Below are positions 1 through 59,829 of a stretch of 59,829 bases of DNA, piece after piece. The position numbers and the translations under genes were made by a program. Below the pieces are notes generated by a model. It saw nothing but the letters and a program-made list of their open reading frames with translations. It made no database searches and was not told the origin of the DNA. Numbering within the stretch: the first letter of the stretch is position 1; the number at the start of each line of letters is the position of its first letter. Location: contig JABGQH010000004.1 of assembly GCA_018648865.1 (NCBI GenBank), forward strand, positions 141,146-200,974. Reading direction: 5' to 3'. This DNA comes from Candidatus Peregrinibacteria bacterium. Its GTDB lineage: Bacteria; Patescibacteriota; Gracilibacteria; Peribacterales; Peribacteraceae.

Positions 1-66
1 ATAGTTTCTCATTACAAGTAGATAAATTGAAACTAAGAAGACAAAAAAGTCCCCCCTAGCACTTGG

Positions 67-110
67 TTGGCTTGCCATGAGTGAGTCCCGCATGCGCGGG
101 ACGAATCGAA
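67..110. repeat. Small palindromic intergenic element next to tRNA-Ala
   Basis: It begins with CTTGCCATGAG and ends with TCGAATGG. In between is a perfect 7-bp stem, GTCCCGC / GCGGGAC, with a 4-nt loop (84-101). A related CTTGCCATGAG...TCGAATGG unit without the inner stem lies at 28954-28982, so this is a dispersed repeat. It sits just 3' of the minus-strand tRNA-Ala. It lacks a T-run, so a terminator role is not shown. Confidence 0.6.
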
Positions 111-187
111 TGGTGGAGCTGAGGAGACTCGAACTCCTGACCCCCTGCTTGCAAAGCAGGTGCTCTAGCCAACTGAGCTACAGCCCC
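111..187 (-). tRNA. tRNA-Ala (anticodon TGC)
   Basis: The minus strand folds as a full 77-nt cloverleaf. The acceptor stem is GGGGCTG / CAGCTCC, the D arm is GCTC...GAGC, and the anticodon stem CCTGC / GCAGG holds loop TTTGCAA, which gives anticodon TGC. The T arm AGGAG / CTCCT has the standard loop TTCGAGT. The 3' CCA is encoded (plus-strand TGG at 111-113). Confidence 0.97.
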
Positions 188-251
188 ACGGACGAATGAA
201 ATTATACAAAAGCTATTCAGAAACACAAATTAGTTACTTGATTTTTTACAA

Positions 252-412
252 CACCCCCTCTCCCCAACCCTCTCCCACTTGCCGAGTCGAAGCCTTGGCG
301 AAGACTGGTCGGGAGAGGGAGACGAAATCTAATCTTCTTTTTGTGATATCTTGAACTTAATGAATAAGCAAAAAATTGCTCAAAGCTCAGAGCTTAAGTC
401 TTAAAGCTTTTA
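252..412 (+). repeat. Composite intergenic repeat, copy 1
   Basis: The order is CCCCTCTCCCCAACCCTCTCCC, a 3' partner GGGAGAGGG, the block GACGAAATC, and an AAGCTT-rich tail (AAAGCTCAGAGCTTAAG...). Other copies are at 4446, 30179 and 39768. In this copy the hairpin loop has a GCCGAGTCGAAGCCTTGGCG insert; its GAAGCCTTGGCG core reappears inverted in copy 4. It lies 3' of the PurP-like gene that ends at 410, where the palindrome could form a transcript-end hairpin. Confidence 0.7.
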
Positions 413-1543
413 AGTTATTACTTTTTCTACCCCGTCTGATTCCACTGCTAGGCGGAGTTCCATAGCAATACGTTCACCTACACTCATAGACTGACCATAA
501 AGGTATCTACTGTATGGAGTAGCGAATGTTCCAGGGGAACCTGGGATACGGAAACTAACATCAAATATTACTATTTCTTCCCTTCCCTCCTCTGCAACTA
601 CTGCACCTTGTAATGCAAATGGTCCGATCATTCCTTTGCCAGATGGATCTAATTCCTTTGGTAATTTTTTACATTGAGCAACAAACTTTTCACCTAGATC
701 AAATGCCTTTTCTAAAATTGATTCTTTTACAGTCACTGCAATATGACCATTTTCAATCATCTTGAGTGGCACATGTTTCATAGCCTTGCCCTGTTGATCT
801 GCAGTCATTCGCAAGAATCCATCTAAATTAGTCTGCCTACGAGTATCTGTACCAAGTAGTTCAAGCTTATCTGTAAGTGGACTGTAGAAATAATTAAAAT
901 TAACAGGAGCACCTACTACAAACTCTTCTATTGTTGCTTCTCTCCAGTTGCTATTAACTTTCCCCTCCTTCTCCATTTGGGACCCAACAGATTCCCATTC
1001 TTCTTTGCTACCAGCTAAAAAGAAAGCACGCTCATATCCACGTTCTGCTTCTGCAGCTTTTATTAAACAGAGTCGATCGATATCGTCTGCACTCGCGAAG
1101 ATTTTTGGAGTTCGAATCCCAGCATCTTGTAACAAATGATACTGATTATATGGCTGATCTCGCTCTTCTATTTTAAGCAAAGTTCGTGATCCAAAAATAG
1201 GGACATTAAAATCATTTTCTACTCTAGAAAAATCATCAAAATATACCCAGAAATATCTATTATGAACAAATATTATATTCATACTTCTTAGCTTCTCTTG
1301 GACATCTTCGTCTAGTACATCCTGAAAAGATGGCTTTGCAATAACTTCATCAATGCATCCGTTCTCCCCCTCTGTTTTAAAGTACTTACTATATGTTTTT
1401 TCTCTGCCTTCTCTTGCAACACAAACCGTATTAAATCCAAACTGTTTAGCACCATGGCAAACGTCTAATGCACTGTGTCCACCAAGCACTCCTACAGTGA
1501 GTGAAGATTGATCGTAATCCGAAAGTAGTGATGAAATATCCAT
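410..1543 (-). CDS. PurP-family ATP-grasp protein, divergent paralogue
   Basis: This 377-residue protein aligns along its length with archaeal PurP (formate-dependent FAICAR synthetase, a purine-pathway ATP-grasp ligase). It has an N-terminal LGGHSALDVCHGAK Rossmann segment, FVVGAPVNFNYFYSPL, GPFALQGAVV and a C-terminal SMSVGERIA. It departs from genuine PurP at key places: VPHGSFIAY is replaced by VHNRYFWVYF, RWESERSLE by KIEERDQPYN, and the glycine-rich VKFPGARGGRGYF by IKAAEAERGYERAFF. It may therefore act on another substrate or only partner the canonical copy at 2004-3074. Family membership is clear; the specific reaction is not. An unlinked duplicate of this kind is known in some archaea. 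Confidence 0.85.
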   Translation of the reverse strand: MDISSLLSDYDQSSLTVGVLGGHSALDVCHGAKQFGFNTVCVAREGREKTYSKYFKTEGENGCIDEVIAKPSFQDVLDEDVQEKLRSMNIIFVHNRYFWVYFDDFSRVENDFNVPIFGSRTLLKIEERDQPYNQYHLLQDAGIRTPKIFASADDIDRLCLIKAAEAERGYERAFFLAGSKEEWESVGSQMEKEGKVNSNWREATIEEFVVGAPVNFNYFYSPLTDKLELLGTDTRRQTNLDGFLRMTADQQGKAMKHVPLKMIENGHIAVTVKESILEKAFDLGEKFVAQCKKLPKELDPSGKGMIGPFALQGAVVAEEGREEIVIFDVSFRIPGSPGTFATPYSRYLYGQSMSVGERIAMELRLAVESDGVEKVIT

Positions 1544-1619
1544 GCATATATTGTAGCTATTACATTATCAAAAAGCCAAATATCAATAGCTATTAAAAAG
1601 AAGAGGTATGCGATATTAG

Positions 1620-1880
1620 AACTAAAAATCATTACATGTTCATTTTTTGTCTTAATACAAAAAACGAACCAAAAAAAATCAAGGCAAGCGCAGACTCGTT
1701 CGTCGCATACTTGCTAAACATAAGTTTGACTCACAGAGACAAGTCATCTGTTCGTGTATCACTAGAAACTATGCAATGCTCCTTACTCAAACAAGTGCGC
1801 TTGCCACTGTTTCACTGATTTTTTTCGCTTCCACCAAACGCCCTGGCGATGTGATCTTTATGATCGCACCATCAGGGAGA
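1620..1880. ncRNA. Candidate structured RNA, family unknown
   Basis: The 460-nt gap between the two PurP genes has no credible ORF but is rich in structure. A perfect 10-bp inverted repeat, GGCAAGCGCA (1683-1692) and TGCGCTTGCC (1796-1805), closes a 123-nt segment. A second stem-loop at 1841-1877 (CCCTG...GATC, loop TTTAT, GATC...CAGGG) has about 14 of 16 pairs. On the minus strand the closing stem is followed four bases later by eight T (1671-1678), as in an intrinsic terminator. On the plus strand a T-run follows 13 bases after the stem. Strand and boundaries are uncertain. I found no tmRNA, SRP or RNase P hallmarks. Confidence 0.4.
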
Positions 1881-2003
1881 CTGGCGGCATCCATGTAATC
1901 TGGAAAAGAGTGTACCTACTAATATACAAAATAAAATTAAGAACGCTCGACATAGAAAAAAACTGACGCGCTATTATCATGACAAGAAAACATTCCAATT
2001 TTG

Positions 2004-3074
2004 TTATCCTAAGATATCTTCCAATTTCCCCTGCTCAATTGCCATCTTTATGTCACGAGCAATCCTTCTACCCGTGCTCATTGGTTCTGAATATTTAAGT
2101 GCAGTGTATGGGGAGCCTTCTATAAATGGATTTGTTCCAGCAACTATTCGAGCACTAATTTCAAAACAATAGATCTCTAATTTTCTAGTAACAATGCACT
2201 CTAAACAGAATGGACCAAACAGTCCCCCTTTACCTGTTTCGGAATCTCCACATAGCTCCTGACTAACTTTTACTACGTTATCACCCATAGTAAAGAACTG
2301 ATTTAACAAAGACTCACGTACAACAATAGGAATGTTTCCAACGATTGTATAACTTGTATGAATCTTGGCTGCTAGCTGATCCTCGGCCTTTATACGTCCG
2401 ATGGAATCTGCATTACTTTCGTACCTCTTATCAAAACTCATAATCTCTAACTCCTTTGTAATAGGAGAATAAAAGTAATGTGCATAAAGTGGAACACCAA
2501 CAATATATTCCTGAAGTGCAAAATCATTTTGATCAGGATACTTGCGATCTTTTACTTCATGGAACTGCTCAGGAGACTTAGCAATAAAGTATCCAAACCC
2601 ACCTTGAGCTCCGTGGAATTTTACAATTACTGGCTTGTCTATTTCTTCTGGTGAATTTAAAACACGAGGCAGTTTAAGGCCAGATTTCTCTAACCACTGA
2701 CGCTCTAGTGATCTGTCTGATTCCCATCTAAGGATATCTTTTGTTCCATAGTACATAGCCTTCATCTTCCTAACTCGTTCATGCCCCATATATGCAATAA
2801 ATGAACCATGTGGAATAACTATCGCATTCTTTTTAATCAGTTGCTCTTCTAGTAAGTCATCCCAATTATCCCAGTCATCAACTGTAATAATTTCATCTGC
2901 AACACCATATGATTCATATGGACGTTCAGTCCCCTTTTTACAAATAGCAATACTGTGAAAACCTTCGTCTTTAGCACCTTTTAAGATCTGCAAAGCACTG
3001 TGACTACCAATTGTTGCGATGGCGTAATCAGAGGTGTTAGTAGATGCCGGTAATATTGGCTGAGGATTATTCAT
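2004..3074 (-). CDS. purP: FAICAR synthetase (formate-dependent PurP), archaeal type
   Basis: The 356-residue product matches archaeal PurP closely from end to end: IATIGSHSALQILKGAKDEGF, IPHGSFIAY, RWESDRSLE, VKFHGAQGGFGYFIA, YIVGVPLYAHYFYSP, DKRYESN, VGNIPIVVRESLL, GPFCLE and MSTGRRIARDIKMA. PurP uses ATP and formate to formylate AICAR to FAICAR in de novo purine synthesis, replacing the transformylase half of bacterial PurH. All substrate-site motifs I know for the family are present, unlike in the neighbour at 410-1543. The gene has its own minus-strand promoter. Presence in a bacterium points to lateral acquisition from archaea or ancient sharing. Confidence 0.93.
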   Translation of the reverse strand: MNNPQPILPASTNTSDYAIATIGSHSALQILKGAKDEGFHSIAICKKGTERPYESYGVADEIITVDDWDNWDDLLEEQLIKKNAIVIPHGSFIAYMGHERVRKMKAMYYGTKDILRWESDRSLERQWLEKSGLKLPRVLNSPEEIDKPVIVKFHGAQGGFGYFIAKSPEQFHEVKDRKYPDQNDFALQEYIVGVPLYAHYFYSPITKELEIMSFDKRYESNADSIGRIKAEDQLAAKIHTSYTIVGNIPIVVRESLLNQFFTMGDNVVKVSQELCGDSETGKGGLFGPFCLECIVTRKLEIYCFEISARIVAGTNPFIEGSPYTALKYSEPMSTGRRIARDIKMAIEQGKLEDILG

Positions 3075-3086
3075 AATATTTCAAGA

Positions 3087-3114
3087 ATTGTACCATATTC
3101 AGAATATTATTCAA
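3087..3114 (-). promoter_or_regulatory. Promoter of purP with internal palindrome
   Basis: On the minus strand, TTGAAT, a 16-nt spacer and TACAAT stand 13 nt before the purP start codon. Between the boxes is the perfect 13-bp palindrome ATATTC-A-GAATAT, which could be an operator. No regulator is identified. Confidence 0.55.
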
Positions 3115-3186
3115 TACGTAAATATCATTAGTTTCCCTTCTATATTCCTTCTATATATGCATTAAAACTGATAATATCTGGCAACT

Positions 3187-4446
3187 ATGAAACGTTTAAC
3201 ACTTTGGTTCGTCGCAGCACTTATACCAGTCGCAGTACTTGGACTCTTGTTTCCAAATAGATTATTCGAAGGACAAATTACATCTAGTACTGGTCCTGGG
3301 ATATATCTAGAAGATATGAGTGCATCCATTGTTGTTTTTGCTCAAGAAGAATGCCCACATTGTGCAGACTTTAAAGCATTCGCAAATACTCAGGGATGGC
3401 GAATAAATTACAGAGACATAGGCAATCCTGATCCAAGAGAAGAATTTGCAAAGCTACAAGAGCATGTTCCTTTTTTGGAGCAGGGAGTACCAACCATTTA
3501 TATAAATGGTCATGTAATACAAGGTTACGAAACAGACGAAACAACTGGAACACAAGTAAAAAAACTTTACGAAGAATACTCAGAAGAAAAAGGAGACTTT
3601 ATTTCATTTGAATCTTTTCTAGATAGTGACGCAAAAGTAGAACTAGAAATTGCAGCACTTGGAATATGCGAAACAGATTGTGAAGAAGATTTTAATAAGC
3701 TTTCATTAAATCTTTGGCTTGTAGGAGAAACTGATTTAACACTTCTCTCTTTACCATCCTTAGCGCTATTACTTGGATTCTTAGATGGCTTTAATCCATG
3801 CGCAATGTGGGTGCTAATAACGTTGCTAACGTTATTAATAAACACACATGATATGAAAAAGGTATGGGCTATTGGTGGAACATTCCTTTTCGTAAGTGGA
3901 GCAATCTATTACCTATTTATTGCAGCGTGGTTAAACGTATTCCTTTTAATCGGATTAAATGCTGTAGTTCAAAAGATTATTGGAGTTGTAGCAGTGCTTG
4001 GTGGTGGGTTTTACCTGTATGAAGCATTCGGAAAAAACCCTAATGAATGCAAAGTTACAAATATGAGTGCCAGACAACGAACAATAAAGAAAATGAAATC
4101 TGTTATGGAGATTAGTAAGTGGCCAATAATGATTGCTGGAGTCGCAGTTCTAGCTGTGTCAGTAAATATGATTGAGCTAGTTTGCACAGCAGGTCTGCCA
4201 GCTATATTTACACAAATACTAGCATTTAATAATGTAAGTACTCTTGCTAGATACAGCCTGATCGGACTGTATATATTAATGTATATGATTGATGATTTTG
4301 TGATATTCGGAATCGCCGTTTACACATTGCATGCAACAGGACTCACGACTAAATACCGAGTATTTACTTTGATATTTGGCGGATTACTAATGTACGGACT
4401 AGGAATTTTGATGCTCTTTGCACCTGAACTTTTAACGTTCGCTTAA
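3187..4446 (+). CDS. Glutaredoxin-like domain fused to a CcdA/DsbD-type membrane domain
   Basis: This 419-residue protein has an N-terminal membrane anchor (about residues 4-23). A thioredoxin-fold domain follows with active site EECPHCADF and a cis-Pro segment GVPTIYINGH. The C-terminal half has about six membrane helices with LLGFLDGFNPCAMWVL and the second-repeat counterpart IELVCTAGLPAI, each with one conserved cysteine, as in CcdA/DsbD-beta. This family moves electrons from cytoplasmic thiols across the membrane to an outside thiol domain. Here carrier and acceptor appear fused. Its targets are probably disulfides of exported proteins such as the nearby surface proteins. Confidence 0.85.
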   Translation: MKRLTLWFVAALIPVAVLGLLFPNRLFEGQITSSTGPGIYLEDMSASIVVFAQEECPHCADFKAFANTQGWRINYRDIGNPDPREEFAKLQEHVPFLEQGVPTIYINGHVIQGYETDETTGTQVKKLYEEYSEEKGDFISFESFLDSDAKVELEIAALGICETDCEEDFNKLSLNLWLVGETDLTLLSLPSLALLLGFLDGFNPCAMWVLITLLTLLINTHDMKKVWAIGGTFLFVSGAIYYLFIAAWLNVFLLIGLNAVVQKIIGVVAVLGGGFYLYEAFGKNPNECKVTNMSARQRTIKKMKSVMEISKWPIMIAGVAVLAVSVNMIELVCTAGLPAIFTQILAFNNVSTLARYSLIGLYILMYMIDDFVIFGIAVYTLHATGLTTKYRVFTLIFGGLLMYGLGILMLFAPELLTFA

Positions 4447-4566
4447 CAGCCCCTCTCCCTAACCCTCTCCCGCCTGGAGAGGGAATACGAAATCCACATT
4501 ATTTTTTGTAATACGTTTAATTTTATACTCATAACTCAAAGCTCAAGTCTTAAAGCTTAAAGCTTT
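4446..4566 (+). repeat. Composite intergenic repeat, copy 2
   Basis: It has the same order as copy 1: CCCCTCTCCCTAACCCTCTCCC with a GGAGAGGG partner, TACGAAATC, then CTCATAACTC and an AAGCTT-rich tail. It fills the gap between two convergent genes, so the CCCTCTCC hairpin could serve as a shared terminator. Confidence 0.7.
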
Positions 4567-5153
4567 TACCTATTTTGTCCTTCTTGATAGAAGATCTGAT
4601 TATCACGTTGTTCAACGATACATTTTGATCTGCGTAAACCACTTAGTCTATCGCAACGAGCATAGTCTGGAACAAATGCTGGAGCAGCCTCTTTCAATTC
4701 TTCAGTAACTTTTACTTCTTCTTGCTCTTGCAATACCTCTTCTTTTACCTCGATACAATCCTCTATATATTTATCAAAAGTAGAACCAATAGCAGCTCTA
4801 ACAAGTAAATCAATTGGACGACTAGGGATTAGTGATAGAACTGTTTCTCTTAACTCTTCTACAATCCTTACTTTTACTAAACATGAAACCTTTTCCTCTT
4901 CTGTTAATGCAGGCATAGCCACTGGTGCAGCCTCGTGCATTACTTCAACTGACCTTACTTGATCAACACTTCTTCTTGATCTGTTTTTTAAATACGCTTC
5001 CTCAAAAGTACTATCTCCATAAGAAACCATATTAGAGAGTAGACTACCCTCTAATACAGGAGACACATCCTGACTATAGGCAAAGGAACCTGCTCCAATT
5101 AGCAAGCCAACTACAACTCCAGAAAGACCAATACTTAGTTCTCTATTTTTCAT
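4566..5153 (-). CDS. Exported or membrane-anchored protein of unknown function
   Basis: The 195 residues start with a positively charged MKNREL followed by a hydrophobic stretch (about residues 7-27) that looks like a signal anchor with an SYA-type cleavage possibility. The rest is charged, with a Glu/Val-rich segment near residues 140-160 and paired cysteines near the C terminus (ARCDRLSGLRRSKCIVEQ). I do not recognise a domain. It converges on the redox protein at 3187-4446, and the cysteine pair would fit an extracytoplasmic disulfide, but that is only suggestive. Confidence 0.7.
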   Translation of the reverse strand: MKNRELSIGLSGVVVGLLIGAGSFAYSQDVSPVLEGSLLSNMVSYGDSTFEEAYLKNRSRRSVDQVRSVEVMHEAAPVAMPALTEEEKVSCLVKVRIVEELRETVLSLIPSRPIDLLVRAAIGSTFDKYIEDCIEVKEEVLQEQEEVKVTEELKEAAPAFVPDYARCDRLSGLRRSKCIVEQRDNQIFYQEGQNR

Positions 5154-5280
5154 GTTTGTTTTGGGAATTTACGTCTATTTGTATGTATATTATAGTATAC
5201 TTTGGGTTTTTTTACAAATGAGGAAAATAAATGAGTAGCCCCGTAGTACACGATTGCAATGCTCACGTGACTACAGGACA

Positions 5281-5408
5281 CTCACATTAGCGGTGCCACG
5301 AACCGGAGGCCGAATTTTCGCGTAGCGATCTTAATAAGTTTTTATAAAAGTTAGTACCCCCTCACATTGGCGGTGCCACGAACCGGAGGCCGAATTTTCG
5401 CGTAGCGA
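5281..5408. repeat. Two 48-bp direct repeats
   Basis: Copies lie at 5281-5328 and 5361-5408, 80 bp apart, differing at one base. Each contains GGTGCCACGAACCGG and ends in TTTTCGCGTAGCGA. The second copy plus the following sequence can fold into a branched structure. CCACGAACC (5376-5384) pairs with GGTTCGTGG (5444-5452) at the tRNA-Cys 3' end. CCGAA pairs with TTCGG. Two hairpins sit inside: TTTTCGC-GTA-GCGAAAA, and the 5413-5433 stem. Confidence 0.75.
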
Positions 5409-5412
5409 AAAC

Positions 5413-5433
5413 ACACCGCGCTTTACGCGGTGT
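5413..5433 (-). terminator. Probable terminator of tRNA-Cys
   Basis: A perfect 8-bp stem, ACACCGCG / CGCGGTGT, has a 5-nt loop. On the minus strand it is followed by GTTTTCG, 17 nt after the tRNA 3' end. Confidence 0.65.
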
Positions 5434-5449
5434 TCGGTCGACTGGTTCG

Positions 5450-5524
5450 TGGAGGTGCCGGCGGGAATTGCACCCGCGAATGGAGGTTTTGCAGACCCCT
5501 GCCTTACTACTTGGCTACGGCACC
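5450..5524 (-). tRNA. tRNA-Cys (anticodon GCA)
   Basis: This 75-nt cloverleaf has acceptor GGTGCCG / CGGCACC, D arm GCC...GGC, anticodon loop CTGCAAA (GCA) and an encoded 3' CCA. The T stem GCGGG / CCCGC carries loop TGCAATT in place of the usual TTCGAAT type. Position 55, normally T (pseudouridine), is G. The anticodon arm is typical of tRNA-Cys. Confidence 0.95.
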
Positions 5525-5614
5525 ATTGATATAAAACTTATTACAGGCAAAAGAGTAGCACACACGCAATACAGAGGAATAGAAAACCCAAGCAGAAAAT
5601 ATACACAAACCTTT

Positions 5615-5699
5615 GTATTACAATGTATTACAAAATACAGATCCTGTATTACAATGTATTACAAATTAAAGATTTGTGTGACAATGTATTACAATTTTT
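5615..5699. repeat. About 30-bp tandem repeat, three imperfect copies
   Basis: Units begin at 5615, 5646 and 5676 and share (T)GTATTACAATGTATTACAA; the third is degenerate. They lie immediately 3' of the lipoprotein gene that ends at 5704. They are too few and too continuous to be a CRISPR array. Confidence 0.75.
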
Positions 5700-5703
5700 T
5701 AAC

Positions 5704-6267
5704 CTACTTTTCCTCTTCTACTGCCTCTATAAAGGTAGATTGCATCAGAATAAGTTTTACCTGTGCTTCTACATCGTCTGATACTGAAACAGGTGTGGTA
5801 GAAGTGATGGTATAGCCAACCCCATCTGCAACAGTACTTAGCTGATAAAACCTACGTGCTGGTTCACTTTCAATTGGTTGAGAAGTGAAAACATGCAAAG
5901 TAACTGTCTGATCATCTATTTTTACATCCTTAGAATCTAGCTGAGAATAGTTTGGCAAAGACGTTACAGATCGAATGCTTGCATCACTGTATACCGAAGG
6001 ATCTACCTGATTAGCTAGTGGTTCTCTGGTAACAGCAACTGTTGGGAACTGCCCAGAGGAAGCTACTTCACTCTGAAAAGCTACGAGTGTTTCTACTGGG
6101 ACACCGCGCTGTCTAAGCGTTTCTGGCGAAACAATAACCCACTGATCAGGCAGGCAAGTTCCATATGTCCCATCCCAATAGTCCAAACTACAAGCGACCT
6201 CTGTTTTAGAGGGGCTACAACCAACGAGTAATAATCCAAATATTATAGATACGATAACGTGCTTCAT
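5704..6267 (-). CDS. Predicted lipoprotein of unknown function
   Basis: I start this at the methionine that gives MKHVIVSIIFGLLLVGCSPS, a clean type II signal peptide with lipobox LLVGC; a longer frame adds twelve residues ahead of it. The mature part of about 170 residues has two cysteines near its N terminus (ACSLDYWDGTYGTC) that could pair. It shows no domain I recognise and is probably tethered to the outer face of the cytoplasmic membrane. The gene is divergent from the large surface protein at 6506. Confidence 0.78.
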   Translation of the reverse strand: MKHVIVSIIFGLLLVGCSPSKTEVACSLDYWDGTYGTCLPDQWVIVSPETLRQRGVPVETLVAFQSEVASSGQFPTVAVTREPLANQVDPSVYSDASIRSVTSLPNYSQLDSKDVKIDDQTVTLHVFTSQPIESEPARRFYQLSTVADGVGYTITSTTPVSVSDDVEAQVKLILMQSTFIEAVEEEK

Positions 6268-6327
6268 GGAAAATATGGTACTGAATTGGAGGTAGATTGT
6301 CACGTGCAGATTAGAGTGTGATAGAAG

Positions 6328-6402
6328 TCAAAGGTCTGAAGGTCTGAAGGTCGAAGGTCTAGAAGACTTGGGACCTTTGACTTTCGACTTTCGACTTTTT
6401 GA
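6328..6402. repeat. GACCTTTGACTTTCGAC-type dispersed repeat
   Basis: Low-complexity, partly self-complementary sequence: AAGGTCTGAAGGTCGAAGGTC on one arm and GACCTTTGACTTTCGACTTT on the other, able to form a long imperfect hairpin. Related copies are at 28898, 39697 and 48424. Here it lies between divergent genes. Confidence 0.7.
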
Positions 6403-6466
6403 CATTAGGTACTAATTTCATACCTAGACTAATCGCCATTAGTAGCGCATAACGCTATTACAAGCA

Positions 6467-6495
6467 TTGAGTAAAAGTGCAAAAAATGTTAAAAT
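6467..6495 (+). promoter_or_regulatory. Promoter of the large surface protein gene
   Basis: TTGAGT, a 17-nt spacer and TAAAAT end 10 nt before the ATG at 6506. The predicted transcript is nearly leaderless, and no Shine-Dalgarno sequence is visible. Confidence 0.6.
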
Positions 6496-6505
6496 AATCT
6501 GATTT

Positions 6506-8944
6506 ATGAAACAAAAACTCCTCATTGCCATGTTCGCTTTGTGGCTAGTACCCACTAGTGGATTCGCCATTTCTATCCAAGCTGATGATACTGTCGCAGG
6601 GCTTGGAACAGATATAGACATAACCGATATCTCTACAAGTGGAGAGATTAATCTAGTTACAACTCCCCCATTTGGTAATGAGATAATTACCGAAATACAA
6701 TCAGATAGCATGGGCACCGCTCATGTACAAATATCTGGAATGGATACAGAAGTCGCAGGAATATACACTGTAATAGCAGAAAAGGATGGTAAACAAATTG
6801 GAGTCACATCTTCATTCGAAGTACTAGTTGATGGAATACACGAATCAAGTAGCTCTATAAGTAGCTCACCCAACTTCTTAAGCTCAGATGGAAAAGAATA
6901 CGCAACTGTAACTATTGTATTGCGTGATAAGTATGGAAATCCTATTAAACGAAGACCATTACAATTAATCAGCACTAGATCATCTGATCGTATAGAAGCA
7001 GTTAATAACGAAACAGATGAAACAGGAGAACAGCAATTTAAAGTAAAAGCTTATGAACAAGGAGAAATGATTCTACGTGCTATAGATTTAATAAGTGGAA
7101 AAGTTCTAAACAGAGAAACAATTATAGATGTAGATACTGTGCAAGCAGTAGGTGGAACATATCAAGCTACAACTCCTATATCTACTTACGGACGTCAGTT
7201 ATTCCGTCCAGGAACTAGTAACAATACTGGAACATCTTATAACTCAAATCTTAGAGCTCAGTTGCAATTTGAACAGATAGATCATTTTGTTATTACAGCT
7301 CCAGCTGAACTAAATGTTAATGAAGATACAACTCTAAGAATCGCTGCTGTAGATGTTAATGGAAATCTAGTAGAAGACTACACAGGAGTAGTGCTTCTAT
7401 CTTCTACAGATCCTTCTGCTTTCTTGCCACTTAACGGAACAGTAACTTTCCGACCACAAGATCTAGGGGAGAAGCAGCTAACACTAGGACTTAGATTTAG
7501 GACTGCAGACAATCACATCCTGCATGCGCAGGACAGTGAAAGACCAGAAATAATAGGAGAGACAATTATTAAAGTAACAGGAGGACCAAACAATAATGCT
7601 GGAGCAAAGCTGATTCAGGTAACAGAGCCTGCAGATAATGCGTTGTTAAATAGCACCTCTATTACTGTAACTGGTGAGGCAGAACCATTTGTTAACCTAA
7701 TAGTTACAGGAGGAACAGAACCTGTTAACGGAGAAACAGATATTTATGGAGAGTTCTCTATAGATATAGAATTAGATCCAGAAGTAACAGATCACGTACT
7801 TCGTGTAAGAGACGAAGCTGGATTACTTGATTCAGGAGATATCTCCTTTATGTTAGATACCACTGCTCCAGAAATTACTAGAGTGTCTTTGTCCCCAGAA
7901 AAACCAATAGAAGGAACAGATGCTTTATTAGTTATAGAATTGGAAGATGGTGTAGAAGAAATATCTGCAGAATTAGATGGAGAAATATTAATACTAGAAA
8001 AAGCATTAGGTGACGATAATAAATATCAACACTTATTTACTGCACCAGATTCTGGAATATACGATTTAGTAGTAACGATAGTAGATGAGGCTGGTAATTC
8101 AACAATTGAAACAACTCAAATAGAAATAGGAATGAAAGGGCTACCAAAAGTACAGAACGTAACGTCTAACACAGATGCAAATGCTGTAAATTTGCAATGG
8201 GATGCAGTAACAGAAGAACCAGTAGAAGCATACCGAGTATATGTAGGAGAAACTCCTACAGAGTTCTCGTTTAGTTTGGAAACAGGATACGCAACAACAT
8301 CTGTTCAAATCGCTGGGCTACAACCAGGAATGGATTACTACTTTGCAATAACAGCATTAAAAGGAGAACGAGAGAGTGATGAGAAAAGTGATGTAATAAA
8401 AGCAACAATGTTGGGCTTAAGTCTAAAAACAACTGCACAAAAAGATGCACTTATGTTGGACTGGTCAAACATGCAGGTAGGGATTCCCCTTTCCTCTTTT
8501 GTTTTAGAGTATGGAATCGAACCAGAGGTATTTATTGAAAAGAGAATCCTAAATGGGGAACTAAGGAACTACACAATTCGTGATCTACTTAAAGAGGTAA
8601 AATACTTTGTAAGAATCACACCTGTAAGTGTTACAGGAGAACTAATGTCAGATCTAATTGCAGAAGGTGAAGGTATACCAATGAGTACAGGAGAAGGATT
8701 CGTAGCAACCTCTGGTGAACCAGTCCCATCTAATATTGATCTACAAGCTCAATTACAAAACCCAGGACCAATTAACCTGCATGGCAGCGCTCCAGCTACA
8801 CCTGGAACAGGACTACCTAGCTTTGTATGGCTAACATCATTAATAACAGCAGCAGGGCTAATGTATATCAGATGGAAAAGGAAAAAATCACTGCAACGAA
8901 CAGTTGCATTTCTACAAGACGTAGAAAAAAGGTACCATTCATAA
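6506..8944 (+). CDS. Large surface protein with Ig-like and Fn3-like repeats
   Basis: An 812-residue protein with a signal peptide (about 1-22, ending GFAIS). Several beta-rich repeats follow: a bacterial Ig-like region (YATVTIVLRDKYGNPIKRRPL near residue 135), another around 250-340, a Big-type repeat starting near LIQVTEPADNALLNSTSITVTG (about 370-455), DTTAPEITRVSLSP (about 450-545) and two fibronectin III-like domains (LPKVQNVTSNTDANAVNLQWD, about 550-740). A C-terminal membrane helix (about 772-790) is followed by basic RWKRKKS, so the protein is anchored with most of it outside. It is likely an adhesin or cell-surface scaffold. The next gene starts 4 nt after its stop. Confidence 0.85.
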   Translation: MKQKLLIAMFALWLVPTSGFAISIQADDTVAGLGTDIDITDISTSGEINLVTTPPFGNEIITEIQSDSMGTAHVQISGMDTEVAGIYTVIAEKDGKQIGVTSSFEVLVDGIHESSSSISSSPNFLSSDGKEYATVTIVLRDKYGNPIKRRPLQLISTRSSDRIEAVNNETDETGEQQFKVKAYEQGEMILRAIDLISGKVLNRETIIDVDTVQAVGGTYQATTPISTYGRQLFRPGTSNNTGTSYNSNLRAQLQFEQIDHFVITAPAELNVNEDTTLRIAAVDVNGNLVEDYTGVVLLSSTDPSAFLPLNGTVTFRPQDLGEKQLTLGLRFRTADNHILHAQDSERPEIIGETIIKVTGGPNNNAGAKLIQVTEPADNALLNSTSITVTGEAEPFVNLIVTGGTEPVNGETDIYGEFSIDIELDPEVTDHVLRVRDEAGLLDSGDISFMLDTTAPEITRVSLSPEKPIEGTDALLVIELEDGVEEISAELDGEILILEKALGDDNKYQHLFTAPDSGIYDLVVTIVDEAGNSTIETTQIEIGMKGLPKVQNVTSNTDANAVNLQWDAVTEEPVEAYRVYVGETPTEFSFSLETGYATTSVQIAGLQPGMDYYFAITALKGERESDEKSDVIKATMLGLSLKTTAQKDALMLDWSNMQVGIPLSSFVLEYGIEPEVFIEKRILNGELRNYTIRDLLKEVKYFVRITPVSVTGELMSDLIAEGEGIPMSTGEGFVATSGEPVPSNIDLQAQLQNPGPINLHGSAPATPGTGLPSFVWLTSLITAAGLMYIRWKRKKSLQRTVAFLQDVEKRYHS

Positions 8945-8948
8945 AGCA

Positions 8949-9944
8949 ATGCGAACTCGAACAATATCAATTGGTGGCGCTACCTATGACGTCTTCATTC
9001 AGCTTGATAAAGACACCGTAACATCTACGCAAAATGATGATGCTTTTACATTTCCTCTAGGATCAAAGATACATACTCAAAAAGTTATTGAGTCATGTGG
9101 TGGTGGTGCGTCTAATACATCTGTGGGGCTTTCTAGGCTCGGCTGCGATGCAGGATTCTGTGGAGTAGTAAGTGACGATCAATGGGGAGAGAAACTACTA
9201 CAGAACCTTAAAAATGAAAAAGTAGATACAAGATGCGCAACTATAGTTGAAGAAGAAGTATCTAGTTTCTCTATCATCCTTACATCTGGCAGTGGCGATA
9301 GAGTTATTTTGTATGACCCAGGAGCAAACAAGCATCTGCATGATGCAATCTTTAACAAAGAGATGGTTTGCAATGCACAGTGGATGTATTTGAACCACAT
9401 TCAAGAAAACAGCTGTGTTATACAAGATGACTTAATAGAAATAGTTACAATGAATAAAGATATGGGACTAACTTGGAACCCCGGTGGATGCCAAATAGAA
9501 GCAGGAATAAAACCTGAAAATAATAGAAAGCTTTTGTCTCACACAAATCTATTACTTTTAAATAAAGAAGAAGCGCTTAAATTCACAGAAAAGGAATCTG
9601 TAGATGAAGCAATCAAGGCACTACTGCAGGCTGGTGTAACTAACGTATGTATTACCTCTGGATCTGCAGGATCCAAAGCATCTGACGGAAAACAAGTATA
9701 CGAATGCCCTATTATTAAAACCGAAAACATAACCGATACAACAGGTGCAGGAGACGCATTTGGGGTCGGTGCTAGTTGGGCTTTGATGCAAGGTAGAAAC
9801 TTGCCAGAATCCATGCAAGCAGGTAGCATAAACGCAGCTAGCGTTGTTCAATATATCGGCGCTCAGGATGGCCTGCTCACAGAAATAGAAATGAATGAAC
9901 AAATGAAAAATACACAACTTGATGTGAAGGCCAGACCACTCTAA
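8949..9944 (+). CDS. PfkB-family carbohydrate or nucleoside kinase
   Basis: A 331-residue ribokinase-fold enzyme. The N terminus, ISIGGATYDVFIQLD, is the first beta strand. GGGASNTSVGLSRLGC is PfkB signature 1, and DTTGAGDAFGVGASWAL (about 260) is signature 2 with the catalytic Asp and the anion hole. Family members phosphorylate ribose, fructose, adenosine or related compounds with ATP. The true substrate cannot be told from sequence by eye; adenosine or ribose would fit a cell with a purine pathway. It is packed between the surface protein and a gene of unknown function. Confidence 0.88.
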   Translation: MRTRTISIGGATYDVFIQLDKDTVTSTQNDDAFTFPLGSKIHTQKVIESCGGGASNTSVGLSRLGCDAGFCGVVSDDQWGEKLLQNLKNEKVDTRCATIVEEEVSSFSIILTSGSGDRVILYDPGANKHLHDAIFNKEMVCNAQWMYLNHIQENSCVIQDDLIEIVTMNKDMGLTWNPGGCQIEAGIKPENNRKLLSHTNLLLLNKEEALKFTEKESVDEAIKALLQAGVTNVCITSGSAGSKASDGKQVYECPIIKTENITDTTGAGDAFGVGASWALMQGRNLPESMQAGSINAASVVQYIGAQDGLLTEIEMNEQMKNTQLDVKARPL

Positions 9945-9964
9945 ACAATTACACACTTTCTAAC

Positions 9965-10603
9965 ATGTCCGAAGACAATCTAATAAATATACAGGAGCTA
10001 ATTGAGTCAGCTGAATCTTCTTTGAAGACTGCTCAAGCAATGTTGCGTTCTATGACAGGAGTTCGCGATACAGGAAAAGAAAAGTTCTCTATGAAAGCAG
10101 AAACAATGGGAGCAAGTGTATCTGTTGGATCAGAAGGAAAAGTAGTAGAAGGAGTATTTGATGGTCAAAACATGGTAGACACAGAAGGTCAGACCTATCC
10201 AGTGCCTGCAAACTATGCAAGTAAGAGTAAATTAGTAGAAGGAGACGGAATGAAGCTAACAATCACAGATGAAGGCAAATTTATTTACAAGCAGATATTG
10301 CCTGTAAACAGAAAAATGATCGTTGGAACTCTGATTCAAGAAGATGGTCAATATAAAGTACTAGGCAAAGGAAAAACATTTAGAGTACTACTTGCCTCTG
10401 TAACTTTTTATAGAGCAGAGGTTGGTGATCAAGTAACAATTCTATTACCAGAGGAAGGAGAAGGAATATGGGGAGCAATAGAAGCAGTAATTCCAAAACA
10501 CTTGGCAGAAGCTGCTGCAAAAAATACAATAGAAGCGCAATCAACTTCAGAAGAGGATGGTGAAATGAATCCAACTGTAGAGATTGCAGATTCAGAAGAA
10601 TAG
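9965..10603 (+). CDS. Conserved-looking protein of unknown function
   Basis: This 212-residue, acidic protein has no signal peptide or membrane span. Residues 1-30 form a likely helix (IQELIESAESSLKTAQAMLRS). The middle is rich in short beta strands with Gly turns (VVEGVFDGQNMVDTEGQTYPVP, IVGTLIQEDGQYKVLGKGKTFRVL), suggesting a small beta-barrel or duplicated beta domain. The C-terminal 40 residues are acidic and probably disordered. It lies in a tight plus-strand run with the kinase (20 nt upstream) and a TPR protein (22 nt downstream), likely one transcript. I do not recognise a family. Confidence 0.7.
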   Translation: MSEDNLINIQELIESAESSLKTAQAMLRSMTGVRDTGKEKFSMKAETMGASVSVGSEGKVVEGVFDGQNMVDTEGQTYPVPANYASKSKLVEGDGMKLTITDEGKFIYKQILPVNRKMIVGTLIQEDGQYKVLGKGKTFRVLLASVTFYRAEVGDQVTILLPEEGEGIWGAIEAVIPKHLAEAAAKNTIEAQSTSEEDGEMNPTVEIADSEE

Positions 10604-10625
10604 AATTTTTTATCTTCCTCATTAA

Positions 10626-11936
10626 ATGAAACTACAGGTACGTATCATCGCTCCCGTTGTATTAGCAATTATCTGTGCAGGAACACTGGCTACATTTCTT
10701 TGGTGGCAGTTGTCTCAATCAACACTTTTGTTACAAAGAAGTGCTTCTGAACAAGAGGTCACAATAGATACAAATTCCGATGTTATAAGTACAACAGTCT
10801 TAACTGACCCAAGAGACCAAGCGCTATTCCACCTAAGGCAAGGTGACATGTTAGCCGTTAGAAACGAATGGGCAGGTGCCGCAGCACAGTATGAACAGGC
10901 TGTAGAAGCAGGTGGAGGATTACCAGCACTTAGGAAGATGGCACAAGCACAGTTGCAACGCCGTGACATGAAAGGAGTGCAAGAGACTATAAAGAAAATG
11001 AAAAAGGAAGGTGCAAGAGCAGAAGATCTTCTGCTTCTTGAAAGTATTGTTGCTCTTAGAAAAGGAGAACTAGTACAAACTAAATCACTACTAGAAAATG
11101 CAGATGATTCACCTCAAAAAGAATATGGACTCTCTCTTCTTTCTATAATAGAAGGTAATCACACTGCAGCCAGAGAGCATTTAGACAATGTGATAAACGG
11201 ATGGGAGCCGGTGCTTAGAACATATGCCAGAACATTGGTTGCTGCGTATCAGGAATTTGAATTATTTTCAGAGAGCCAAAACATTCATTTAGTTACTCTG
11301 CTTTCTAGAGCACTAGCTCAAGTACAAGAATGCGAACTTGCTTTGCCACTCCTAATTCAAGTAACTCAAACAAAAGGAGATTACAGAGACGCTTGGATAG
11401 TTCAGGGTTACTGTGAACTAAGTACAGAACGACCAGAGCAAGCACTCGCCTCTTTGGAACAGGCATATAACATTGATCCTCAAAAACCAGAAGTTCAATA
11501 CTTCCTAGGTCGCGCATACGAAGAAACGGGAGACCTAGCTAACGCAAATACATTCTTTCGATATGCACTCGCAAATGGGTTCCGCCCAGAGTCTGAAATA
11601 CGTAGAAGCATTGCAAAGATAGAATATTCAATCGGCAATGTTTCAGAAGCACTACAACAATACGAAGTTCTAACTAGCCTACCAGACGCATCCTTGGAAT
11701 CGTTCCACGGATATATAACTACCAGTGTAGAAGCAGGTAAAACAGAAGAAGCATTCTATATGGCACAAAAAGCAGTAGAAAAGTACCCAGATGATCCATC
11801 TGCGTATGAACTACTTGGATGGGCTGCAATGGAGGCAGATAAGATTGAAGAAGCAAGAGAAGCCCTAGAAACAGCATTAGAAATGAGTCCTTTCCTAGAA
11901 GGCGCAAAAGACAAATTGAAACAATTAGACGATTAA
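10626..11936 (+). CDS. Membrane-anchored tetratricopeptide-repeat protein
   Basis: The 436 residues begin with an N-terminal anchor (about 8-29, VVLAIICAGTLATFLWW). At least six TPR-like helical pairs follow: LRQGDMLAVRNEWAGAAAQYEQAVEAG near 75, LASLEQAYNIDPQKPEVQYFLGRAYEETGDLANA near 280, and PDDPSAYELLGWAAMEADKIEEAREALETALEMSP at the C terminus. TPR arrays are protein-interaction scaffolds; the anchor places this one outside the membrane. It may organise envelope or surface-protein assembly together with the upstream genes, but no partner is shown by sequence. Confidence 0.85.
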   Translation: MKLQVRIIAPVVLAIICAGTLATFLWWQLSQSTLLLQRSASEQEVTIDTNSDVISTTVLTDPRDQALFHLRQGDMLAVRNEWAGAAAQYEQAVEAGGGLPALRKMAQAQLQRRDMKGVQETIKKMKKEGARAEDLLLLESIVALRKGELVQTKSLLENADDSPQKEYGLSLLSIIEGNHTAAREHLDNVINGWEPVLRTYARTLVAAYQEFELFSESQNIHLVTLLSRALAQVQECELALPLLIQVTQTKGDYRDAWIVQGYCELSTERPEQALASLEQAYNIDPQKPEVQYFLGRAYEETGDLANANTFFRYALANGFRPESEIRRSIAKIEYSIGNVSEALQQYEVLTSLPDASLESFHGYITTSVEAGKTEEAFYMAQKAVEKYPDDPSAYELLGWAAMEADKIEEAREALETALEMSPFLEGAKDKLKQLDD

Positions 11937-11937
11937 C

Positions 11938-11966
11938 AAAAAAGACCAGAATTAACCTCTGGCCTT
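11938..11966 (-). terminator. Terminator of the minus-strand RNA (possibly bidirectional)
   Basis: On the minus strand, AAGGCCAGA and TCTGGTCTT pair around loop GGTTAAT and run straight into TTTT. On the plus strand the same stem could end the TPR gene transcript, but the T-tract there is interrupted. Confidence 0.7.
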
Positions 11967-12325
11967 CCTTGTAATTTTTTGATGCTCTCTTTCTCGGACT
12001 ATCAATAGTTTACCGAAGTGACTACTGAGCCGTTTTGTTGAAAGATTGCTTAAGGGGAAGCACCCTCGACCCTCTACCTTGCTGAGGTCTCTTGTTTTTT
12101 CTCGTGACCCTACGAGATCCCCTTACGAGTTCTTTTAAACTCAGCATTCGCCAAGAGAACATGGGGATAGGTGTGTGCATGACTGCCAAGCAACTTCACA
12201 TCGGCGACACGACATCACAGAGCAGAGAGGAGCGTGTACACAAACTAGGTTTATATACACGGTTCTCCCTGCGAGAGAATTTCTATGGAATTAATGATCT
12301 GGGTATTTATTTTTTGTGATTCGTT
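11940..12325 (-). ncRNA. Candidate structured RNA of about 380 nt, family unknown
   Basis: This 539-nt gap has no credible ORF. The minus strand has many stems. The best is a 13-bp hairpin, CGTGTATATAAAC-CTA-GTTTGTGTACACG, near 12233-12261, whose two G-U pairs exist only on the minus strand and so fix the orientation. Others are CTCGT-AGGGTC-ACGAG, AAGGGGA pairing with TCCCCTT about 65 nt away, ACTAT-TG-ATAGT, and the terminator stem at 11942-11966. Size and structure recall housekeeping RNAs. I could not find the RNase P core (GAGGAAAGTCC), the tmRNA acceptor end or the SRP tip, so it stays unassigned. Confidence 0.5.
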
Positions 12326-12442
12326 TAATTACTTTTTTATTAAACAAATCAGATTATTGTACTAAATTTTGCCCAAAAAGGCAATAGCAATATGGGGGAT
12401 GCTGGTTAAAAGTGGTTTAATTAATACATTTAACTGAATTAT

Positions 12443-12469
12443 TGACAGATATACTTTTCATAATATAGT
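12443..12469 (+). promoter_or_regulatory. Promoter upstream of 12476, probably leaderless
   Basis: TTGACA (12443-12448) and TATAGT (12464-12469) are separated by a short 15-nt spacer. The ATG at 12476 falls where transcription should start, which suggests a leaderless mRNA. Confidence 0.5.
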
Positions 12470-12475
12470 TAGCTT

Positions 12476-12883
12476 ATGGAAATTACATTGGTCTCTGGCA
12501 ATAAAACTCCAATATCACCTGATTCATTAGATGAGTCAGCAATTGCCGAACTTAATGAGTTGGTAGGAAAAATGAAATTTGTCGCTTTAGAAGTAGAAAT
12601 TGAATCAGTCAGGACAAACATAGCAATAATATTTAGTAGTGGAATTGAACATAGTAGTGTTCTCTCTTCTCACATTAAATCTGAAGACCAATTTCTAGGA
12701 GCAGGCTTTGTAAAAGGAGATGGTAGTATTATTTTTGATTCTAACTCATGTAGAGAATGGCTAGGAAGAGATGCCCCAGTAGATGAAGAGGATAAGGAAT
12801 CACTGAAATCAGCAATTGAAGATAAAACTATTCCTCTAATTAAATACTTAATTGAAAATAAGCCAAAGTGGCCACTTGAATAA
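12476..12883 (+). CDS. Small protein of unknown function
   Basis: The 135 residues are acidic, with no signal peptide or membrane span. A beta-rich middle (MKFVALEVEIESVRTNIAIIF) is followed by a helical C terminus ending KYLIENKPKWPLE. No family is recognised. It is the first of three small plus-strand genes placed just left of the 13.7-20.9 kb cluster, with its own promoter. These could be cargo of the same accessory region, for example small regulatory or immunity proteins, but nothing in the sequence shows that. Confidence 0.6.
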   Translation: MEITLVSGNKTPISPDSLDESAIAELNELVGKMKFVALEVEIESVRTNIAIIFSSGIEHSSVLSSHIKSEDQFLGAGFVKGDGSIIFDSNSCREWLGRDAPVDEEDKESLKSAIEDKTIPLIKYLIENKPKWPLE

Positions 12884-12906
12884 TTTATAATGTTTATTTA
12901 ACTAAT

Positions 12907-13164
12907 ATGGAATTACCTGAACTAGAAAATAAAGCGCATTCATTATCAATAAGAATGACTCCATTGTATGGAGATAACTCTACAGAGGAACTTGAGGTGA
13001 TTGATGATTATTTTATATCTGAACTAGCAAGAAGTGTTGCTGAGGAGGTACGTGGAGTTTTATTCGATGCACTAATGAAAATTCCTAGGTTAAATACAGG
13101 AACAAGATTGACCTATGTATCAACTGAAAAAGTCATTTGCGCTCTAAAAGAGGCTCTTGGATAA
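12907..13164 (+). CDS. Small protein of unknown function
   Basis: An 85-residue, mostly helical, acidic protein that starts 24 nt after the preceding stop and is probably co-transcribed with it. The segment DYFISELARSVAEEVRGVLFDALMK looks amphipathic. There is no signal peptide, metal-binding motif or recognisable fold. Coding is supported by length, the AT-rich codon style shared with neighbours, and tight spacing. Confidence 0.55.
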   Translation: MELPELENKAHSLSIRMTPLYGDNSTEELEVIDDYFISELARSVAEEVRGVLFDALMKIPRLNTGTRLTYVSTEKVICALKEALG

Positions 13165-13225
13165 AACTTATTTACTTAAGTTAATACTGTAAAACAAACA
13201 ATACATTTGGTATATTCAACTTGAA

Positions 13226-13438
13226 ATGATCGAATCTAATAAAGGATCGGGATTTGAACTCTTAGGGAGAAGATTAAGTGCTGTTAGCACGGATGTTATT
13301 ATTGAAGGAGAAGCAGGTGGAACTTCGGAGGAAATCGCTAAAGCATTGTCCCAAAGGGGAATTGGTGTATCAGCTATAGATGGCATTGATGATGAGGACA
13401 TGCGAGAACTTATAGCATGTATGAGAGATGGCATTTGA
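13226..13438 (+). CDS. Very small protein of unknown function
   Basis: 70 residues, ending in TGA. The pattern IIEGEAGGTSEEIAKALSQRGIGVSAIDGIDDEDMRELI has alternating helix and Gly turns. I do not recognise it. It is the last of the three small genes left of the cluster. Confidence is limited by size. Confidence 0.45.
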   Translation: MIESNKGSGFELLGRRLSAVSTDVIIEGEAGGTSEEIAKALSQRGIGVSAIDGIDDEDMRELIACMRDGI

Positions 13439-13557
13439 TATAGATATATGTTTTTGCACACACTCAAATTCATAACTGTTTCACTGCTTTATTGATCCCC
13501 TGCTACACCTAACTTCGCCCTTTGGGCTTCGCTAGGCGCGCTGTTATACTGAATACG

Positions 13558-13707
13558 ATGCATATGCACTGTAATAAAGTTTTAGGCATGATGATTGCGA
13601 TAATTGTGAGTGTTGCATTGTTAGCAGTTTTAATTCTGTTCACAGGAACAGTAACAATACTTTCTAGTAGTAAAGACTATCAACAAATAGATACTAATCT
13701 ATACTAG
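13558..13707 (+). pseudogene. Truncated copy of the membrane-anchor gene at 21236
   Basis: The ORF codes for 49 residues whose first 36 match the N terminus of the 21236-22615 product. The fragment has MHMHCNKVLGMMIAI and the full gene MNLHINKVFGLILAV; both continue to LILFTGTVTILS. After that the reading diverges into a short unrelated tail and stops, where the full gene continues for more than 400 residues. The first 70 nt differ at many sites, while the next 37 nt are identical. It looks like the left stump of a gene cut or duplicated when the 13.7-20.9 kb cluster arrived. It could still make a small single-span membrane peptide. Confidence 0.6.
13631..13667 (+). repeat. 37-bp direct repeat, left copy (possible attachment site)
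   Basis: Identical over 37 bp to 21309-21345. Its core is the inverted repeat CTGTTC-ACAG-GAACAG. The two copies lie in the same codon context of a truncated and a full-length gene and bracket the seven-gene cluster, 7,678 bp apart. No recombinase gene is seen between them. Confidence 0.75.
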
Positions 13708-13740
13708 AAAAAGAAGTGAACCATTTATTATTATATTACT

Positions 13741-14625
13741 ATGATTATACCGCGACTAAACACGAATCAAAAAATTGCATTTATTAATGTTTCTGATTCA
13801 CCTGCAAAAATAACAAATAAGAATATTGAATCAGGAATATCACGAATCAAAAATCTTGGTTTTGAAGTTGAATTTAGTCAAGATTCAATACTTACAAGAA
13901 TGGATAGCAAAAAACAGGCATTCGAGTTTAATAAACTTGTAAAAAGAGAGGAAATTGGATGCATTATTTGTACGAGCGGTGGGACTAATTGCATATCTAT
14001 ACTTCCATATATAGATTACAACTTGCTAACAAATAATCCAAAAGTAGTTATGGGTACAAGTGATTGCTCACATTTGCTTCAAGCAATAACTCACAAGACA
14101 AATGTGGTTACTATTGATGGCCCTGTTGTGAATAGGCTTGGTGAATGGTCCCAAATAGGGGAAGCAGCTTTTGTTGATTATTGTATTCAAGACAAAAACA
14201 TTATTTATAATAAACCTGAAGAATGGCATATATTTTCTGAGGGAAGTGCAAAGGGTATTTCTTTGTCTGGGAATATAATAACGACTCTATCGATGCTTTT
14301 TCTTCTTAATAAAAACACTCTAGATAATACAATCCTATTTATTGAAGACCACTCAAATGAGAATGAAGAAATGATTCAATACTGGTTTTCAGTATTGCAA
14401 GAAAAAGGTGTATTTGAATCTATAAAAGGAGTGGTATTTGGGACTTTTTCTACTTGCTCAACTTTAGGAATAACACAAATACTATATAACAAATTTTTTA
14501 AGGATCTAAATATTCCTGTTATACAGACTGATTTATTCGGTATTAAGAATTATTGCCCAATTCCTATTGGAGCAAATTGTTCCATTGATACAACACAAGA
14601 AACAATTACTTTTTACTGTGCATAA
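13741..14625 (+). CDS. S66 peptidase-like protein (LdcA/MccF family), catalytic His apparently lost
   Basis: This 294-residue protein has the S66 layout. The N-terminal domain carries IGCIICTSGGTNCISILPYIDY and the nucleophile elbow MGTSDCSHLL (Ser near residue 116). The C-terminal domain carries the catalytic-Glu segment ILFIEDHS and a final PIPIGANCSID that corresponds to the family's PxGxxxxLD. Where LdcA and MccF have FGH before this, the sequence reads LFGIKNYCPIPIG, so the triad His seems replaced by Ile. LdcA trims murein peptides; MccF hydrolyses the amide of microcin C-type aminoacyl nucleotides as self-protection. It converges on the operon below with a 20-nt overlap. An immunity or processing role is inference. 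Confidence 0.8.
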   Translation: MIIPRLNTNQKIAFINVSDSPAKITNKNIESGISRIKNLGFEVEFSQDSILTRMDSKKQAFEFNKLVKREEIGCIICTSGGTNCISILPYIDYNLLTNNPKVVMGTSDCSHLLQAITHKTNVVTIDGPVVNRLGEWSQIGEAAFVDYCIQDKNIIYNKPEEWHIFSEGSAKGISLSGNIITTLSMLFLLNKNTLDNTILFIEDHSNENEEMIQYWFSVLQEKGVFESIKGVVFGTFSTCSTLGITQILYNKFFKDLNIPVIQTDLFGIKNYCPIPIGANCSIDTTQETITFYCA

Positions 14626-15445
14626 TTGCAGAAAGTTCATTTCTAAGAAGCTCAAGGTTATTCTTATGAAGGCTTGCGTCCCCACCTGGCTCGCATACTA
14701 AATAAACATCTTGCTCAAACTCAGACATTGTCCTAACTATATTAGAAAGTACATTCCTTAAAAGATTAATATCAGGAAACTCTTGTTCCTTAGCCGCAAA
14801 TACCTTTCCATGAACATCAAAAGGCCTATTGGCTGTGAGACTTGCTAGATGAAAGTATTTTGCTCTTTGTGCTTTTTTGAGCATTTGCACCAAAAAAGCA
14901 TTATCTGATTGTGTACTTGCATATAAATGCCCAGTATCCAATAATGGATTTTCTGTTTGAAATTCATATGGTTCAGTATTGTAAACTTCTCCTTTCCACA
15001 TTAAAGAAGGAGGCACATTTTCAATAAATACATTTCTACCAAGTGATGATATCCAATTAATTGCATCTTGCAATTCTATATGTCCTCCTTTGCCAAATAG
15101 CTTTCGTTTTGTTGAAAAATTCCATGAAGTTGGTGTATGTAAAATCCAACCTTTTGGACTAAACTTACCATTAATTTTATCTATTATATCACCAATAATA
15201 ACTCGAGATCTTATTCTAATTGCTCTATTGGCTGATGCAATATTCAACAATATTTTATCATCTTCATCATCAAATGATGTTGGAAGATGACCAAACCACG
15301 GTAGCCCCATACTTTCTAATTTTACAATGGCACTATCTTGAACATCATTATCTTCTTGCTTAACAATAAGCTCAAAAAAATCAGGATTTGCATCAACTTT
15401 CTCATGCCAATCAGCCATTGAAGCCTTAATTCCAGTATAAATCAT
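14606..15445 (-). CDS. TIM-barrel protein, sugar isomerase / AP-endonuclease-2-like
   Basis: The 279 residues have the xylose-isomerase-like TIM-barrel pattern of metal ligands at strand ends: FIENVPP (Glu), LLDTGHLYAS (Asp, His), YFHLAS (His) and YLVCEPGGD (Glu). Such proteins isomerise or epimerise sugars, cleave DNA, or modify peptides (MbnB/DUF692 group); the exact class is not clear. It is the last gene of a four-gene minus-strand operon. Its ATG overlaps the TGA of the MurA-like gene (ATGA), giving translational coupling and supporting this start. A tailoring role on a sugar product would fit its neighbours. Confidence 0.72.
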   Translation of the reverse strand: MIYTGIKASMADWHEKVDANPDFFELIVKQEDNDVQDSAIVKLESMGLPWFGHLPTSFDDEDDKILLNIASANRAIRIRSRVIIGDIIDKINGKFSPKGWILHTPTSWNFSTKRKLFGKGGHIELQDAINWISSLGRNVFIENVPPSLMWKGEVYNTEPYEFQTENPLLDTGHLYASTQSDNAFLVQMLKKAQRAKYFHLASLTANRPFDVHGKVFAAKEQEFPDINLLRNVLSNIVRTMSEFEQDVYLVCEPGGDASLHKNNLELLRNELSAIMHSKK

Positions 15446-16764
15446 GATAGAATTGAAATTTTAAATCCTAACGATCTCATTTTTTCAAAAATATCTGAAT
15501 ATCCCCTTTGCATATAATGCGCATTTCTTATAATAACAGGTTGTTGAAAATACGATGCTGTTAGCAAAGCGCTAATAGCACAGCGAAGATTTTGCGCCTC
15601 TAGCTCATAAACAGAATTACCATTCTTACGACTTATCGGAGATTGAACATCAGCTCTATCCCCAACTCTTTTTACAGAGACATTATATGCCTTAAAATGC
15701 TCAAGATGCGAAAATCGATCAGAAAATCTATGATCGATAATCCGAAATCTATCGGCCATGTGAAGCAATAGTGCAGATAGAATAGGTTGACTATCTGATC
15801 CAATTTTAGGGTATGGTCCTGTTTCAAGGGTTACCATATCGTGTCTTTCATTTTGAGGGAATGGATTCTGCTCAAGCCATTGTCCCTTATGATTAAATGA
15901 GTCTCCAGCAATCTCTTTTATAAAATCTATTTCCTCAAAAGAGTATGGACTGGAGAATCTGACTTTTAAATTTGAATCAGTCAAATAGCCTAATGAAATA
16001 TAGGTTAAGGCCTCTTCAATATCACTGCGAACAATTCTAATAACTCTTCCAACATCTTGACTCTCTACATTATTTACAATTATTTTCTCATTCTCTACAG
16101 CAATATTACATCCACATTGGTTCATAAAAGAAATTAACTCAAGCACCTCTGTTCGCAAATGAGCATTCTCAATTATTGTTTCAGATTTACAATTAGATGC
16201 TAGAATCATTGCATTTTCAGTTCCTGTTGTAGTTTGACAGGGGAAAGCCACAATAGATTTAGATTGAATATTTTCACTCTTTACAATGCTAATATGTCTT
16301 TGAGTTTCATTTACATCACATCCAAGAGATCGGAATGCATCTAAATGATAATCAAACTTCCTTGTACCAATTTTGCATCCTCCTACCTCAGTGGGAAAAA
16401 GAACACTACCGAATTTTGCCAATAATACTGACATTAGCAGAACTGATATTCTGGTTTTATGTATAAGGTCATCAGGAATTTGATTGCATGTAATGCCTCG
16501 AGTAATACTTAATTTCCCAACCTCCCTATCAAATGAATACTCTCCACCCATTGCTTCCAATAAATCCAACGTTGATTGCACATCTGCAATATTCGGAATA
16601 TTTTCTAGAGTTATATCACATTTATCATGAATAAAAGAATACATAATCATAGGCAATGCAGCATTCTTTGCCCCCCTAGTTTCAATTATTCCATCTGTTT
16701 CATATGGAAATTGGGAAATGTGCATATCACAATGGTCTACAAAATCTGATCTAGGAGTTTCCAT
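15442..16764 (-). CDS. MurA-like enolpyruvyl transferase
   Basis: The 440-residue protein has the EPSP-synthase/MurA fold and keeps MurA's catalytic set. It has GAKNAALP (Lys22, Asn23 of E. coli MurA), GGCKIGTRKFDYHLDAFRSLG (Cys115, Arg120), TGPYPKIGSDSQ (Asp305 region) and AQNLRCAISALL (Arg397). MurA transfers enolpyruvate from PEP to the 3-OH of UDP-GlcNAc, the first step of peptidoglycan synthesis. Overall sequence is divergent and it sits in an LpxC-containing operon, so I infer a specialised paralogue. The start at 16764 overlaps the lpxC-like gene by 14 nt; MHISQF (16725) is an alternative that resembles normal MurA starts. Confidence 0.85.
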   Translation of the reverse strand: METPRSDFVDHCDMHISQFPYETDGIIETRGAKNAALPMIMYSFIHDKCDITLENIPNIADVQSTLDLLEAMGGEYSFDREVGKLSITRGITCNQIPDDLIHKTRISVLLMSVLLAKFGSVLFPTEVGGCKIGTRKFDYHLDAFRSLGCDVNETQRHISIVKSENIQSKSIVAFPCQTTTGTENAMILASNCKSETIIENAHLRTEVLELISFMNQCGCNIAVENEKIIVNNVESQDVGRVIRIVRSDIEEALTYISLGYLTDSNLKVRFSSPYSFEEIDFIKEIAGDSFNHKGQWLEQNPFPQNERHDMVTLETGPYPKIGSDSQPILSALLLHMADRFRIIDHRFSDRFSHLEHFKAYNVSVKRVGDRADVQSPISRKNGNSVYELEAQNLRCAISALLTASYFQQPVIIRNAHYMQRGYSDIFEKMRSLGFKISILS

Positions 16765-17650
16765 TTTTCAAAAGTGAAGTGGCAATGCGTCGTGCAAGGG
16801 CATTGTTTATTGCGTGCCCAGTTCTAAAGAGTTTAATTGTAATACGAGGAGACAGCTCAATATTTAATACATTTAAATCACCTAAGAAATCTAATATTTT
16901 ATGCCTTGCAACCTCATTTTCATGTCGAGTTTTATCCGTATTCCAAGAAGAGTAAATATTAACATTTTTATTTTCTCCAGTAAAAATTGCACCTTTTAAC
17001 CGAGACTTTGTTTCTTCAATTACTTCTTCTGATTCGATGGTAAATGGAAATGATGTTCTAGCATTTGCAATTTCCCTTCTATAATCTTCTAAACAACTAA
17101 ATTTAAATATATATTCTTGTTTCAGTATTCTACTATCAGGGTAGGAAACAGTTGATTGGATGGTCATAACATCAGAATCGGATGGTTCTATCTGAACAAA
17201 TCTACTAGAATCACCTTGCGCTACTTGTCTAACTGTCTCTGTTACCTCAAGAACATCAACTTCTCTCCGTATTAATTCAATTTCAGACTCAATAAGTTGC
17301 ATATAGCCTTCAGCAGAACCATCAAGAATTGGAACCTCATTGCCTTCTTCGAATACGATATTAAGATTCCGAATATTCAATGCATGTAATGCAGAAAGTA
17401 AATGTTCTATAGTCATTGCAATAATTTGATCACCTTCAACAATTGAAGTTGTTCTTTGCTCTGTAGAAACAGCAAAAGGATCAATCTTGTATCTCTTTCC
17501 CTCTTGAACTACATATAGTCCATCATTTTCAATATTATCTTCAACTATAATCACATTTCTTTTGCCAGAATGAAATCCAATACCATCAAGGATAACAGGA
17601 GTTTTTAAAATGTACTCATCAGACATCTGTTTTGAAACTGAAAAACTCAT
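16751..17650 (-). CDS. LpxC-like UDP-3-O-acyl-GlcNAc deacetylase
   Basis: A 299-residue LpxC with the zinc and catalytic motifs intact: GIGFHSGKR, TIEHLLSALHAL (His79 of E. coli LpxC), VPILDGSAEGY, ARHKILDFLGDL (His238 and Asp242) and RTGHAINNALARR (His265). LpxC removes the N-acetyl group from UDP-3-O-acyl-GlcNAc in lipid A synthesis. No other lipid A gene is in the window and CPR bacteria generally lack lipid A, so the substrate here is likely another 3-O-substituted UDP-GlcNAc, for instance the product of the adjacent MurA-like enzyme (inference). ATGA overlap with the upstream PheT-like gene fixes the start. Confidence 0.9.
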   Translation of the reverse strand: MSFSVSKQMSDEYILKTPVILDGIGFHSGKRNVIIVEDNIENDGLYVVQEGKRYKIDPFAVSTEQRTTSIVEGDQIIAMTIEHLLSALHALNIRNLNIVFEEGNEVPILDGSAEGYMQLIESEIELIRREVDVLEVTETVRQVAQGDSSRFVQIEPSDSDVMTIQSTVSYPDSRILKQEYIFKFSCLEDYRREIANARTSFPFTIESEEVIEETKSRLKGAIFTGENKNVNIYSSWNTDKTRHENEVARHKILDFLGDLNVLNIELSPRITIKLFRTGHAINNALARRIATSLLKNGNS

Positions 17651-18948
17651 AATAATTTGGTGGGCAAAGATAATTCTGCAAAACCGGTTTTTAATCTTTG
17701 TTTGTATTTCTTTGCTACATCCTTTGATATTACGCCAAGTACTCCTATGGCTAATCCATCAGGAGATAATATTTCAAAGCCTCCACTATCAAATCGATCA
17801 TCAGAACCATGAGACAAAGAAATTTCTTGATTATATGTAACGCCAATTGAATGATGTAATCCAAAATATAAATCATTAATATCAAGCCCTTGATCTACAA
17901 CCATTAAAGCTAAATTCATGTAAAAGCCTTCCTTTTTTGACACTGACCCTACTTCAAAAATTCTGTGAGGTAACCTTATGTGCTGTCTCCCCTTCTCATA
18001 GGCTATCAATGAGTGAAATAGCGATTGTCTAAAGGCAAGGCTTGGATTTCCTCGTTTGTCATTTGCTGAAATTCCAATTGACAATGGATCAGATATTTTT
18101 CTACAAGACAGTAAGTTGGGTAATCTTACCTCTTTGTATCCTTGCAATGTAAATCTATTCTTTAATTCAAGATCCTTCGTTCCATCAGGTTCTAGATCTG
18201 ATTTATGTTTAGGCAATAGTAAAGTACTATTTGATCTAATTTTGCTAATGAAAAAATTAAAAATGTCCTCAAGAACGTCACTTGATGATGTAACATCAAT
18301 TCTGAAAAATGGAGAATTAACTAAAATTGTTGAATCTAATAAGCGGATATCTGTATATCCATATGATTTTAACGCTTTAATAATATCATCGTCTTCTAAT
18401 TCAATTCCAAGTAAATTCCCTATTGAACTTCTAGTCAATACAAGTGGTTTTGGATATTCATTAACATTACGCATTACCTCATCAGATGTTTCAATATTCA
18501 CTTGAGACAATGGTTGTTCATCAAAGAGATCGGAAATAATTACTCTTAATAACGCGGCAGTTAGAAATGGTTCATCGGAATCAACTATCACATGCTCCTT
18601 TTCAAGCTTAATCCTAATTTTACTACTGAAATAGTGTAGAACATTCGCAATAAACTCATTGGTTATTAATTCAGAAAAGTTAATTTCTTCCGGCGAAGAT
18701 ATTGATGCACTTGATATACTTAAATCACCTTCTAATTTTGTCATTGTAATTGGTTGAAAATCAGGTGATTCTATATCTTGATTAAGAAGATTTAATTGCC
18801 TACGAATTCCGATAATAGAAAATAGATCTACGCGAGCAACATCTAGTAATTCAATCGTGTTACCACTTTTATTTCGGCACTTTAGCTGATCTTTATAATC
18901 AATTAGAGAATCTCTAAGCTTTGTATCTGGAATTGAAATCAGTGGCAT
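17647..18948 (-). CDS. PheRS beta-subunit-like protein lacking a normal editing domain
   Basis: The 433 residues resemble archaeal-type PheT. An N-terminal segment has ELLDVARVDLFSIIGIRRQLNLL. A B5 domain (about 165-240) has LTRSSIGNLLGIELEDDDI, LKSYGYTDIRLLD and SPFFRIDVTSSSDVLEDIF. The catalytic-like core has RFTLQGYKEVRLPNLLS, LAFRQSLFHSLI, HRIFEVGSVSKKEG and a C-terminal AIGVLGVISKDV. It is shorter than typical archaeal PheT, and the B3/B4 editing region is reduced to about 70 unlike residues. The matching alpha-like gene is the divergent neighbour at 19076. It heads the minus-strand operon. It probably aminoacylates something other than tRNA-Phe, or is non-canonical. Confidence 0.8.
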   Translation of the reverse strand: MPLISIPDTKLRDSLIDYKDQLKCRNKSGNTIELLDVARVDLFSIIGIRRQLNLLNQDIESPDFQPITMTKLEGDLSISSASISSPEEINFSELITNEFIANVLHYFSSKIRIKLEKEHVIVDSDEPFLTAALLRVIISDLFDEQPLSQVNIETSDEVMRNVNEYPKPLVLTRSSIGNLLGIELEDDDIIKALKSYGYTDIRLLDSTILVNSPFFRIDVTSSSDVLEDIFNFFISKIRSNSTLLLPKHKSDLEPDGTKDLELKNRFTLQGYKEVRLPNLLSCRKISDPLSIGISANDKRGNPSLAFRQSLFHSLIAYEKGRQHIRLPHRIFEVGSVSKKEGFYMNLALMVVDQGLDINDLYFGLHHSIGVTYNQEISLSHGSDDRFDSGGFEILSPDGLAIGVLGVISKDVAKKYKQRLKTGFAELSLPTKLL

Positions 18949-19075
18949 AATAATATTCGCAAAGATAAAGGTTATTTATTGTAAACAAAGCCAAAAAATA
19001 AGTAAATAAAACTTACCTTTAGTTTATTAACAATTTAATTGCTATTCTTGTCATTATTGATAATAATTCTATACA

Positions 19076-19867
19076 ATGTCTGAATCTAATTTATTAAATG
19101 CAAATATTGTACCTAGGCCACCTTGTGAGTATGGAATTCATCCAGAAACTGCCTTAGAGGAAGATATAACCAAGATTATGCGAGGCTTTGGCATAAAGAG
19201 GGTCTTTTCTAATAGTTTAATGACAGAGCATCAAGTTTTTGACATGCTACAATTTCCACAACATTCACCAGTTAGAAACAATACTAATGTTGTATATGCC
19301 AATGTAGAACAAAACAGTGAACAACATTTAATGGGAAGCTGTGATGAGGTATCTCTTTTACATGAAAAACGATTTGGCTACAAAAGGGATCTTGAAAAAG
19401 CTAAAAGGGTTATGTTTGTGAGTCATACAACTGCAATTACTATTGAGCACTTAATGCAAAAAGTAGAAACAATTTATACAATATCAAAAACATACAGAAA
19501 TAAAAAAGAGCGACGTGAGAAGACACATGTTGAGCTTGTTCTAATTGATCAATCATTACCTGAAATAATTACATTTATGCAAACACTCTATTCCTTGTTG
19601 TTGCAACAAATGGTAGAGCTTGGAATTACTTCAGACTTTTACTATTTTTGCGAGCCTTCATTTAGTTTTCATATGTCTCAGGGAGGAAGGGATTTGCCAA
19701 TGGGGTCTGGAGGATATGTAAGAGAAGAACTATTTCAAATTATTACAAGAAATACTTTAGTTAAGCCAAATTCTATTGCATTAATTGTTTTGCCGTTTCA
19801 GAAAATACTAAATATGAGAATAGGAGAAGATCCATTAGATTATGATCTAGATTATAATTCAATTTAA
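19076..19867 (+). CDS. PheRS alpha-subunit-like class II synthetase domain
   Basis: The 263-residue protein follows the PheS core in order: HPETALEEDITKIMRGFGIKRV, LQFPQHSPVRNN (motif 1 region, as NFDALN.P..HPAR), FVSHTTAITIEHL (as LRTHTTA), ISKTYRNKKERREKTHVEL (motif 2), FYYFCEPSFSF (as FPFTEPS) and LPMGSGGYVREELF. The motif 3 segment, normally GLGIERLAM, reads VLPFQKILNM, so the ATP-contacting Arg and the glycines are altered. There is no N-terminal tRNA-binding coiled coil. Together with the beta-like gene across the divergent promoter it suggests a repurposed PheRS heterodimer for amino-acid activation. Confidence 0.78.
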   Translation: MSESNLLNANIVPRPPCEYGIHPETALEEDITKIMRGFGIKRVFSNSLMTEHQVFDMLQFPQHSPVRNNTNVVYANVEQNSEQHLMGSCDEVSLLHEKRFGYKRDLEKAKRVMFVSHTTAITIEHLMQKVETIYTISKTYRNKKERREKTHVELVLIDQSLPEIITFMQTLYSLLLQQMVELGITSDFYYFCEPSFSFHMSQGGRDLPMGSGGYVREELFQIITRNTLVKPNSIALIVLPFQKILNMRIGEDPLDYDLDYNSI

Positions 19868-19879
19868 TAACTTTACATC

Positions 19880-20926
19880 ATGAAACCACAAAATGATTTC
19901 AGGCTTTACACTGAGAACCTAACTCGCGCAAGGGAAGCAATTTTCCAAGGACAGAAAGGTTTGCCAATACAAGAATACCGTACCATGTTACAGAATGCTT
20001 ATTCTGGTAGACCAATAAGCTTTGAAAAGGATTGTGAAATTTTTAATTTTCAAGAATCAGCAGCTTTAACTGACGTGTTTCATTTGGCTGAGCAGCATTA
20101 TCAGCTATGTCAAAATATTAGTGATACAAGATTAGATACAATAGAAAAGGCATCACTAATCATAGGATGTGGACAAGGAAGATTATTAGATGTACAAGTT
20201 GCACTTTGTAAAATGCTAGGGATAAAAGAAATACATCTTAATGAGCTATCAGCCGAAAATATGTCTATAGCAAAAAGAAAAGCTGATGATATTGATACCT
20301 CTGATTGTAATTTACAGTTCCATACAGGAGATTTTCAGACACAAGAATTTGACAAAATATTTTCAGTTATCTTATCGTTTCGATCTGTTACATCAGAAAT
20401 ATTTGACCCCACAAGTTCAGATCATTATTTAGAATCTAGATATAATCTTTATAAAAGAATATCGCAACTACTCTCTCCTGATGGAGTTTTTATTGAAGAT
20501 GTTCCTGATTGTGATGCGCCAGGGTTTTATCACATACTTAACACAAGAACTAGAGAAATGTTAAAACAAAAAGGAATACTATCTGCAATTAATGATAGAT
20601 TGTTACTCACGGTATCATGTCACTTAGGAAATCAGAAAATGAAATTTCCATATCAATTAAGAGTAGCAAATCCTATAGGTATTGATTTATTAGAAAAGAA
20701 AAAAGTTGGATTAAGTCCTATGTATTCTACAACCAGAATTGTTCCTGAAAAATCCCAGCTATCATTGTCAGACGCTGCTCATATACTTAATAACTCAGAT
20801 AGCATTCAACAAGCTAGAAAGGTATTTGCGCAAAGACTTGCATCGGGTCAAGTTGAATTCTGTGGTGATTTTTCTGATAAGAATCAATACAGAAGAATGA
20901 CTTGCTATTCCAAAGATTCTCAATAG
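19880..20926 (+). CDS. SAM-dependent methyltransferase-like protein
   Basis: 348 residues. The central Rossmann domain has LIIGCGQGRLLDV (motif I, near residue 90), an acidic strand 2 end IHLNELSAENMSIAKRK (motif II) and LQFHTGDFQTQEFDKIF. A catalytic-region equivalent SQLLSPDGVFIEDVPD follows. The flanking N- and C-terminal regions are not recognised. It starts 12 nt after the PheRS-alpha-like stop and so is co-transcribed. It probably methylates a small molecule made by the cluster; the substrate is unknown. Confidence 0.75.
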   Translation: MKPQNDFRLYTENLTRAREAIFQGQKGLPIQEYRTMLQNAYSGRPISFEKDCEIFNFQESAALTDVFHLAEQHYQLCQNISDTRLDTIEKASLIIGCGQGRLLDVQVALCKMLGIKEIHLNELSAENMSIAKRKADDIDTSDCNLQFHTGDFQTQEFDKIFSVILSFRSVTSEIFDPTSSDHYLESRYNLYKRISQLLSPDGVFIEDVPDCDAPGFYHILNTRTREMLKQKGILSAINDRLLLTVSCHLGNQKMKFPYQLRVANPIGIDLLEKKKVGLSPMYSTTRIVPEKSQLSLSDAAHILNNSDSIQQARKVFAQRLASGQVEFCGDFSDKNQYRRMTCYSKDSQ

Positions 20927-21235
20927 TCAGGAGGCAATAATCTTAATATTCATTGTCATAATCTGCTCAACTTATTTGCATATTGTATGCAGTACCAAAA
21001 AGTTGGGGGAAGTGAATTTGTACTTGCCATTAGAATATAAGCAAAAAATAACGGAGATACATTAAACCCACAATAAATAATATTTGGTTCTAACCTCAAA
21101 TTTGCTTATCCTTTTATTTGGCTTGTATAAGCCGTAAAGTTTATGGCTCCCCATCCAAGAATAGAACCACAATCGCTACAATAGATTAATACACCAATTA
21201 TTCCTGATTTGTTCCCAAGTGCTACACTTAACACG
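20927..21235. other. Gene-free gap at the right edge of the cluster
   Basis: 309 nt of AT-rich sequence with no ORF I trust. The last 35 nt share a loose GCTACAC-TTAACACGATG resemblance with the bases before the truncated copy at 13558, as expected if both derive from one promoter/start region. No strong hairpin or promoter is evident. Confidence 0.5.
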
Positions 21236-22615
21236 ATGAATCTGCATATTAATAAGGTATTTGGCTTAATCTTAGCAGTCGCAGGAAGCATAGCCCTGCT
21301 AACTATTCTAATTCTGTTCACAGGAACAGTAACAATACTTTCTAGACACCCTGCTGATTTTTTACCTGCTGCAGAAACAGTTCTATTTATGCAGAATGTA
21401 AATAGTGATGATGTTGTTAAATATTCAGATGTGTTTGATGGTTTAATTAAAATTGAGGAAACGGAACCGTTCTATTTATCATTAATTAATACGAATGACG
21501 AACAGGAATTGTTTTGGTTTAGTAAGTCTAAGGCAAAACCACAGCTCTCTAATCATTGGCCGTACCAAGTTAATTCATTTTCTGGGGCTGCATTGCCAGA
21601 AATAAATAAGGTAGATCGGCTGTCTAATCAAAATGCTTATCGAGTTTTTCAAAAATATATTCATCCAAATCAAAAATGGATATATGCCAAACGTAGCATG
21701 GTTCCAAATAGGGATTTACTAGAGCTTGCGGCAATTGATCAATTATTATTAAGGGATGCATCAGATATTGGAATTACTGAAAATGAGCCAAATAAAGCGG
21801 TATTTCAGCTATTTTCTGATGCTCAATACAAATCTAATATCAAAAATCCTCCAAAGGTAAATGGGGACACAGCAATTAGTTTATCTATATTTAATTTAAG
21901 CAAGAGGCTAAATGAATTAAGAAAAAATATGTCTACCAATCAAAGTGATTTCTTGTTTTCTCTACTTCGCAAAAAGACATTTGATATGTTTGGATCCTCT
22001 GTAAGTTTTGAATACGACATTATGCCACTGATGCAAAACGAGATGGCATTTTTGCTAGAGCAGAATGGATCTGGGGGAACATTGTTTTGTATTTCTGGGA
22101 ATGGTGAAAGGTCATCAACTGTAGAGCGCACGTTGCAAAGAATGACTAAGGGTAGGTATTCAGAATTATCTTCTAATGAATTAATAGATATTCAATTAAG
22201 TAACAGATTTAGAATCAAAACGCTTAAGAGTATTCCATACGACTTAGAGAGTGATGAAAGTGAATACAAAGGGTGGCAGATTAAATCTTTACAGGGATCT
22301 ACTGAAATGAGTGGGTTATTTGCTGCTCAAAAAGACAAGAAATACGTTTTATCTAATAGTAAAATTAAGTTGATAGAAGCAATTGATAAAGAAGATGAGA
22401 ACGCGATGTTTATAACGAAAGATAGCGAGATTATAGGTGGCAAAACGCTATCTGCGGGGTGGATAAGCTTATCTAAGCTATCCTCTGTTATTAATAATGA
22501 AGAGCTAGAATGGAGAAAAGGACTACTTTATTTCTTAAATCAGGAGGCAAAAGAGCTAGAATGGAAAGAGGAAGCCAGAGGAAATATAAGAAGAGTTGAA
22601 ATAGAAGCTAAATAG
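21236..22615 (+). CDS. Membrane-anchored protein of unknown function (full-length copy)
   Basis: I start at ATG 21236 (MNLHINKVFGLILAVAGSIA), because the truncated paralogue at 13558 begins at the same place; an in-frame TTG lies 27 nt upstream. The 459-residue product has one N-terminal membrane helix (about 9-35, ending LILFTGTVTILS) and a long extracytoplasmic domain of mixed strands and helices with no motif I recognise. It precedes secF by 60 nt in the same direction, where secD often lies, but it is not SecD. Confidence 0.75.
   Translation: MNLHINKVFGLILAVAGSIALLTILILFTGTVTILSRHPADFLPAAETVLFMQNVNSDDVVKYSDVFDGLIKIEETEPFYLSLINTNDEQELFWFSKSKAKPQLSNHWPYQVNSFSGAALPEINKVDRLSNQNAYRVFQKYIHPNQKWIYAKRSMVPNRDLLELAAIDQLLLRDASDIGITENEPNKAVFQLFSDAQYKSNIKNPPKVNGDTAISLSIFNLSKRLNELRKNMSTNQSDFLFSLLRKKTFDMFGSSVSFEYDIMPLMQNEMAFLLEQNGSGGTLFCISGNGERSSTVERTLQRMTKGRYSELSSNELIDIQLSNRFRIKTLKSIPYDLESDESEYKGWQIKSLQGSTEMSGLFAAQKDKKYVLSNSKIKLIEAIDKEDENAMFITKDSEIIGGKTLSAGWISLSKLSSVINNEELEWRKGLLYFLNQEAKELEWKEEARGNIRRVEIEAK
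21309..21345 (+). repeat. 37-bp direct repeat, right copy (possible attachment site)
   Basis: Identical to 13631-13667 and in the same reading frame position (codons for LILFTGTVTILS). It contains CTGTTC-ACAG-GAACAG. The flanks differ in silent and amino-acid-changing positions, so the exact identity stands out. Confidence 0.75.
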
Positions 22616-22675
22616 AGAACTCCCTTATTTACTTTCCTTCCTGAATGTCTTTTAGTACTCTCTCTTCATAAACAT

Positions 22676-23578
22676 ATGAATCTACTACGCCCAGCAAAGT
22701 TATTCCTAAGCATTTCTGCAGTTCTTGTTGTTACAAGCATTGTGTTGTTAGTTGTTCCTGGACCAAAAATCAGTATAGATTTTACAGGTGGAACATTGGT
22801 AGAGGTGCAGATGCCAGAAGGAAAAACAAAAGAAGACCTAAGGCTTACTATAGATGAGGTGGCTTTAGAGGTACCACTTGGTAATGTAATGCTTTCTGCA
22901 ACCAAAGGAGGAAGCGTATTAATGAGGATGAGAGGCTTATCTAATGAAGAGCATCTTTCCTTGATTGATCAAATAGAAGCAAGCGTTGGAGTAGTAACCG
23001 AGAAACAGTTCACAACAATAGGACCAACAGTTGGAGCTACATTAAAGAAACGTGCGATATTAGCGATTCTAATAGCTGCGGCTGCAATCATTTTGTATAT
23101 CGCATTCGCATTTAGAAAGGTTCCTAAACAACTTAGCCCTTGGAGGTTTGGAGTAATTGCAGTTATTACACTATTCCATGATGTGATTATTACTGTTGGA
23201 GTATTTGTAATTATCAGTCAATTCACATCATTTGAGTTCGATACTCTGTTTATTACAGCTTTGCTTACCATTTTGGGATATTCAGTTAATGACACGATAG
23301 TTATATTTGATCGCATAAGAGACAATCTATCTACTCAACAGAGAAAGGAGCCATTTATAGATATAGCTTCAAAGAGTTTAAATCAAAGCATTCAACGATC
23401 TATTAATACAAGTGTATCTACACTAATCATGCTTTCTACGCTGTTTATACTAGGATCAGAAAGTATTAAATGGTTTGTGCTTACATTGATAGTAGGAGCA
23501 ATAATCGGAACATACTCTTCTATCTTCTTGGCTACTCCTCTACTGGTTATTTGGAGGAAGAGACTGGGGATGAAATAG
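22676..23578 (+). CDS. secF: Protein translocase subunit SecF
   Basis: A 300-residue SecF. The first helix lies near residues 8-27, and the periplasmic-side segment includes IDFTGGTLVEVQMP, the SecD/SecF signature. The second-half helices include FGVIAVITLFHDVIITVGVF and LLTILGYSVNDTIVIFDRIRDNL, typical of SecF, followed by SINTSVSTLIMLSTLF. SecDF uses the proton gradient to help exported proteins leave the SecYEG channel. No secD lies next to it in this window, so secD must be elsewhere or absent. The gene just upstream encodes another membrane protein. Confidence 0.93.
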   Translation: MNLLRPAKLFLSISAVLVVTSIVLLVVPGPKISIDFTGGTLVEVQMPEGKTKEDLRLTIDEVALEVPLGNVMLSATKGGSVLMRMRGLSNEEHLSLIDQIEASVGVVTEKQFTTIGPTVGATLKKRAILAILIAAAAIILYIAFAFRKVPKQLSPWRFGVIAVITLFHDVIITVGVFVIISQFTSFEFDTLFITALLTILGYSVNDTIVIFDRIRDNLSTQQRKEPFIDIASKSLNQSIQRSINTSVSTLIMLSTLFILGSESIKWFVLTLIVGAIIGTYSSIFLATPLLVIWRKRLGMK

Positions 23579-23655
23579 AGATTTAGATAAAGGAGCATAG
23601 AAATATTGCGAAATGATTTTATTGCGCCGTAAATTTCATGTAGGGTGCACGAACT

Positions 23656-24945
23656 ATGACTACTGACGAAAACACCACAATACCCGTAAAAAGAGAAAAG
23701 AACGGCAGCGTACATTGCACCGTTACGTTTACAGAGGAACAAGTAAAGGCTTCTGAAGAAAAGGCTATAAAAACCATGGGCGAAAAAGTTAAGATAGATG
23801 GTTTTAGACCAGGAAAAGCTCCTGCTGAATCTATTAGGCAAAAACTTGATCCAGAACAATTAATAAATGAAACAATTAGAGGGCTGTTACCAGAGACCAT
23901 AGAGAAAGTAGTAACAGAGAATAAGATCTTCCCTATTACTCCACCAAAGATAGATGTGGAAAGTATGGTACCTATGAAGATAAAGATTACGTTCTTTGAG
24001 AAGCCAGAAGTTAAATTAAAGAACCAAGACAAGATTACTGTTAAAACAGAAGAGCCAAAGATCGAAGAAAAAGACATCGATCAGCTAGTTCAATATGTAC
24101 TTAAGCAACATCAAAAAAGTGAGGACAAAGATGGAGCTGCAGAAAAAGGAGACAGAGTAACAATGGACTTCTGGGGCGAAACTCTAGATGGGAAAGAGGT
24201 TGAAGCTATTCGTACCACAAATCATCAAGCAGTTATTGGTAGCAAGGTTTTACTACCAGGGTTTGAGGATGAACTAATCGGACTAAAAGCAGGAGACAAG
24301 AAAGATTTCACAATTACGTTCCCAGAAAAGCATCAAGCAGAAGAGCTACAAGGTAAGCCTGTGTCTTTCCATGTCACAGTTCTAAAAATAGAGACAGTAA
24401 CTGTGCCAGAACTAACAGATGATTTTGTAAAACAGAACATGCAAACTCCATCTGTAGATGAATTTAGGAAGCAGGTTAAGGAATCTATGGTTGCTCAAGA
24501 AGTACAAAGTGCCAAAAGAAAATACGAAGAAGAAGCACTAGAAAAAATAAGAGAAGCAACTCAAGTAAATCTAGCAGAGGAATTGATTGATGATGAGCTA
24601 GAAGCACTAACTAAAGACTTGGATCAACAACTAAAGAAGCAAAACCTATCATTCGATGAATGGGCTAAGCAAAGCGGAAAGAACGAGGAAGAAATGCACA
24701 AAGAACTAAGAGTACAAGCAGAAAAACGCCTAACACTTAGGTTAGGATTAGCTAAGATTGTAGAAGAAAGAAATATCGAAGTATCAGACGAGGAAATGAA
24801 GAAGACAATCGAAAGCTTTTTGCAAAGTGTTCCAGAAGAGCAAAGAAAAGAAGTCGCCAAAGCTTACGAAAAAGGAAAGCAAGGATACGATCAAGTTCTA
24901 TGGCAAAAGAAAGTAGAAAAAGTATTCGATCAGATTATTAAGTAA
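23656..24945 (+). CDS. tig: Trigger factor
   Basis: The 429 residues have the three trigger-factor parts. The N-terminal ribosome-binding domain carries the GFRPGKAP loop (about residue 54). A central FKBP-type prolyl isomerase domain carries GDRVTMDFWGETLDG and LPGFEDELIGLKAGDKKDF. A long helical C-terminal chaperone domain ends in KVFDQIIK. It binds the ribosome exit tunnel near L23 and shields nascent chains. Length matches the family. It lies 77 nt after secF, giving a small protein-export and folding neighbourhood. Confidence 0.95.
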   Translation: MTTDENTTIPVKREKNGSVHCTVTFTEEQVKASEEKAIKTMGEKVKIDGFRPGKAPAESIRQKLDPEQLINETIRGLLPETIEKVVTENKIFPITPPKIDVESMVPMKIKITFFEKPEVKLKNQDKITVKTEEPKIEEKDIDQLVQYVLKQHQKSEDKDGAAEKGDRVTMDFWGETLDGKEVEAIRTTNHQAVIGSKVLLPGFEDELIGLKAGDKKDFTITFPEKHQAEELQGKPVSFHVTVLKIETVTVPELTDDFVKQNMQTPSVDEFRKQVKESMVAQEVQSAKRKYEEEALEKIREATQVNLAEELIDDELEALTKDLDQQLKKQNLSFDEWAKQSGKNEEEMHKELRVQAEKRLTLRLGLAKIVEERNIEVSDEEMKKTIESFLQSVPEEQRKEVAKAYEKGKQGYDQVLWQKKVEKVFDQIIK

Positions 24946-24956
24946 TTATCTGGTTA

Positions 24957-26846
24957 TTACTCTTTCCACCATGCCTTTACTTGGCGTTCTGGATTAGAAT
25001 TGCGCAGCATTCCGCATGCACTGCGGTGAACAACCACTTCCCCTGTTCTGTTAACTACACCTTTTAAAGAAGGTGAGATTCTTTCATTTGGCTTACAACA
25101 TTTAGCGAACCTCATAGGCATTGGCACGCCACCTTCTAATACAATTTCTTTTTGCTTAGATAGATTAGTAAAATGCTTTTTTGCAGTTTTGGTCTTTTCT
25201 TTTTTATTTTCAGATATCTTTAAAGCATCAACTCTGGATAGTAATGACGATACCCTCTCTGATCCTTGGCCGATCTTTACGAGGACATCCTCTCTATCTT
25301 GCATAGATAGAACATTTCCATCACAAATACGAAGTAACGAATACGATGTATCTAATTTATGAAACCCATGCTTAATGAGTACCTCATTAACAAGCTCACG
25401 CCCCCTAACAAGTAACTCTGGTCTGTTCTGAGAATTAAGGTAGTTCTTTAGCTTGGATCTAGCAGATGCAACACGAAGTAACTGTAGCCATTTAGGGGAA
25501 GGACGAGGAACTTTGAACTTAATTATTTCTACTATGTCTCCATTCTCTAATTGATAATCCAGTGGGACAGCAGAACCATTTACTCTGGCACAACGGAAAG
25601 ATAAGCCTAGATCAGTGTGGATTATAAATGCAAAATCCAAAGGTGTTGCACCCTCAGGTAACTCAATTACATCTCCTCTTGGGGAAAGTACAAATATATG
25701 ATCGGCGAGCTCTCCTCTATCTACTATCTCTCCCTGAGAAGCCAAAACATCTTTTAGGTGAGACTTGATATTCACCTTATTAGATCTGCCAGGTTCTTTG
25801 TACATCCAGTGAGCTGCTAAACCATAGTTAGCATTATCATCCATTTCTTTTGTACGGATTTGGATTTCTACAAGAGTCGCATTCGTAGTTCCCGATAAAT
25901 TTGCCAAAGTAGTATGCAAGCTCTGGTATCCATTTGGCTTGGGGAAAGATATGTAGTCTTTAAACCTATACGCTATTGGACGACCAGCTTTATGAATTAA
26001 TCCAAGAACTTGATAGCACTCTTCTAAAGAATCAAGCGTTACACGCATCGCATAATAATCATATAAATCCATTACATGAGAAACACTCTTTTTCTCCATT
26101 TTTCGAAATATACTATATGGATGCTTTTCTCTTCCTTCTATCTTTGCAGAGATCCCCTCTTTTTGTAAAAAGTCTTTAAGATAGAGCGCAGTCTTGTCTA
26201 TATAATCAATATTCCTAGCCTGTACGTGCTGAACCTGCTCTGCAATTCTTTCTGCATCCTGTGGATAAGAAATTGGGAATGCCTCGGATTCTAGTGCATG
26301 CTTTAGTTTATAAATACCAAGCCTAGCAGCAACCGGAGCAAATAATTGCAATACATCTCTGCTTAATGCCCTTGCATCTTCTTTGGATAAACTATCTGAT
26401 TCCTTTAATAGGGCTAAACGATCACAAAGAATAATAACAATCGTTCTAATATCCTCTGTAACTGTTAGTAACATTATCCTTAAATCATCTGTAGGAATAC
26501 GACGATCTTTCAAAGTAATGTGAGACAGCAAGTGAACACCACTAACTAGTTCTCTTATCTTTGTTCCGAAGTTTTGTTCCAGTTCGTCTACAGTCCAATA
26601 TCCACATTCCAATACATGATGAAGCAAACATGTAATTATACTGTCTTCATCTGGATGAAAAGGCATCACCTCATTTAACATCGATAGGATGTGATCCATA
26701 GTATCAACACCAGAGCAATGGTCTTGCCCTGCATATGCTTTTTCTGCAATTTCCCACGCAAGCAGTACACGCTCAGAACCATAATTTTTTTGTAGATCCT
26801 TTGCGCTTATTTTGTGCCCTCTTTTCTTTAATGTAGTAGTACTCAT
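24957..26846 (-). CDS. RelA/SpoT-family (p)ppGpp synthetase with degenerate hydrolase site
   Basis: 629 residues. The N-terminal HD domain has CLLHHVLECGYW where active hydrolases have LLHDVVEDT, so the metal-binding Asp and following Glu-Asp are lost. The synthetase domain looks intact: HPYSIFRKMEKK, RFKDYISFPKPNGYQSLHT (RxKD type) and VEIQIRTKEMDDNANYGLAAHW. A TGS domain follows (DHIFVLSPRGDVIELPEGATPLDFAF), then a C-terminal Cys/His element (FAKCCKP...VHRSACGML). I expect (p)ppGpp synthesis for the stringent response with little or no hydrolysis; a separate hydrolase would then be needed. Confidence 0.9.
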   Translation of the reverse strand: MSTTTLKKRGHKISAKDLQKNYGSERVLLAWEIAEKAYAGQDHCSGVDTMDHILSMLNEVMPFHPDEDSIITCLLHHVLECGYWTVDELEQNFGTKIRELVSGVHLLSHITLKDRRIPTDDLRIMLLTVTEDIRTIVIILCDRLALLKESDSLSKEDARALSRDVLQLFAPVAARLGIYKLKHALESEAFPISYPQDAERIAEQVQHVQARNIDYIDKTALYLKDFLQKEGISAKIEGREKHPYSIFRKMEKKSVSHVMDLYDYYAMRVTLDSLEECYQVLGLIHKAGRPIAYRFKDYISFPKPNGYQSLHTTLANLSGTTNATLVEIQIRTKEMDDNANYGLAAHWMYKEPGRSNKVNIKSHLKDVLASQGEIVDRGELADHIFVLSPRGDVIELPEGATPLDFAFIIHTDLGLSFRCARVNGSAVPLDYQLENGDIVEIIKFKVPRPSPKWLQLLRVASARSKLKNYLNSQNRPELLVRGRELVNEVLIKHGFHKLDTSYSLLRICDGNVLSMQDREDVLVKIGQGSERVSSLLSRVDALKISENKKEKTKTAKKHFTNLSKQKEIVLEGGVPMPMRFAKCCKPNERISPSLKGVVNRTGEVVVHRSACGMLRNSNPERQVKAWWKE

Positions 26847-26915
26847 AAAGGAAAGTAAATCCTACCAGTTAAGGTGAAAAAACAACAGTTCATCTAAGTA
26901 TTTTACAGAGTATTT

Positions 26916-27380
26916 CTATGTCGTATTTGTGTCCAAAATTAGTGTTACTGGACCGCTATTTACAATACTTACGTCCATCATTGCTCCAAATTTACCCATC
27001 TTTACTGACTCAACACCTAATTGCTTTAATTGGTCAGCAAAAAACATGTATAAAGGCTGCGCATCTATAGGATCTGCTGCAGCTACAAATGATGGTCGAT
27101 TTCCCTTTTTTGTGTCCCCTGCAAGCGTGAATTGAGATACAACTAATATCTCTCCTTTTATATCTAATATAGATAGATCATTGATCTTTCCATTATCATT
27201 AGAGAATAAACGAAGTTTAACTATTTTTTGAGCAAGAGATAGCGCTTCTTCCTGAGTGTCTCCTTTTAAAACAGCAATTAGAAGTAGGTATCCTTCGCTG
27301 ATTTCTGATATTAGTGATGAATTTGAGTCCACTTGCTCAAAAACAGATGCCGAAGAGACTTTTTGTAAAACAACTTTCAT
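26916..27380 (-). CDS. dtd: D-aminoacyl-tRNA deacylase
   Basis: The 154-residue protein carries both DTD signatures: SQFTLAGDTKKGNRPSF around residue 80 and the Gly-cisPro motif NSGPVTLILDT at the C terminus. The enzyme is a homodimer that removes D-amino acids wrongly attached to tRNA, and the GP motif of each subunit inserts in the partner's site. Length is normal for the family. It lies 69 nt upstream of, and on the same strand as, the RelA/SpoT gene, a common bacterial pairing. Confidence 0.95.
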   Translation of the reverse strand: MKVVLQKVSSASVFEQVDSNSSLISEISEGYLLLIAVLKGDTQEEALSLAQKIVKLRLFSNDNGKINDLSILDIKGEILVVSQFTLAGDTKKGNRPSFVAAADPIDAQPLYMFFADQLKQLGVESVKMGKFGAMMDVSIVNSGPVTLILDTNTT

Positions 27381-27432
27381 AAGTACAAGATTAACAGATA
27401 TCTAGCTAAAATGAAGTTTCTTGATGGAATTG

Positions 27433-27460
27433 TTGACATAAAACATCAATTGAATAGAAT
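27433..27460 (+). promoter_or_regulatory. Promoter of the rplJ-rplL operon
   Basis: TTGACA (27433-27438), a 16-nt spacer and TAGAAT (27455-27460) form a near-consensus housekeeping promoter. Transcription should begin near 27467, directly at the start of the L10 leader. Confidence 0.8.
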
Positions 27461-27466
27461 TACATT

Positions 27467-27611
27467 AACGTCCGAAGACCGAGGGCATTAGGCTGATGGC
27501 CGAAGTTAAGCCCCTCCGAGGTATACAGCATCGCTCGCTCGGCTCCCGCTTGGTTAGTCGTGTCGTGTGCCTCGCTGGTCTCCCGGACGCAAGAAACGGA
27601 GACCTTTTTTA
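27467..27611 (+). ncRNA. Ribosomal protein L10 leader with transcription attenuator
   Basis: The 5' leader of rplJ has the hallmark blocks of the L10 leader RNA (CCGAAGACCGAGG...TTAAGCCCCTCCGAGGT). The 5' arm CGTCCGAAGACC (27469-27480) can pair with GGTCTCCCGGACG (27577-27589), closing the leader. The same GGTCTCC can instead pair with GGAGACC (27598-27604), which is followed by six T: a terminator. The folds are mutually exclusive, so L10(L12)4 binding likely switches between read-through and termination, setting stalk protein levels. Family identity is from memory of the motif; the pairings are seen directly. Confidence 0.85.
27577..27610 (+). terminator. Attenuator hairpin in the rplJ leader
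   Basis: GGTCTCC (27577-27583) and GGAGACC (27598-27604) are followed by TTTTTT. The hairpin lies wholly upstream of the rplJ start and competes with the leader's closing stem. Confidence 0.8.
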
Positions 27612-27626
27612 TACTCTAAATTACTT

Positions 27627-28172
27627 ATGGCTATCTCACGATCCAAGAAAGAAGAACAAGTAAAAGATCTGACTAAAAAAATGTCAGATGCATCATCTGT
27701 TATATTTGCTAACTACATAGGTTTAGATGTTTCTGAAATTAGTGACCTACGTAAAAAATTAAGAGAAGGTGGATCTGAAATGAAAGTAACAAAGAAAACT
27801 CTTTTGCAAATTGCAGCCAGAGAAGCAAAGTTACCTGATCTAGAAAATGCAAACCTAGAAGGACCAATATCTATAATCTTTAGTTACGACGATGCTTTGA
27901 GCGGAGCTCAAATTGCATTCAAATTTAGTAAAGATCACGATCAAGTTTCACTTGTTGGTGGTGTTTATGATGGAAAGATACTATCTAAAACAGAAGCAAT
28001 GGAACTAGCTAAGATGCCAAATAGAGAGCAGTTACTCTCAATATTCGTTGGTATGATTCAATCACCTATGAATTCATTTGCTAGAATGTGTAATTCACCA
28101 TTAACTGGATTTGCACGTGCAGTAAGTGAAGTATCAAAACAAGGAGGATGTAATCCTAGCGAAGAGAAATAG
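27627..28172 (+). CDS. rplJ: 50S ribosomal protein L10
   Basis: Starting at ATG 27627 gives MAISRSKKEEQVKDLTKKM, the normal L10 beginning; an upstream in-frame start at 27567 would lie in the leader terminator and is rejected. The 181-residue product has VIFANYIGLDVSEISDLRKKLR and MKVTKKTLLQIA, then the helical C-terminal tail that binds L7/L12 dimers. It forms the base of the ribosomal stalk that recruits translation factors, and it is the likely autoregulator acting at the leader RNA. No clear Shine-Dalgarno sequence precedes the ATG. Confidence 0.95.
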   Translation: MAISRSKKEEQVKDLTKKMSDASSVIFANYIGLDVSEISDLRKKLREGGSEMKVTKKTLLQIAAREAKLPDLENANLEGPISIIFSYDDALSGAQIAFKFSKDHDQVSLVGGVYDGKILSKTEAMELAKMPNREQLLSIFVGMIQSPMNSFARMCNSPLTGFARAVSEVSKQGGCNPSEEK

Positions 28173-28224
28173 TCATTAAGTCTTTTATTTTTTATTACTT
28201 ATTTATTTTTACCCCCACATTCTG

Positions 28225-28638
28225 ATGTCAGATGAAGCAACAAGCGCAGAGAAGGTCGAACTCTCTAAAGAGGAGAAGGCCGTCATCGACGCTCTAGAAA
28301 AACTAAACGTAGTACAACTAAACAACGTCGTAAAATTCATGGAAAGTGAATACGGCATTTCCGCAGCTGCTCCAGCAGCAGCAGCCGCAGCTCCAGCAGC
28401 AGGTGGCGAAGGAGGTGCAGAAGAAAAAGATGAATTTGATGTTGAGCTAGCAGAAGTAGGTGGACAAAAGATCGCAGTGATCAAAGTAGTTAGAGAGATC
28501 ACAGGTCTAGGTCTTGCAGATGCTAAAGCAGCTGTAGACAGTGCACCAAAGGTTGTTAAAGAAGGAGCTAAGAAAGACGAAGCAGAAGAGATCAAAAAGA
28601 AGCTTGAGGAAGCAGGAGCAACTGTAAAGCTTATATAA
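28225..28638 (+). CDS. rplL: 50S ribosomal protein L7/L12
   Basis: 137 residues. An N-terminal dimerisation domain ([26 protein letters not shown]) is joined by an Ala/Pro-rich hinge to the conserved C-terminal domain [42 protein letters not shown] (several motifs in a row, with the GLGLADAK factor-binding surface). It is the multicopy stalk protein that contacts EF-G and EF-Tu. It follows rplJ by 52 nt and ends before a clear terminator. The N terminus, [20 protein letters not shown], is somewhat long. Confidence 0.97.
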
Positions 28639-28656
28639 TTAGCCTTTCATTAAAGA

Positions 28657-28691
28657 AGCAGTGAACCTTGTAATGAGGTCACTGTTTCTTT
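28657..28691 (+). terminator. Terminator of the rplJ-rplL operon
   Basis: CAGTGAACCT and AGGTCACTG pair with one bulge around TGTAATG, followed by TTTCTTTG. Confidence 0.75.
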
Positions 28692-28747
28692 GTAAATATG
28701 TACAAAGTGAATGCAAAAAATATTAAATCATATACAATTATATGTGC

Positions 28748-28888
28748 ATGAAAGCATTATTTAAGTCCCCTTGGCTCACCATAAGTTTAATTATAGTAAT
28801 CTTAATAATTGGATATAGCTTTATTCTTTATAGGAATGGAGATCTAACCGTATCTATTGTTGAATGTTTTGCAGAAGAACATAAATAA
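28748..28888 (+). CDS. 46-residue single-span membrane peptide
   Basis: A short ORF reading MKALFKSPWLTISLIIVILI and ending VECFAEEHK. It has a basic N terminus, one membrane helix (about 10-28) and an acidic outside tail with one Cys. An in-frame ATG two codons upstream is an alternative. It lies between the rplL terminator and the next repeat. Its amino-acid pattern is convincing for a membrane peptide, but there is no family evidence. Confidence 0.5.
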   Translation: MKALFKSPWLTISLIIVILIIGYSFILYRNGDLTVSIVECFAEEHK

Positions 28889-28897
28889 AACATAGTC

Positions 28898-28992
28898 TAA
28901 AGTCTGAAAGGCAAAGGTCTAAACGTCTTTCGACCTTCGACCTTCGACCTTCTTGCCATGAGCGAAGTCGAATGGCGACCTTCGACCTTCGA
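28898..28992. repeat. GACCTTCGACCTTCGAC-type repeat with nested palindrome
   Basis: AAAGTCTGAAAGGCAAAGGTC on the left faces GACCTTCGACCTTCGACC on the right, as in the copies at 6328, 39697 and 48424. A CTTGCCATGAGCGAAGTCGAATGGCGACC palindromic unit at about 28954-28982 appears inserted inside it; it is related to the element at 67-110. Confidence 0.65.
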
Positions 28993-29009
28993 CTGCTATA
29001 CTCTCAAAC

Positions 29010-29444
29010 ATGGATATCAGATTCTTAAAAAGCTTAACGTTCTGGAAATGGTTTGTAGTTGCTGCTGTATTAACCAGCACATTATTTATGTGGGAACTTG
29101 GATTTGTGAGTTTTCTACCATCTCCACCTAGACCCGCCCCCTATAGAACTGAATTTATTTTCACATTAATCCTAATAATATTTATTTCTTTAAATTCTGG
29201 ATTAATTATGTGGAATAAAAGAAATGGAATATGCCCGGTTGGAACTAAACGAGCAACTGGCCTTGCTGGAGCGATAGGCGCTATTGGCCTGCTTTGCCCT
29301 GTATGCTTTTTGTTTCCATTGGGAATATTCGGTTTAAGCCTGAGTCTTTCATTTTTGGGGCCATATATACCAATACTTAGAATAATTGCTCTAATTCTGC
29401 TTACTGTAAGCACACTATTGCTATGGCCAAAGAACGTATCCTAG
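29010..29444 (+). CDS. Small polytopic membrane protein, unknown
   Basis: 144 residues with four likely membrane helices (about 14-32, 50-70, 80-105 and 112-138). Two CP pairs, GICPVGTK and LLCPVCFLFPLG, lie around the third helix and could hold a metal or disulfide. No family is recognised. Its end overlaps the start of the next gene by 22 nt, so the two are co-translated, suggesting a joint role in the membrane. Confidence 0.65.
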   Translation: MDIRFLKSLTFWKWFVVAAVLTSTLFMWELGFVSFLPSPPRPAPYRTEFIFTLILIIFISLNSGLIMWNKRNGICPVGTKRATGLAGAIGAIGLLCPVCFLFPLGIFGLSLSLSFLGPYIPILRIIALILLTVSTLLLWPKNVS

Positions 29445-30136
29445 AAATAGATGCGCTAAGAACAGTAGCCATTGTTATGATGGTGATCTATCACCTTGCA
29501 TTCGACCTACAATCGTTTGTAGGCATTAATATAGATGTATTACACGGAGGATGGATGCTATTTGCTAGGGCAACTGCAATTACCTTTCTAATTGTCTCTG
29601 GAATAACGACAGAAATCACTTGGATTAAGTTAAATGACAAAAATAAATATAAGAAGAAGATACAAAACCAAGCATTAAGAATTTTTTATGCAGCTTTACT
29701 GGTATCAATCGCAACATTTTTATTCGATAGAGATACATATGTAAGATTTGGAATCTTGCATTGCATAGCAATTAGCATTTTCCTTTCATCCTTTTTGCCA
29801 AGACACTCATACAAAAAAGTAATCATAGGAATTTCTATTATTATTCTGGGATACTCCGTTACATTATTTGGGAATATAGAAACCGAACTACTGCTTCCAT
29901 TTGGAATATATAGCTCGCAATTTTCTTCTTTAGATTACTTCCCTCTTTTCCCATGGATGGGTGTTCTTTTAATTGGACAGGTGATAGGAGGAATATCGCT
30001 TAAATACATGCATTCGTATGCAAATAATAGCTTTAGATGGTATGCATTTTGGCCTGGCCGCCATGCATTATTTATATATTTAATTCACCAACCATTGCTT
30101 ATTGGGATTATTAAACTATTCATGATGAAGAGATAG
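29423..30136 (+). CDS. DUF1624 / heparan-alpha-glucosaminide acetyltransferase-like membrane protein
   Basis: The 237 residues start with RILEIDALRTVAIVMMVIYHLAFDL, the family's first-helix signature with a conserved His. About seven membrane helices follow, with HGGWMLFARATAITFLIVSG, FGILHCIAISIFLS, PLFPWMGVLLIGQVIGG and the C-terminal FIYLIHQPLLIGI. Relatives transfer acetyl groups onto sugars across the membrane or are uncharacterised. A role in acylating cell-surface glycans is plausible. It overlaps the upstream membrane gene. Confidence 0.8.
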   Translation: MAKERILEIDALRTVAIVMMVIYHLAFDLQSFVGINIDVLHGGWMLFARATAITFLIVSGITTEITWIKLNDKNKYKKKIQNQALRIFYAALLVSIATFLFDRDTYVRFGILHCIAISIFLSSFLPRHSYKKVIIGISIIILGYSVTLFGNIETELLLPFGIYSSQFSSLDYFPLFPWMGVLLIGQVIGGISLKYMHSYANNSFRWYAFWPGRHALFIYLIHQPLLIGIIKLFMMKR

Positions 30137-30178
30137 ATAATCTTAATTTATAATTTCAAATTTATAGAAATAATAAAA

Positions 30179-30322
30179 TATCCCCTCTCCCCAACCCTCT
30201 CCCCCCGGGAGAGGGAGACGAAATCCAATCTCCTTTTTGTAATATCATCAATTCTATGCTTATTATGTAAATAAACTCATAACTCATAACTCATAACTCA
30301 AAGCTTAAAGCTTAAAGCTTTA
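30179..30322 (+). repeat. Composite intergenic repeat, copy 3
   Basis: It has the perfect palindrome CCCTCTCCCCCCGGGAGAGGG, then GACGAAATCCAATC, three CTCATAACT repeats and AAGCTTAAAGCTTAAAGCTTT. It fills the convergent gap between the DUF1624 gene and the dehydrogenase gene. Confidence 0.75.
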
Positions 30323-31303
30323 TTTTACTCCTTTCATATCACAAACAATCTTATCTACTTTTACGACATGCTCAGGCTGATCACCTTTTAAGAACTGATC
30401 AATAGATGTGAAACAATCATCATACATATTGTTCATACTCTCCTCTGCATAAAAAGCGATATGAGGCGTTGTAACAGCATTTGGCTCTGCTATTAGGTCT
30501 TTGTTCTCTTCAAAGTTTCTTTCGTGCTCTAGTACATCTAGTAGAGCATATTTCATCTTTCCACTTTGCAATGCCTCTAGTATTGCATCACTGTCGATAA
30601 GCTCTCCACGCGCTGTATTTATTAGTATAACTCCATCTTTCATGGTCTTAATCGCCTTCTTATCAATCATATGATAAGTCTCTTCAAGTGAGGGGATATG
30701 TAATGTAATAATGTCGCTATTTGCTATCAAATCATCCATTTCGGTGTAATTAACACCAAGTAGATCTTCCATTTCCGGTGCTCTACACCTATCTACTGCC
30801 AAAATCTTCATTCCAAACCCATGAGCTATTTGAGCAACTTTACGACCAATTTTACCTGTGCCAATTATTCCAATTGTTTTATTTCTAAGTGTAATTCCTC
30901 TTAACCCATGGTAATCAAACATTCCTGATTCAACGCGAGCGTCCCCCTCTGGTATATGACGAATAGTAGATAATAAGAGAGCAAAAACATGCTCAGCAAT
31001 TACATGAGATCCATAGTCCGGAACATTGCAAACAGTAACACCATTCTTTGCGCATGCTTCTAAATCAATATGATTAAATCCAACACTACGAGTGCAAAGC
31101 AGTTTTAGATCAGGTAACTGATTTAAAACGTCTGCAGTGAACTTGGTATATACAAAACCAGAAACGACTTCTGCACCTTTACAAGCGGAAACAAGCTGTT
31201 CACCCTCTGGTACACCCTCGTGTATTACTGCATCTGGAAACCTATCTGAAACACTAGATGCGTCTTCTTTATCTACGGCAACGAAAACAATTGGATTATT
31301 CAT
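30320..31303 (-). CDS. D-isomer-specific 2-hydroxyacid dehydrogenase
   Basis: Started at MNNPIVFVAVDKED (an in-frame extension of 20 residues looks spurious), the 327-residue protein has the two-domain D-LDH/SerA fold. The NAD-binding site is GIIGTGKIGRKVAQIAHGFG with acidic strand end AVDR. The catalytic Arg lies in INTARGELIDSDA, the Glu in LDVLEHERN and the His in TPHIAFYAEES. It reduces a 2-oxoacid such as pyruvate to the D-hydroxyacid with NADH. D-lactate dehydrogenase is most likely in a fermentative CPR cell; other oxoacid substrates are possible. Confidence 0.9.
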   Translation of the reverse strand: MNNPIVFVAVDKEDASSVSDRFPDAVIHEGVPEGEQLVSACKGAEVVSGFVYTKFTADVLNQLPDLKLLCTRSVGFNHIDLEACAKNGVTVCNVPDYGSHVIAEHVFALLLSTIRHIPEGDARVESGMFDYHGLRGITLRNKTIGIIGTGKIGRKVAQIAHGFGMKILAVDRCRAPEMEDLLGVNYTEMDDLIANSDIITLHIPSLEETYHMIDKKAIKTMKDGVILINTARGELIDSDAILEALQSGKMKYALLDVLEHERNFEENKDLIAEPNAVTTPHIAFYAEESMNNMYDDCFTSIDQFLKGDQPEHVVKVDKIVCDMKGVK

Positions 31304-31386
31304 ACTGGAATGGTAGCGCATACCAAGAAAAAGAAAAGAAACAATCGTACACCAAAGCCACATAATATGAATAATAATGTAAAATC

Positions 31387-32967
31387 ATGCTCTATATTTT
31401 AATGACAAAGACAATACTTTGTCGTACTCTATTTGGGATGTCATTTCACGTTAGACAGTTGCAACAGGAAAAGCGATCACGCTTAAAACCTTTATATAGG
31501 TTTCTTGCCGCTTCGCTAACAATGGCAAAACCAATACATGGTTGGTATTTACTTTGGTCAAAAAGAAATGCTCACCAAAAAACACGAAAGAAAAGAGTAG
31601 TAATGCTTAAAAAAATGTTACTGATATTAATATCCGTTCTTACTGTTTGCATACTAATAGCTGCAACTGTTAGAGGCATGGTATCTATGGGCCTACTTAA
31701 CATTGGGACCGTAACATCTATAGCTGGTGCAGAGTTACCAAGGGACCAATATAACCAATTTAATGTTTTATTACTTGGCCAAGGAGACGCCGATCATGAT
31801 GGAAAAGATCTAACAGACACAATAATCATTGCAAGCCTAGATCCAGATATATCAAAAAGTGCAGTACTTGTATCTTTACCAAGAGATACATACTTTTTGC
31901 ATACAGAAAAAATGGCTAAAGGTAAGTTAAATAGTTTTTACCGAGACTATAAAAGCCACTTAATTTACCAAGAAGGAATAGACCCAGAAGATGCACCTGC
32001 AGAAGCACTAAAAGAAATAGGAAACGAAATAGGTAGAAAACTAGGTATAGAAATTCATCACACAGTTAATGTAAATTTCTCTGCCTTTATAGAAGCAGTA
32101 GATGCTGTAGATGGAATAAATATAGATGTTCCATATGACATAAAAGATACGCAATATCCAGATAATGAATATGGATTCGAAACATTTGAACTATTAAAAG
32201 GAGAGCAAAAACTAGATGGGATAACTGCACTTAAATATGCAAGAAGCAGACATACAACTAGCGATTTTTCTAGGTCTGCAAGACAGCAGCAACTTATAGG
32301 TGCAATGGCTAAAAAAGTAAAAGAAGAAGGGCATATAACGGATACTAGTTTTATAGCTTCTATGCTACAAAACCTATCTAAAAATATGGAATCCACAATG
32401 AGCTTAAGGGAAATGATAGGGCTAGCATCACTTGCAAAAAATATTGATAGAAACAGAATTATTACAATGCAATTTAATGATAGAAATGCTTTGTATGATG
32501 GTTTTATAGAACCAGGTGGGTTCTTGTATGCACCACCAAGAAACCTGTTCAATGGAACAGCTGTGCTACTTCCAGTTTCAATACCTGAGTTCCCCGTAAC
32601 ATGGGAACAACCTAAAGCATTTATAAAACTCTTAACTAACGCTAGAAAAGTATATTTAAATCGTCCAGTACTAAATATCTTAAACAATGGTGCAGCCCCA
32701 GGATCTGCTAGAAAACTAGCAACTGAATTAATAAGATATGGGTTCTCTATAAACGATATTGCAAATGCAGACTTAGAATCTAAACAAGACAAATCAATAT
32801 TATTTGGAAACAATGAAAGCAAAGAAATACTAGAAGAGTTCTTTAAATCTATTCTGAATATAGAGAATGGTTTGCCTCCTGAAGGTCTTCCTATTGAACA
32901 GCAAGAAGATATTACTATTATCTTAGGTAAAGATTTTAACTATCAACCTATTAAATCTCTTCTGTAA
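31387..32967 (+). CDS. LytR-CpsA-Psr (LCP) family protein
   Basis: 526 residues. A basic cytoplasmic N terminus and a membrane helix (about 75-98) precede the LCP domain. That domain contains FNVLLLGQGDADHDGKDLTDTIIIASLDP, VSLPRDTYF, KLNSFY and YARSRHTTSDFSRSARQQQLI, with the Arg and Asp residues that bind the polyprenyl pyrophosphate. A LytR_C-like domain follows (about 420-525). LCP enzymes attach glycopolymers to peptidoglycan outside the membrane. The first codons vary: ATGs at 31387, 31402 and 31438 are possible starts. The next membrane gene begins 6 nt later. Confidence 0.92.
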   Translation: MLYILMTKTILCRTLFGMSFHVRQLQQEKRSRLKPLYRFLAASLTMAKPIHGWYLLWSKRNAHQKTRKKRVVMLKKMLLILISVLTVCILIAATVRGMVSMGLLNIGTVTSIAGAELPRDQYNQFNVLLLGQGDADHDGKDLTDTIIIASLDPDISKSAVLVSLPRDTYFLHTEKMAKGKLNSFYRDYKSHLIYQEGIDPEDAPAEALKEIGNEIGRKLGIEIHHTVNVNFSAFIEAVDAVDGINIDVPYDIKDTQYPDNEYGFETFELLKGEQKLDGITALKYARSRHTTSDFSRSARQQQLIGAMAKKVKEEGHITDTSFIASMLQNLSKNMESTMSLREMIGLASLAKNIDRNRIITMQFNDRNALYDGFIEPGGFLYAPPRNLFNGTAVLLPVSIPEFPVTWEQPKAFIKLLTNARKVYLNRPVLNILNNGAAPGSARKLATELIRYGFSINDIANADLESKQDKSILFGNNESKEILEEFFKSILNIENGLPPEGLPIEQQEDITIILGKDFNYQPIKSLL

Positions 32968-32973
32968 GTAGAT

Positions 32974-33882
32974 ATGAAACCACGAGATATAATTGCAAAA
33001 TCCTGGGCACTTACAAGAAAAGAAAGTCAGTTAAGAAGATGGGGATTCATACACGCATTTCTACGAACACTTCTTAATTCAAAACTATTCTTTTACCAAG
33101 GATGGTTAGCTTATTCTTATTTTGTACTTGGTGATCCAATCGGATTTGGAAAGATTGAATCAGTATTATGGAACAACTTACCTCATTGGATTGTTATATG
33201 TCTTCTTGTGCTTTTTATTCTTTTACTTATTTCAGAATTCCTTTTCCCTCATATGGCCAAGGGTGCAGTAATAGGATTAGCTGCAAAATCGTATAACAAA
33301 GAAGAGGTAAAAGGAGGTTTGGTACTGGCGATTTATAACTTCTTTCCTATCTTTGCCTTACATGAAATATTGATACTAAGTAGTTTTACTACAACAGTAA
33401 CCTTGTGTTCTTTGTCTCTTAGATATGGAGGAGGAGCTGGACCAATCTTTTGTGTGCTACTAGCAATGGTATGGTTTGCTAGCAATATAATGGAGTTCTT
33501 CTGGATATTTAGTGAAGAAGCAATTGTAGTTAAAAAACTAGGTATTAGAGCTGCAATAAGACAAAGTTTCAAATTGGTAATTAGCCACTTAGGACATGTC
33601 GTTTTCTTGTCACTTCTATTACTAGTAATAGTGCTGAGGATAATTGCTAACTTGCTAATGATTATTTTGATACCTGGAATTATATTTGGACTTGGATTCT
33701 TACTGGCTACACTATTGCCTCCAGTATTAAGTTACAGCCTATCTGCTGTTATAGGCATAATTATTATTATGCTTGCAAGTTATTTCTTTGCTTACCTAGA
33801 AGTGTTCAGGCAAACAGTCTGGACAATAACCTATATGGAATTAAGTAGGCTAAAAGAACTAGATGTAATAGAAGCAGAATAA
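32974..33882 (+). CDS. Polytopic membrane protein, unknown
   Basis: 302 residues with about six membrane helices and an amphipathic N terminus (IIAKSWALTRKESQLRRWGF). The helices are near 40-60, 75-95, 120-145, 150-180, 205-240 and 250-280. A cytoplasmic loop EEAIVVKKLGIRAAIRQSFKLV recalls the DUF4013/GPDPase membrane-domain type of proteins that may scaffold lipids. It is co-transcribed with the LCP gene, pointing to envelope work, but no enzymatic motif is seen. Confidence 0.7.
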   Translation: MKPRDIIAKSWALTRKESQLRRWGFIHAFLRTLLNSKLFFYQGWLAYSYFVLGDPIGFGKIESVLWNNLPHWIVICLLVLFILLLISEFLFPHMAKGAVIGLAAKSYNKEEVKGGLVLAIYNFFPIFALHEILILSSFTTTVTLCSLSLRYGGGAGPIFCVLLAMVWFASNIMEFFWIFSEEAIVVKKLGIRAAIRQSFKLVISHLGHVVFLSLLLLVIVLRIIANLLMIILIPGIIFGLGFLLATLLPPVLSYSLSAVIGIIIIMLASYFFAYLEVFRQTVWTITYMELSRLKELDVIEAE

Positions 33883-33945
33883 AAAACAAAAGTAGTAAGA
33901 AGAAATTTTCGCAGTTGAACGCAAGTCGTCTTACTGGAAAAGTTC

Positions 33946-33974
33946 TTGACCGTGGACAGACGTACACCTACTAT
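33946..33974 (+). promoter_or_regulatory. Promoter of lexA
   Basis: TTGACC (33946-33951), a 17-nt spacer and TACTAT (33969-33974) stand 34 nt before the chosen lexA ATG. Confidence 0.75.
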
Positions 33975-33982
33975 GGTGGACG
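33961..33982 (+). promoter_or_regulatory. Putative LexA operator over the lexA -10 box
   Basis: CGTACACC-TACTAT-GGTGGACG is a 22-bp inverted repeat with 7 of 8 arm positions matched. It is centred exactly on the -10 hexamer and so suited to autorepression. It differs from both the E. coli (CTGT-N8-ACAG) and Bacillus (GAAC-N4-GTTC) SOS boxes. Confidence 0.55.
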
Positions 33983-34008
33983 GTTGTTCTCTTCCCAAAA
34001 TTTGTGCC

Positions 34009-34617
34009 ATGTCACTTACTCCACATCAAAGAACCGTCTTAAATTATATTGGTGAATTCCAGCACAAAAGAGGATACAGTCCTTCCCTCTCTGATCTTGC
34101 AATGGCATTTAATGTTCGTAGTAAAAATGCCGTAGCTAAAGTTGTTAATGCACTTGTAAGAGAAAAATATTTAGAAAAAGATCCGAAGGGTCGTATTAAG
34201 ATTATTGATATAAACGAACCATCAGAAGAAAAGTACCAAGCAATGGTTCTGCCTCTGTTTGGACCAATATCTGCAGGTTTTGCCGCCCCTGTAGAAGAAC
34301 AAGCAGAAGAGCTAGTAACACTAGATAACTATCTAGTTAATAATAGAAACAAGACATTCTTGTTACGTGTAAAAGGAGACAGCATGATTGATGCAGGTAT
34401 TTTTGAAGGAGATTTAGTAATAGTAGAAAGAGACAGAGAACCAAAACCAGAAGAAATTGTAGTAGCAATTTTAGATGGAGAATTCACATTGAAACGACTA
34501 AAGAGACAAAAAGGTAAATACTACTTACAAGCAGAGAACCCTAATTATCCAGATATGTACGCATTAGAAGAGCTGAAGGTTGCTGGAGTAGTTACCAGTA
34601 CGATTCGTAAGTATTGA
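34009..34617 (+). CDS. lexA: LexA repressor
   Basis: The start MSLTPHQRTVLNYIGEFQHK agrees with LexA and with the promoter position; a frame extending 21 codons upstream would include the operator. The 202-residue protein has an N-terminal winged-helix DNA-binding domain (YSPSLSDLAMAFNVRSKNAVAKVVNAL). The self-cleavage site Ala-Gly lies in ISAGFAAP, and the Ser/Lys dyad lies in VKGDSMIDAGIFEGD and EFTLKRLKR. RecA-stimulated self-cleavage would derepress SOS genes. The following gene is dinB, separated only by a repeat, so lexA and dinB form a small mutagenesis regulon. Confidence 0.95.
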   Translation: MSLTPHQRTVLNYIGEFQHKRGYSPSLSDLAMAFNVRSKNAVAKVVNALVREKYLEKDPKGRIKIIDINEPSEEKYQAMVLPLFGPISAGFAAPVEEQAEELVTLDNYLVNNRNKTFLLRVKGDSMIDAGIFEGDLVIVERDREPKPEEIVVAILDGEFTLKRLKRQKGKYYLQAENPNYPDMYALEELKVAGVVTSTIRKY

Positions 34618-34690
34618 AAGAAGCTATAAGCTGTAAGCTTTAAGACATGAGCCAAGCTCAAAGCTTAAGTCTCAAAGCTCAAAGCTTTAT
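34618..34690 (+). repeat. AAGCTT-rich repeat between lexA and dinB
   Basis: Made of variants of AAGCTTTAAG and CTCAAAGCTTAAG, the same as the tail of the composite element, but without the CCCTCTCC palindrome. The partly self-complementary units could form a weak hairpin between the two genes. Confidence 0.65.
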
Positions 34691-34709
34691 ATTAATACCT
34701 AATACCCAT

Positions 34710-35927
34710 ATGTTCGCCCATATTGATGCTGATGCATTCTTTACATCTGTACTACAAAGAAAGAATCCTAGCTTAAAAGGAAAGGCAGTCTTGGCTACAG
34801 GAATGGGTGGTGGATGTGTGATAGCTGCAAGTTACCCAGCAAAAGCATATGGTGTAAAAACAGGGATGCGTGTTACAGAAGCCAAGAAACTAGTACCAAA
34901 AGCTATTGTTTTACCATCTGATTTTTTAGAAGCATGTGTAGCGTCTGAACAATTGCAGAGCATAATCCAAGAAAACGCGTCATTAACAGAAAGATATTCT
35001 GTAGATGAATGGTTTTTGGATCTAAATACTAAAACAGGAGGATGCCCAAAGAATCTAAAAGTGTGGGCACAAAAACTGCAATCACAAATGCTTTATTCAA
35101 CAGATATATCTGTATCTTTTGGCATCGCACCTAGTAAATTACTAGCGAAGATGGCAAGTGATTACAGAAAGCCCGCAGGTATAACCGTATTATTTCAAAC
35201 TGACATAGAAGCATTCTTAAAAGATAGATCTGCAGAAGCTATACCCGGAATAGGTAGAAGGAGAGCTCTGCACGCGCAAGCACACAGATGGAATACAGCA
35301 TGGGACGTCGCGAATGCGAATTTAGAAGTCGTACAAAGGCTATTTGGTAAGCCGGGGCTATCTATGCAACAGGAGCTCCTCGGCAAAAGCATAGAGCCAA
35401 TATGTGCCATACCAGCGCCTCCCAAATCTATTTCTAGGTGCCGTAGCTTTCGTCCAACAGGAAACCAAGAGGATTTGTGTAGCCAATTGTTTTCTCACTT
35501 AACACGAACAGTATTAAAAATGCGGTTGCAGAATCTGGCATGCCAAAGGGTAACAGTATGGTTACGAGATAAAGATTACAAAAATCACATAGGACACGAC
35601 TGTAAATTGCCACAATCAATAGATACGGAAGAAGAACTACTCCCATACGTAAAGAGCTGTTTCTCTAAATGTTTTAACAAAGGGAATACATACACACAGG
35701 TGGGTCTTGGGCTGATGGATATGAAACCAAAATCATTCCCTCAATATTCATTATTCCAAAATCCAAAACAATTAGAGGGATGTGAAAAAATTCAAAAAGC
35801 ATTAGATAAAGTGCATCAAAAATATGGCCGTGATGCAGTACTTAGGGGCAGTGCTATCTATACACATACAAGGAGACCAAGCCAAAATCAGCCAACAATG
35901 TATGGAGAGATACTTTCGTGCAGATAA
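34710..35927 (+). CDS. dinB: DNA polymerase IV (Y-family translesion polymerase)
   Basis: Starting at MFAHIDADAFFTSV gives a 405-residue Y-family polymerase; the longer frame would translate the upstream repeat. The catalytic acids lie in HIDADAFF and in YSVDEWFLDL (Asp-Glu pair). The segments ISVSFGIAPSKLLAKMASDYRKPAG and the helix-hairpin-helix AIPGIGRRRALHAQ (thumb) are typical. The little-finger domain follows from about residue 235. It copies damaged templates with low fidelity. It lies in the same direction as lexA and probably under the same SOS control. Its stop lies 1 nt from the convergent valS stop. Confidence 0.92.
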   Translation: MFAHIDADAFFTSVLQRKNPSLKGKAVLATGMGGGCVIAASYPAKAYGVKTGMRVTEAKKLVPKAIVLPSDFLEACVASEQLQSIIQENASLTERYSVDEWFLDLNTKTGGCPKNLKVWAQKLQSQMLYSTDISVSFGIAPSKLLAKMASDYRKPAGITVLFQTDIEAFLKDRSAEAIPGIGRRRALHAQAHRWNTAWDVANANLEVVQRLFGKPGLSMQQELLGKSIEPICAIPAPPKSISRCRSFRPTGNQEDLCSQLFSHLTRTVLKMRLQNLACQRVTVWLRDKDYKNHIGHDCKLPQSIDTEEELLPYVKSCFSKCFNKGNTYTQVGLGLMDMKPKSFPQYSLFQNPKQLEGCEKIQKALDKVHQKYGRDAVLRGSAIYTHTRRPSQNQPTMYGEILSCR

Positions 35928-35928
35928 T

Positions 35929-38595
35929 TTAAGCCATTGCACTTAATCTTTCGCTTATCTTTTTTAATTTTCCTTCTGCTGTTTCTTTTTTTGCTTTTTC
36001 TTTTTCTAAAACTTCTGCTGGAGCATTATCTACAAATTTCTTGTTATTAAGCTTAGCCATAACCCCTTTCAAAAATCCTTCTAATTGTTTTTGTTCTTTT
36101 TCTAACTTTTCTCTTTCTTTGTCCAAGTCTATTAACCCCTCTAAAGGAATACATATTTCAATATCCTTAGAAATTGCAGTAACAGAATTCTTTTTCTCTA
36201 ATTCTTTGGTAGATCCGACTATTGAGATTTCACATTTTGCAAGCCTCTGAATACTAGAAGCTTCAGAAGAAATAATCTTAGAGAATTTTTTTGTAAATAT
36301 TTGTACCTGCACAGTTTTGCCAGGTTCAATGCTCTGCTCACTCCTAAGTTTTCTAACTGAGCTTATGCAATCAACAACTACCTGTAATGCATTAAATGAA
36401 TCTTGATCTCTTAAAGAATCATCAGAAACAGGCCACACATCAGAAATAAGCATACTTGCATCTAATGGCTTAAACTGGGACCAAAGCTCTTCTGTAACAA
36501 ATGGACAATATGGATGTAGTAATTTGAGGATCGTTCTAATTGTATGGATAAGAACTGCATGGTTTGCCTGCCCTTTAGAAATCTCCAAATACCAATCACA
36601 GAAATAATCCCATGTGAAGCTATACAATTTCTCTCCCGTCTCACTCAACCTGTATTTGTTCATTCCTTTAGCACAATCATCAATCAAATCCTGTAATGCA
36701 CTAAGTAGTGCACGATCAGCTAGTGATAAATCACCAAAAGAATCTACAGGATTATGTGGATCAACACCTGCATCCTCACATTGCATTAATACAAAACGAG
36801 ATGCGTTCCAAAGTTTATTAATAAAGTTTCTGTATCCTGCGATTTTCTCTTCAAATAGCTTTTGATCATTCCCAGGGCTTTGACCAACAATCATGGACAT
36901 GCGCAAAGCATCTGCTCCATACTTTGGAATAATTTCTAATGGATCAATACAAGTTTCTGGATGAGATTTACTCATTTTCTTCCCGTCTCTTGTGCGAATC
37001 ATTCCATGCAAATAAACAGTTTCAAATGGAATCTGACCAGTTGCATACGTAGTCATAAGGATCATACGTGCGACCCAGAAAAACAGAATATCGTATCCTG
37101 TTTCCATAACAGAAGTAGGATGAAACTTTTGAAAGTCTGGGCTTTGATCGAGCAGATCTTGCAAACTTAAACTCATATCCTGTGCTTTGTCTTTATCTAT
37201 AAGAGTACTCCACGTCCAAATAGCAGAAGAAAACCAAGTATCTAACGTATCTGAGTCTTGTTCCCATCCATCACCATCAGGAGGCTGCACACCTACGTAT
37301 TTTTCATCTCCTTTGTACCAAACAGGAATACGATGCCCCCACCAGATCTGTCTAGAGATACACCAATCACGTAGGTTATCTATCCAATGGAAGTATGTCT
37401 TCTCAAATCTCTCTGGGACTATTGTAATATTTTTTTCACGGATAACTTTTTGCATAACCTCTTTCAAAGAAAGAGTTTCTGAATTCCAAGGAATAGCTTT
37501 CCTATTAACATCAATAAACCACTGTTCACGAATTTGAGGTTCTATCTTTCCCTTGCCTCTACTATTAACAGCAATAGCATGCTCATAACTTTCATCTACT
37601 TTGATTATCAATCCTTTTTTATCCAGCTTCTGTATTACCTTTTCTCTAGCATCCTTTATATGCATCCCAGCAAATTCATAAGCACAATCAAGTAACTTGC
37701 CATCAAAATCTATTATTTGCTGTTTTTCTAGCCCATGACGCTCTGCAATCTCAAAATCTGTATGATCATGCCAAGGAGTGATAGTCATCACTCCTGAGCC
37801 AAATTCAGGATCAACAGCCTCATCTTTAATTACAGTTGCAACAACCTTTCCATTAATCCATTCACATTCGAATGTATCACCATGTTTGTATTCTTTATAT
37901 CTCTCATCATCTGGGTGCATTACAACATACTTGTCTCCAAACTTTGTCTCTGGTCTAACTGTTCCAATTTGGAATGGACCATATTGGAACCAATAAAATG
38001 GATCTTTAACAGTTTCATACTCAACTTCATCGTCAGAAACATTTGTTTGCAAATTTGGATCCCAATTAACAATACGATGACCTCTATAAATTAATTCGTC
38101 TCCGTACATTTTATTAAACACCTCATTAACACAACGACTCAATGATGGATCCATTGTATATGCCTCACGTGACCAATCACATGAGCTACCCATCTTTCTA
38201 ATTTGTGAACGGATAGTGCTTTGACTCCCCGAAACAAATTCTTGTATACGACGAAGAACTTCTTCCCTTCCTAGTTCTTCACGAGGGCGTTTAATACCTT
38301 CCTCTTTTTGTATCTTACTAATTACTACATTCTCTGTGGCAATTGCAGCATGGTCTGTACCTGGTACCCATAGTGCTTCTTTGCCCTGCATTCGTGCGTA
38401 ACGAATAAATATATCTTCTAAGGCCAACATAACCGCATGCCCCAAATGAAGCTGCCCCGTAGCATTTGGTGGTGGCATAGATATGGTAAATGGTTCTTTA
38501 TCTGTATTTGAATCTGCTTTAAACACACCATTTTCCTCCCACATCTTATAGATGTCATCTTCGGTATCCTGTGGATTATAAGCTTTAGGTAACAT
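35929..38595 (-). CDS. valS: Valyl-tRNA synthetase
   Basis: 888 residues of class I synthetase. The HIGH motif is PPPNATGQLHLGHAVML and the KMSKS motif is DGKKMSKSHPET. The ValRS-specific TSVMETGYDILFFWVARMI is present, as are the inserted CP1 editing domain (about 190-340), the tRNA-binding helical domain and a C-terminal coiled coil (EKEQKQLEGFLKGVMAKLNNKKF). It charges tRNA-Val and edits Thr-tRNA-Val. Length is normal. It has a roughly 300-nt leader with a hairpin but no T-box features. Confidence 0.97.
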   Translation of the reverse strand: MLPKAYNPQDTEDDIYKMWEENGVFKADSNTDKEPFTISMPPPNATGQLHLGHAVMLALEDIFIRYARMQGKEALWVPGTDHAAIATENVVISKIQKEEGIKRPREELGREEVLRRIQEFVSGSQSTIRSQIRKMGSSCDWSREAYTMDPSLSRCVNEVFNKMYGDELIYRGHRIVNWDPNLQTNVSDDEVEYETVKDPFYWFQYGPFQIGTVRPETKFGDKYVVMHPDDERYKEYKHGDTFECEWINGKVVATVIKDEAVDPEFGSGVMTITPWHDHTDFEIAERHGLEKQQIIDFDGKLLDCAYEFAGMHIKDAREKVIQKLDKKGLIIKVDESYEHAIAVNSRGKGKIEPQIREQWFIDVNRKAIPWNSETLSLKEVMQKVIREKNITIVPERFEKTYFHWIDNLRDWCISRQIWWGHRIPVWYKGDEKYVGVQPPDGDGWEQDSDTLDTWFSSAIWTWSTLIDKDKAQDMSLSLQDLLDQSPDFQKFHPTSVMETGYDILFFWVARMILMTTYATGQIPFETVYLHGMIRTRDGKKMSKSHPETCIDPLEIIPKYGADALRMSMIVGQSPGNDQKLFEEKIAGYRNFINKLWNASRFVLMQCEDAGVDPHNPVDSFGDLSLADRALLSALQDLIDDCAKGMNKYRLSETGEKLYSFTWDYFCDWYLEISKGQANHAVLIHTIRTILKLLHPYCPFVTEELWSQFKPLDASMLISDVWPVSDDSLRDQDSFNALQVVVDCISSVRKLRSEQSIEPGKTVQVQIFTKKFSKIISSEASSIQRLAKCEISIVGSTKELEKKNSVTAISKDIEICIPLEGLIDLDKEREKLEKEQKQLEGFLKGVMAKLNNKKFVDNAPAEVLEKEKAKKETAEGKLKKISERLSAMA

Positions 38596-38607
38596 TTATT
38601 ACAGTGG

Positions 38608-38700
38608 ATAGAGCCTGCTCGTCCTCCGTAGCCTCTTGACAGGCATAGCTTTAGCGACGACTGTTGGCGAAGGAGGGCGGATCATAAGATTTAGGAAGCA
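38608..38700. repeat. Palindromic CCTCCG...CGAAGGAGG element
   Basis: GTCCTCCG at the left faces GGCGAAGGAGGGCGG at the right, around TAGCC-TCTTGACAGGCATAGC and TTAGCGACGACTGTTGGCGA. It lies just upstream of valS and resembles the small mobile-looking palindromes nested in the other repeats. Confidence 0.5.
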
Positions 38701-38778
38701 TATTACAAAAAGGATTGTAGCGAAGAAGAGGAAATAATTCTTTATATTTTCGTAAAGATTACAAAAAATGCCTATAAC

Positions 38779-38835
38779 GAAAAAGACCCCCCTTAAGTAA
38801 CCAATAGTTGGAAATCAAGTAGGGTCGCTTTTCGA
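38779..38835 (-). terminator. Hairpin with T-run upstream of valS
   Basis: On the minus strand, GACCC pairs with GGGTC around an inner CCAA-CTA-TTGG hairpin, followed by TTTTTCG. It could end a short minus-strand RNA or act as a valS leader attenuator. There is no T-box sequence nearby. Confidence 0.5.
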
Positions 38836-38965
38836 AATGAAAGGAAAGATCGAAAGCCTTCGTAATGAGGCCGAGACTTTTTACAGGAGTAAATAAATCT
38901 ATGCAAGTATTTTTGACAATACATTATTGAAAAATATGTAAAAAAGATCATACTATTAATTCAAT

Positions 38966-39307
38966 ATGACTACTCGACTAGAAGCCATTGGCACTATCTA
39001 CAAAGAACAGAAACATCTGGGGGGTCCTGTTGTAGATATTGCAGCAAATACGTATGAAGCTGTTGACCAAGCAATTAGAGGATTACTAGCACCAAGAAGT
39101 GAAGTAAATGTAGGGCGTAGAGAAAATGCTTTTAGTGCGACTAGTGCAGCTGTAGGAGACACAATAAATTCACTTAGACATGGTAAGTTGTTACGCCTAC
39201 TTGGTGATGTGATAATTGGAATCCCAGGAGGCATGATAAAAGACGCTACAGATGCAACACTCGCAAAAGATAACAGTAGCTCAGTAATTATTAGGCATGC
39301 AGCATAA
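38966..39307 (+). CDS. Small protein of unknown function
   Basis: The 113 residues have no signal peptide. Two weakly hydrophobic segments lie in NTYEAVDQAIRGLLAP and LGDVIIGIPGGMIKDATDATLA, with Gly and Ala richness. The reading frame and the upstream TTGACA-N16-TATGTA (38914 onwards) support expression. No domain is recognised. It stands alone, divergent from valS. Confidence 0.55.
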   Translation: MTTRLEAIGTIYKEQKHLGGPVVDIAANTYEAVDQAIRGLLAPRSEVNVGRRENAFSATSAAVGDTINSLRHGKLLRLLGDVIIGIPGGMIKDATDATLAKDNSSSVIIRHAA

Positions 39308-39333
39308 GGCTTAATAAAGCTTGATTACATTAA

Positions 39334-39361
39334 TTGACATATCTAGTTTTGAGCATAGGAT
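39334..39361 (+). promoter_or_regulatory. Promoter of a candidate ncRNA
   Basis: TTGACA (39334-39339), a 16-nt spacer and TAGGAT (39356-39361). No ORF of note follows for 600 nt, so it probably drives the RNA at 39368-39622. Confidence 0.6.
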
Positions 39362-39367
39362 ATCCAT

Positions 39368-39622
39368 ACTGTTGTTTATTTGTAAGTTGGCACCCTAACC
39401 AAGAAAGGGAACATCATGAAACGCTTAATCGCGCTAATGAAGTTCGTAATAGTCAGCCAATGAATACGCCGGAGACCTCTAAGTGCACTTGTATCTTACC
39501 TAGGGCTCACCTGTGAAAGTTAAAAACTGGATAAAGAGCTAGCCCAGAAGCTCTGCAGATGTGTCCTAAAAATCATAAACAGCAAATACACAGAGTCTGC
39601 TGGTGCCAGACTCTTTTTTTAT
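39368..39622 (+). ncRNA. Candidate structured RNA of about 250 nt, family unknown
   Basis: It is delimited by a promoter at its 5' side and a strong terminator at its 3' end. TGGCACC (39388-39394) can pair with GGTGCCA (39602-39608) to close the molecule. That pairing overlaps the terminator hairpin, so the two folds exclude each other. Inner elements include AGAGCT-AGCCCAGA-AGCTCT (about 39536-39555). It does not match tmRNA, SRP RNA or RNase P by eye. 6S-like or regulatory RNA are open options. Confidence 0.5.
39592..39622 (+). terminator. Terminator of the candidate ncRNA
   Basis: AGAGTCTG (39592-39599) and CAGACTCT (39607-39614) form a perfect 8-bp stem with a 7-nt loop, followed by seven or more T. 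Confidence 0.85.
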
Positions 39623-39696
39623 ATTAAACAAAATAGTTCATTATATTTCAGGCTATATCTATTTGCATACTTGCGCAAATACGCAAATGATAATTA

Positions 39697-39735
39697 GTCG
39701 AAGGACTTGTGACTTTCGACCTTTGACTTTCGACA
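39697..39735. repeat. GACTTTCGACCTTTGAC-type repeat, short copy
   Basis: GTCGAAGGACTTGTGACTTTC and GACCTTTGACTTTCGAC, matching the copies at 6328, 28898 and 48424. Confidence 0.6.
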
Positions 39736-39767
39736 AAATCCTCAAAACCATAACTTTTCTATTAAAT

Positions 39768-39955
39768 CCCCTCTCCCCAGCCCTCTCCCCCCGGGAGAGG
39801 AAGACGAAATCCACATTACTTTTTGAAATACACTTAGTCTTATACTCAAAACTCCAACCTACGCCAAGGCTTCGGTTGGCAGGCATAACTCATAACCCAT
39901 CACTTATTAAATTAATTTAATACTTAAAGCTCAAAGCTTATAGCTAATAGCTTTT
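39768..39955 (+). repeat. Composite intergenic repeat, copy 4, with nested insert
   Basis: CCCTCTCCCCCCGGGAGAGG, GACGAAATCCACATTAC, TATACTCAAAACTC, then a CCAACCTACGCCAAGGCTTC... hairpin unit interrupting the CTCATAACTC stretch, and finally AAAGCTCAAAGCTTATAGC. The nested CGCCAAGGCTTC appears in reverse orientation inside copy 1. Confidence 0.7.
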
Positions 39956-39977
39956 AATTAACTGCTATACTTCTTCC

Positions 39978-40280
39978 GTGCCTACATTCGATTTTTCATG
40001 TAAAGATTGCGGCCATGTGTTCGAATTCTCTCGCCCATTTGGGGACAAAGTAATTCCTCCATGCCCAAAGTGTGGGAGCATGAATGTTGTTAAATTAATA
40101 GCTCCACCATCTATACAATTTGTTGGGGAAGGTTTTTATAAAACAGACAGTGCACCGAAACAAAATAGTGATAAAGCAGAGGAAAAACCAAAAGACTCAA
40201 ATATTGATAAAAAAGATAACAAACCAGCTAAAACTGAACCAAAACCAGAGAAATCAATCAAAAAGGATGAAAATCGCTAA
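39978..40280 (+). CDS. FmdB-family zinc-ribbon protein
   Basis: The 100-residue protein opens with MPTFDFSCKDCGHVFE and continues PPCPKCGSMNVVKLI, the paired CxxC zinc ribbon of FmdB/regulatory small proteins. A GEGFYKTD segment follows, then a Lys/Asp/Glu/Pro-rich tail of about 45 residues that is probably disordered. The family was named for a link to formamidase regulation, but its function is unknown in most bacteria. Confidence 0.88.
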   Translation: MPTFDFSCKDCGHVFEFSRPFGDKVIPPCPKCGSMNVVKLIAPPSIQFVGEGFYKTDSAPKQNSDKAEEKPKDSNIDKKDNKPAKTEPKPEKSIKKDENR

Positions 40281-40343
40281 ATAAACACCAATTAATGGGT
40301 GTATCACGCGGATAGAGCGTATTTAGATACTATGCATTTATTG

Positions 40344-40359
40344 TATAATATGTTATAAT
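40344..40359 (+). promoter_or_regulatory. Promoter -10 region of the K+ channel gene
   Basis: Two perfect TATAAT hexamers (40344-40349 and 40354-40359) lie 17-32 nt before the ATG. No good -35 box is seen; TTTAGA lies 16 nt before the first. Confidence 0.45.
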
Positions 40360-40376
40360 AATACATTGTTTCTCCT

Positions 40377-41231
40377 ATGAAACCTACAACCCATCAATCA
40401 TTGCTGGTAAGGAGTCTAGAAAAACTAACTAGTCTCACGTATATACAGCTCTTTTTGCTGTGGACATTCTTGGTTCTATTGTTTGCTTTTGGATACTTCT
40501 CTTTCGCAAGTATTGGAGACATAGCACATCACGGACCAAGTGAAATGGTTGGTATAAACAACCCTTGGGTTAGATTCTTTAATGGTCTTTATTACAGCAT
40601 AATTACTGCAACTTCTACGGGATATGGAGACATAACTCCCAGAGGATTTTCTAAAGCGCTTGCGAGCATACAAAGCATAAGTGCGCTGTTTGTTTTTGCA
40701 GTATTTGTTACTAAGCTTGTAGCACACAGACAAGAAGTTGCTCTACATCAAGTACACAGACTTACGTTCGAAGATGTCTTTCATAATATTAGAGAGGGAC
40801 TATTTATTATTAGAAAAGATTTCGATGGACTAATTGAAAGAGCAAATAATCATAATAAACTAGATGAGGAAGATTGGGACACACTTGTAATTGCATACAA
40901 ACAAGCACAAAGCCTGATTAACGAAATACCAGATTTTTATAACGAAGATAATAATCTTTATACATTGGATGCCAGACGAGAACAGTTACTACATGAGGCA
41001 GTTCACAGAACTCTACACAGAATAAATATATTACTAGACACACTAAGTAGAAATAATATTCAGTGGCAGGAACACGATATAAGTATGGAAGAATTAGCAA
41101 CTCTAATCCGAGTTGTAGAAAAAACTACACCAAAATGGCAAGAGAGTTCTCCATATCATCAAAAAGAAGCATTTATAGATATATTGGAGGCTAAAGAGAA
41201 AGTTGCAATGAGGATTGCAAACACACTGTAA
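40377..41231 (+). CDS. Two-helix potassium channel
   Basis: 284 residues. Helix 1 is near 23-42. A re-entrant pore loop carries the selectivity filter TATSTGYGDITPRG (TxTGYGD, near residue 83), and helix 2 is near 95-118 (LASIQSISALFVFAVFVTKLVA). The remaining 165 cytoplasmic residues are mostly helical and are not an RCK/TrkA nucleotide-binding domain, so gating is unclear. It likely forms a tetrameric K+ channel for membrane-potential or osmotic balance. Confidence 0.92.
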   Translation: MKPTTHQSLLVRSLEKLTSLTYIQLFLLWTFLVLLFAFGYFSFASIGDIAHHGPSEMVGINNPWVRFFNGLYYSIITATSTGYGDITPRGFSKALASIQSISALFVFAVFVTKLVAHRQEVALHQVHRLTFEDVFHNIREGLFIIRKDFDGLIERANNHNKLDEEDWDTLVIAYKQAQSLINEIPDFYNEDNNLYTLDARREQLLHEAVHRTLHRINILLDTLSRNNIQWQEHDISMEELATLIRVVEKTTPKWQESSPYHQKEAFIDILEAKEKVAMRIANTL

Positions 41232-41311
41232 ATCAGTGTAACAGTGAATCAGTAAAGCAGTGTAGCAATATGCACTGCTACACTGTTAAACTGTTATGTT
41301 GCTTTACTGAT
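41232..41311. repeat. Nested inverted repeat (cruciform) between convergent genes
   Basis: Outer arms ATCAGTAAAGCA (41248-41259) and TGCTTTACTGAT (41300-41311) are perfect. Within them CAGTGTAGCA (41258-41267) and TGCTACACTG (41276-41285) are also perfect. It lies between the channel gene and pnp, both of which end here, so a two-way terminator is likely. The sequence is built of repeated (A)CAGTG-like words. Confidence 0.75.
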
Positions 41312-41314
41312 ATA

Positions 41315-43528
41315 TTATCTTCTTGGTGGCCCACTACGATGAGGTGGCCTAGAAGGACGCTCTGGCATTCCTTCTGGACGCTCAGTAGTTTGCTTTATAG
41401 ATAAACGAGTCTTGCCATCTGATGCATTGTATTCAACACATTTGGCTTTAACTTGGTCCCCTACTTTTACAATGTCTTCTACATTTTCTGTACGTTTCCA
41501 TTGGAGCTCAGAAATATGAATCATTGCATCTTTGCCACCTAGGAATTCTACAATTGCACCAATGCCATCAATTATTCGAACAACATTACAATCGTATACA
41601 ACTCCTACTTCTGGCTTGGCAACAATCTTTTGAATCCATTCACTAGCTTTTTGCATTGAGTCTCCATCTGGAGCAGTTACAAATACTAGTCCACTATCTT
41701 CTATATCAATCTCTACACCTAGATCACCTGTAATCTTTTGGATTGTTTCTCCTCCTTTACCAATTACCAAACGAATATCCTCTGGATTGATTTGAATAGA
41801 TTCAATTCTTGGTGCTCTAGGACTTAAGCTTCCTCTAACCTCTGGGATAACTGCAAGCATGGCATCCATAATTTCTAAACGCCCAATACGTGCACGCTCT
41901 AGAGCTTCTTCGAATACTGAATCAGGTAATCCTTTGATCTTAATATCCATTTGGATAGCTGTAATACCTGTCTTGGTACCAGTTACTTTAAAGTCCATAT
42001 CTCCACCAAAGTCTTCTTCGTCCTGTAGATCAGACAGAATAATGTACTTACCTTTTTCTTCGTCTGACATTAGACCCATAGCAATTCCAGATACAGGAGA
42101 CGAGATAGGTACTCCGGCAGCCATAAGTGCAAGTGTAGAACCACAAGTAGCAGCCATAGAGGATGATCCATTACTTTCTAGGATCTCTGTAACTGTTCTA
42201 ATGGTGTATGGGAAATCTTCTGCAGAAGGTAACACTGGCTCCAAAGCTTTTTGTGCCAAATTACCGTGACCAATTTCACGATTACCGACAAATAGTCTGT
42301 TACTAGTTTCACCAACAGAGAAAGGTGGGAAGTTGTAGTGATGCATGTAGTGCAATTCTTTTTCGCCTTCCATTCCTTCTACTAACTGCTTGTCTCCTGG
42401 TGAACCCAAAGTACATGTAGTTAATCCTTGTGTTTCTCCTCTTTGGAATAGTGCACTTCCGTGAACAATGTCTGGGAGTACATCTACCATAGCTCCTAGT
42501 GGTCGTATTTCTTCTATCTTACGACTACCCATTCGAATACCTTCTTCTAAAATTAAGCGACGAACTTCGTTTTTAACAATCTTATCCATTAGATTGCCAG
42601 CCTCTTTATAAAGAACTTCTAACTCTTCGTTACCCTCAGCAGATCCATATTTTTCTTCTAATTTTTCTGCAGCGGAGTCCATTAAGTCTGTAAATATCTT
42701 TCTTCTACTTAGTTTATCAACTGGCTCTTTGATTGCCTTTTGAATAATTGGTAGAGAGTCTTTAGATAAAAACTCCATAGCTTCTTTGTTTTCTGTTGCA
42801 GCTACTTCTACCACTAGTTTTTCTTTACCTAATTCTTTTTGTATATCCCCAATGAATACAGAGATCTTCTGTGCCCACTTCTTACCAAATTCAATTGCTC
42901 TAAGCATATCTGCTTCAGACAATTCATTTGCGGCAGCATCTATCATTACAATTCTGTTTCCAGAAGATGTAACAAACAAATCAAGTGAACTACTCTTTCT
43001 AACTTCTACAGAAGGATTAAGTACTAACTCTCCGTCTACCATTCCAACACGAACAGAGCCAAGTGCTCCCTCGGATGGTGCAGTAGAAAGTGCGATAGCT
43101 AAGTTAGCTGCATTTGCGGATGTAACATCATGACAATTTACTGAGTCATAAGAAAGCACAGTACAAAAGACCTGAATGTCATTGTGAAAATGCTTTGGGA
43201 ATGTTGGTCTTAGGCCACGATCTATAATACGTCCCATAAGAACGTAATCATCTGCTGGTCGACCTTCTCTTTTTCTATAACGGCCACCACCGATTCTACC
43301 ACCGGCGTAATACTTTTCTTGATACACCACTTGAAGTGGTAAAAATGTAACACCATCACGAGCTCTGCCACTCAATGTGACATTACTCATAGAAACAGTA
43401 TCACCCATTTGGCAAAGCACTGTTGCACTGGTTTGATTGGCGAGCATTCCAGTCTTAACTTTTAGTGACTGGTCGCCTAGTTCTAGCGTGTACTCCTTTT
43501 CAGGAGAGAACGCTTTTTCATTTGACAT
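41315..43528 (-). CDS. pnp: Polyribonucleotide nucleotidyltransferase
   Basis: 737 residues with two RNase PH domains (about 10-230 and 330-560). The second holds the catalytic acids in LQDEEDFGGDMDFKV. A KH domain follows (INPEDIRLVIGKGGETIQKITGDLG, GxxG loop) and then an S1 domain (VVYDCNVVRIIDGIGAIVEFLGGKDAMIHISEL) with an Arg/Pro-rich tail. PNPase degrades RNA 3' to 5' using phosphate. It lies downstream of rpsO on the same strand with two small genes between, an expanded form of the common rpsO-pnp pair. Confidence 0.97.
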   Translation of the reverse strand: MSNEKAFSPEKEYTLELGDQSLKVKTGMLANQTSATVLCQMGDTVSMSNVTLSGRARDGVTFLPLQVVYQEKYYAGGRIGGGRYRKREGRPADDYVLMGRIIDRGLRPTFPKHFHNDIQVFCTVLSYDSVNCHDVTSANAANLAIALSTAPSEGALGSVRVGMVDGELVLNPSVEVRKSSSLDLFVTSSGNRIVMIDAAANELSEADMLRAIEFGKKWAQKISVFIGDIQKELGKEKLVVEVAATENKEAMEFLSKDSLPIIQKAIKEPVDKLSRRKIFTDLMDSAAEKLEEKYGSAEGNEELEVLYKEAGNLMDKIVKNEVRRLILEEGIRMGSRKIEEIRPLGAMVDVLPDIVHGSALFQRGETQGLTTCTLGSPGDKQLVEGMEGEKELHYMHHYNFPPFSVGETSNRLFVGNREIGHGNLAQKALEPVLPSAEDFPYTIRTVTEILESNGSSSMAATCGSTLALMAAGVPISSPVSGIAMGLMSDEEKGKYIILSDLQDEEDFGGDMDFKVTGTKTGITAIQMDIKIKGLPDSVFEEALERARIGRLEIMDAMLAVIPEVRGSLSPRAPRIESIQINPEDIRLVIGKGGETIQKITGDLGVEIDIEDSGLVFVTAPDGDSMQKASEWIQKIVAKPEVGVVYDCNVVRIIDGIGAIVEFLGGKDAMIHISELQWKRTENVEDIVKVGDQVKAKCVEYNASDGKTRLSIKQTTERPEGMPERPSRPPHRSGPPRR

Positions 43529-43689
43529 AAAAAATAAGGAAAGAAATTAATAAAATTCTTCCTCCAATGATTTCAATACCTTACTTGAATGGATTCACAT
43601 CTCTGCTCACAAAATTAGTGTGAGGAGGAACGTAAACCCAGATGTAAGGGTGTAAGAAACTGTGGAGGAAAAGAACTGCGAAAAGTATA
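43529..43689 (-). promoter_or_regulatory. Leader region of pnp
   Basis: A minus-strand TATACT box (43684-43689) would start a leader of about 150 nt before pnp. The leader contains TTCCTCCTCACAC and GTGTGAGGAGGAA-type complementary blocks and three TCCTCC runs. pnp is often autoregulated through its leader; here that is only suggested. Confidence 0.35.
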
Positions 43690-43750
43690 CCCCTACGCAA
43701 ATAAAATGCACGCAAATACATGATTCAATTAAATTTAATATAAAACTATA

Positions 43751-44131
43751 TTATTCACATTGAGCATAATAATCTGGGTTTCTTGGCCCCAAATTCGCAT
43801 GTTCAACAATAACCGTAAAAATACCATCAATAATACCCTCACTAATACCCAATATTTTCTTCTTTGGTCTTATTCCATCATCCTCAATGCATTCCATTAT
43901 AAGAATACGAGTTTCATCTGATACCCCCATCCTCTCAATCAAATTATCCATAGAGGTCAAAGCTGTTGTTTCTATAAAGAATGGTTTTACTGATTCGCTA
44001 TCATCACATTTAATATATAAACGCATTGGCATACCATCGTCCGAACAAACGTGTAGGCAGTCACTACTTGATAATGGCCCTATATGATGTTGAGTAAAAG
44101 TATTCATGTACCGATACATCATTACACACAT
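43751..44131 (-). CDS. Small protein of unknown function
   Basis: The frame holds 126 residues; an internal start at MNTFTQHHIGPL (eight codons in) is equally possible. It is acidic and soluble, with two internal cysteines near DCLHVCSDDGMPMRLYIKCDD and a beta-rich C terminus (IIDGIFTVIVEHANLGPRN). No family is recognised. It lies between the TrpR-like gene and pnp on the same strand. Confidence 0.55.
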   Translation of the reverse strand: MCVMMYRYMNTFTQHHIGPLSSSDCLHVCSDDGMPMRLYIKCDDSESVKPFFIETTALTSMDNLIERMGVSDETRILIMECIEDDGIRPKKKILGISEGIIDGIFTVIVEHANLGPRNPDYYAQCE

Positions 44132-44175
44132 GTAACAACAAATCCAAACAAATCCTTATATTTTATTTATATTTA

Positions 44176-44439
44176 TTAAAGAAACTTTTTAAAACCACCA
44201 CTCCCATATTTTAGCTGCCTAGAGCCACGTGTAACCTTGCTTATGCTTATACCAAGCTTGGTAGCTATGTCTCTTTGAGACATTCCCGAGTGGAGCAACT
44301 TAATAAGTTGCCACCTCTCAGACAAGCTCTCCTGCTCCTGTGGAGTAAGAATATCCAGCAGTAACAAACGAGCTTCTTCATCTGTTTTTACACTCGAAAA
44401 AAGCGAACACAATTCCCGAAAGTTGTTTAACTTAGACAC
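44176..44439 (-). CDS. TrpR/YerC-family DNA-binding protein
   Basis: The 87-residue, all-helical protein matches the TrpR/YerC-YecD family: LLLDILTPQEQESLSERWQLIKLL, then the helix-turn-helix HSGMSQRDIATKLGISISKVTRGSRQLKYG. TrpR represses tryptophan genes with tryptophan as co-repressor; YerC-type relatives have other or unknown targets. No trp gene is nearby, so the ligand is unknown. It follows rpsO by 25 nt and is likely in the same transcript. Confidence 0.85.
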   Translation of the reverse strand: MSKLNNFRELCSLFSSVKTDEEARLLLLDILTPQEQESLSERWQLIKLLHSGMSQRDIATKLGISISKVTRGSRQLKYGSGGFKKFL

Positions 44440-44464
44440 AACAAGAATTGTACCTTATTTTTAG

Positions 44465-44728
44465 CTATCTCTTCAAATTATTAGATTCAAGTACCTTCTG
44501 ATATTCAACAGGTAAATTCATCTTTAAGTAATTTAGGAGAGTTCTTCTTTTTGCAACTTTAGAAAGAAGTCCTTTTCTAGCAGAGAAATCCTTTGCATGC
44601 TCTTTTAAATGCTTGGTAAGCAAATCAATCTCTTTAGTTAGAATAGCAACTTGTACATGTGGGGAACCAGTATCCTTATCATGCATACGATGCTTAGTAA
44701 TTAAGCGTTTCTTAGAAGTTTTCTTCAT
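44465..44728 (-). CDS. rpsO: 30S ribosomal protein S15
   Basis: The start MKKTSKKRLITKHRMHDKDTG gives 87 residues of S15 with GSPHVQVAILTKEIDLLTKHL, HAKDFSARKGLLSKVAKRRTLLNYL and the C terminus EYQKVLESNNLKR. ATG 44734 (MVMKK) is an equal alternative; the longer frame to 44785 would read the leader. S15 binds the central domain of 16S rRNA early in 30S assembly. It leads an rpsO / TrpR-like / unknown / pnp series, and its leader may be autoregulatory. Confidence 0.96.
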   Translation of the reverse strand: MKKTSKKRLITKHRMHDKDTGSPHVQVAILTKEIDLLTKHLKEHAKDFSARKGLLSKVAKRRTLLNYLKMNLPVEYQKVLESNNLKR

Positions 44729-44734
44729 GACCAT

Positions 44735-44830
44735 AAACAAAGGGGTGAAGTAATCTAGCCGGGCGGGGCAAAAGCCTCGCAGCAACGAGGACGGCAGCTT
44801 TAGCCACCGGTTCGTTACGTGCGGTCATTC
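44735..44830 (-). promoter_or_regulatory. Structured rpsO leader, possible S15 autoregulatory RNA
   Basis: On the minus strand, CGGTGGC-TAAA-GCTGCCG (two G-U pairs present only on this strand) is followed at once by CCTCG-TTGCTG-CGAGG, then a GCCCCGCCCGGC stretch, all within 100 nt of the start. S15 commonly represses itself by binding such leader hairpins, in lineage-specific shapes. Function is inferred from position. Confidence 0.5.
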
Positions 44831-44938
44831 TATGAACACTGCAGTAAATTCGCAAGAAAAAGGGGGAGATAATGGGTAATATGATCATAAAAGAATTAAG
44901 GAGTGGACACACGTTCACCCTGTGATATCATGTGCCAC

Positions 44939-46120
44939 ATGACACCTATATATGTACTACTGGGATCAATACTTGCAGTCACACTCTTTCAAGCCTTTAG
45001 GCAGATATTCTCTAAAAAGAATATAAATTCAGCAGATATACAAAATCTAGCTTCCACTAAAGCGCAATTAGAACAAATAACTGCAAAGAATGGTGAGATT
45101 AGCCAACAGCTTGCATCAGAAAAGTCTGAAAAGGATGAGATAAAAGGCAAAGCAACTGAGTTAAAGGAAAGTTATATCCATTTAAAGAGTGAAAATGGAG
45201 CTCTTATAAAAGATAAGGAAACTCTCCAGAAAACGATTAATAAATACGAAGCCGAACTAGAGAGGAAAGAAAAAGACCAAGAGAGAAAAATAAATGAGTT
45301 GGAATCCGCAAGGAACAGCTTGGCTCAAGAAAGAGCAAGAGTAATAAAAGAAGACGAAGATCGGCTAAAGAAAGAAAGTGAAGAAAGAGACAGGATGTGG
45401 GCTGAGCATGAGATCAAAGTTGTGTCTCATCTAACAGACCTATGCAATCAACCACAGTTTGCTTTTAGCTCATACGATAACAATAATTTGCCAGAAGGTT
45501 TTCATGGCTCTCTTAAGCCAGACTTTATGATAGATTTTTTGGATCAATACGTTGTATTTGATGCAAAGGTATCAGAGGCTAAAAACCTTCAAATATATAT
45601 TAATGATCAAGTTAAAAAAACAGCAGCAAAGGTTAAAGGAAACAAAAAGATCTACACTTCTATCTTCTTAGTTGTACCAACTGTTGCAATAGGTGAGTTA
45701 AAGAAAAAATATTTCTACGAAGAAGGTTTCACATTCTTTGTAGTAGAGCCAGAATCAATTGCTTCAATACTTGCTCTATTTAAAAAGATAGAAAACTATG
45801 AATTTGCAGAAGCTATGGACCCACAGGAGAGGGAAAATATTGTTGACCTAGTTGCAGCATTTAATTATCACATCTCTGCACGTAACGCACATGAGCTTGG
45901 ACTAATACTTCATGGCCTAGAAACATTAGACAGAGCAGAAAAGAATATGGACCCCAAGTTACTAGCAGAAGCCATGGCAAAAAAGACAAAGATGCGACAC
46001 CTTAATTTGAATACTGCTGACACAAAAGAGCTGGTTGCAAATCCTGAAAAGGTAACACAGCAGCTACTGAACCTAGTAGAACCAAAAGCAAAAATTTCTA
46101 AGGAAGATTTACAAAAATAA
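44939..46120 (+). CDS. RmuC-like protein
   Basis: Beginning at MTPIYVLLGSILAV (alternative starts lie up to 12 codons upstream), the 393-residue product has an N-terminal membrane helix and a long coiled coil (about 30-165). An RmuC-type domain follows with the PD-(D/E)xK-like core SLKPDFMIDFLDQYVVFDAKVSEA, then FLVVPTVAIGELKKKYFYEEGFTFF and a helical C terminus. RmuC restrains recombination at inverted repeats in E. coli, possibly as a nuclease. Linkage to the UvrD/PcrA helicase 25 nt downstream fits a DNA-repair role. Confidence 0.85.
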   Translation: MTPIYVLLGSILAVTLFQAFRQIFSKKNINSADIQNLASTKAQLEQITAKNGEISQQLASEKSEKDEIKGKATELKESYIHLKSENGALIKDKETLQKTINKYEAELERKEKDQERKINELESARNSLAQERARVIKEDEDRLKKESEERDRMWAEHEIKVVSHLTDLCNQPQFAFSSYDNNNLPEGFHGSLKPDFMIDFLDQYVVFDAKVSEAKNLQIYINDQVKKTAAKVKGNKKIYTSIFLVVPTVAIGELKKKYFYEEGFTFFVVEPESIASILALFKKIENYEFAEAMDPQERENIVDLVAAFNYHISARNAHELGLILHGLETLDRAEKNMDPKLLAEAMAKKTKMRHLNLNTADTKELVANPEKVTQQLLNLVEPKAKISKEDLQK

Positions 46121-46145
46121 ATAAAAAGAAAGTATAATTACGCAC

Positions 46146-48419
46146 ATGCCTGTCACAGAATCTGCATTACTCAACGGTGTAAACGACGAACAAAGAAAAG
46201 TAGTTACACAAACACAAGGTCCATCTTTAATAATTGCAGGAGCAGGAAGTGGCAAGACTCGTGCCCTAACACATAGGATCGCCTATTTAATGGAACAAGG
46301 TGTTAAGCCATGGCAAATACTTGCTGTTACTTTTACAAACAAAGCAGCAAAAGAGATGAAGGAACGAATTGGAAATCTATTAGAAATTGAAGAGGAAAAA
46401 AATGTTAATCCTTTTTCATTCGGCAGTGGGAAAATGCCAACATCAGGAACATTCCACTCCATATGCGCCAGAATATTAAGGAGAGAAATAGAACACATAG
46501 GAATGGATTCTCATTTTGTTATTTACGATACAGAGGACCAAAGAAAACTGGTTAAAGAAATATTAAAAGAAATGCACATAGACGATAAAGAATTAAAACC
46601 ACGTGCAGTATTAAGTTATATAAGCAGATTCAAATCAGAAGCACTGTTACCTACAGAGGCAGAGTCCCAAGCATCCGACAGTCATATGAAACAAGTGGTA
46701 GCTGTTTACAAGAAATACCAACATGCATTAAAACAATCAAATGCACTAGATTTTGATGATTTGATACTAGAAACAGTTCGATTATTTAATGAATGTCCAA
46801 ATGTATTAAATAAATATCAAGAAACATGGAGGTACATCCACGTAGACGAGTATCAAGATACAAATCATTCACAATATCTATTTATTTCACTCCTTGCACA
46901 AAAGTATAGAAACCTATGTGTAATTGGAGACCCAGATCAATCAATATATTCATTTCGTGGTGCAGACATACGCAACATAATGGAGTTTGAAAAAGAATAT
47001 CCAGATGCATTAAAAATTACATTGGAACAAAATTATCGATCACATCAGTTAATCTTAGATGCTGCAGATGCAGTAATATCTGTAAATCCAGACAGACCAA
47101 AAAAAAGTATGTGGTCAGAAAAAAAGGAAGGAGCTTTACCAATTCTTAATGAGGTAGAAAACGAGAAGAAAGAAGCCTCTGAGGCCATAAAAGCGGTTCA
47201 AGAATTCCACAGGAAACACGGACATTTTAAAAATCAAGTAATCCTATATAGAACAAACGCACAATCCAGATTGTTCGAAGAGGCATGTTTACGCTCAGGT
47301 ATCCCCTATCGAATTGTAGGAGGAGTAAAGTTCTACGCTAGAAGAGAAGTAAAAGATGTGCTCGCCTACTTGCAAGTATTGCTTAATCCAAACGATGCTC
47401 TTTCGTTGTTAAGAATTATAAATGTACCTGCTAGAAAGATAGGCCTCACAACAATTGGTAAATTGCAGGAATACTCAAGTATAAATAAAATATCATTATG
47501 GAAAACATTGCATGACGTAGAAGAGATACAATCAATAAATCAACCTACAAAAGAACGACTATCCTCGTTTATAGAAATACTAGATAAACTAAAGATACAA
47601 TCTGAAAAAGTTACTGTGTTAGAACTAGCAAATTCACTACTAGAAAAAATCGGAATGGAGAGTTGGTTACGGGACGAAACAGAAGAAGGAGAAGAGCGAT
47701 GGAGAAATGTTCAAGAGTTGCTTTCTGTAATGCAGAAGTACAATGGATTAGACCCACTTATCTCATTAACTAGCTTTTTAGAAGAAGTTTCACTCATATC
47801 AGAAGTAGATTCATTAAATGAGGGATTAGATGATGCATTAACACTTATGACACTCCATTTGTGCAAAGGACTAGAGTTTAATCATGTAATTATTGCAGGA
47901 TGCGAAGAGGGCATATTTCCGCACAGCAATTGCATGCTAAATAAAGAACAATTAGAAGAAGAAAGGAGGCTAATGTATGTGGGTATGACTCGTGGAAAAA
48001 TGGAATTACATATGCTGTATGCAAGAACACGAATGCTATGGGGGCAAACACAAAGTAATGAACCAAGCAGATTCATTTATGACATACCAGATTCTTTGAT
48101 CGAACGTAGAAGTGATAATGTATTAAGTGCTTTTGCTTGGGCAAGTGATAGTGGATTTAAAAAAGCAAAACAAGGAAAAGACATAGAGCCATTCCGTCAA
48201 AAGGCACATATTGATGCAGAGTTTAATCAAGATATGGATTTTGATGATGATATAAACCAAGATAGTGAAGCAGAGCTTGCTGCTGGAATGCGCATTAGAC
48301 ATCCATCATTTGGACTAGGAATAATTAAATCTATAAGAGGAGATATCGCAGAAATACAATTTGATTCGGGCGAATCAAAAACATTAGCATTAAGCATTGC
48401 CCCAATAGAAAGAGTTTAA
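46146..48419 (+). CDS. UvrD/PcrA-type superfamily 1 DNA helicase
   Basis: 757 residues with all SF1A helicase motifs: Walker A GAGSGKTRALTHRIAYL (I), FTNKAAKEMKERI (Ia), DEYQDTNHSQ (II), GDPDQSIYSFRGAD (III), EQNYRS (IV), LMTLHLCKGLEFNHVIIAGCEEGIFPH (V) and EERRLMYVGMTRGK (VI). The C-terminal 50 residues (GMRIRHPSFGLGIIKSIRGDIAEIQFDSG) are the Tudor-like RNA-polymerase-contacting domain of PcrA. It unwinds DNA 3' to 5' in repair and clears stalled polymerase. PcrA is the closest named type. Confidence 0.95.
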   Translation: MPVTESALLNGVNDEQRKVVTQTQGPSLIIAGAGSGKTRALTHRIAYLMEQGVKPWQILAVTFTNKAAKEMKERIGNLLEIEEEKNVNPFSFGSGKMPTSGTFHSICARILRREIEHIGMDSHFVIYDTEDQRKLVKEILKEMHIDDKELKPRAVLSYISRFKSEALLPTEAESQASDSHMKQVVAVYKKYQHALKQSNALDFDDLILETVRLFNECPNVLNKYQETWRYIHVDEYQDTNHSQYLFISLLAQKYRNLCVIGDPDQSIYSFRGADIRNIMEFEKEYPDALKITLEQNYRSHQLILDAADAVISVNPDRPKKSMWSEKKEGALPILNEVENEKKEASEAIKAVQEFHRKHGHFKNQVILYRTNAQSRLFEEACLRSGIPYRIVGGVKFYARREVKDVLAYLQVLLNPNDALSLLRIINVPARKIGLTTIGKLQEYSSINKISLWKTLHDVEEIQSINQPTKERLSSFIEILDKLKIQSEKVTVLELANSLLEKIGMESWLRDETEEGEERWRNVQELLSVMQKYNGLDPLISLTSFLEEVSLISEVDSLNEGLDDALTLMTLHLCKGLEFNHVIIAGCEEGIFPHSNCMLNKEQLEEERRLMYVGMTRGKMELHMLYARTRMLWGQTQSNEPSRFIYDIPDSLIERRSDNVLSAFAWASDSGFKKAKQGKDIEPFRQKAHIDAEFNQDMDFDDDINQDSEAELAAGMRIRHPSFGLGIIKSIRGDIAEIQFDSGESKTLALSIAPIERV

Positions 48420-48423
48420 ATCA

Positions 48424-48484
48424 GTTGAAGGTCTAAAGGTCAAAGGTCACAAGTCTTTTGACGTTAGACATTCGACCTTTGACA
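48424..48484. repeat. GACGTTAGACATTCGACCTTTGAC-type repeat
   Basis: GTTGAAGGTCTAAAGGTCAAAGGTC on the left faces GACGTTAGACATTCGACCTTTGAC on the right, forming a loose hairpin. It is the fourth copy of this family, here between convergent genes. Confidence 0.65.
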
Positions 48485-48526
48485 CTTAATAAAAGTAAAC
48501 TCAATGAATTATTCAAAGCCTAGTAT

Positions 48527-50188
48527 TTATTGAGTGAAATAAGTTCCTCTAGCTACAGGATTTGGTAAAGATACCCAATCAAATGTAGTTGTTCCGTCTG
48601 TCCAAATTACAGAACCAGGTGAACCAATACTCCCTGTTTGATTTAAAGTAAGTCGTAAAGATTTATTACCGATAGTTTGAGGAACAGATACGTCCCCATA
48701 AAGAGTTATTTCGCGATCTGAATCTTCTAAGGAGCCTAGAGCAGAAGAAATTCCATCACATATAACCTCTGTGGATGCTATAGAACAATCAAGGCGATCA
48801 TTAGTGCCATCTGCACCCAATTGAACATTAGAAATAGATACACCTCCAGCAGATTCAATCTGAAAAGTTAGCTTAGAAATATCTATATCTGCATTACCAT
48901 CTGTAATACGACCACCTAAAGTGAATGAGCCAATATTTTGGGATGACCCACTAATTAAAAACCCATTTTGATCGTCTGCATTAGCTGCAAATAAAATCAC
49001 AGATCTAGATGTTTGAAATTCTGGGAAAGAATCCGTCAAAGTTTCTGAGTAAGGATTGTTACTCCACTCACCATCCCCTTCTACCTTAACGGAACTAACA
49101 CTAAAGATTTCACCACTTACACCACCTGAATCATATGATTTAGCCCGACCGCGAACGTATATGGAAAAGCTCTCTCTTTTAGAGAGATTAATTGGATTAG
49201 TTCTAATTGATAAAACATACGTTTTGCCACCAGAAATTGAATAATCTAATGTTGCCCTACCAATGAACACACTATTTTCATCATAGACTAATAAACTATC
49301 TATTGAATTCACAGAATTGCTCAATATTATAGAAATTCTATCTACATTTATTGGCTCTGCATTACTAAAGATAGAAACAGAACCAAGGATAGAAGACACC
49401 TCTCCCAATAGAACAAAATTACGTGTTATATCTGTAGATTCATGGGTGTCATAAGTAACAGAAACAGAGCTACTAGATACAGAAGAGCTAGAAGACTGGA
49501 TTGAAGAATTTACAGAAGATACAGATGATGAACTACTGGACTGCGTTTCTATGCCTCGTAAAAGATTTAGCTCTCCTCTGGAGCTTGCAAAATAGTTCGC
49601 AGTCAGCCTAGCCATTTGCCCTCTTGTAAGGCTATCACCTGGCTTGGCATCTTTTAAATCAATATCAAAATCTTCAGAAAGCCTTACATATTCATCATAC
49701 CAATTTGTAGATGAATCTTCTTCTGCACCAGAGGAAAGCCCGTAAATATTAGTTAGTACTTTTAATGCCTCTTCGTACTGTACAGAACGGGATGGCTCAA
49801 ATAACCAGCCCTCTGGGGGTAATTCTAGATCCTTGTTTCCACTCACAATACCAAGTGCCTTTGCCTCACAAACAGATGCGGCATACCAAATAAAAGGACG
49901 CACATCTGGAAAACACTCCAGATCAAATTGAATATCACTATCTTCCATCAGCCTCATAGCAATTGTTATAAATTCAGCTCTATTCAGGCTTGATCTAACA
50001 TTAAACGTTCCATCTGGATTACCAAACAACACCTCTGCATTAGAAAGAACACTTATTGCAGTAGCCTCCTCTGCAGAAAACTGTGAACGATCAGAATAAT
50101 TAAGAGATTGCGTATCGTAAGAAATTGCATAAGCAATAGGAGATACAACCAGAAAGCCGATAGTTAGGATTAAGTGATTTAAGCGCAT
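48527..50188 (-). CDS. SLH-domain surface protein
   Basis: From MRLNHLILTIGFLVVSPIAYA (signal peptide; a 15-codon upstream extension looks spurious) the 553-residue protein carries three S-layer-homology-like repeats: LSNAEVLFGNPDGTFNVRSSLNRAEFITIAMRLM, FPDVRPFIWYAASVCEAKALGIVSG, and LKDAKPGDSLTRGQMARLTANYF. A Ser/Val linker (about 215-245) and a beta-rich domain follow. SLH repeats bind pyruvylated cell-wall polymer, so this is a wall-attached surface protein, perhaps part of the S-layer that many CPR cells show. It has an odd number of cysteines (VCEAKA, DCSIAS, EVICD). Confidence 0.88.
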   Translation of the reverse strand: MRLNHLILTIGFLVVSPIAYAISYDTQSLNYSDRSQFSAEEATAISVLSNAEVLFGNPDGTFNVRSSLNRAEFITIAMRLMEDSDIQFDLECFPDVRPFIWYAASVCEAKALGIVSGNKDLELPPEGWLFEPSRSVQYEEALKVLTNIYGLSSGAEEDSSTNWYDEYVRLSEDFDIDLKDAKPGDSLTRGQMARLTANYFASSRGELNLLRGIETQSSSSSSVSSVNSSIQSSSSSVSSSSVSVTYDTHESTDITRNFVLLGEVSSILGSVSIFSNAEPINVDRISIILSNSVNSIDSLLVYDENSVFIGRATLDYSISGGKTYVLSIRTNPINLSKRESFSIYVRGRAKSYDSGGVSGEIFSVSSVKVEGDGEWSNNPYSETLTDSFPEFQTSRSVILFAANADDQNGFLISGSSQNIGSFTLGGRITDGNADIDISKLTFQIESAGGVSISNVQLGADGTNDRLDCSIASTEVICDGISSALGSLEDSDREITLYGDVSVPQTIGNKSLRLTLNQTGSIGSPGSVIWTDGTTTFDWVSLPNPVARGTYFTQ

Positions 50189-50258
50189 GAAACAATTATA
50201 CATTGTAATAAAAAGACACACAGATATTGCCAACTAATTTAGTGCTAAAATATGTTCA

Positions 50259-50957
50259 ATGATTTCTATTATTTCACCTTCATTTAACGAAGAAAAAAAT
50301 ATTTCAGAGCATATACTCTCTGTATTACGTGTATTTGATGCAAATAATATTGATGGTGAACTAATTATTATTGATGATGTCAGCACAGATTCAACTAGAG
50401 ATATTGTTAAAGAAGAGATGAGTAAAGATTCTAGAATTAGAGCATTTGTAATGAATAAAAATTCTAAAAGAGTAGGAACAACTGCGATTGGATTTAGTGA
50501 AGCTAAAGGAGAAATAATAATGACTATAGATTGCGACCTACAAGACAATCCAGAAGACATTCCAAGCCTACTAAAAGCAATGGATGAATGTGACGTAGTA
50601 ATTGGTTGGAGGTCGAAAAGAAAAGATCCATTTAGTAAGCGAATCTCATCCAAGATTGGAAATATGCTAGCAAACATACTTTTTGGTACACATTTTCATG
50701 ATATGAATGCGAGCATGCGCGCTTTTAAAAAAGAATCTGTAGCAGAAATTTCAAATGCTAGAGCACATAGGTTCCTACCACATATACTTAGCTCACGTGG
50801 ATACAAAGTAAAAGAGATACACGTAAACCACAGAAAGAGATTAAATGGAAAATCTGAATTTCGTTTTTTTAATAGACTTCATACTATTGTTGATCTTTTT
50901 ATAATTAGATTTAGCAAATTAAAAACTAAATCTATCCCTTTATACAAAACTATATAA
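50259..50957 (+). CDS. Family 2 glycosyltransferase (DPM1/PGT type)
   Basis: A 232-residue GT-A enzyme: ISIISPSFNEEKNISEHI at the N terminus, LIIIDDVSTDSTRDIV, the metal-binding TIDCDLQDNPEDIP, and FHDMNASMRAFKKESV near 150. There is no long membrane helix at the C terminus, so it resembles dolichyl- or polyprenyl-phosphate mannosyltransferase catalytic domains. It probably charges a lipid phosphate with a sugar that a membrane transferase then uses; the neighbour at 50961 is such a protein. Confidence 0.88.
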   Translation: MISIISPSFNEEKNISEHILSVLRVFDANNIDGELIIIDDVSTDSTRDIVKEEMSKDSRIRAFVMNKNSKRVGTTAIGFSEAKGEIIMTIDCDLQDNPEDIPSLLKAMDECDVVIGWRSKRKDPFSKRISSKIGNMLANILFGTHFHDMNASMRAFKKESVAEISNARAHRFLPHILSSRGYKVKEIHVNHRKRLNGKSEFRFFNRLHTIVDLFIIRFSKLKTKSIPLYKTI

Positions 50958-50960
50958 AAA

Positions 50961-52583
50961 TTAATTATCTCTCCTTACTACTATACAAGCAGTTTCACCA
51001 CTCGGAAGTTTGTCTTCCCATAACAAAGTTTGCTCACCTAAAAGAATTTGCTTTCTTGCTACTGACATTTCTCTGTAATGTCTGCTACTTATTACTGATA
51101 AAGAAAAGCTATCAGAAGGCGAAACTCTTTCATTAAACCTAAGTGAAATTCTATTTTGATCTTTATACAAAATACTTGATCCATATCTATACTGCTGAAT
51201 TCTGAATTCAGGTTCGTGTCTAACAGACACTACAGCATTTGAATCTATATTTTCATTAATAAACGAAGCAGCTTTCTGGTAACAGAAAAGTCTATCATCC
51301 CCCATAAAATGTTCAGTAACCTTCCATGGATAAAATGAAGGAATATACATATAGGAATATACGCCAAATCTAAAATACGAAAAAAATGAAATTAGAATAA
51401 TACTGCAAGCCATTACTATTTGAATACGATGATTCACATCAATAAAACCAATACCTGCAACAATAGGGATTAAAGGGAATATAAATAAAACATGCCTTAT
51501 CCCGTCATATAAATTTGGATGAAAAACAAGAATAGCCAACCAAGAAGAAAGCAATACAAAAATTAACCATCTTCTAAATGAAAGATTAATATTTATATTA
51601 AAAATAGGGATAACGATCGAAGAAATCTTATTTTTATCAAATATAAAAAATACTATGCCAATACAAGACAATACAAACCCAATAGGATGCATTAAAAATG
51701 GCATCCAGCTAAACGCATACCACCAAGGAAGATTAGTAGTAGTATATATCCTTCCATAAAATCTCTCTATTAAATTAACATGGAACTCAGAAAACATTTG
51801 ATATTGATGTAGCCATCCGTTTATATCAAAAAATTCATACTTCCACATTTCTGGCGTAAAAATATATATTAGTAAAATACTAAAAAGCAAAGGGGTAGCT
51901 ATTAAGAAAAACCTATATCTAAGAGACCATTTCTTTTGAAATATAGAAAATAGCAACAGAACTCCAAAAAACATTGCCACATGCAAGGCAACAGGGGGGC
52001 GAATTAAATATGGAAGTAAGCAAACAAATGTAACAGCTAGAATAGTACGCAAAGAAAAATGAAAATTCTTATCTTCTTTTTGGGAATCCTTAAATGATAC
52101 CCAAAGATACAGAGTCGCAATTAAAAAAGCACATGCGGGAGGAAAATCTTTTGTAAACAGAGCATGCCCACCAAAGCGGATAGAACTAAATAACAATGCA
52201 ATAGATAAAAAGGCTGTAGGAGCAGGGACTTCTGCGCGCCTAAGCAATCGATATGTTATATATAGAGTGATAGGAAATAGAGCTACAGTAAGCGCAATAC
52301 GCACCCAATATGGATCATTGAGAAACGGAAATATAAATTCTGTATTTATCCCAAGGATAAAATCCCATATAGATCCATACCACTTTTGATGCTGAAGTAA
52401 TCCAGGACGATCACCAATAAGATGGAACCTATAAAGAACCCACCTGCTAAAACGATACCTAGGTGGATCATCCATCCCACCAACACCTCCACTTGTTACT
52501 AAAAAACCAATAACCAGAGAAAGCATTACTACTCCTACAAACAAAAACTTACCTCTAAAGATTTTTAGAAAAACTTTCACCAC
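50961..52583 (-). CDS. Polytopic membrane glycosyltransferase (GT39/PMT-like GT-C fold)
   Basis: About 540 residues with ten or more membrane helices. An early outside loop after helix 1 has GGMDDPPRYRFSRW (Asp-Asp, as in the GT-C catalytic loop). A HALFTKDFPPACAFLIATLYLW segment and a soluble C-terminal domain rich in strands follow. Such enzymes move sugars from lipid-phosphate donors to proteins or glycans outside the membrane, matching the GT2 enzyme that converges here. The open frame reaches 52679, but that would overlap the next gene by 80 nt; GTG 52583 or TTG 52586 is a likelier start. Confidence 0.78.
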   Translation of the reverse strand: MVKVFLKIFRGKFLFVGVVMLSLVIGFLVTSGGVGGMDDPPRYRFSRWVLYRFHLIGDRPGLLQHQKWYGSIWDFILGINTEFIFPFLNDPYWVRIALTVALFPITLYITYRLLRRAEVPAPTAFLSIALLFSSIRFGGHALFTKDFPPACAFLIATLYLWVSFKDSQKEDKNFHFSLRTILAVTFVCLLPYLIRPPVALHVAMFFGVLLLFSIFQKKWSLRYRFFLIATPLLFSILLIYIFTPEMWKYEFFDINGWLHQYQMFSEFHVNLIERFYGRIYTTTNLPWWYAFSWMPFLMHPIGFVLSCIGIVFFIFDKNKISSIVIPIFNININLSFRRWLIFVLLSSWLAILVFHPNLYDGIRHVLFIFPLIPIVAGIGFIDVNHRIQIVMACSIILISFFSYFRFGVYSYMYIPSFYPWKVTEHFMGDDRLFCYQKAASFINENIDSNAVVSVRHEPEFRIQQYRYGSSILYKDQNRISLRFNERVSPSDSFSLSVISSRHYREMSVARKQILLGEQTLLWEDKLPSGETACIVVRRDN

Positions 52584-52599
52584 CAAATTGTAGCGTAGT

Positions 52600-52869
52600 T
52601 TAACTAGTTCGAGCAGAGTGAATTGTATTCTGCAATAAGTTAAGAAGCTTGTTCCTAGGTCGCTTAGACATTTGCTCAAATAAATCTAAAAGCTCATCCC
52701 CAGATGAAACATTTCGATCTGCACAAATTCTATTTAGATGGAGGCTTCCACCACGCTGCTTAAGCAGGCCCGCAATAGTGCATCTAAATTCATGCACTGG
52801 ACCTGTATCAAATGAAATTGGGATTGATTCGCTTTTATCTAATTGATGTATCTGGCTTGATTGTTCCAT
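52600..52869 (-). CDS. Small protein of unknown function
   Basis: The 89 residues are soluble and mostly polar. The C-terminal half is helical (SGDELLDLFEQMSKRPRNKLLNLLQNTI), and one pair of cysteines (FRCTIAG, RICADR) lies in the first half. It starts about 25 nt after a hairpin with T-rich flank, the same arrangement as the unrelated gene at 53057. No family is recognised. Confidence 0.55.
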   Translation of the reverse strand: MEQSSQIHQLDKSESIPISFDTGPVHEFRCTIAGLLKQRGGSLHLNRICADRNVSSGDELLDLFEQMSKRPRNKLLNLLQNTIHSARTS

Positions 52870-52894
52870 GGAAAAAGAAGATTAAAAATACAAA

Positions 52895-52933
52895 ACACCT
52901 CCACTGCGTGAGGGAGGGTGTTGCATTTTTTTT
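52895..52933. terminator. Hairpin with T-runs on both strands
   Basis: ACACCTCC (52895-52902) pairs with GGAGGGTGT (52913-52921). Eight T follow shortly on the plus strand; on the minus strand TTTTGTATTTTT follows. It lies in the 5' region of the minus-strand gene at 52600-52869 and so may be an attenuator. Confidence 0.6.
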
Positions 52934-53056
52934 GATTCTATTGCACGACACCGTCCCTCGCCATTGGCGGTACGGGGACAAAAGACGTGTTTGGAATTAA
53001 TAGAATCATATCTAAACAGCAGTCTAAAGAGGTGATAATAATTGTCAATTAATAGA

Positions 53057-53362
53057 TCAAATATGCCCTTCTAGATGCACAGTTAATCCATTTAACTGGA
53101 CAATAGCACGAGCTCTTTGGACTGAACTCAATGAGTTGACTCTAGAAACACATTCTAACTCAGAAGAAAATACTTCTGATTGATTTGAAACCAGTAAAGT
53201 AGATGGGATAGATACATCATTATCATACGAGAATAAAAGATGAAGTCTTAGTCTTTCTGAACTAGACATGCCATCTACTTGCTCTAAGTCAGATACATTT
53301 ATTGATGATCCCTCTTGATCAGAGGTAGAAACCTGAAGATCTTCTGCTTGTTTTATAGACAT
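53057..53362 (-). CDS. Small protein of unknown function
   Basis: I take MSIKQAEDLQVST as start (the frame extends ten codons further, into the hairpin flank). The 101 residues are acidic and Ser-rich: SSSERLRLHLLFSYDNDVSIPSTLL followed by RVNSLSSVQRARAIVQLNGL. No signal, membrane span or known domain. The placement after a terminator-like hairpin parallels the gene at 52600. Confidence 0.5.
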   Translation of the reverse strand: MSIKQAEDLQVSTSDQEGSSINVSDLEQVDGMSSSERLRLHLLFSYDNDVSIPSTLLVSNQSEVFSSELECVSRVNSLSSVQRARAIVQLNGLTVHLEGHI

Positions 53363-53382
53363 AATATTAGTTGGAATAATAA

Positions 53383-53412
53383 TAAAAAACACCTCTCTGT
53401 CTGGGGGAGGTG
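53383..53412 (-). terminator. Terminator-like hairpin just upstream of the 53057-53362 gene
   Basis: On the minus strand, CACCTC and GAGGTG pair and are followed by TTTTTTATT, only about 20 nt before the start codon of the small gene. It could attenuate it or end an upstream minus-strand transcript. Confidence 0.65.
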
Positions 53413-53573
53413 CATATTTGCTTTTTAGAATGTACTACTTCATTCGCAAAGGCACCTGACCCCCATAAAATGAGAACCAAAAGTTGCCAAAGCTAAACTG
53501 TTGTAGATGCATCTGCCGCGTACGTTACTTTCTTTTTATATTAAGTCAATACCTCGTGTTACAATTTAAATAC

Positions 53574-54365
53574 ATGAACACCCTGCAAGAATTCTTACAT
53601 ACAAATGGCATCAAACTAAATACCGATTTAGGACAACACTTTTTGTCTGATGAAAAGGTATTGAGTGAAATATTAGAAGCAGCCAATGTAAGCAAAGAAG
53701 ATACAGTGGTAGAAATAGGCCCAGGGGTTGGAGTACTGACTAAAGAACTACTTGAACTTGCAAAAAATGTAACAGCAATAGAATTGGATGCACGATTTAT
53801 TCGATTGCTAAAGATCTATACAGGAAATAATCCCAATCTAAACGTAATACAGGGCAATGCGTTGAATGTTGATCTACCAAAAGAGCCATACAAAATAGTA
53901 GCCAACATCCCCTATCACATTACTTCCCCTTTGCTGCACCATGCATTTTTAGAATCAGAAGTGTATCCAAAAAGCATGACGTTGCTAATACAAAGAGAGG
54001 TTGCAGAAAAAATCTGTAACAAAAAGAATGCAGGCATACTTACAATTTTGGTAAACCTATTTGGAACCCCTAGGATTGTTACACATGTAGCACCAAAATC
54101 TTTTATTCCTCCGCCAAAGGTAAAGTCGAGCGTATTGCATATAGATTGTTTTGATAAACCACTAGTAGATAACGAGACAATAGAAAATATATTCCGACTT
54201 ACAAAGATTGCATTCTCTCAAAAAAGAAAAAAAATAAGTAATGGTCTGGGCAAGCAACCAAACGCAACTGAGTACCTTGCTAAGGCAGGAATAGATTTAG
54301 ATAGAAGGCCAGATACTATATCTACAGAAGAATGGATAGAATTGGGAAAGATTTGGAAGAATTAA
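53574..54365 (+). CDS. rsmA: 16S rRNA dimethyladenosine transferase
   Basis: Starting at MNTLQEFLHTNGIKLNTDLG gives a 263-residue RsmA/KsgA; the frame open from 53484 adds 30 unlikely residues. Motifs are LGQHFLSDEKVL, VVEIGPGVGVLTKELL (SAM binding), IELDARFI and the catalytic VANIPYHITSPLLH. The C-terminal helical domain has AFSQKRKKISNGL. It dimethylates two adjacent adenines in the 3' hairpin of 16S rRNA as a late 30S assembly step. A terminator follows. Confidence 0.95.
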   Translation: MNTLQEFLHTNGIKLNTDLGQHFLSDEKVLSEILEAANVSKEDTVVEIGPGVGVLTKELLELAKNVTAIELDARFIRLLKIYTGNNPNLNVIQGNALNVDLPKEPYKIVANIPYHITSPLLHHAFLESEVYPKSMTLLIQREVAEKICNKKNAGILTILVNLFGTPRIVTHVAPKSFIPPPKVKSSVLHIDCFDKPLVDNETIENIFRLTKIAFSQKRKKISNGLGKQPNATEYLAKAGIDLDRRPDTISTEEWIELGKIWKN

Positions 54366-54367
54366 TA

Positions 54368-54400
54368 AATGTTCCGTGGCAATCTGGAACGCCTTTTTTG
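54368..54400 (+). terminator. Terminator of rsmA
   Basis: GTTCC and GGAAC pair around GTGGCAATCT, followed by GCC and six T. Confidence 0.7.
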
Positions 54401-54487
54401 GCTTATTTAAAGGCAATATCATGAATACACACTTGAACGATATATATAACTATTAAAATGAAAGATGATTCGTAAGAGAATAGTTAT

Positions 54488-55960
54488 ATGCATAAATACA
54501 GATGTGTTATCACATTTTTAACGAGCTTTATTCTTTATTCATTTTTTCTGCAGTGGGAATCACTTCATCAAATGCTATGGGTACTAATTTTCATTTGGAT
54601 ACTGGTGTCCGTTCTATCCTTTTTTATATATAAAAAAGCTGGAGCACTAATATTATTTGCTACTGTCGGATGCTCAGTCGCGATAGTGAATGTTCATAGA
54701 AGTGAATATGTTCCTTCTGGAATTAATATAGATACTTATGCAAATGAACAGAAAATAACTGTGTATGGGGAAATAGATAAAGAGCCAGACAAAAGACCAA
54801 TGCAAACCAAATACACAATAAGAGTCGAGCAGATTAAAACCTCATCAGGAGAAATAATATCTAATGTAGAGGGATTAATATTGGCGACAGATCATAATGG
54901 ATATCCAGAGTATCATTATGGAGACAAGGTAAGGGCATATGGAAAGCTAGAAAAACCAGGAGAGATAGAAGGATTTAAATATGACAAATACTTAAGTAGA
55001 TTTGGGATAACTGCAGTTATATATAGAACAAGTATTGATATAGAAGAAAAAACAAAATGGTCAGTGATGGGAACTCTGTTTAATATTAAAAATAGGTTTG
55101 AATCACAGATAAATCGTATTTATCCAGAACCACATGCATCATTTATGGCAGGGCTACTTACGGGATCTAGACGCGGTATACCAGCGCATTTAATGGAAGA
55201 TTTTAACGCAACAGGGCTCACACACATTATCGCAATATCTGGTTACAACATTACGATAGTTATTACTGTAATTAGTGGATTGCTATTTTGGTTGCCGCTT
55301 CGACATAGGTTTCTACCATCAATAATTGCAATTGCATTGTTCACACTGTTTGTTGGAGCAAGTGCTGCAGTTGTGCGTGCTTCTATAATGGGGATTCTGG
55401 GTTTATTGGCATTACAAACCGGCAGACAATCAAATGTGAGGATAACCATCCTGTGGACACTTTTTGCAATGGTTCTTTGGAATCCAAAATCACTATGGTA
55501 CGACGCAGGTTTTCAGCTTTCATTTTTAGCAGTAATTGGACTTACTGAGTTATCACCGCTTATAGAAAAATGGTTCATTAAAATCCCATCTGTACTTGGA
55601 ATTCGAGAGGCATTACAAATGACTATTTCTGCTCAAATAAGCGCTGTACCATTGCTAATCCTATTATTCGGGCGATTGTCTATTAGCGCGCCACTAGCAA
55701 ACCTTTTAGTCGCTCCATTTATACCACTGGCTATGATATTTGGATTTGTAGGAACAATACTTAGTTCAATTTGGTTCTTTGGCGGTCAACTGTTTGCCTA
55801 CATAGGATTTGGATGCTTGGAATGGATAATTTTAGTTGCAAAAACTCTCGCAAGTATTCCGTTTAGCACTATTAATATTCCATTTATGAGCCCATTAATA
55901 ATACTAGTCTACTATGTATTTTTAGTAATGTGGATATGGATAAAACGAGTAAACAATTGA
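54488..55960 (+). CDS. ComEC/Rec2-type DNA uptake channel, short form
   Basis: 490 residues. N-terminal helices are followed by an outside OB-like region of the DUF4131 type (about 75-170: ITVYGEIDKEPDKRP, YHYGDKVRAYGKLEKPGEIEGFKYDKYLSRFGI). The Competence domain follows with FMAGLLTGSRRGIPAHLMEDFNATGLTHIIAISGYNI, the family hallmark, and eight or so helices. The C-terminal metallo-beta-lactamase-like domain of long ComEC proteins is absent. It should carry single-stranded DNA across the membrane. CPR cells depend on nucleotide salvage and often keep com genes. Confidence 0.92.
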   Translation: MHKYRCVITFLTSFILYSFFLQWESLHQMLWVLIFIWILVSVLSFFIYKKAGALILFATVGCSVAIVNVHRSEYVPSGINIDTYANEQKITVYGEIDKEPDKRPMQTKYTIRVEQIKTSSGEIISNVEGLILATDHNGYPEYHYGDKVRAYGKLEKPGEIEGFKYDKYLSRFGITAVIYRTSIDIEEKTKWSVMGTLFNIKNRFESQINRIYPEPHASFMAGLLTGSRRGIPAHLMEDFNATGLTHIIAISGYNITIVITVISGLLFWLPLRHRFLPSIIAIALFTLFVGASAAVVRASIMGILGLLALQTGRQSNVRITILWTLFAMVLWNPKSLWYDAGFQLSFLAVIGLTELSPLIEKWFIKIPSVLGIREALQMTISAQISAVPLLILLFGRLSISAPLANLLVAPFIPLAMIFGFVGTILSSIWFFGGQLFAYIGFGCLEWIILVAKTLASIPFSTINIPFMSPLIILVYYVFLVMWIWIKRVNN

Positions 55961-55966
55961 TCCAAT

Positions 55967-56509
55967 TTACCAAACATACATACGCAATTTTCTGTTACCA
56001 GAAAGCCATGCGATATCCTCTTCTTTTACTGGCTCCTTATTTGGGAAAATAAAAGCATAAGATACAACCCTCGTGCCAGATTTTAGCTCTGCATCAAACT
56101 TTGTTTCTAGCTTAGCCATTAGATCAGGAAGCAGGTATACAAATATACAATCAGCATCAGATACATCTTTTTTTAATGCATTACCCAAAACCCAATTTAT
56201 GTTTTCTTTAGAGAACCAAATTCTAATTCTACCAAGTAGCCAAACTGTAGACATAAATTCAACACCAATCGCATTAATTGTTGGATACAACTTTTTAGCA
56301 GCAATTAGCATTCTTCCGTCCCCTGCCCCTAGATCATAAATTGTCTCTGATTCTTTTATATCAGAGAATTTAAGAATCTGTTTAATGACTTTTTTTGGAG
56401 TAGGAATAAATGGAACAGGAATAAATATGTGCGACAAAAATGTCACAACAAGAAACAAGGTTAAGACGATGCAAAAAAGTAAAAGAAAATTATAAATAAA
56501 TGTATCCAT
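55967..56509 (-). CDS. Membrane-anchored SAM methyltransferase (FAM173/ATPSCKMT-like)
   Basis: 180 residues. An N-terminal membrane helix (about 5-28) and a short PVPFIPTPKKVIKQILKF segment precede a class I methyltransferase domain with ETIYDLGAGDGRMLIAAKKLYP, VEFMSTVWLLGRIRIWF and DADCIFVYLLPDLMAKLETKF. This order resembles the FAM173 lysine methyltransferases, which are anchored in membranes and modify small membrane proteins such as ATP synthase c or ANT. The substrate here is unknown. It converges on the comEC-type gene. Confidence 0.8.
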   Translation of the reverse strand: MDTFIYNFLLLFCIVLTLFLVVTFLSHIFIPVPFIPTPKKVIKQILKFSDIKESETIYDLGAGDGRMLIAAKKLYPTINAIGVEFMSTVWLLGRIRIWFSKENINWVLGNALKKDVSDADCIFVYLLPDLMAKLETKFDAELKSGTRVVSYAFIFPNKEPVKEEDIAWLSGNRKLRMYVW

Positions 56510-56551
56510 CAGAAGTATTTTACATCTTTAAAATGCTGTAGACTACTAATC

Positions 56552-57232
56552 ATGAAATTAAGCAAATCACACGTACTAATTACAGGCGCAAGCACAGGAA
56601 TTGGTAAAGCGATTGCAAAAGAACTAATTAAGAATGGTGCAGCTGTTACCTCTTTCGATCTAGAACCGTTAACAGAAAATATAGAAGGATGGGAATCTAT
56701 ACCTGCAGATATTACAGATAGTAAACAGATAGCTTATGCGCTAGATAAGATTGATAAACCAATAGATATTGTAATAAACAATGCAGGAGTACTACACAGA
56801 GGCAACATTACAGAAAATTCCGAACAGGAATACGACAGTATTATGGATGTTAATTTAAAAGGTGCGTGGCTAGTATTTACACTGGCTAGAAGCAAACTGA
56901 GTAAGAACGCTACTATTGTACAAATTTCTTCTAGGCATGGTTTTAACTTATCAATGGACCCTGCCCTATATGCCATTAGCAAAAATGCCCTAATGGATTT
57001 AGGTTCTATAATTGCTAAAACATTCCCAAATTATTCTGTAAAAACAATTAACCCCGGATCAATAGATACCAAGCTAGCAAGACAAGATGTTCCACCAGAA
57101 GAATTGGAAAATAAGATTAAGACAATGAAATCACCAGAAGAACTAGCTATTAAGGTGATAGAACTATTAGAATCTGACTCCATGCACAATCTAGTATTTG
57201 ATGATGAAACCAGAAAATACAGGCTGGAATAA
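56552..57232 (+). CDS. Short-chain dehydrogenase/reductase
   Basis: A classical SDR of 226 residues. The cofactor site is ITGASTGIGKAIAKEL with acidic strand end SFDLEP (suggesting NAD), and IVINNAGVLHRG is the NNAG motif. The catalytic Ser is in VQISSRHGF and the Tyr-x-x-x-Lys in YAISKNALMDLG, followed by KTINPGSIDT. It oxidises or reduces an alcohol/ketone; the substrate is not predictable. It is slightly shorter than typical SDRs. Confidence 0.92.
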   Translation: MKLSKSHVLITGASTGIGKAIAKELIKNGAAVTSFDLEPLTENIEGWESIPADITDSKQIAYALDKIDKPIDIVINNAGVLHRGNITENSEQEYDSIMDVNLKGAWLVFTLARSKLSKNATIVQISSRHGFNLSMDPALYAISKNALMDLGSIIAKTFPNYSVKTINPGSIDTKLARQDVPPEELENKIKTMKSPEELAIKVIELLESDSMHNLVFDDETRKYRLE

Positions 57233-57257
57233 TTTACCAAATCATCCTTAATAAATT

Positions 57258-57926
57258 ATGAATTACAAAGCTAATAAATATTCAATTGCTCTATCTATAT
57301 CTTTTTTATTTCTTCTTTCAGCATGTGGTACTTATCCAAGTATACAGCCAATAAAAACAGAAGATATTCATCTAGATACGCCAAGACCAAACGAATCTGT
57401 TGGGCAAAGAATATCTATTTTAGGGGAAGCAAAAGGAACATGGTTCTTTGAAGCATCTTTTCCTGTACATGTAGAAGACGACAGAGGAAACATAATTAAA
57501 GAACACTATGCAGAAACTCAGGACGAATGGATGACAGAAGAATTTGTACCATTCAAAGCAAACTTTGAATTAAATATCCCATACGTAGGATCGGGAACAT
57601 TGGTGATCAAGAAAGCAAATCCATCTGATTCAGCAATAGGTGATCAAGAGATACGAGTACCAATATTAATAGAAAATAATATAGATGAATCATTAAGCGA
57701 AAAAGAGAAACAGGCAGCAGAAATATATATAAAAAATATGATTTCTGACCTATCACCAGAAAAAGAAGTTTTAGGAGGAACATTTTATGTTACTAATATT
57801 GAATGGGAAAATAGTAAAGTAACTGTTACATATGAGGACGGTCACATAGAGCTAGTAGCAAATGCAATTGTTAAGAGGACAGAAGACGGAGGAATATCTG
57901 TCCTAAACTTTGAAATTCTTAAATAA
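57258..57926 (+). CDS. Lipoprotein with Gmad2 immunoglobulin-like domain
   Basis: 222 residues. The type II signal peptide ends LFLLSACGTY (lipobox LSAC). The Gmad2 domain follows (about 35-140): IHLDTPRPNESVGQRISILGEAKGTWFFEASFPVHVEDDRGNII and FEANFELNIPYVGSGTLVIKKANPS-like strands. The C-terminal 80 residues are of mixed alpha/beta type (VLGGTFYVTNIEWENSKVTVTYEDGHIEL). Gmad2 occurs on spore-germination and many CPR surface lipoproteins, with unknown binding. It is likely attached to the outer face of the membrane. Confidence 0.85.
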   Translation: MNYKANKYSIALSISFLFLLSACGTYPSIQPIKTEDIHLDTPRPNESVGQRISILGEAKGTWFFEASFPVHVEDDRGNIIKEHYAETQDEWMTEEFVPFKANFELNIPYVGSGTLVIKKANPSDSAIGDQEIRVPILIENNIDESLSEKEKQAAEIYIKNMISDLSPEKEVLGGTFYVTNIEWENSKVTVTYEDGHIELVANAIVKRTEDGGISVLNFEILK

Positions 57927-58061
57927 AACCCACTAATTGAAAGGGAAATTCGTTGACTGAGGCCTCAAAATAGCAGAGGATATCGCCAACATCCTTCGAA
58001 ATGTACTGAAAACAGGACTCGAGAAGGAATGTACCATTTATTTTCCTTCTCATATACCATC

Positions 58062-58325
58062 ATGGCTGATCAGGAGATCACCTGTCGCGATTGCGGCTCA
58101 TCATTCACTTTCACAGAAGGTGAACAAGAATTCTACGCTCAGAAGGATCTGAGTGCACCTCAACGTTGTAAAGACTGCCGTCAGGCACGAAAAGGACAAC
58201 GTATGAACCGAGAAATGCACGACGCAGTATGCGCCGAATGCAATGCAGATTGCCAAGTCCCATTTAAACCAAGTGGAGACAAGCCAGTTCTCTGCCGAGA
58301 GTGCTTCCAGGCACAACGCTCATAA
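58062..58325 (+). CDS. CxxC-rich zinc-ribbon protein (zf-trcl type)
   Basis: Started at MADQEITCRDCGSSFTFTEGEQEFY (an 11-codon extension is unlikely), the 87-residue protein has a first zinc ribbon of two CxxC pairs (CRDCG and RCKDCRQARK) and a second (CAECNADCQVPF and VLCRECFQAQ). This is the probable zinc-binding domain seen in many CPR and chloroplast-related proteins. It is likely cytoplasmic and possibly nucleic-acid-binding. Its codon choice is more G/C-rich than the neighbours', as in highly expressed genes here. Confidence 0.88.
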   Translation: MADQEITCRDCGSSFTFTEGEQEFYAQKDLSAPQRCKDCRQARKGQRMNREMHDAVCAECNADCQVPFKPSGDKPVLCRECFQAQRS

Positions 58326-58338
58326 GGCAAAAATTTAA

Positions 58339-58386
58339 AAAGTCCCCATTGCTAAAGTTAAAAGAATTAGCATTGGGGCTTTTTTG
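58339..58386 (+). terminator. Terminator of the zinc-ribbon gene
   Basis: AAGTCCCCATTGCTAA and TTAGCATTGGGGCTT form a long stem with an 11-nt loop, followed by TTTTTTG. Confidence 0.85.
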
Positions 58387-58441
58387 TAATCCATATTCCA
58401 TTATAATATAAGTATCCTTTTATATCCCTTCTCCTTTTCCT

Positions 58442-58483
58442 ATGTTCTTTGGTGACGAAGATTGCGGATGTGGCTGCGGATGA
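58442..58483 (+). CDS. Micro-ORF for a Cys/Gly peptide
   Basis: ATG to TGA encodes MFFGDEDCGCGCG, 13 residues with three cysteines alternating with glycine. It is isolated between a terminator upstream and another 25 nt downstream, so it would be alone on its transcript. The G-rich codons contrast with the AT-rich surroundings. It could be a metal-binding peptide, a cysteine-sensing leader, or chance. Confidence 0.4.
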   Translation: MFFGDEDCGCGCG

Positions 58484-58507
58484 GCAGCTATCCTCAACTA
58501 AAAAATA

Positions 58508-58532
58508 AACCCGCCTAAACTGGCGGGTTTTT
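58508..58532 (+). terminator. Terminator after the micro-ORF
   Basis: AACCCGCC and GGCGGGTT pair around TAAACT, followed by TTT. The near-symmetric sequence could also act for the minus strand. Confidence 0.8.
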
Positions 58533-58544
58533 ATATAAACAAAT

Positions 58545-58889
58545 TTATCGTTTCCAAATCTCCATCCACATTATTTGTATCTTACGTGGCTTATTTGTAT
58601 CTAAACTAGATAAGTAAGCAGACTCTTTTCTAAGCATAAAGAATGCATGAAAAAGTAGACCCAATACTACTAGTAATGCACCAACTACAATCTCTAGGCC
58701 AATTCCTTCTGCAGATGCAGGTATATATGAAGATGAATGCAATATTTCCTCTGTAGCGGGGATTAAAGATCTACTAGATACAATTTCTGAAAGTGAAGCA
58801 GTTACGTTTTCTACTGATGAATACATCAGTAAAAAGATTCCAGAAACAATTGTTAGGCCATGACAGAGTGATGAAGTATGTTTTGACAT
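58545..58889 (-). CDS. Small membrane protein, unknown
   Basis: The 114 residues have two membrane helices (about 9-28 and 66-88: GIGLEIVVGALLVVLGLLFHAFF) joined by a Ser/Glu-rich outside loop, and a basic C terminus (TNKPRKIQIMWMEIWKR) inside. No motif is recognised. It is divergent from the membrane gene at 58938. Confidence 0.65.
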   Translation of the reverse strand: MSKHTSSLCHGLTIVSGIFLLMYSSVENVTASLSEIVSSRSLIPATEEILHSSSYIPASAEGIGLEIVVGALLVVLGLLFHAFFMLRKESAYLSSLDTNKPRKIQIMWMEIWKR

Positions 58890-58937
58890 TTCTGCTATAT
58901 ATTATATCACAATACCCCCTTTTCTTAAAGAAGGCGT

Positions 58938-59348
58938 ATGATCCAAATATCCCTACTTCCCCCTTTTCAAATGAATTTATCTATATATCTAGCTCAATTA
59001 TTCGGACTTTTATACACAGTAATAGGAGTAGGAATGCTACTAAATGCAAAACAATACAAAAGACTCTTAGATGACATGGAGAAAAATACAACGCTAATAT
59101 TTTTAGGAGGGGCATCTTCATTGGCTGTAGGATTCACTATCGCAACATTCCATAATCTATGGGTAGCAGACTGGAGAGTAATTGTTACAATACTCGGTTG
59201 GATGGCGCTAGTTAAAGGATTCCTACTACTTACAGCACCAAATGTTATCTTGCAACAATCAAGAATTAAAAAGAGCCAAATGCCAACAATTGGGATGTTC
59301 GTAGTATCTATGGGTCTAGTACTATCTTATTTCGGATTTGTTGCTTAG
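58938..59348 (+). CDS. Small polytopic membrane protein, unknown
   Basis: 136 residues (or 125 from MNLSIYLAQLFGLLY at 58971) with four membrane helices, near 15-35, 50-70, 80-100 and 112-134. A cytoplasmic loop has LLNAKQYKRLLDDMEKN. A hydrophobic His-containing segment, FTIATFHNLWVADWRVIVTILGWMALVKGFLL, is characteristic but I cannot name the family. Its stop codon overlaps the convergent GIY-YIG gene by 4 nt. Confidence 0.65.
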   Translation: MIQISLLPPFQMNLSIYLAQLFGLLYTVIGVGMLLNAKQYKRLLDDMEKNTTLIFLGGASSLAVGFTIATFHNLWVADWRVIVTILGWMALVKGFLLLTAPNVILQQSRIKKSQMPTIGMFVVSMGLVLSYFGFVA

Positions 59349-59611
59349 CTTGAATGCTTTCCATCTAAAAGCTTTTCCTTATCTACTCTTTTTAGCTTTT
59401 TAACCTGTGCCTCTCGTTTTAAAGCTTCAGAAAGTGTTGGAAACTCTTCGCTATAAACAAATTTGATAGGCAGCCTTGCACGAGTGTATTTAGCCCCTTT
59501 GCCTGAGTTATGCTTGTTCTCACGCTCTTCTAAATCATTACAAGCACCCGAGTAGAGTGAATCATCTGCGCATCGAGCAATGTAGAAATATGGCACAGCA
59601 AAAGTATACAT
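59345..59611 (-). CDS. GIY-YIG domain protein (UPF0213/YhbQ-like)
   Basis: The 88 residues match the single-domain GIY-YIG family: YFYIARCADDSLYSGACNDLEERENKHNSGKGAKYTRAR contains the YIA...YSG variant of the motif, the conserved Arg in DLEERENKHN and the Gly-Ala-Lys-Tyr-Thr strand. LPIKFVYSEEFPTLSEALKREAQVKKL supplies the conserved Glu. Members are putative nucleases acting on branched or damaged DNA. Confidence 0.9.
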   Translation of the reverse strand: MYTFAVPYFYIARCADDSLYSGACNDLEERENKHNSGKGAKYTRARLPIKFVYSEEFPTLSEALKREAQVKKLKRVDKEKLLDGKHSS

Positions 59612-59670
59612 GGTAGTTAAAATTTGATTTGAGTTAAGACAAACAAAAATATTGAGGGTACAATTTCTAT

Positions 59671-59817
59671 ATGCCTGTAGACACAGTAGATTATCAATTT
59701 AAGAAAGCGAATATTTATAAGGATTCCAGATCTGGATTTTTAAAAAAACTTAAACTCCCCTTTTGGGATAAATTCTGTACTAAGCCCCAGTCTGTCCGAC
59801 AGTTAGGTAGTACTTAA
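59671..59817 (+). CDS. Possible 48-residue protein
   Basis: ATG to TAA, reading MPVDTVDYQFKKANIYKDSR then a basic KKLKLPFWDKF segment. It is basic and soluble, with no relatives I recognise. Support is only an open frame with plausible composition after a gap of 60 nt. Confidence 0.3.
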   Translation: MPVDTVDYQFKKANIYKDSRSGFLKKLKLPFWDKFCTKPQSVRQLGST

Positions 59818-59829
59818 GTGGGGGTAGAT

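Follow-up and report, generated by a model that had tools for sequence, protein, structure and literature searches.

Introduction

To our knowledge, few specialised pathways have been described in Patescibacteria, whose genomes are very small, as is also seen in the genome sizes across the phylum. One such genome (1.13 Mb, 99.97% complete) carries, within the 59,829-nt stretch analysed here (the window, on contig C20; coordinates below are window positions), neighbouring genes that resemble enzymes of cell wall synthesis, lipid A synthesis and translation, and the question is what proteins of such different backgrounds could be doing together. The interest of the locus lies in this unusual gene combination in a reduced genome. 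If active, such a dedicated set of wall, lipid A and translation enzymes turned to other uses, in a Patescibacterium without LpxB, would constitute a new pathway for nucleotide sugars and show the PheRS fold in a role not seen before.

Results

Gene content and arrangement

Re-calling of the genes gave seven open, intact frames at 13741-20926 (Table 1), with the families and arrangement that an earlier, sequence-only reading of this DNA had described. Four of them form an operon on the minus strand in the order PheT-like, LpxC-like, MurA-like and TIM-barrel gene, with successive overlaps of 4, 14 and 4 nt. The PheS-like gene and, 12 nt further on, the methyltransferase gene make up a divergent pair on the plus strand, and the S66-like gene, also on the plus strand, converges on the TIM-barrel gene and overlaps it by 20 nt. 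The family assignments are weak for the TIM-barrel and methyltransferase proteins. No transporter, regulator or obvious exporter was evident among the cassette genes; promoter-like sites in the region did not exceed chance expectation, and terminator-like sites did not clearly do so.

Table 1. Coordinates of the cassette genes, the inserted segment and its repeats (window positions)
Feature	Position	Strand	Evidence or remark
Inserted segment, ~9 kb	12236..21208	.	TPR gene (10626-11936) and the conserved 300-nt element downstream of it on one side, 459-aa gene on the other
Left direct repeat, truncated 5′ end of the 459-aa gene	13542-13667	+	72% over 126 nt
S66 / MccF-LdcA-like, 294 aa	13741-14625	+	Pfam S66, 9.2e-24
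Putative TIM-barrel metalloenzyme, AP-endonuclease-2/CbiR-like, 279 aa	14606-15445	-	NCBIfam CbiR, 6.3e-5
MurA-like enolpyruvyl transferase, 440 aa	15442-16764	-	EPSP_synthase/MurA, E 1.8e-33
LpxC-like Zn deacetylase, 299 aa	16751-17650	-	LpxC, E 5.7e-48
PheT-like, 433 aa	17647-18948	-	B5, 2.2e-8
PheS-like, 263 aa	19076-19867	+	tRNA-synt_2d, 3.8e-16
Class I methyltransferase-like, 348 aa	19880-20926	+	Pfam Methyltransf_25, 4.7e-5, under curated cut-off; GCGQG motif
Right direct repeat, intact 5′ end of the 459-aa gene (21236-22615)	21220-21345	+	72% over 126 nt

The cassette is an insertion in a conserved locus

The gap between the TPR gene and the 459-aa gene is 9.3 kb in this genome. In four relatives (G001, G008, G022 and G012), the flanking genes keep their order, the TPR gene being followed by the 459-aa gene after 0.1-1.2 kb with no cluster genes between them, and the cluster is absent as well from G017 and from G004, the latter with a local rearrangement. 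Because these six relatives keep the flanking genes without the cassette, the cassette is an insertion of ~9 kb. The conserved flank, which includes a 300-nt element beside the TPR gene that is common to the relatives, stops at ~12235, and the inserted DNA therefore spans ~12236-21208. An assembly chimera was rejected because both flanks match one conserved locus.

Each of the direct repeats that had been noted around the cluster proved to correspond to the 5′ end of the 459-aa gene, and the match between them includes an exact run of 37 nt (13631-13667). The second copy was found in none of the relatives searched and is confined to this genome. This repeat pattern would follow if a circular element with a short, diverged homologue of the 459-aa gene had integrated by a single crossover (Campbell-type integration); no integrase or transposase was among the genes found. 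The comparison of composition with the flanks that had been proposed earlier shows that the cluster is AT-richer than 33 flanking genes, both in overall GC (0.330 vs 0.367, p = 0.0003) and in GC3 (0.210 vs 0.260, p = 0.0004). Given a locus that is empty in relatives and a composition that differs, we conclude that the cassette is a horizontally acquired island.

The cassette genes are extra paralogues

Family searches of the genome located a canonical murA on contig C9 (E 1.1e-76), a canonical pheS (336 aa) on contig C4, an 824-aa frame with a B5 domain, also on C9, that was taken as canonical pheT, and a canonical murB. The window genes are therefore extra paralogues and not the sole copies, a point on which the earlier proposal had been made to depend. 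Divergence from the resident copies is considerable, the MurA-like protein being 24% identical to the genome's own MurA and the PheS-like protein 18% identical to its own PheS. LpxB was not found in the genome, which makes a conventional role of the LpxC-like protein in lipid A synthesis unlikely. We also considered that spare MurA, LpxC and PheRS copies might confer resistance as duplicated drug targets; this was rejected because there is no sign of a lipid A pathway and the PheS-like protein is unlike a working synthetase.

Catalytic residues are kept in the MurA-like and LpxC-like proteins

In alignments, the MurA-like protein keeps the catalytic set K33-N34, R105, C130, R135, D324, R350, R394 and R420, which we take to correspond to K22, N23, R91, C115, R120, D305, R331, R371 and R397 of E. 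coli MurA. Its score against the TIGR01072 equivalog (226 bits) is under the curated cut-off of 393, and we thus call it MurA-like rather than MurA. The LpxC-like protein, likewise under the cut-off of its equivalog model (131 bits; cut-off 187), keeps E82, H83, T199, H250, K251, D254 and H279, which cover the Zn ligands (H, H and D) and the catalytic E, H and T, and correspond to the LpxC catalytic set E78, H79, T191, H238, D242 and H265 (PMC13342928). Identity of the two proteins to canonical enzymes is about 24-29%.

The LpxC-like protein lacks a GGSL motif that is present in the LpxC of another locus used for comparison (L013, described below). Our own placement from alignments would put the GGSL stretch in LpxC insert II, which forms the acyl-chain tunnel (PMC13342928, PMC13333357), and its loss fits a 3-O substituent that is not an acyl chain. 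Because both proteins keep all catalytic residues, conversion of UDP-GlcNAc to UDP-3-O-enolpyruvyl-glucosamine is plausible, and the earlier assignment of the two as UDP-GlcNAc enzymes gains support from alignment.

The PheS-like and S66-like proteins have lost canonical residues

Profile alignment with 14 canonical PheS showed the PheS-like protein to be a class II core from which the N-terminal tRNA-binding arm and the FHQxEG pocket are missing, with LPF--QK in place of the motif 3 GxGxxR. The motif-2 Arg, HTT and EPS are retained; the predicted structure had a pLDDT of 42. In the PheT-like protein, the B5 match is accompanied by a match to pheT_arch (1.4e-14) and a weak CLM match, and family profiles recognised no B3/4 editing domain. 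With arm, pocket and motif 3 lost from the PheS-like protein, the amino-acid activation that had been ascribed to the pair is unsupported, and its aaRS fold could have adopted other acyl-transfer chemistry.

The S66-like protein, which matches MccF chains at 4e-25, retains the Ser (in GTSD) and the Glu (in IED). The His of the FGH motif completes the Ser-Glu-His triad of S66 enzymes. When the protein was aligned to an S66 relative carrying this motif, FG was followed by a gap and the catalytic His was missing, and the MccF-type processing or immunity function suggested earlier is therefore unsupported.

A weak match of the TIM-barrel protein to CbiR

The sole significant match of the TIM-barrel protein was to the CbiR model (22.6 bits, far under the 105-bit cut-off). 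Pfam, including PF01261, gave no match, and an endonuclease IV profile (29 AP_endonuc_2 proteins) scored -0.8 bits, within the range of shuffled sequences; the structure prediction had a pLDDT of 35. By eye, the motifs GHLP, LHTP, IENVPP, LDTGH, FHLAS, DVHG and EPGG fit the endonuclease IV nine-ligand pattern, with H53, H103, E142, D170xxH173, H199, D209xH211 and E252 as putative metal ligands. CbiR hydrolyses a phosphoribosyl bond (PMC7733943), and the TIM-barrel protein thus appears to be weakly related to a phosphoester-cleaving enzyme.

Distribution in other genomes

The LpxC-like gene was not found in any other genome of the 144 relatives searched. Among 353 genomes of the class, LpxC matches were confined to G533, on a probable contaminant contig, and G508, where the match was a fragment; 380 phylum-wide genomes yielded one further LpxC (G363), in an unrelated context, and the TIM-barrel gene in no other genome (the three genome sets overlap). 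In G363 (L008, 9496-13610), an S66 gene with an intact FGH motif lies ~2.4 kb from the LpxC gene, and the other cluster genes are absent. The G533 contig (its C4; L013), 8 kb long, carries LpxC, radical-SAM-like and outer-membrane-type genes, is unlike its host and is probably contamination.

Matches to the PheS-like protein elsewhere were weak, and one that was inspected (G366) was a canonical PheS. A search of GTDB genome contigs returned five matches, three of which were inspected and were canonical PheS, and the other two look canonical as well; the query alignment for this search held extra rows of artificial PheS-like variants to loosen the patterns, and its coverage beyond Patescibacteria was shallow. 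Viral contigs gave no match to five cassette proteins, the TIM-barrel protein being searched twice, once as a hand-degenerated alignment. On plasmids, the matches listed by a protein search included only canonical-type LpxC at <30% identity, and none for PheT, PheS or the TIM-barrel protein. Diverged PheS-like genes or fragments occur on Glutamicibacter, Azotobacter and Corynebacterium plasmids (L015, L016 and L017) in unrelated contexts, two of them near resistance genes. Co-occurrence of the seven genes, the main check proposed by the sequence-only reading, was found in no genome searched, the search outside Patescibacteria being weak, and literature searches returned no such cluster and no published precedent.

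Discussion

Our preferred reading, at a probability of about one half, is that the locus is an acquired accessory biosynthetic cassette acting on UDP-GlcNAc, with the remaining proteins tailoring the intermediate. From the gene content and the residues kept we infer its substrates, order of steps and product as follows. The MurA-like protein would add an enolpyruvyl ether at O3 of UDP-GlcNAc, and the LpxC-like protein would remove the N-acetyl group, so that the product, UDP-3-O-enolpyruvyl-glucosamine or a near relative of it, carries a free amine. The PheS/PheT-like pair might bind a group or couple it to this intermediate by a non-canonical, tRNA-independent route, the TIM-barrel metalloenzyme could cleave a phosphate-linked bond (for example, to release UMP), and the methyltransferase would decorate the intermediate. 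The cassette thus probably makes an amino-sugar compound, perhaps as a diffusible metabolite, perhaps as a precursor for the envelope.

This reading rests on the tight, overlapping operon, the canonical paralogues elsewhere, the catalytic residues kept in the MurA-like and LpxC-like proteins, the lack of LpxB, the loss of GGSL, the CbiR match and the AT-rich insertion in a conserved locus. As far as sequence can speak to function, it argues for an acquired cassette that would begin with enolpyruvylation and then deacetylation of a UDP-GlcNAc-type substrate; both steps are directly testable with the common substrates UDP-GlcNAc and PEP. Counting against it are the loss of canonical catalytic residues from the PheS-like and S66-like proteins, which means that the pathway may be partly degenerate, the presence of the cluster in no other genome found, a TIM-barrel assignment that is one weak match, and the lack of an obvious transporter or regulator in the cassette.

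Other explanations must be weighed against the same evidence. Because MurA, LpxC and S66 families all use envelope precursors, the cassette might instead make an altered or de-N-acetylated muramic acid precursor for the organism's own peptidoglycan or a surface glycan, such as a free-amine UDP-muramic acid; the MurB encoded in the genome could reduce the enolpyruvyl product, and the cassette has no obvious exporter. However, the S66-like protein lacks its catalytic His, neither the PheRS-like pair nor the methyltransferase has a place in known routes to wall precursors, and relatives live without the cassette, so that we regard envelope modification as possible, if on balance unlikely. The pathway as originally proposed, taken here as one in which the PheRS-like pair activates an amino acid and ligates it to the amine of the sugar, the aminoacylated nucleotide sugar being an antibiotic and the MccF-like protein serving immunity, retains its enolpyruvylation and deacetylation steps (through the catalytic residues), its extra paralogues and its distinct GC, but finds no support for amino-acid activation, the MccF step or co-occurrence. 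The gene content itself, the motif-2 Arg, HTT and EPS kept in the PheS-like protein, and the precedent of an aaRS paralogue, MshC, that joins an amino acid to a glucosamine amine in mycothiol (PMC9736012) argue for it; without motif 3, the pocket residues and the S66 His, we think it quite improbable.

Chance is a further consideration, since the sporadic occurrence of the cluster and the strong divergence of several members (for example, of the PheS-like protein from the resident PheS) might mean that a foreign island has gathered paralogues at random, or holds them in decay, and that they share no pathway. However, none of the seven frames is interrupted, one operon has overlapping genes, and the MurA-like and LpxC-like proteins retain every catalytic residue at their low identity to canonical enzymes, and we consider a chance or decaying collection very improbable. 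A bolder proposal is a previously undescribed pathway built on Raetz logic, in which the MurA-like protein sets the O3 substituent, the LpxC-like protein frees the amine, the PheS/PheT-like pair, although it has no motif 3, uses new chemistry to acylate this amine, and the TIM-barrel protein, as a metal-dependent enzyme, releases UMP, yielding a new amino-sugar metabolite; we consider this decidedly unlikely.

The acquired cassette can be compared with several known systems. The likeness to the lipid A (Raetz) sequence LpxA-LpxC-LpxD-LpxH is one of logic: O3 substitution of UDP-GlcNAc, deacetylation by LpxC, N-substitution and UDP cleavage, as proposed here. Here, however, the O3 substituent would come from PEP through the MurA-like protein, the cassette has no LpxA or LpxD homologue, the genome has no LpxB, and the LpxC-like protein has no GGSL. 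Mycothiol synthesis (MshB, MshC) similarly deacetylates an amino sugar, after which an aaRS-derived protein could attach an amino acid at the freed amine, but MshC is CysRS-derived and catalytically active, whereas the PheRS-like pair lacks motif 3, and the deacetylase here is LpxC-like rather than MshB. Nikkomycin and polyoxin pathways also employ a MurA-type enzyme (NikO-type enolpyruvyl transferases) in specialised metabolism; the MurA-like protein, in contrast, scores far better against true MurA (E 6e-44) than against NikO (E 6e-12), and other nikkomycin-type genes were not recognised in the cassette. With MccF of microcin C, the S66-like protein shares the fold family and the Ser and Glu of the triad but not the His, and no MccB-type or other microcin genes were recognised. 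The TIM-barrel protein resembles the CbiR / AP endonuclease 2 superfamily in its metal-ligand motifs and in a weak but significant profile match, yet falls well short of the CbiR cut-off and has no match to the endonuclease IV profile.

Other features of the region

Three small ORFs (135, 85 and 70 aa) lie at 12476-13164 and 13226-13438, in the inserted segment to the left of the repeat; neither of the larger two (135 and 85 aa) had a family match. The ~300-nt element (11934-12235, minus strand) is non-coding and recurs in relatives, where it is conserved in the interval that separates the TPR and 459-aa genes. It had no match in Rfam, folds well (z -2.6), shows 28 pairs with compensatory changes among four sequences and ends in a strong terminator, and we consider it a candidate for a new structured RNA.
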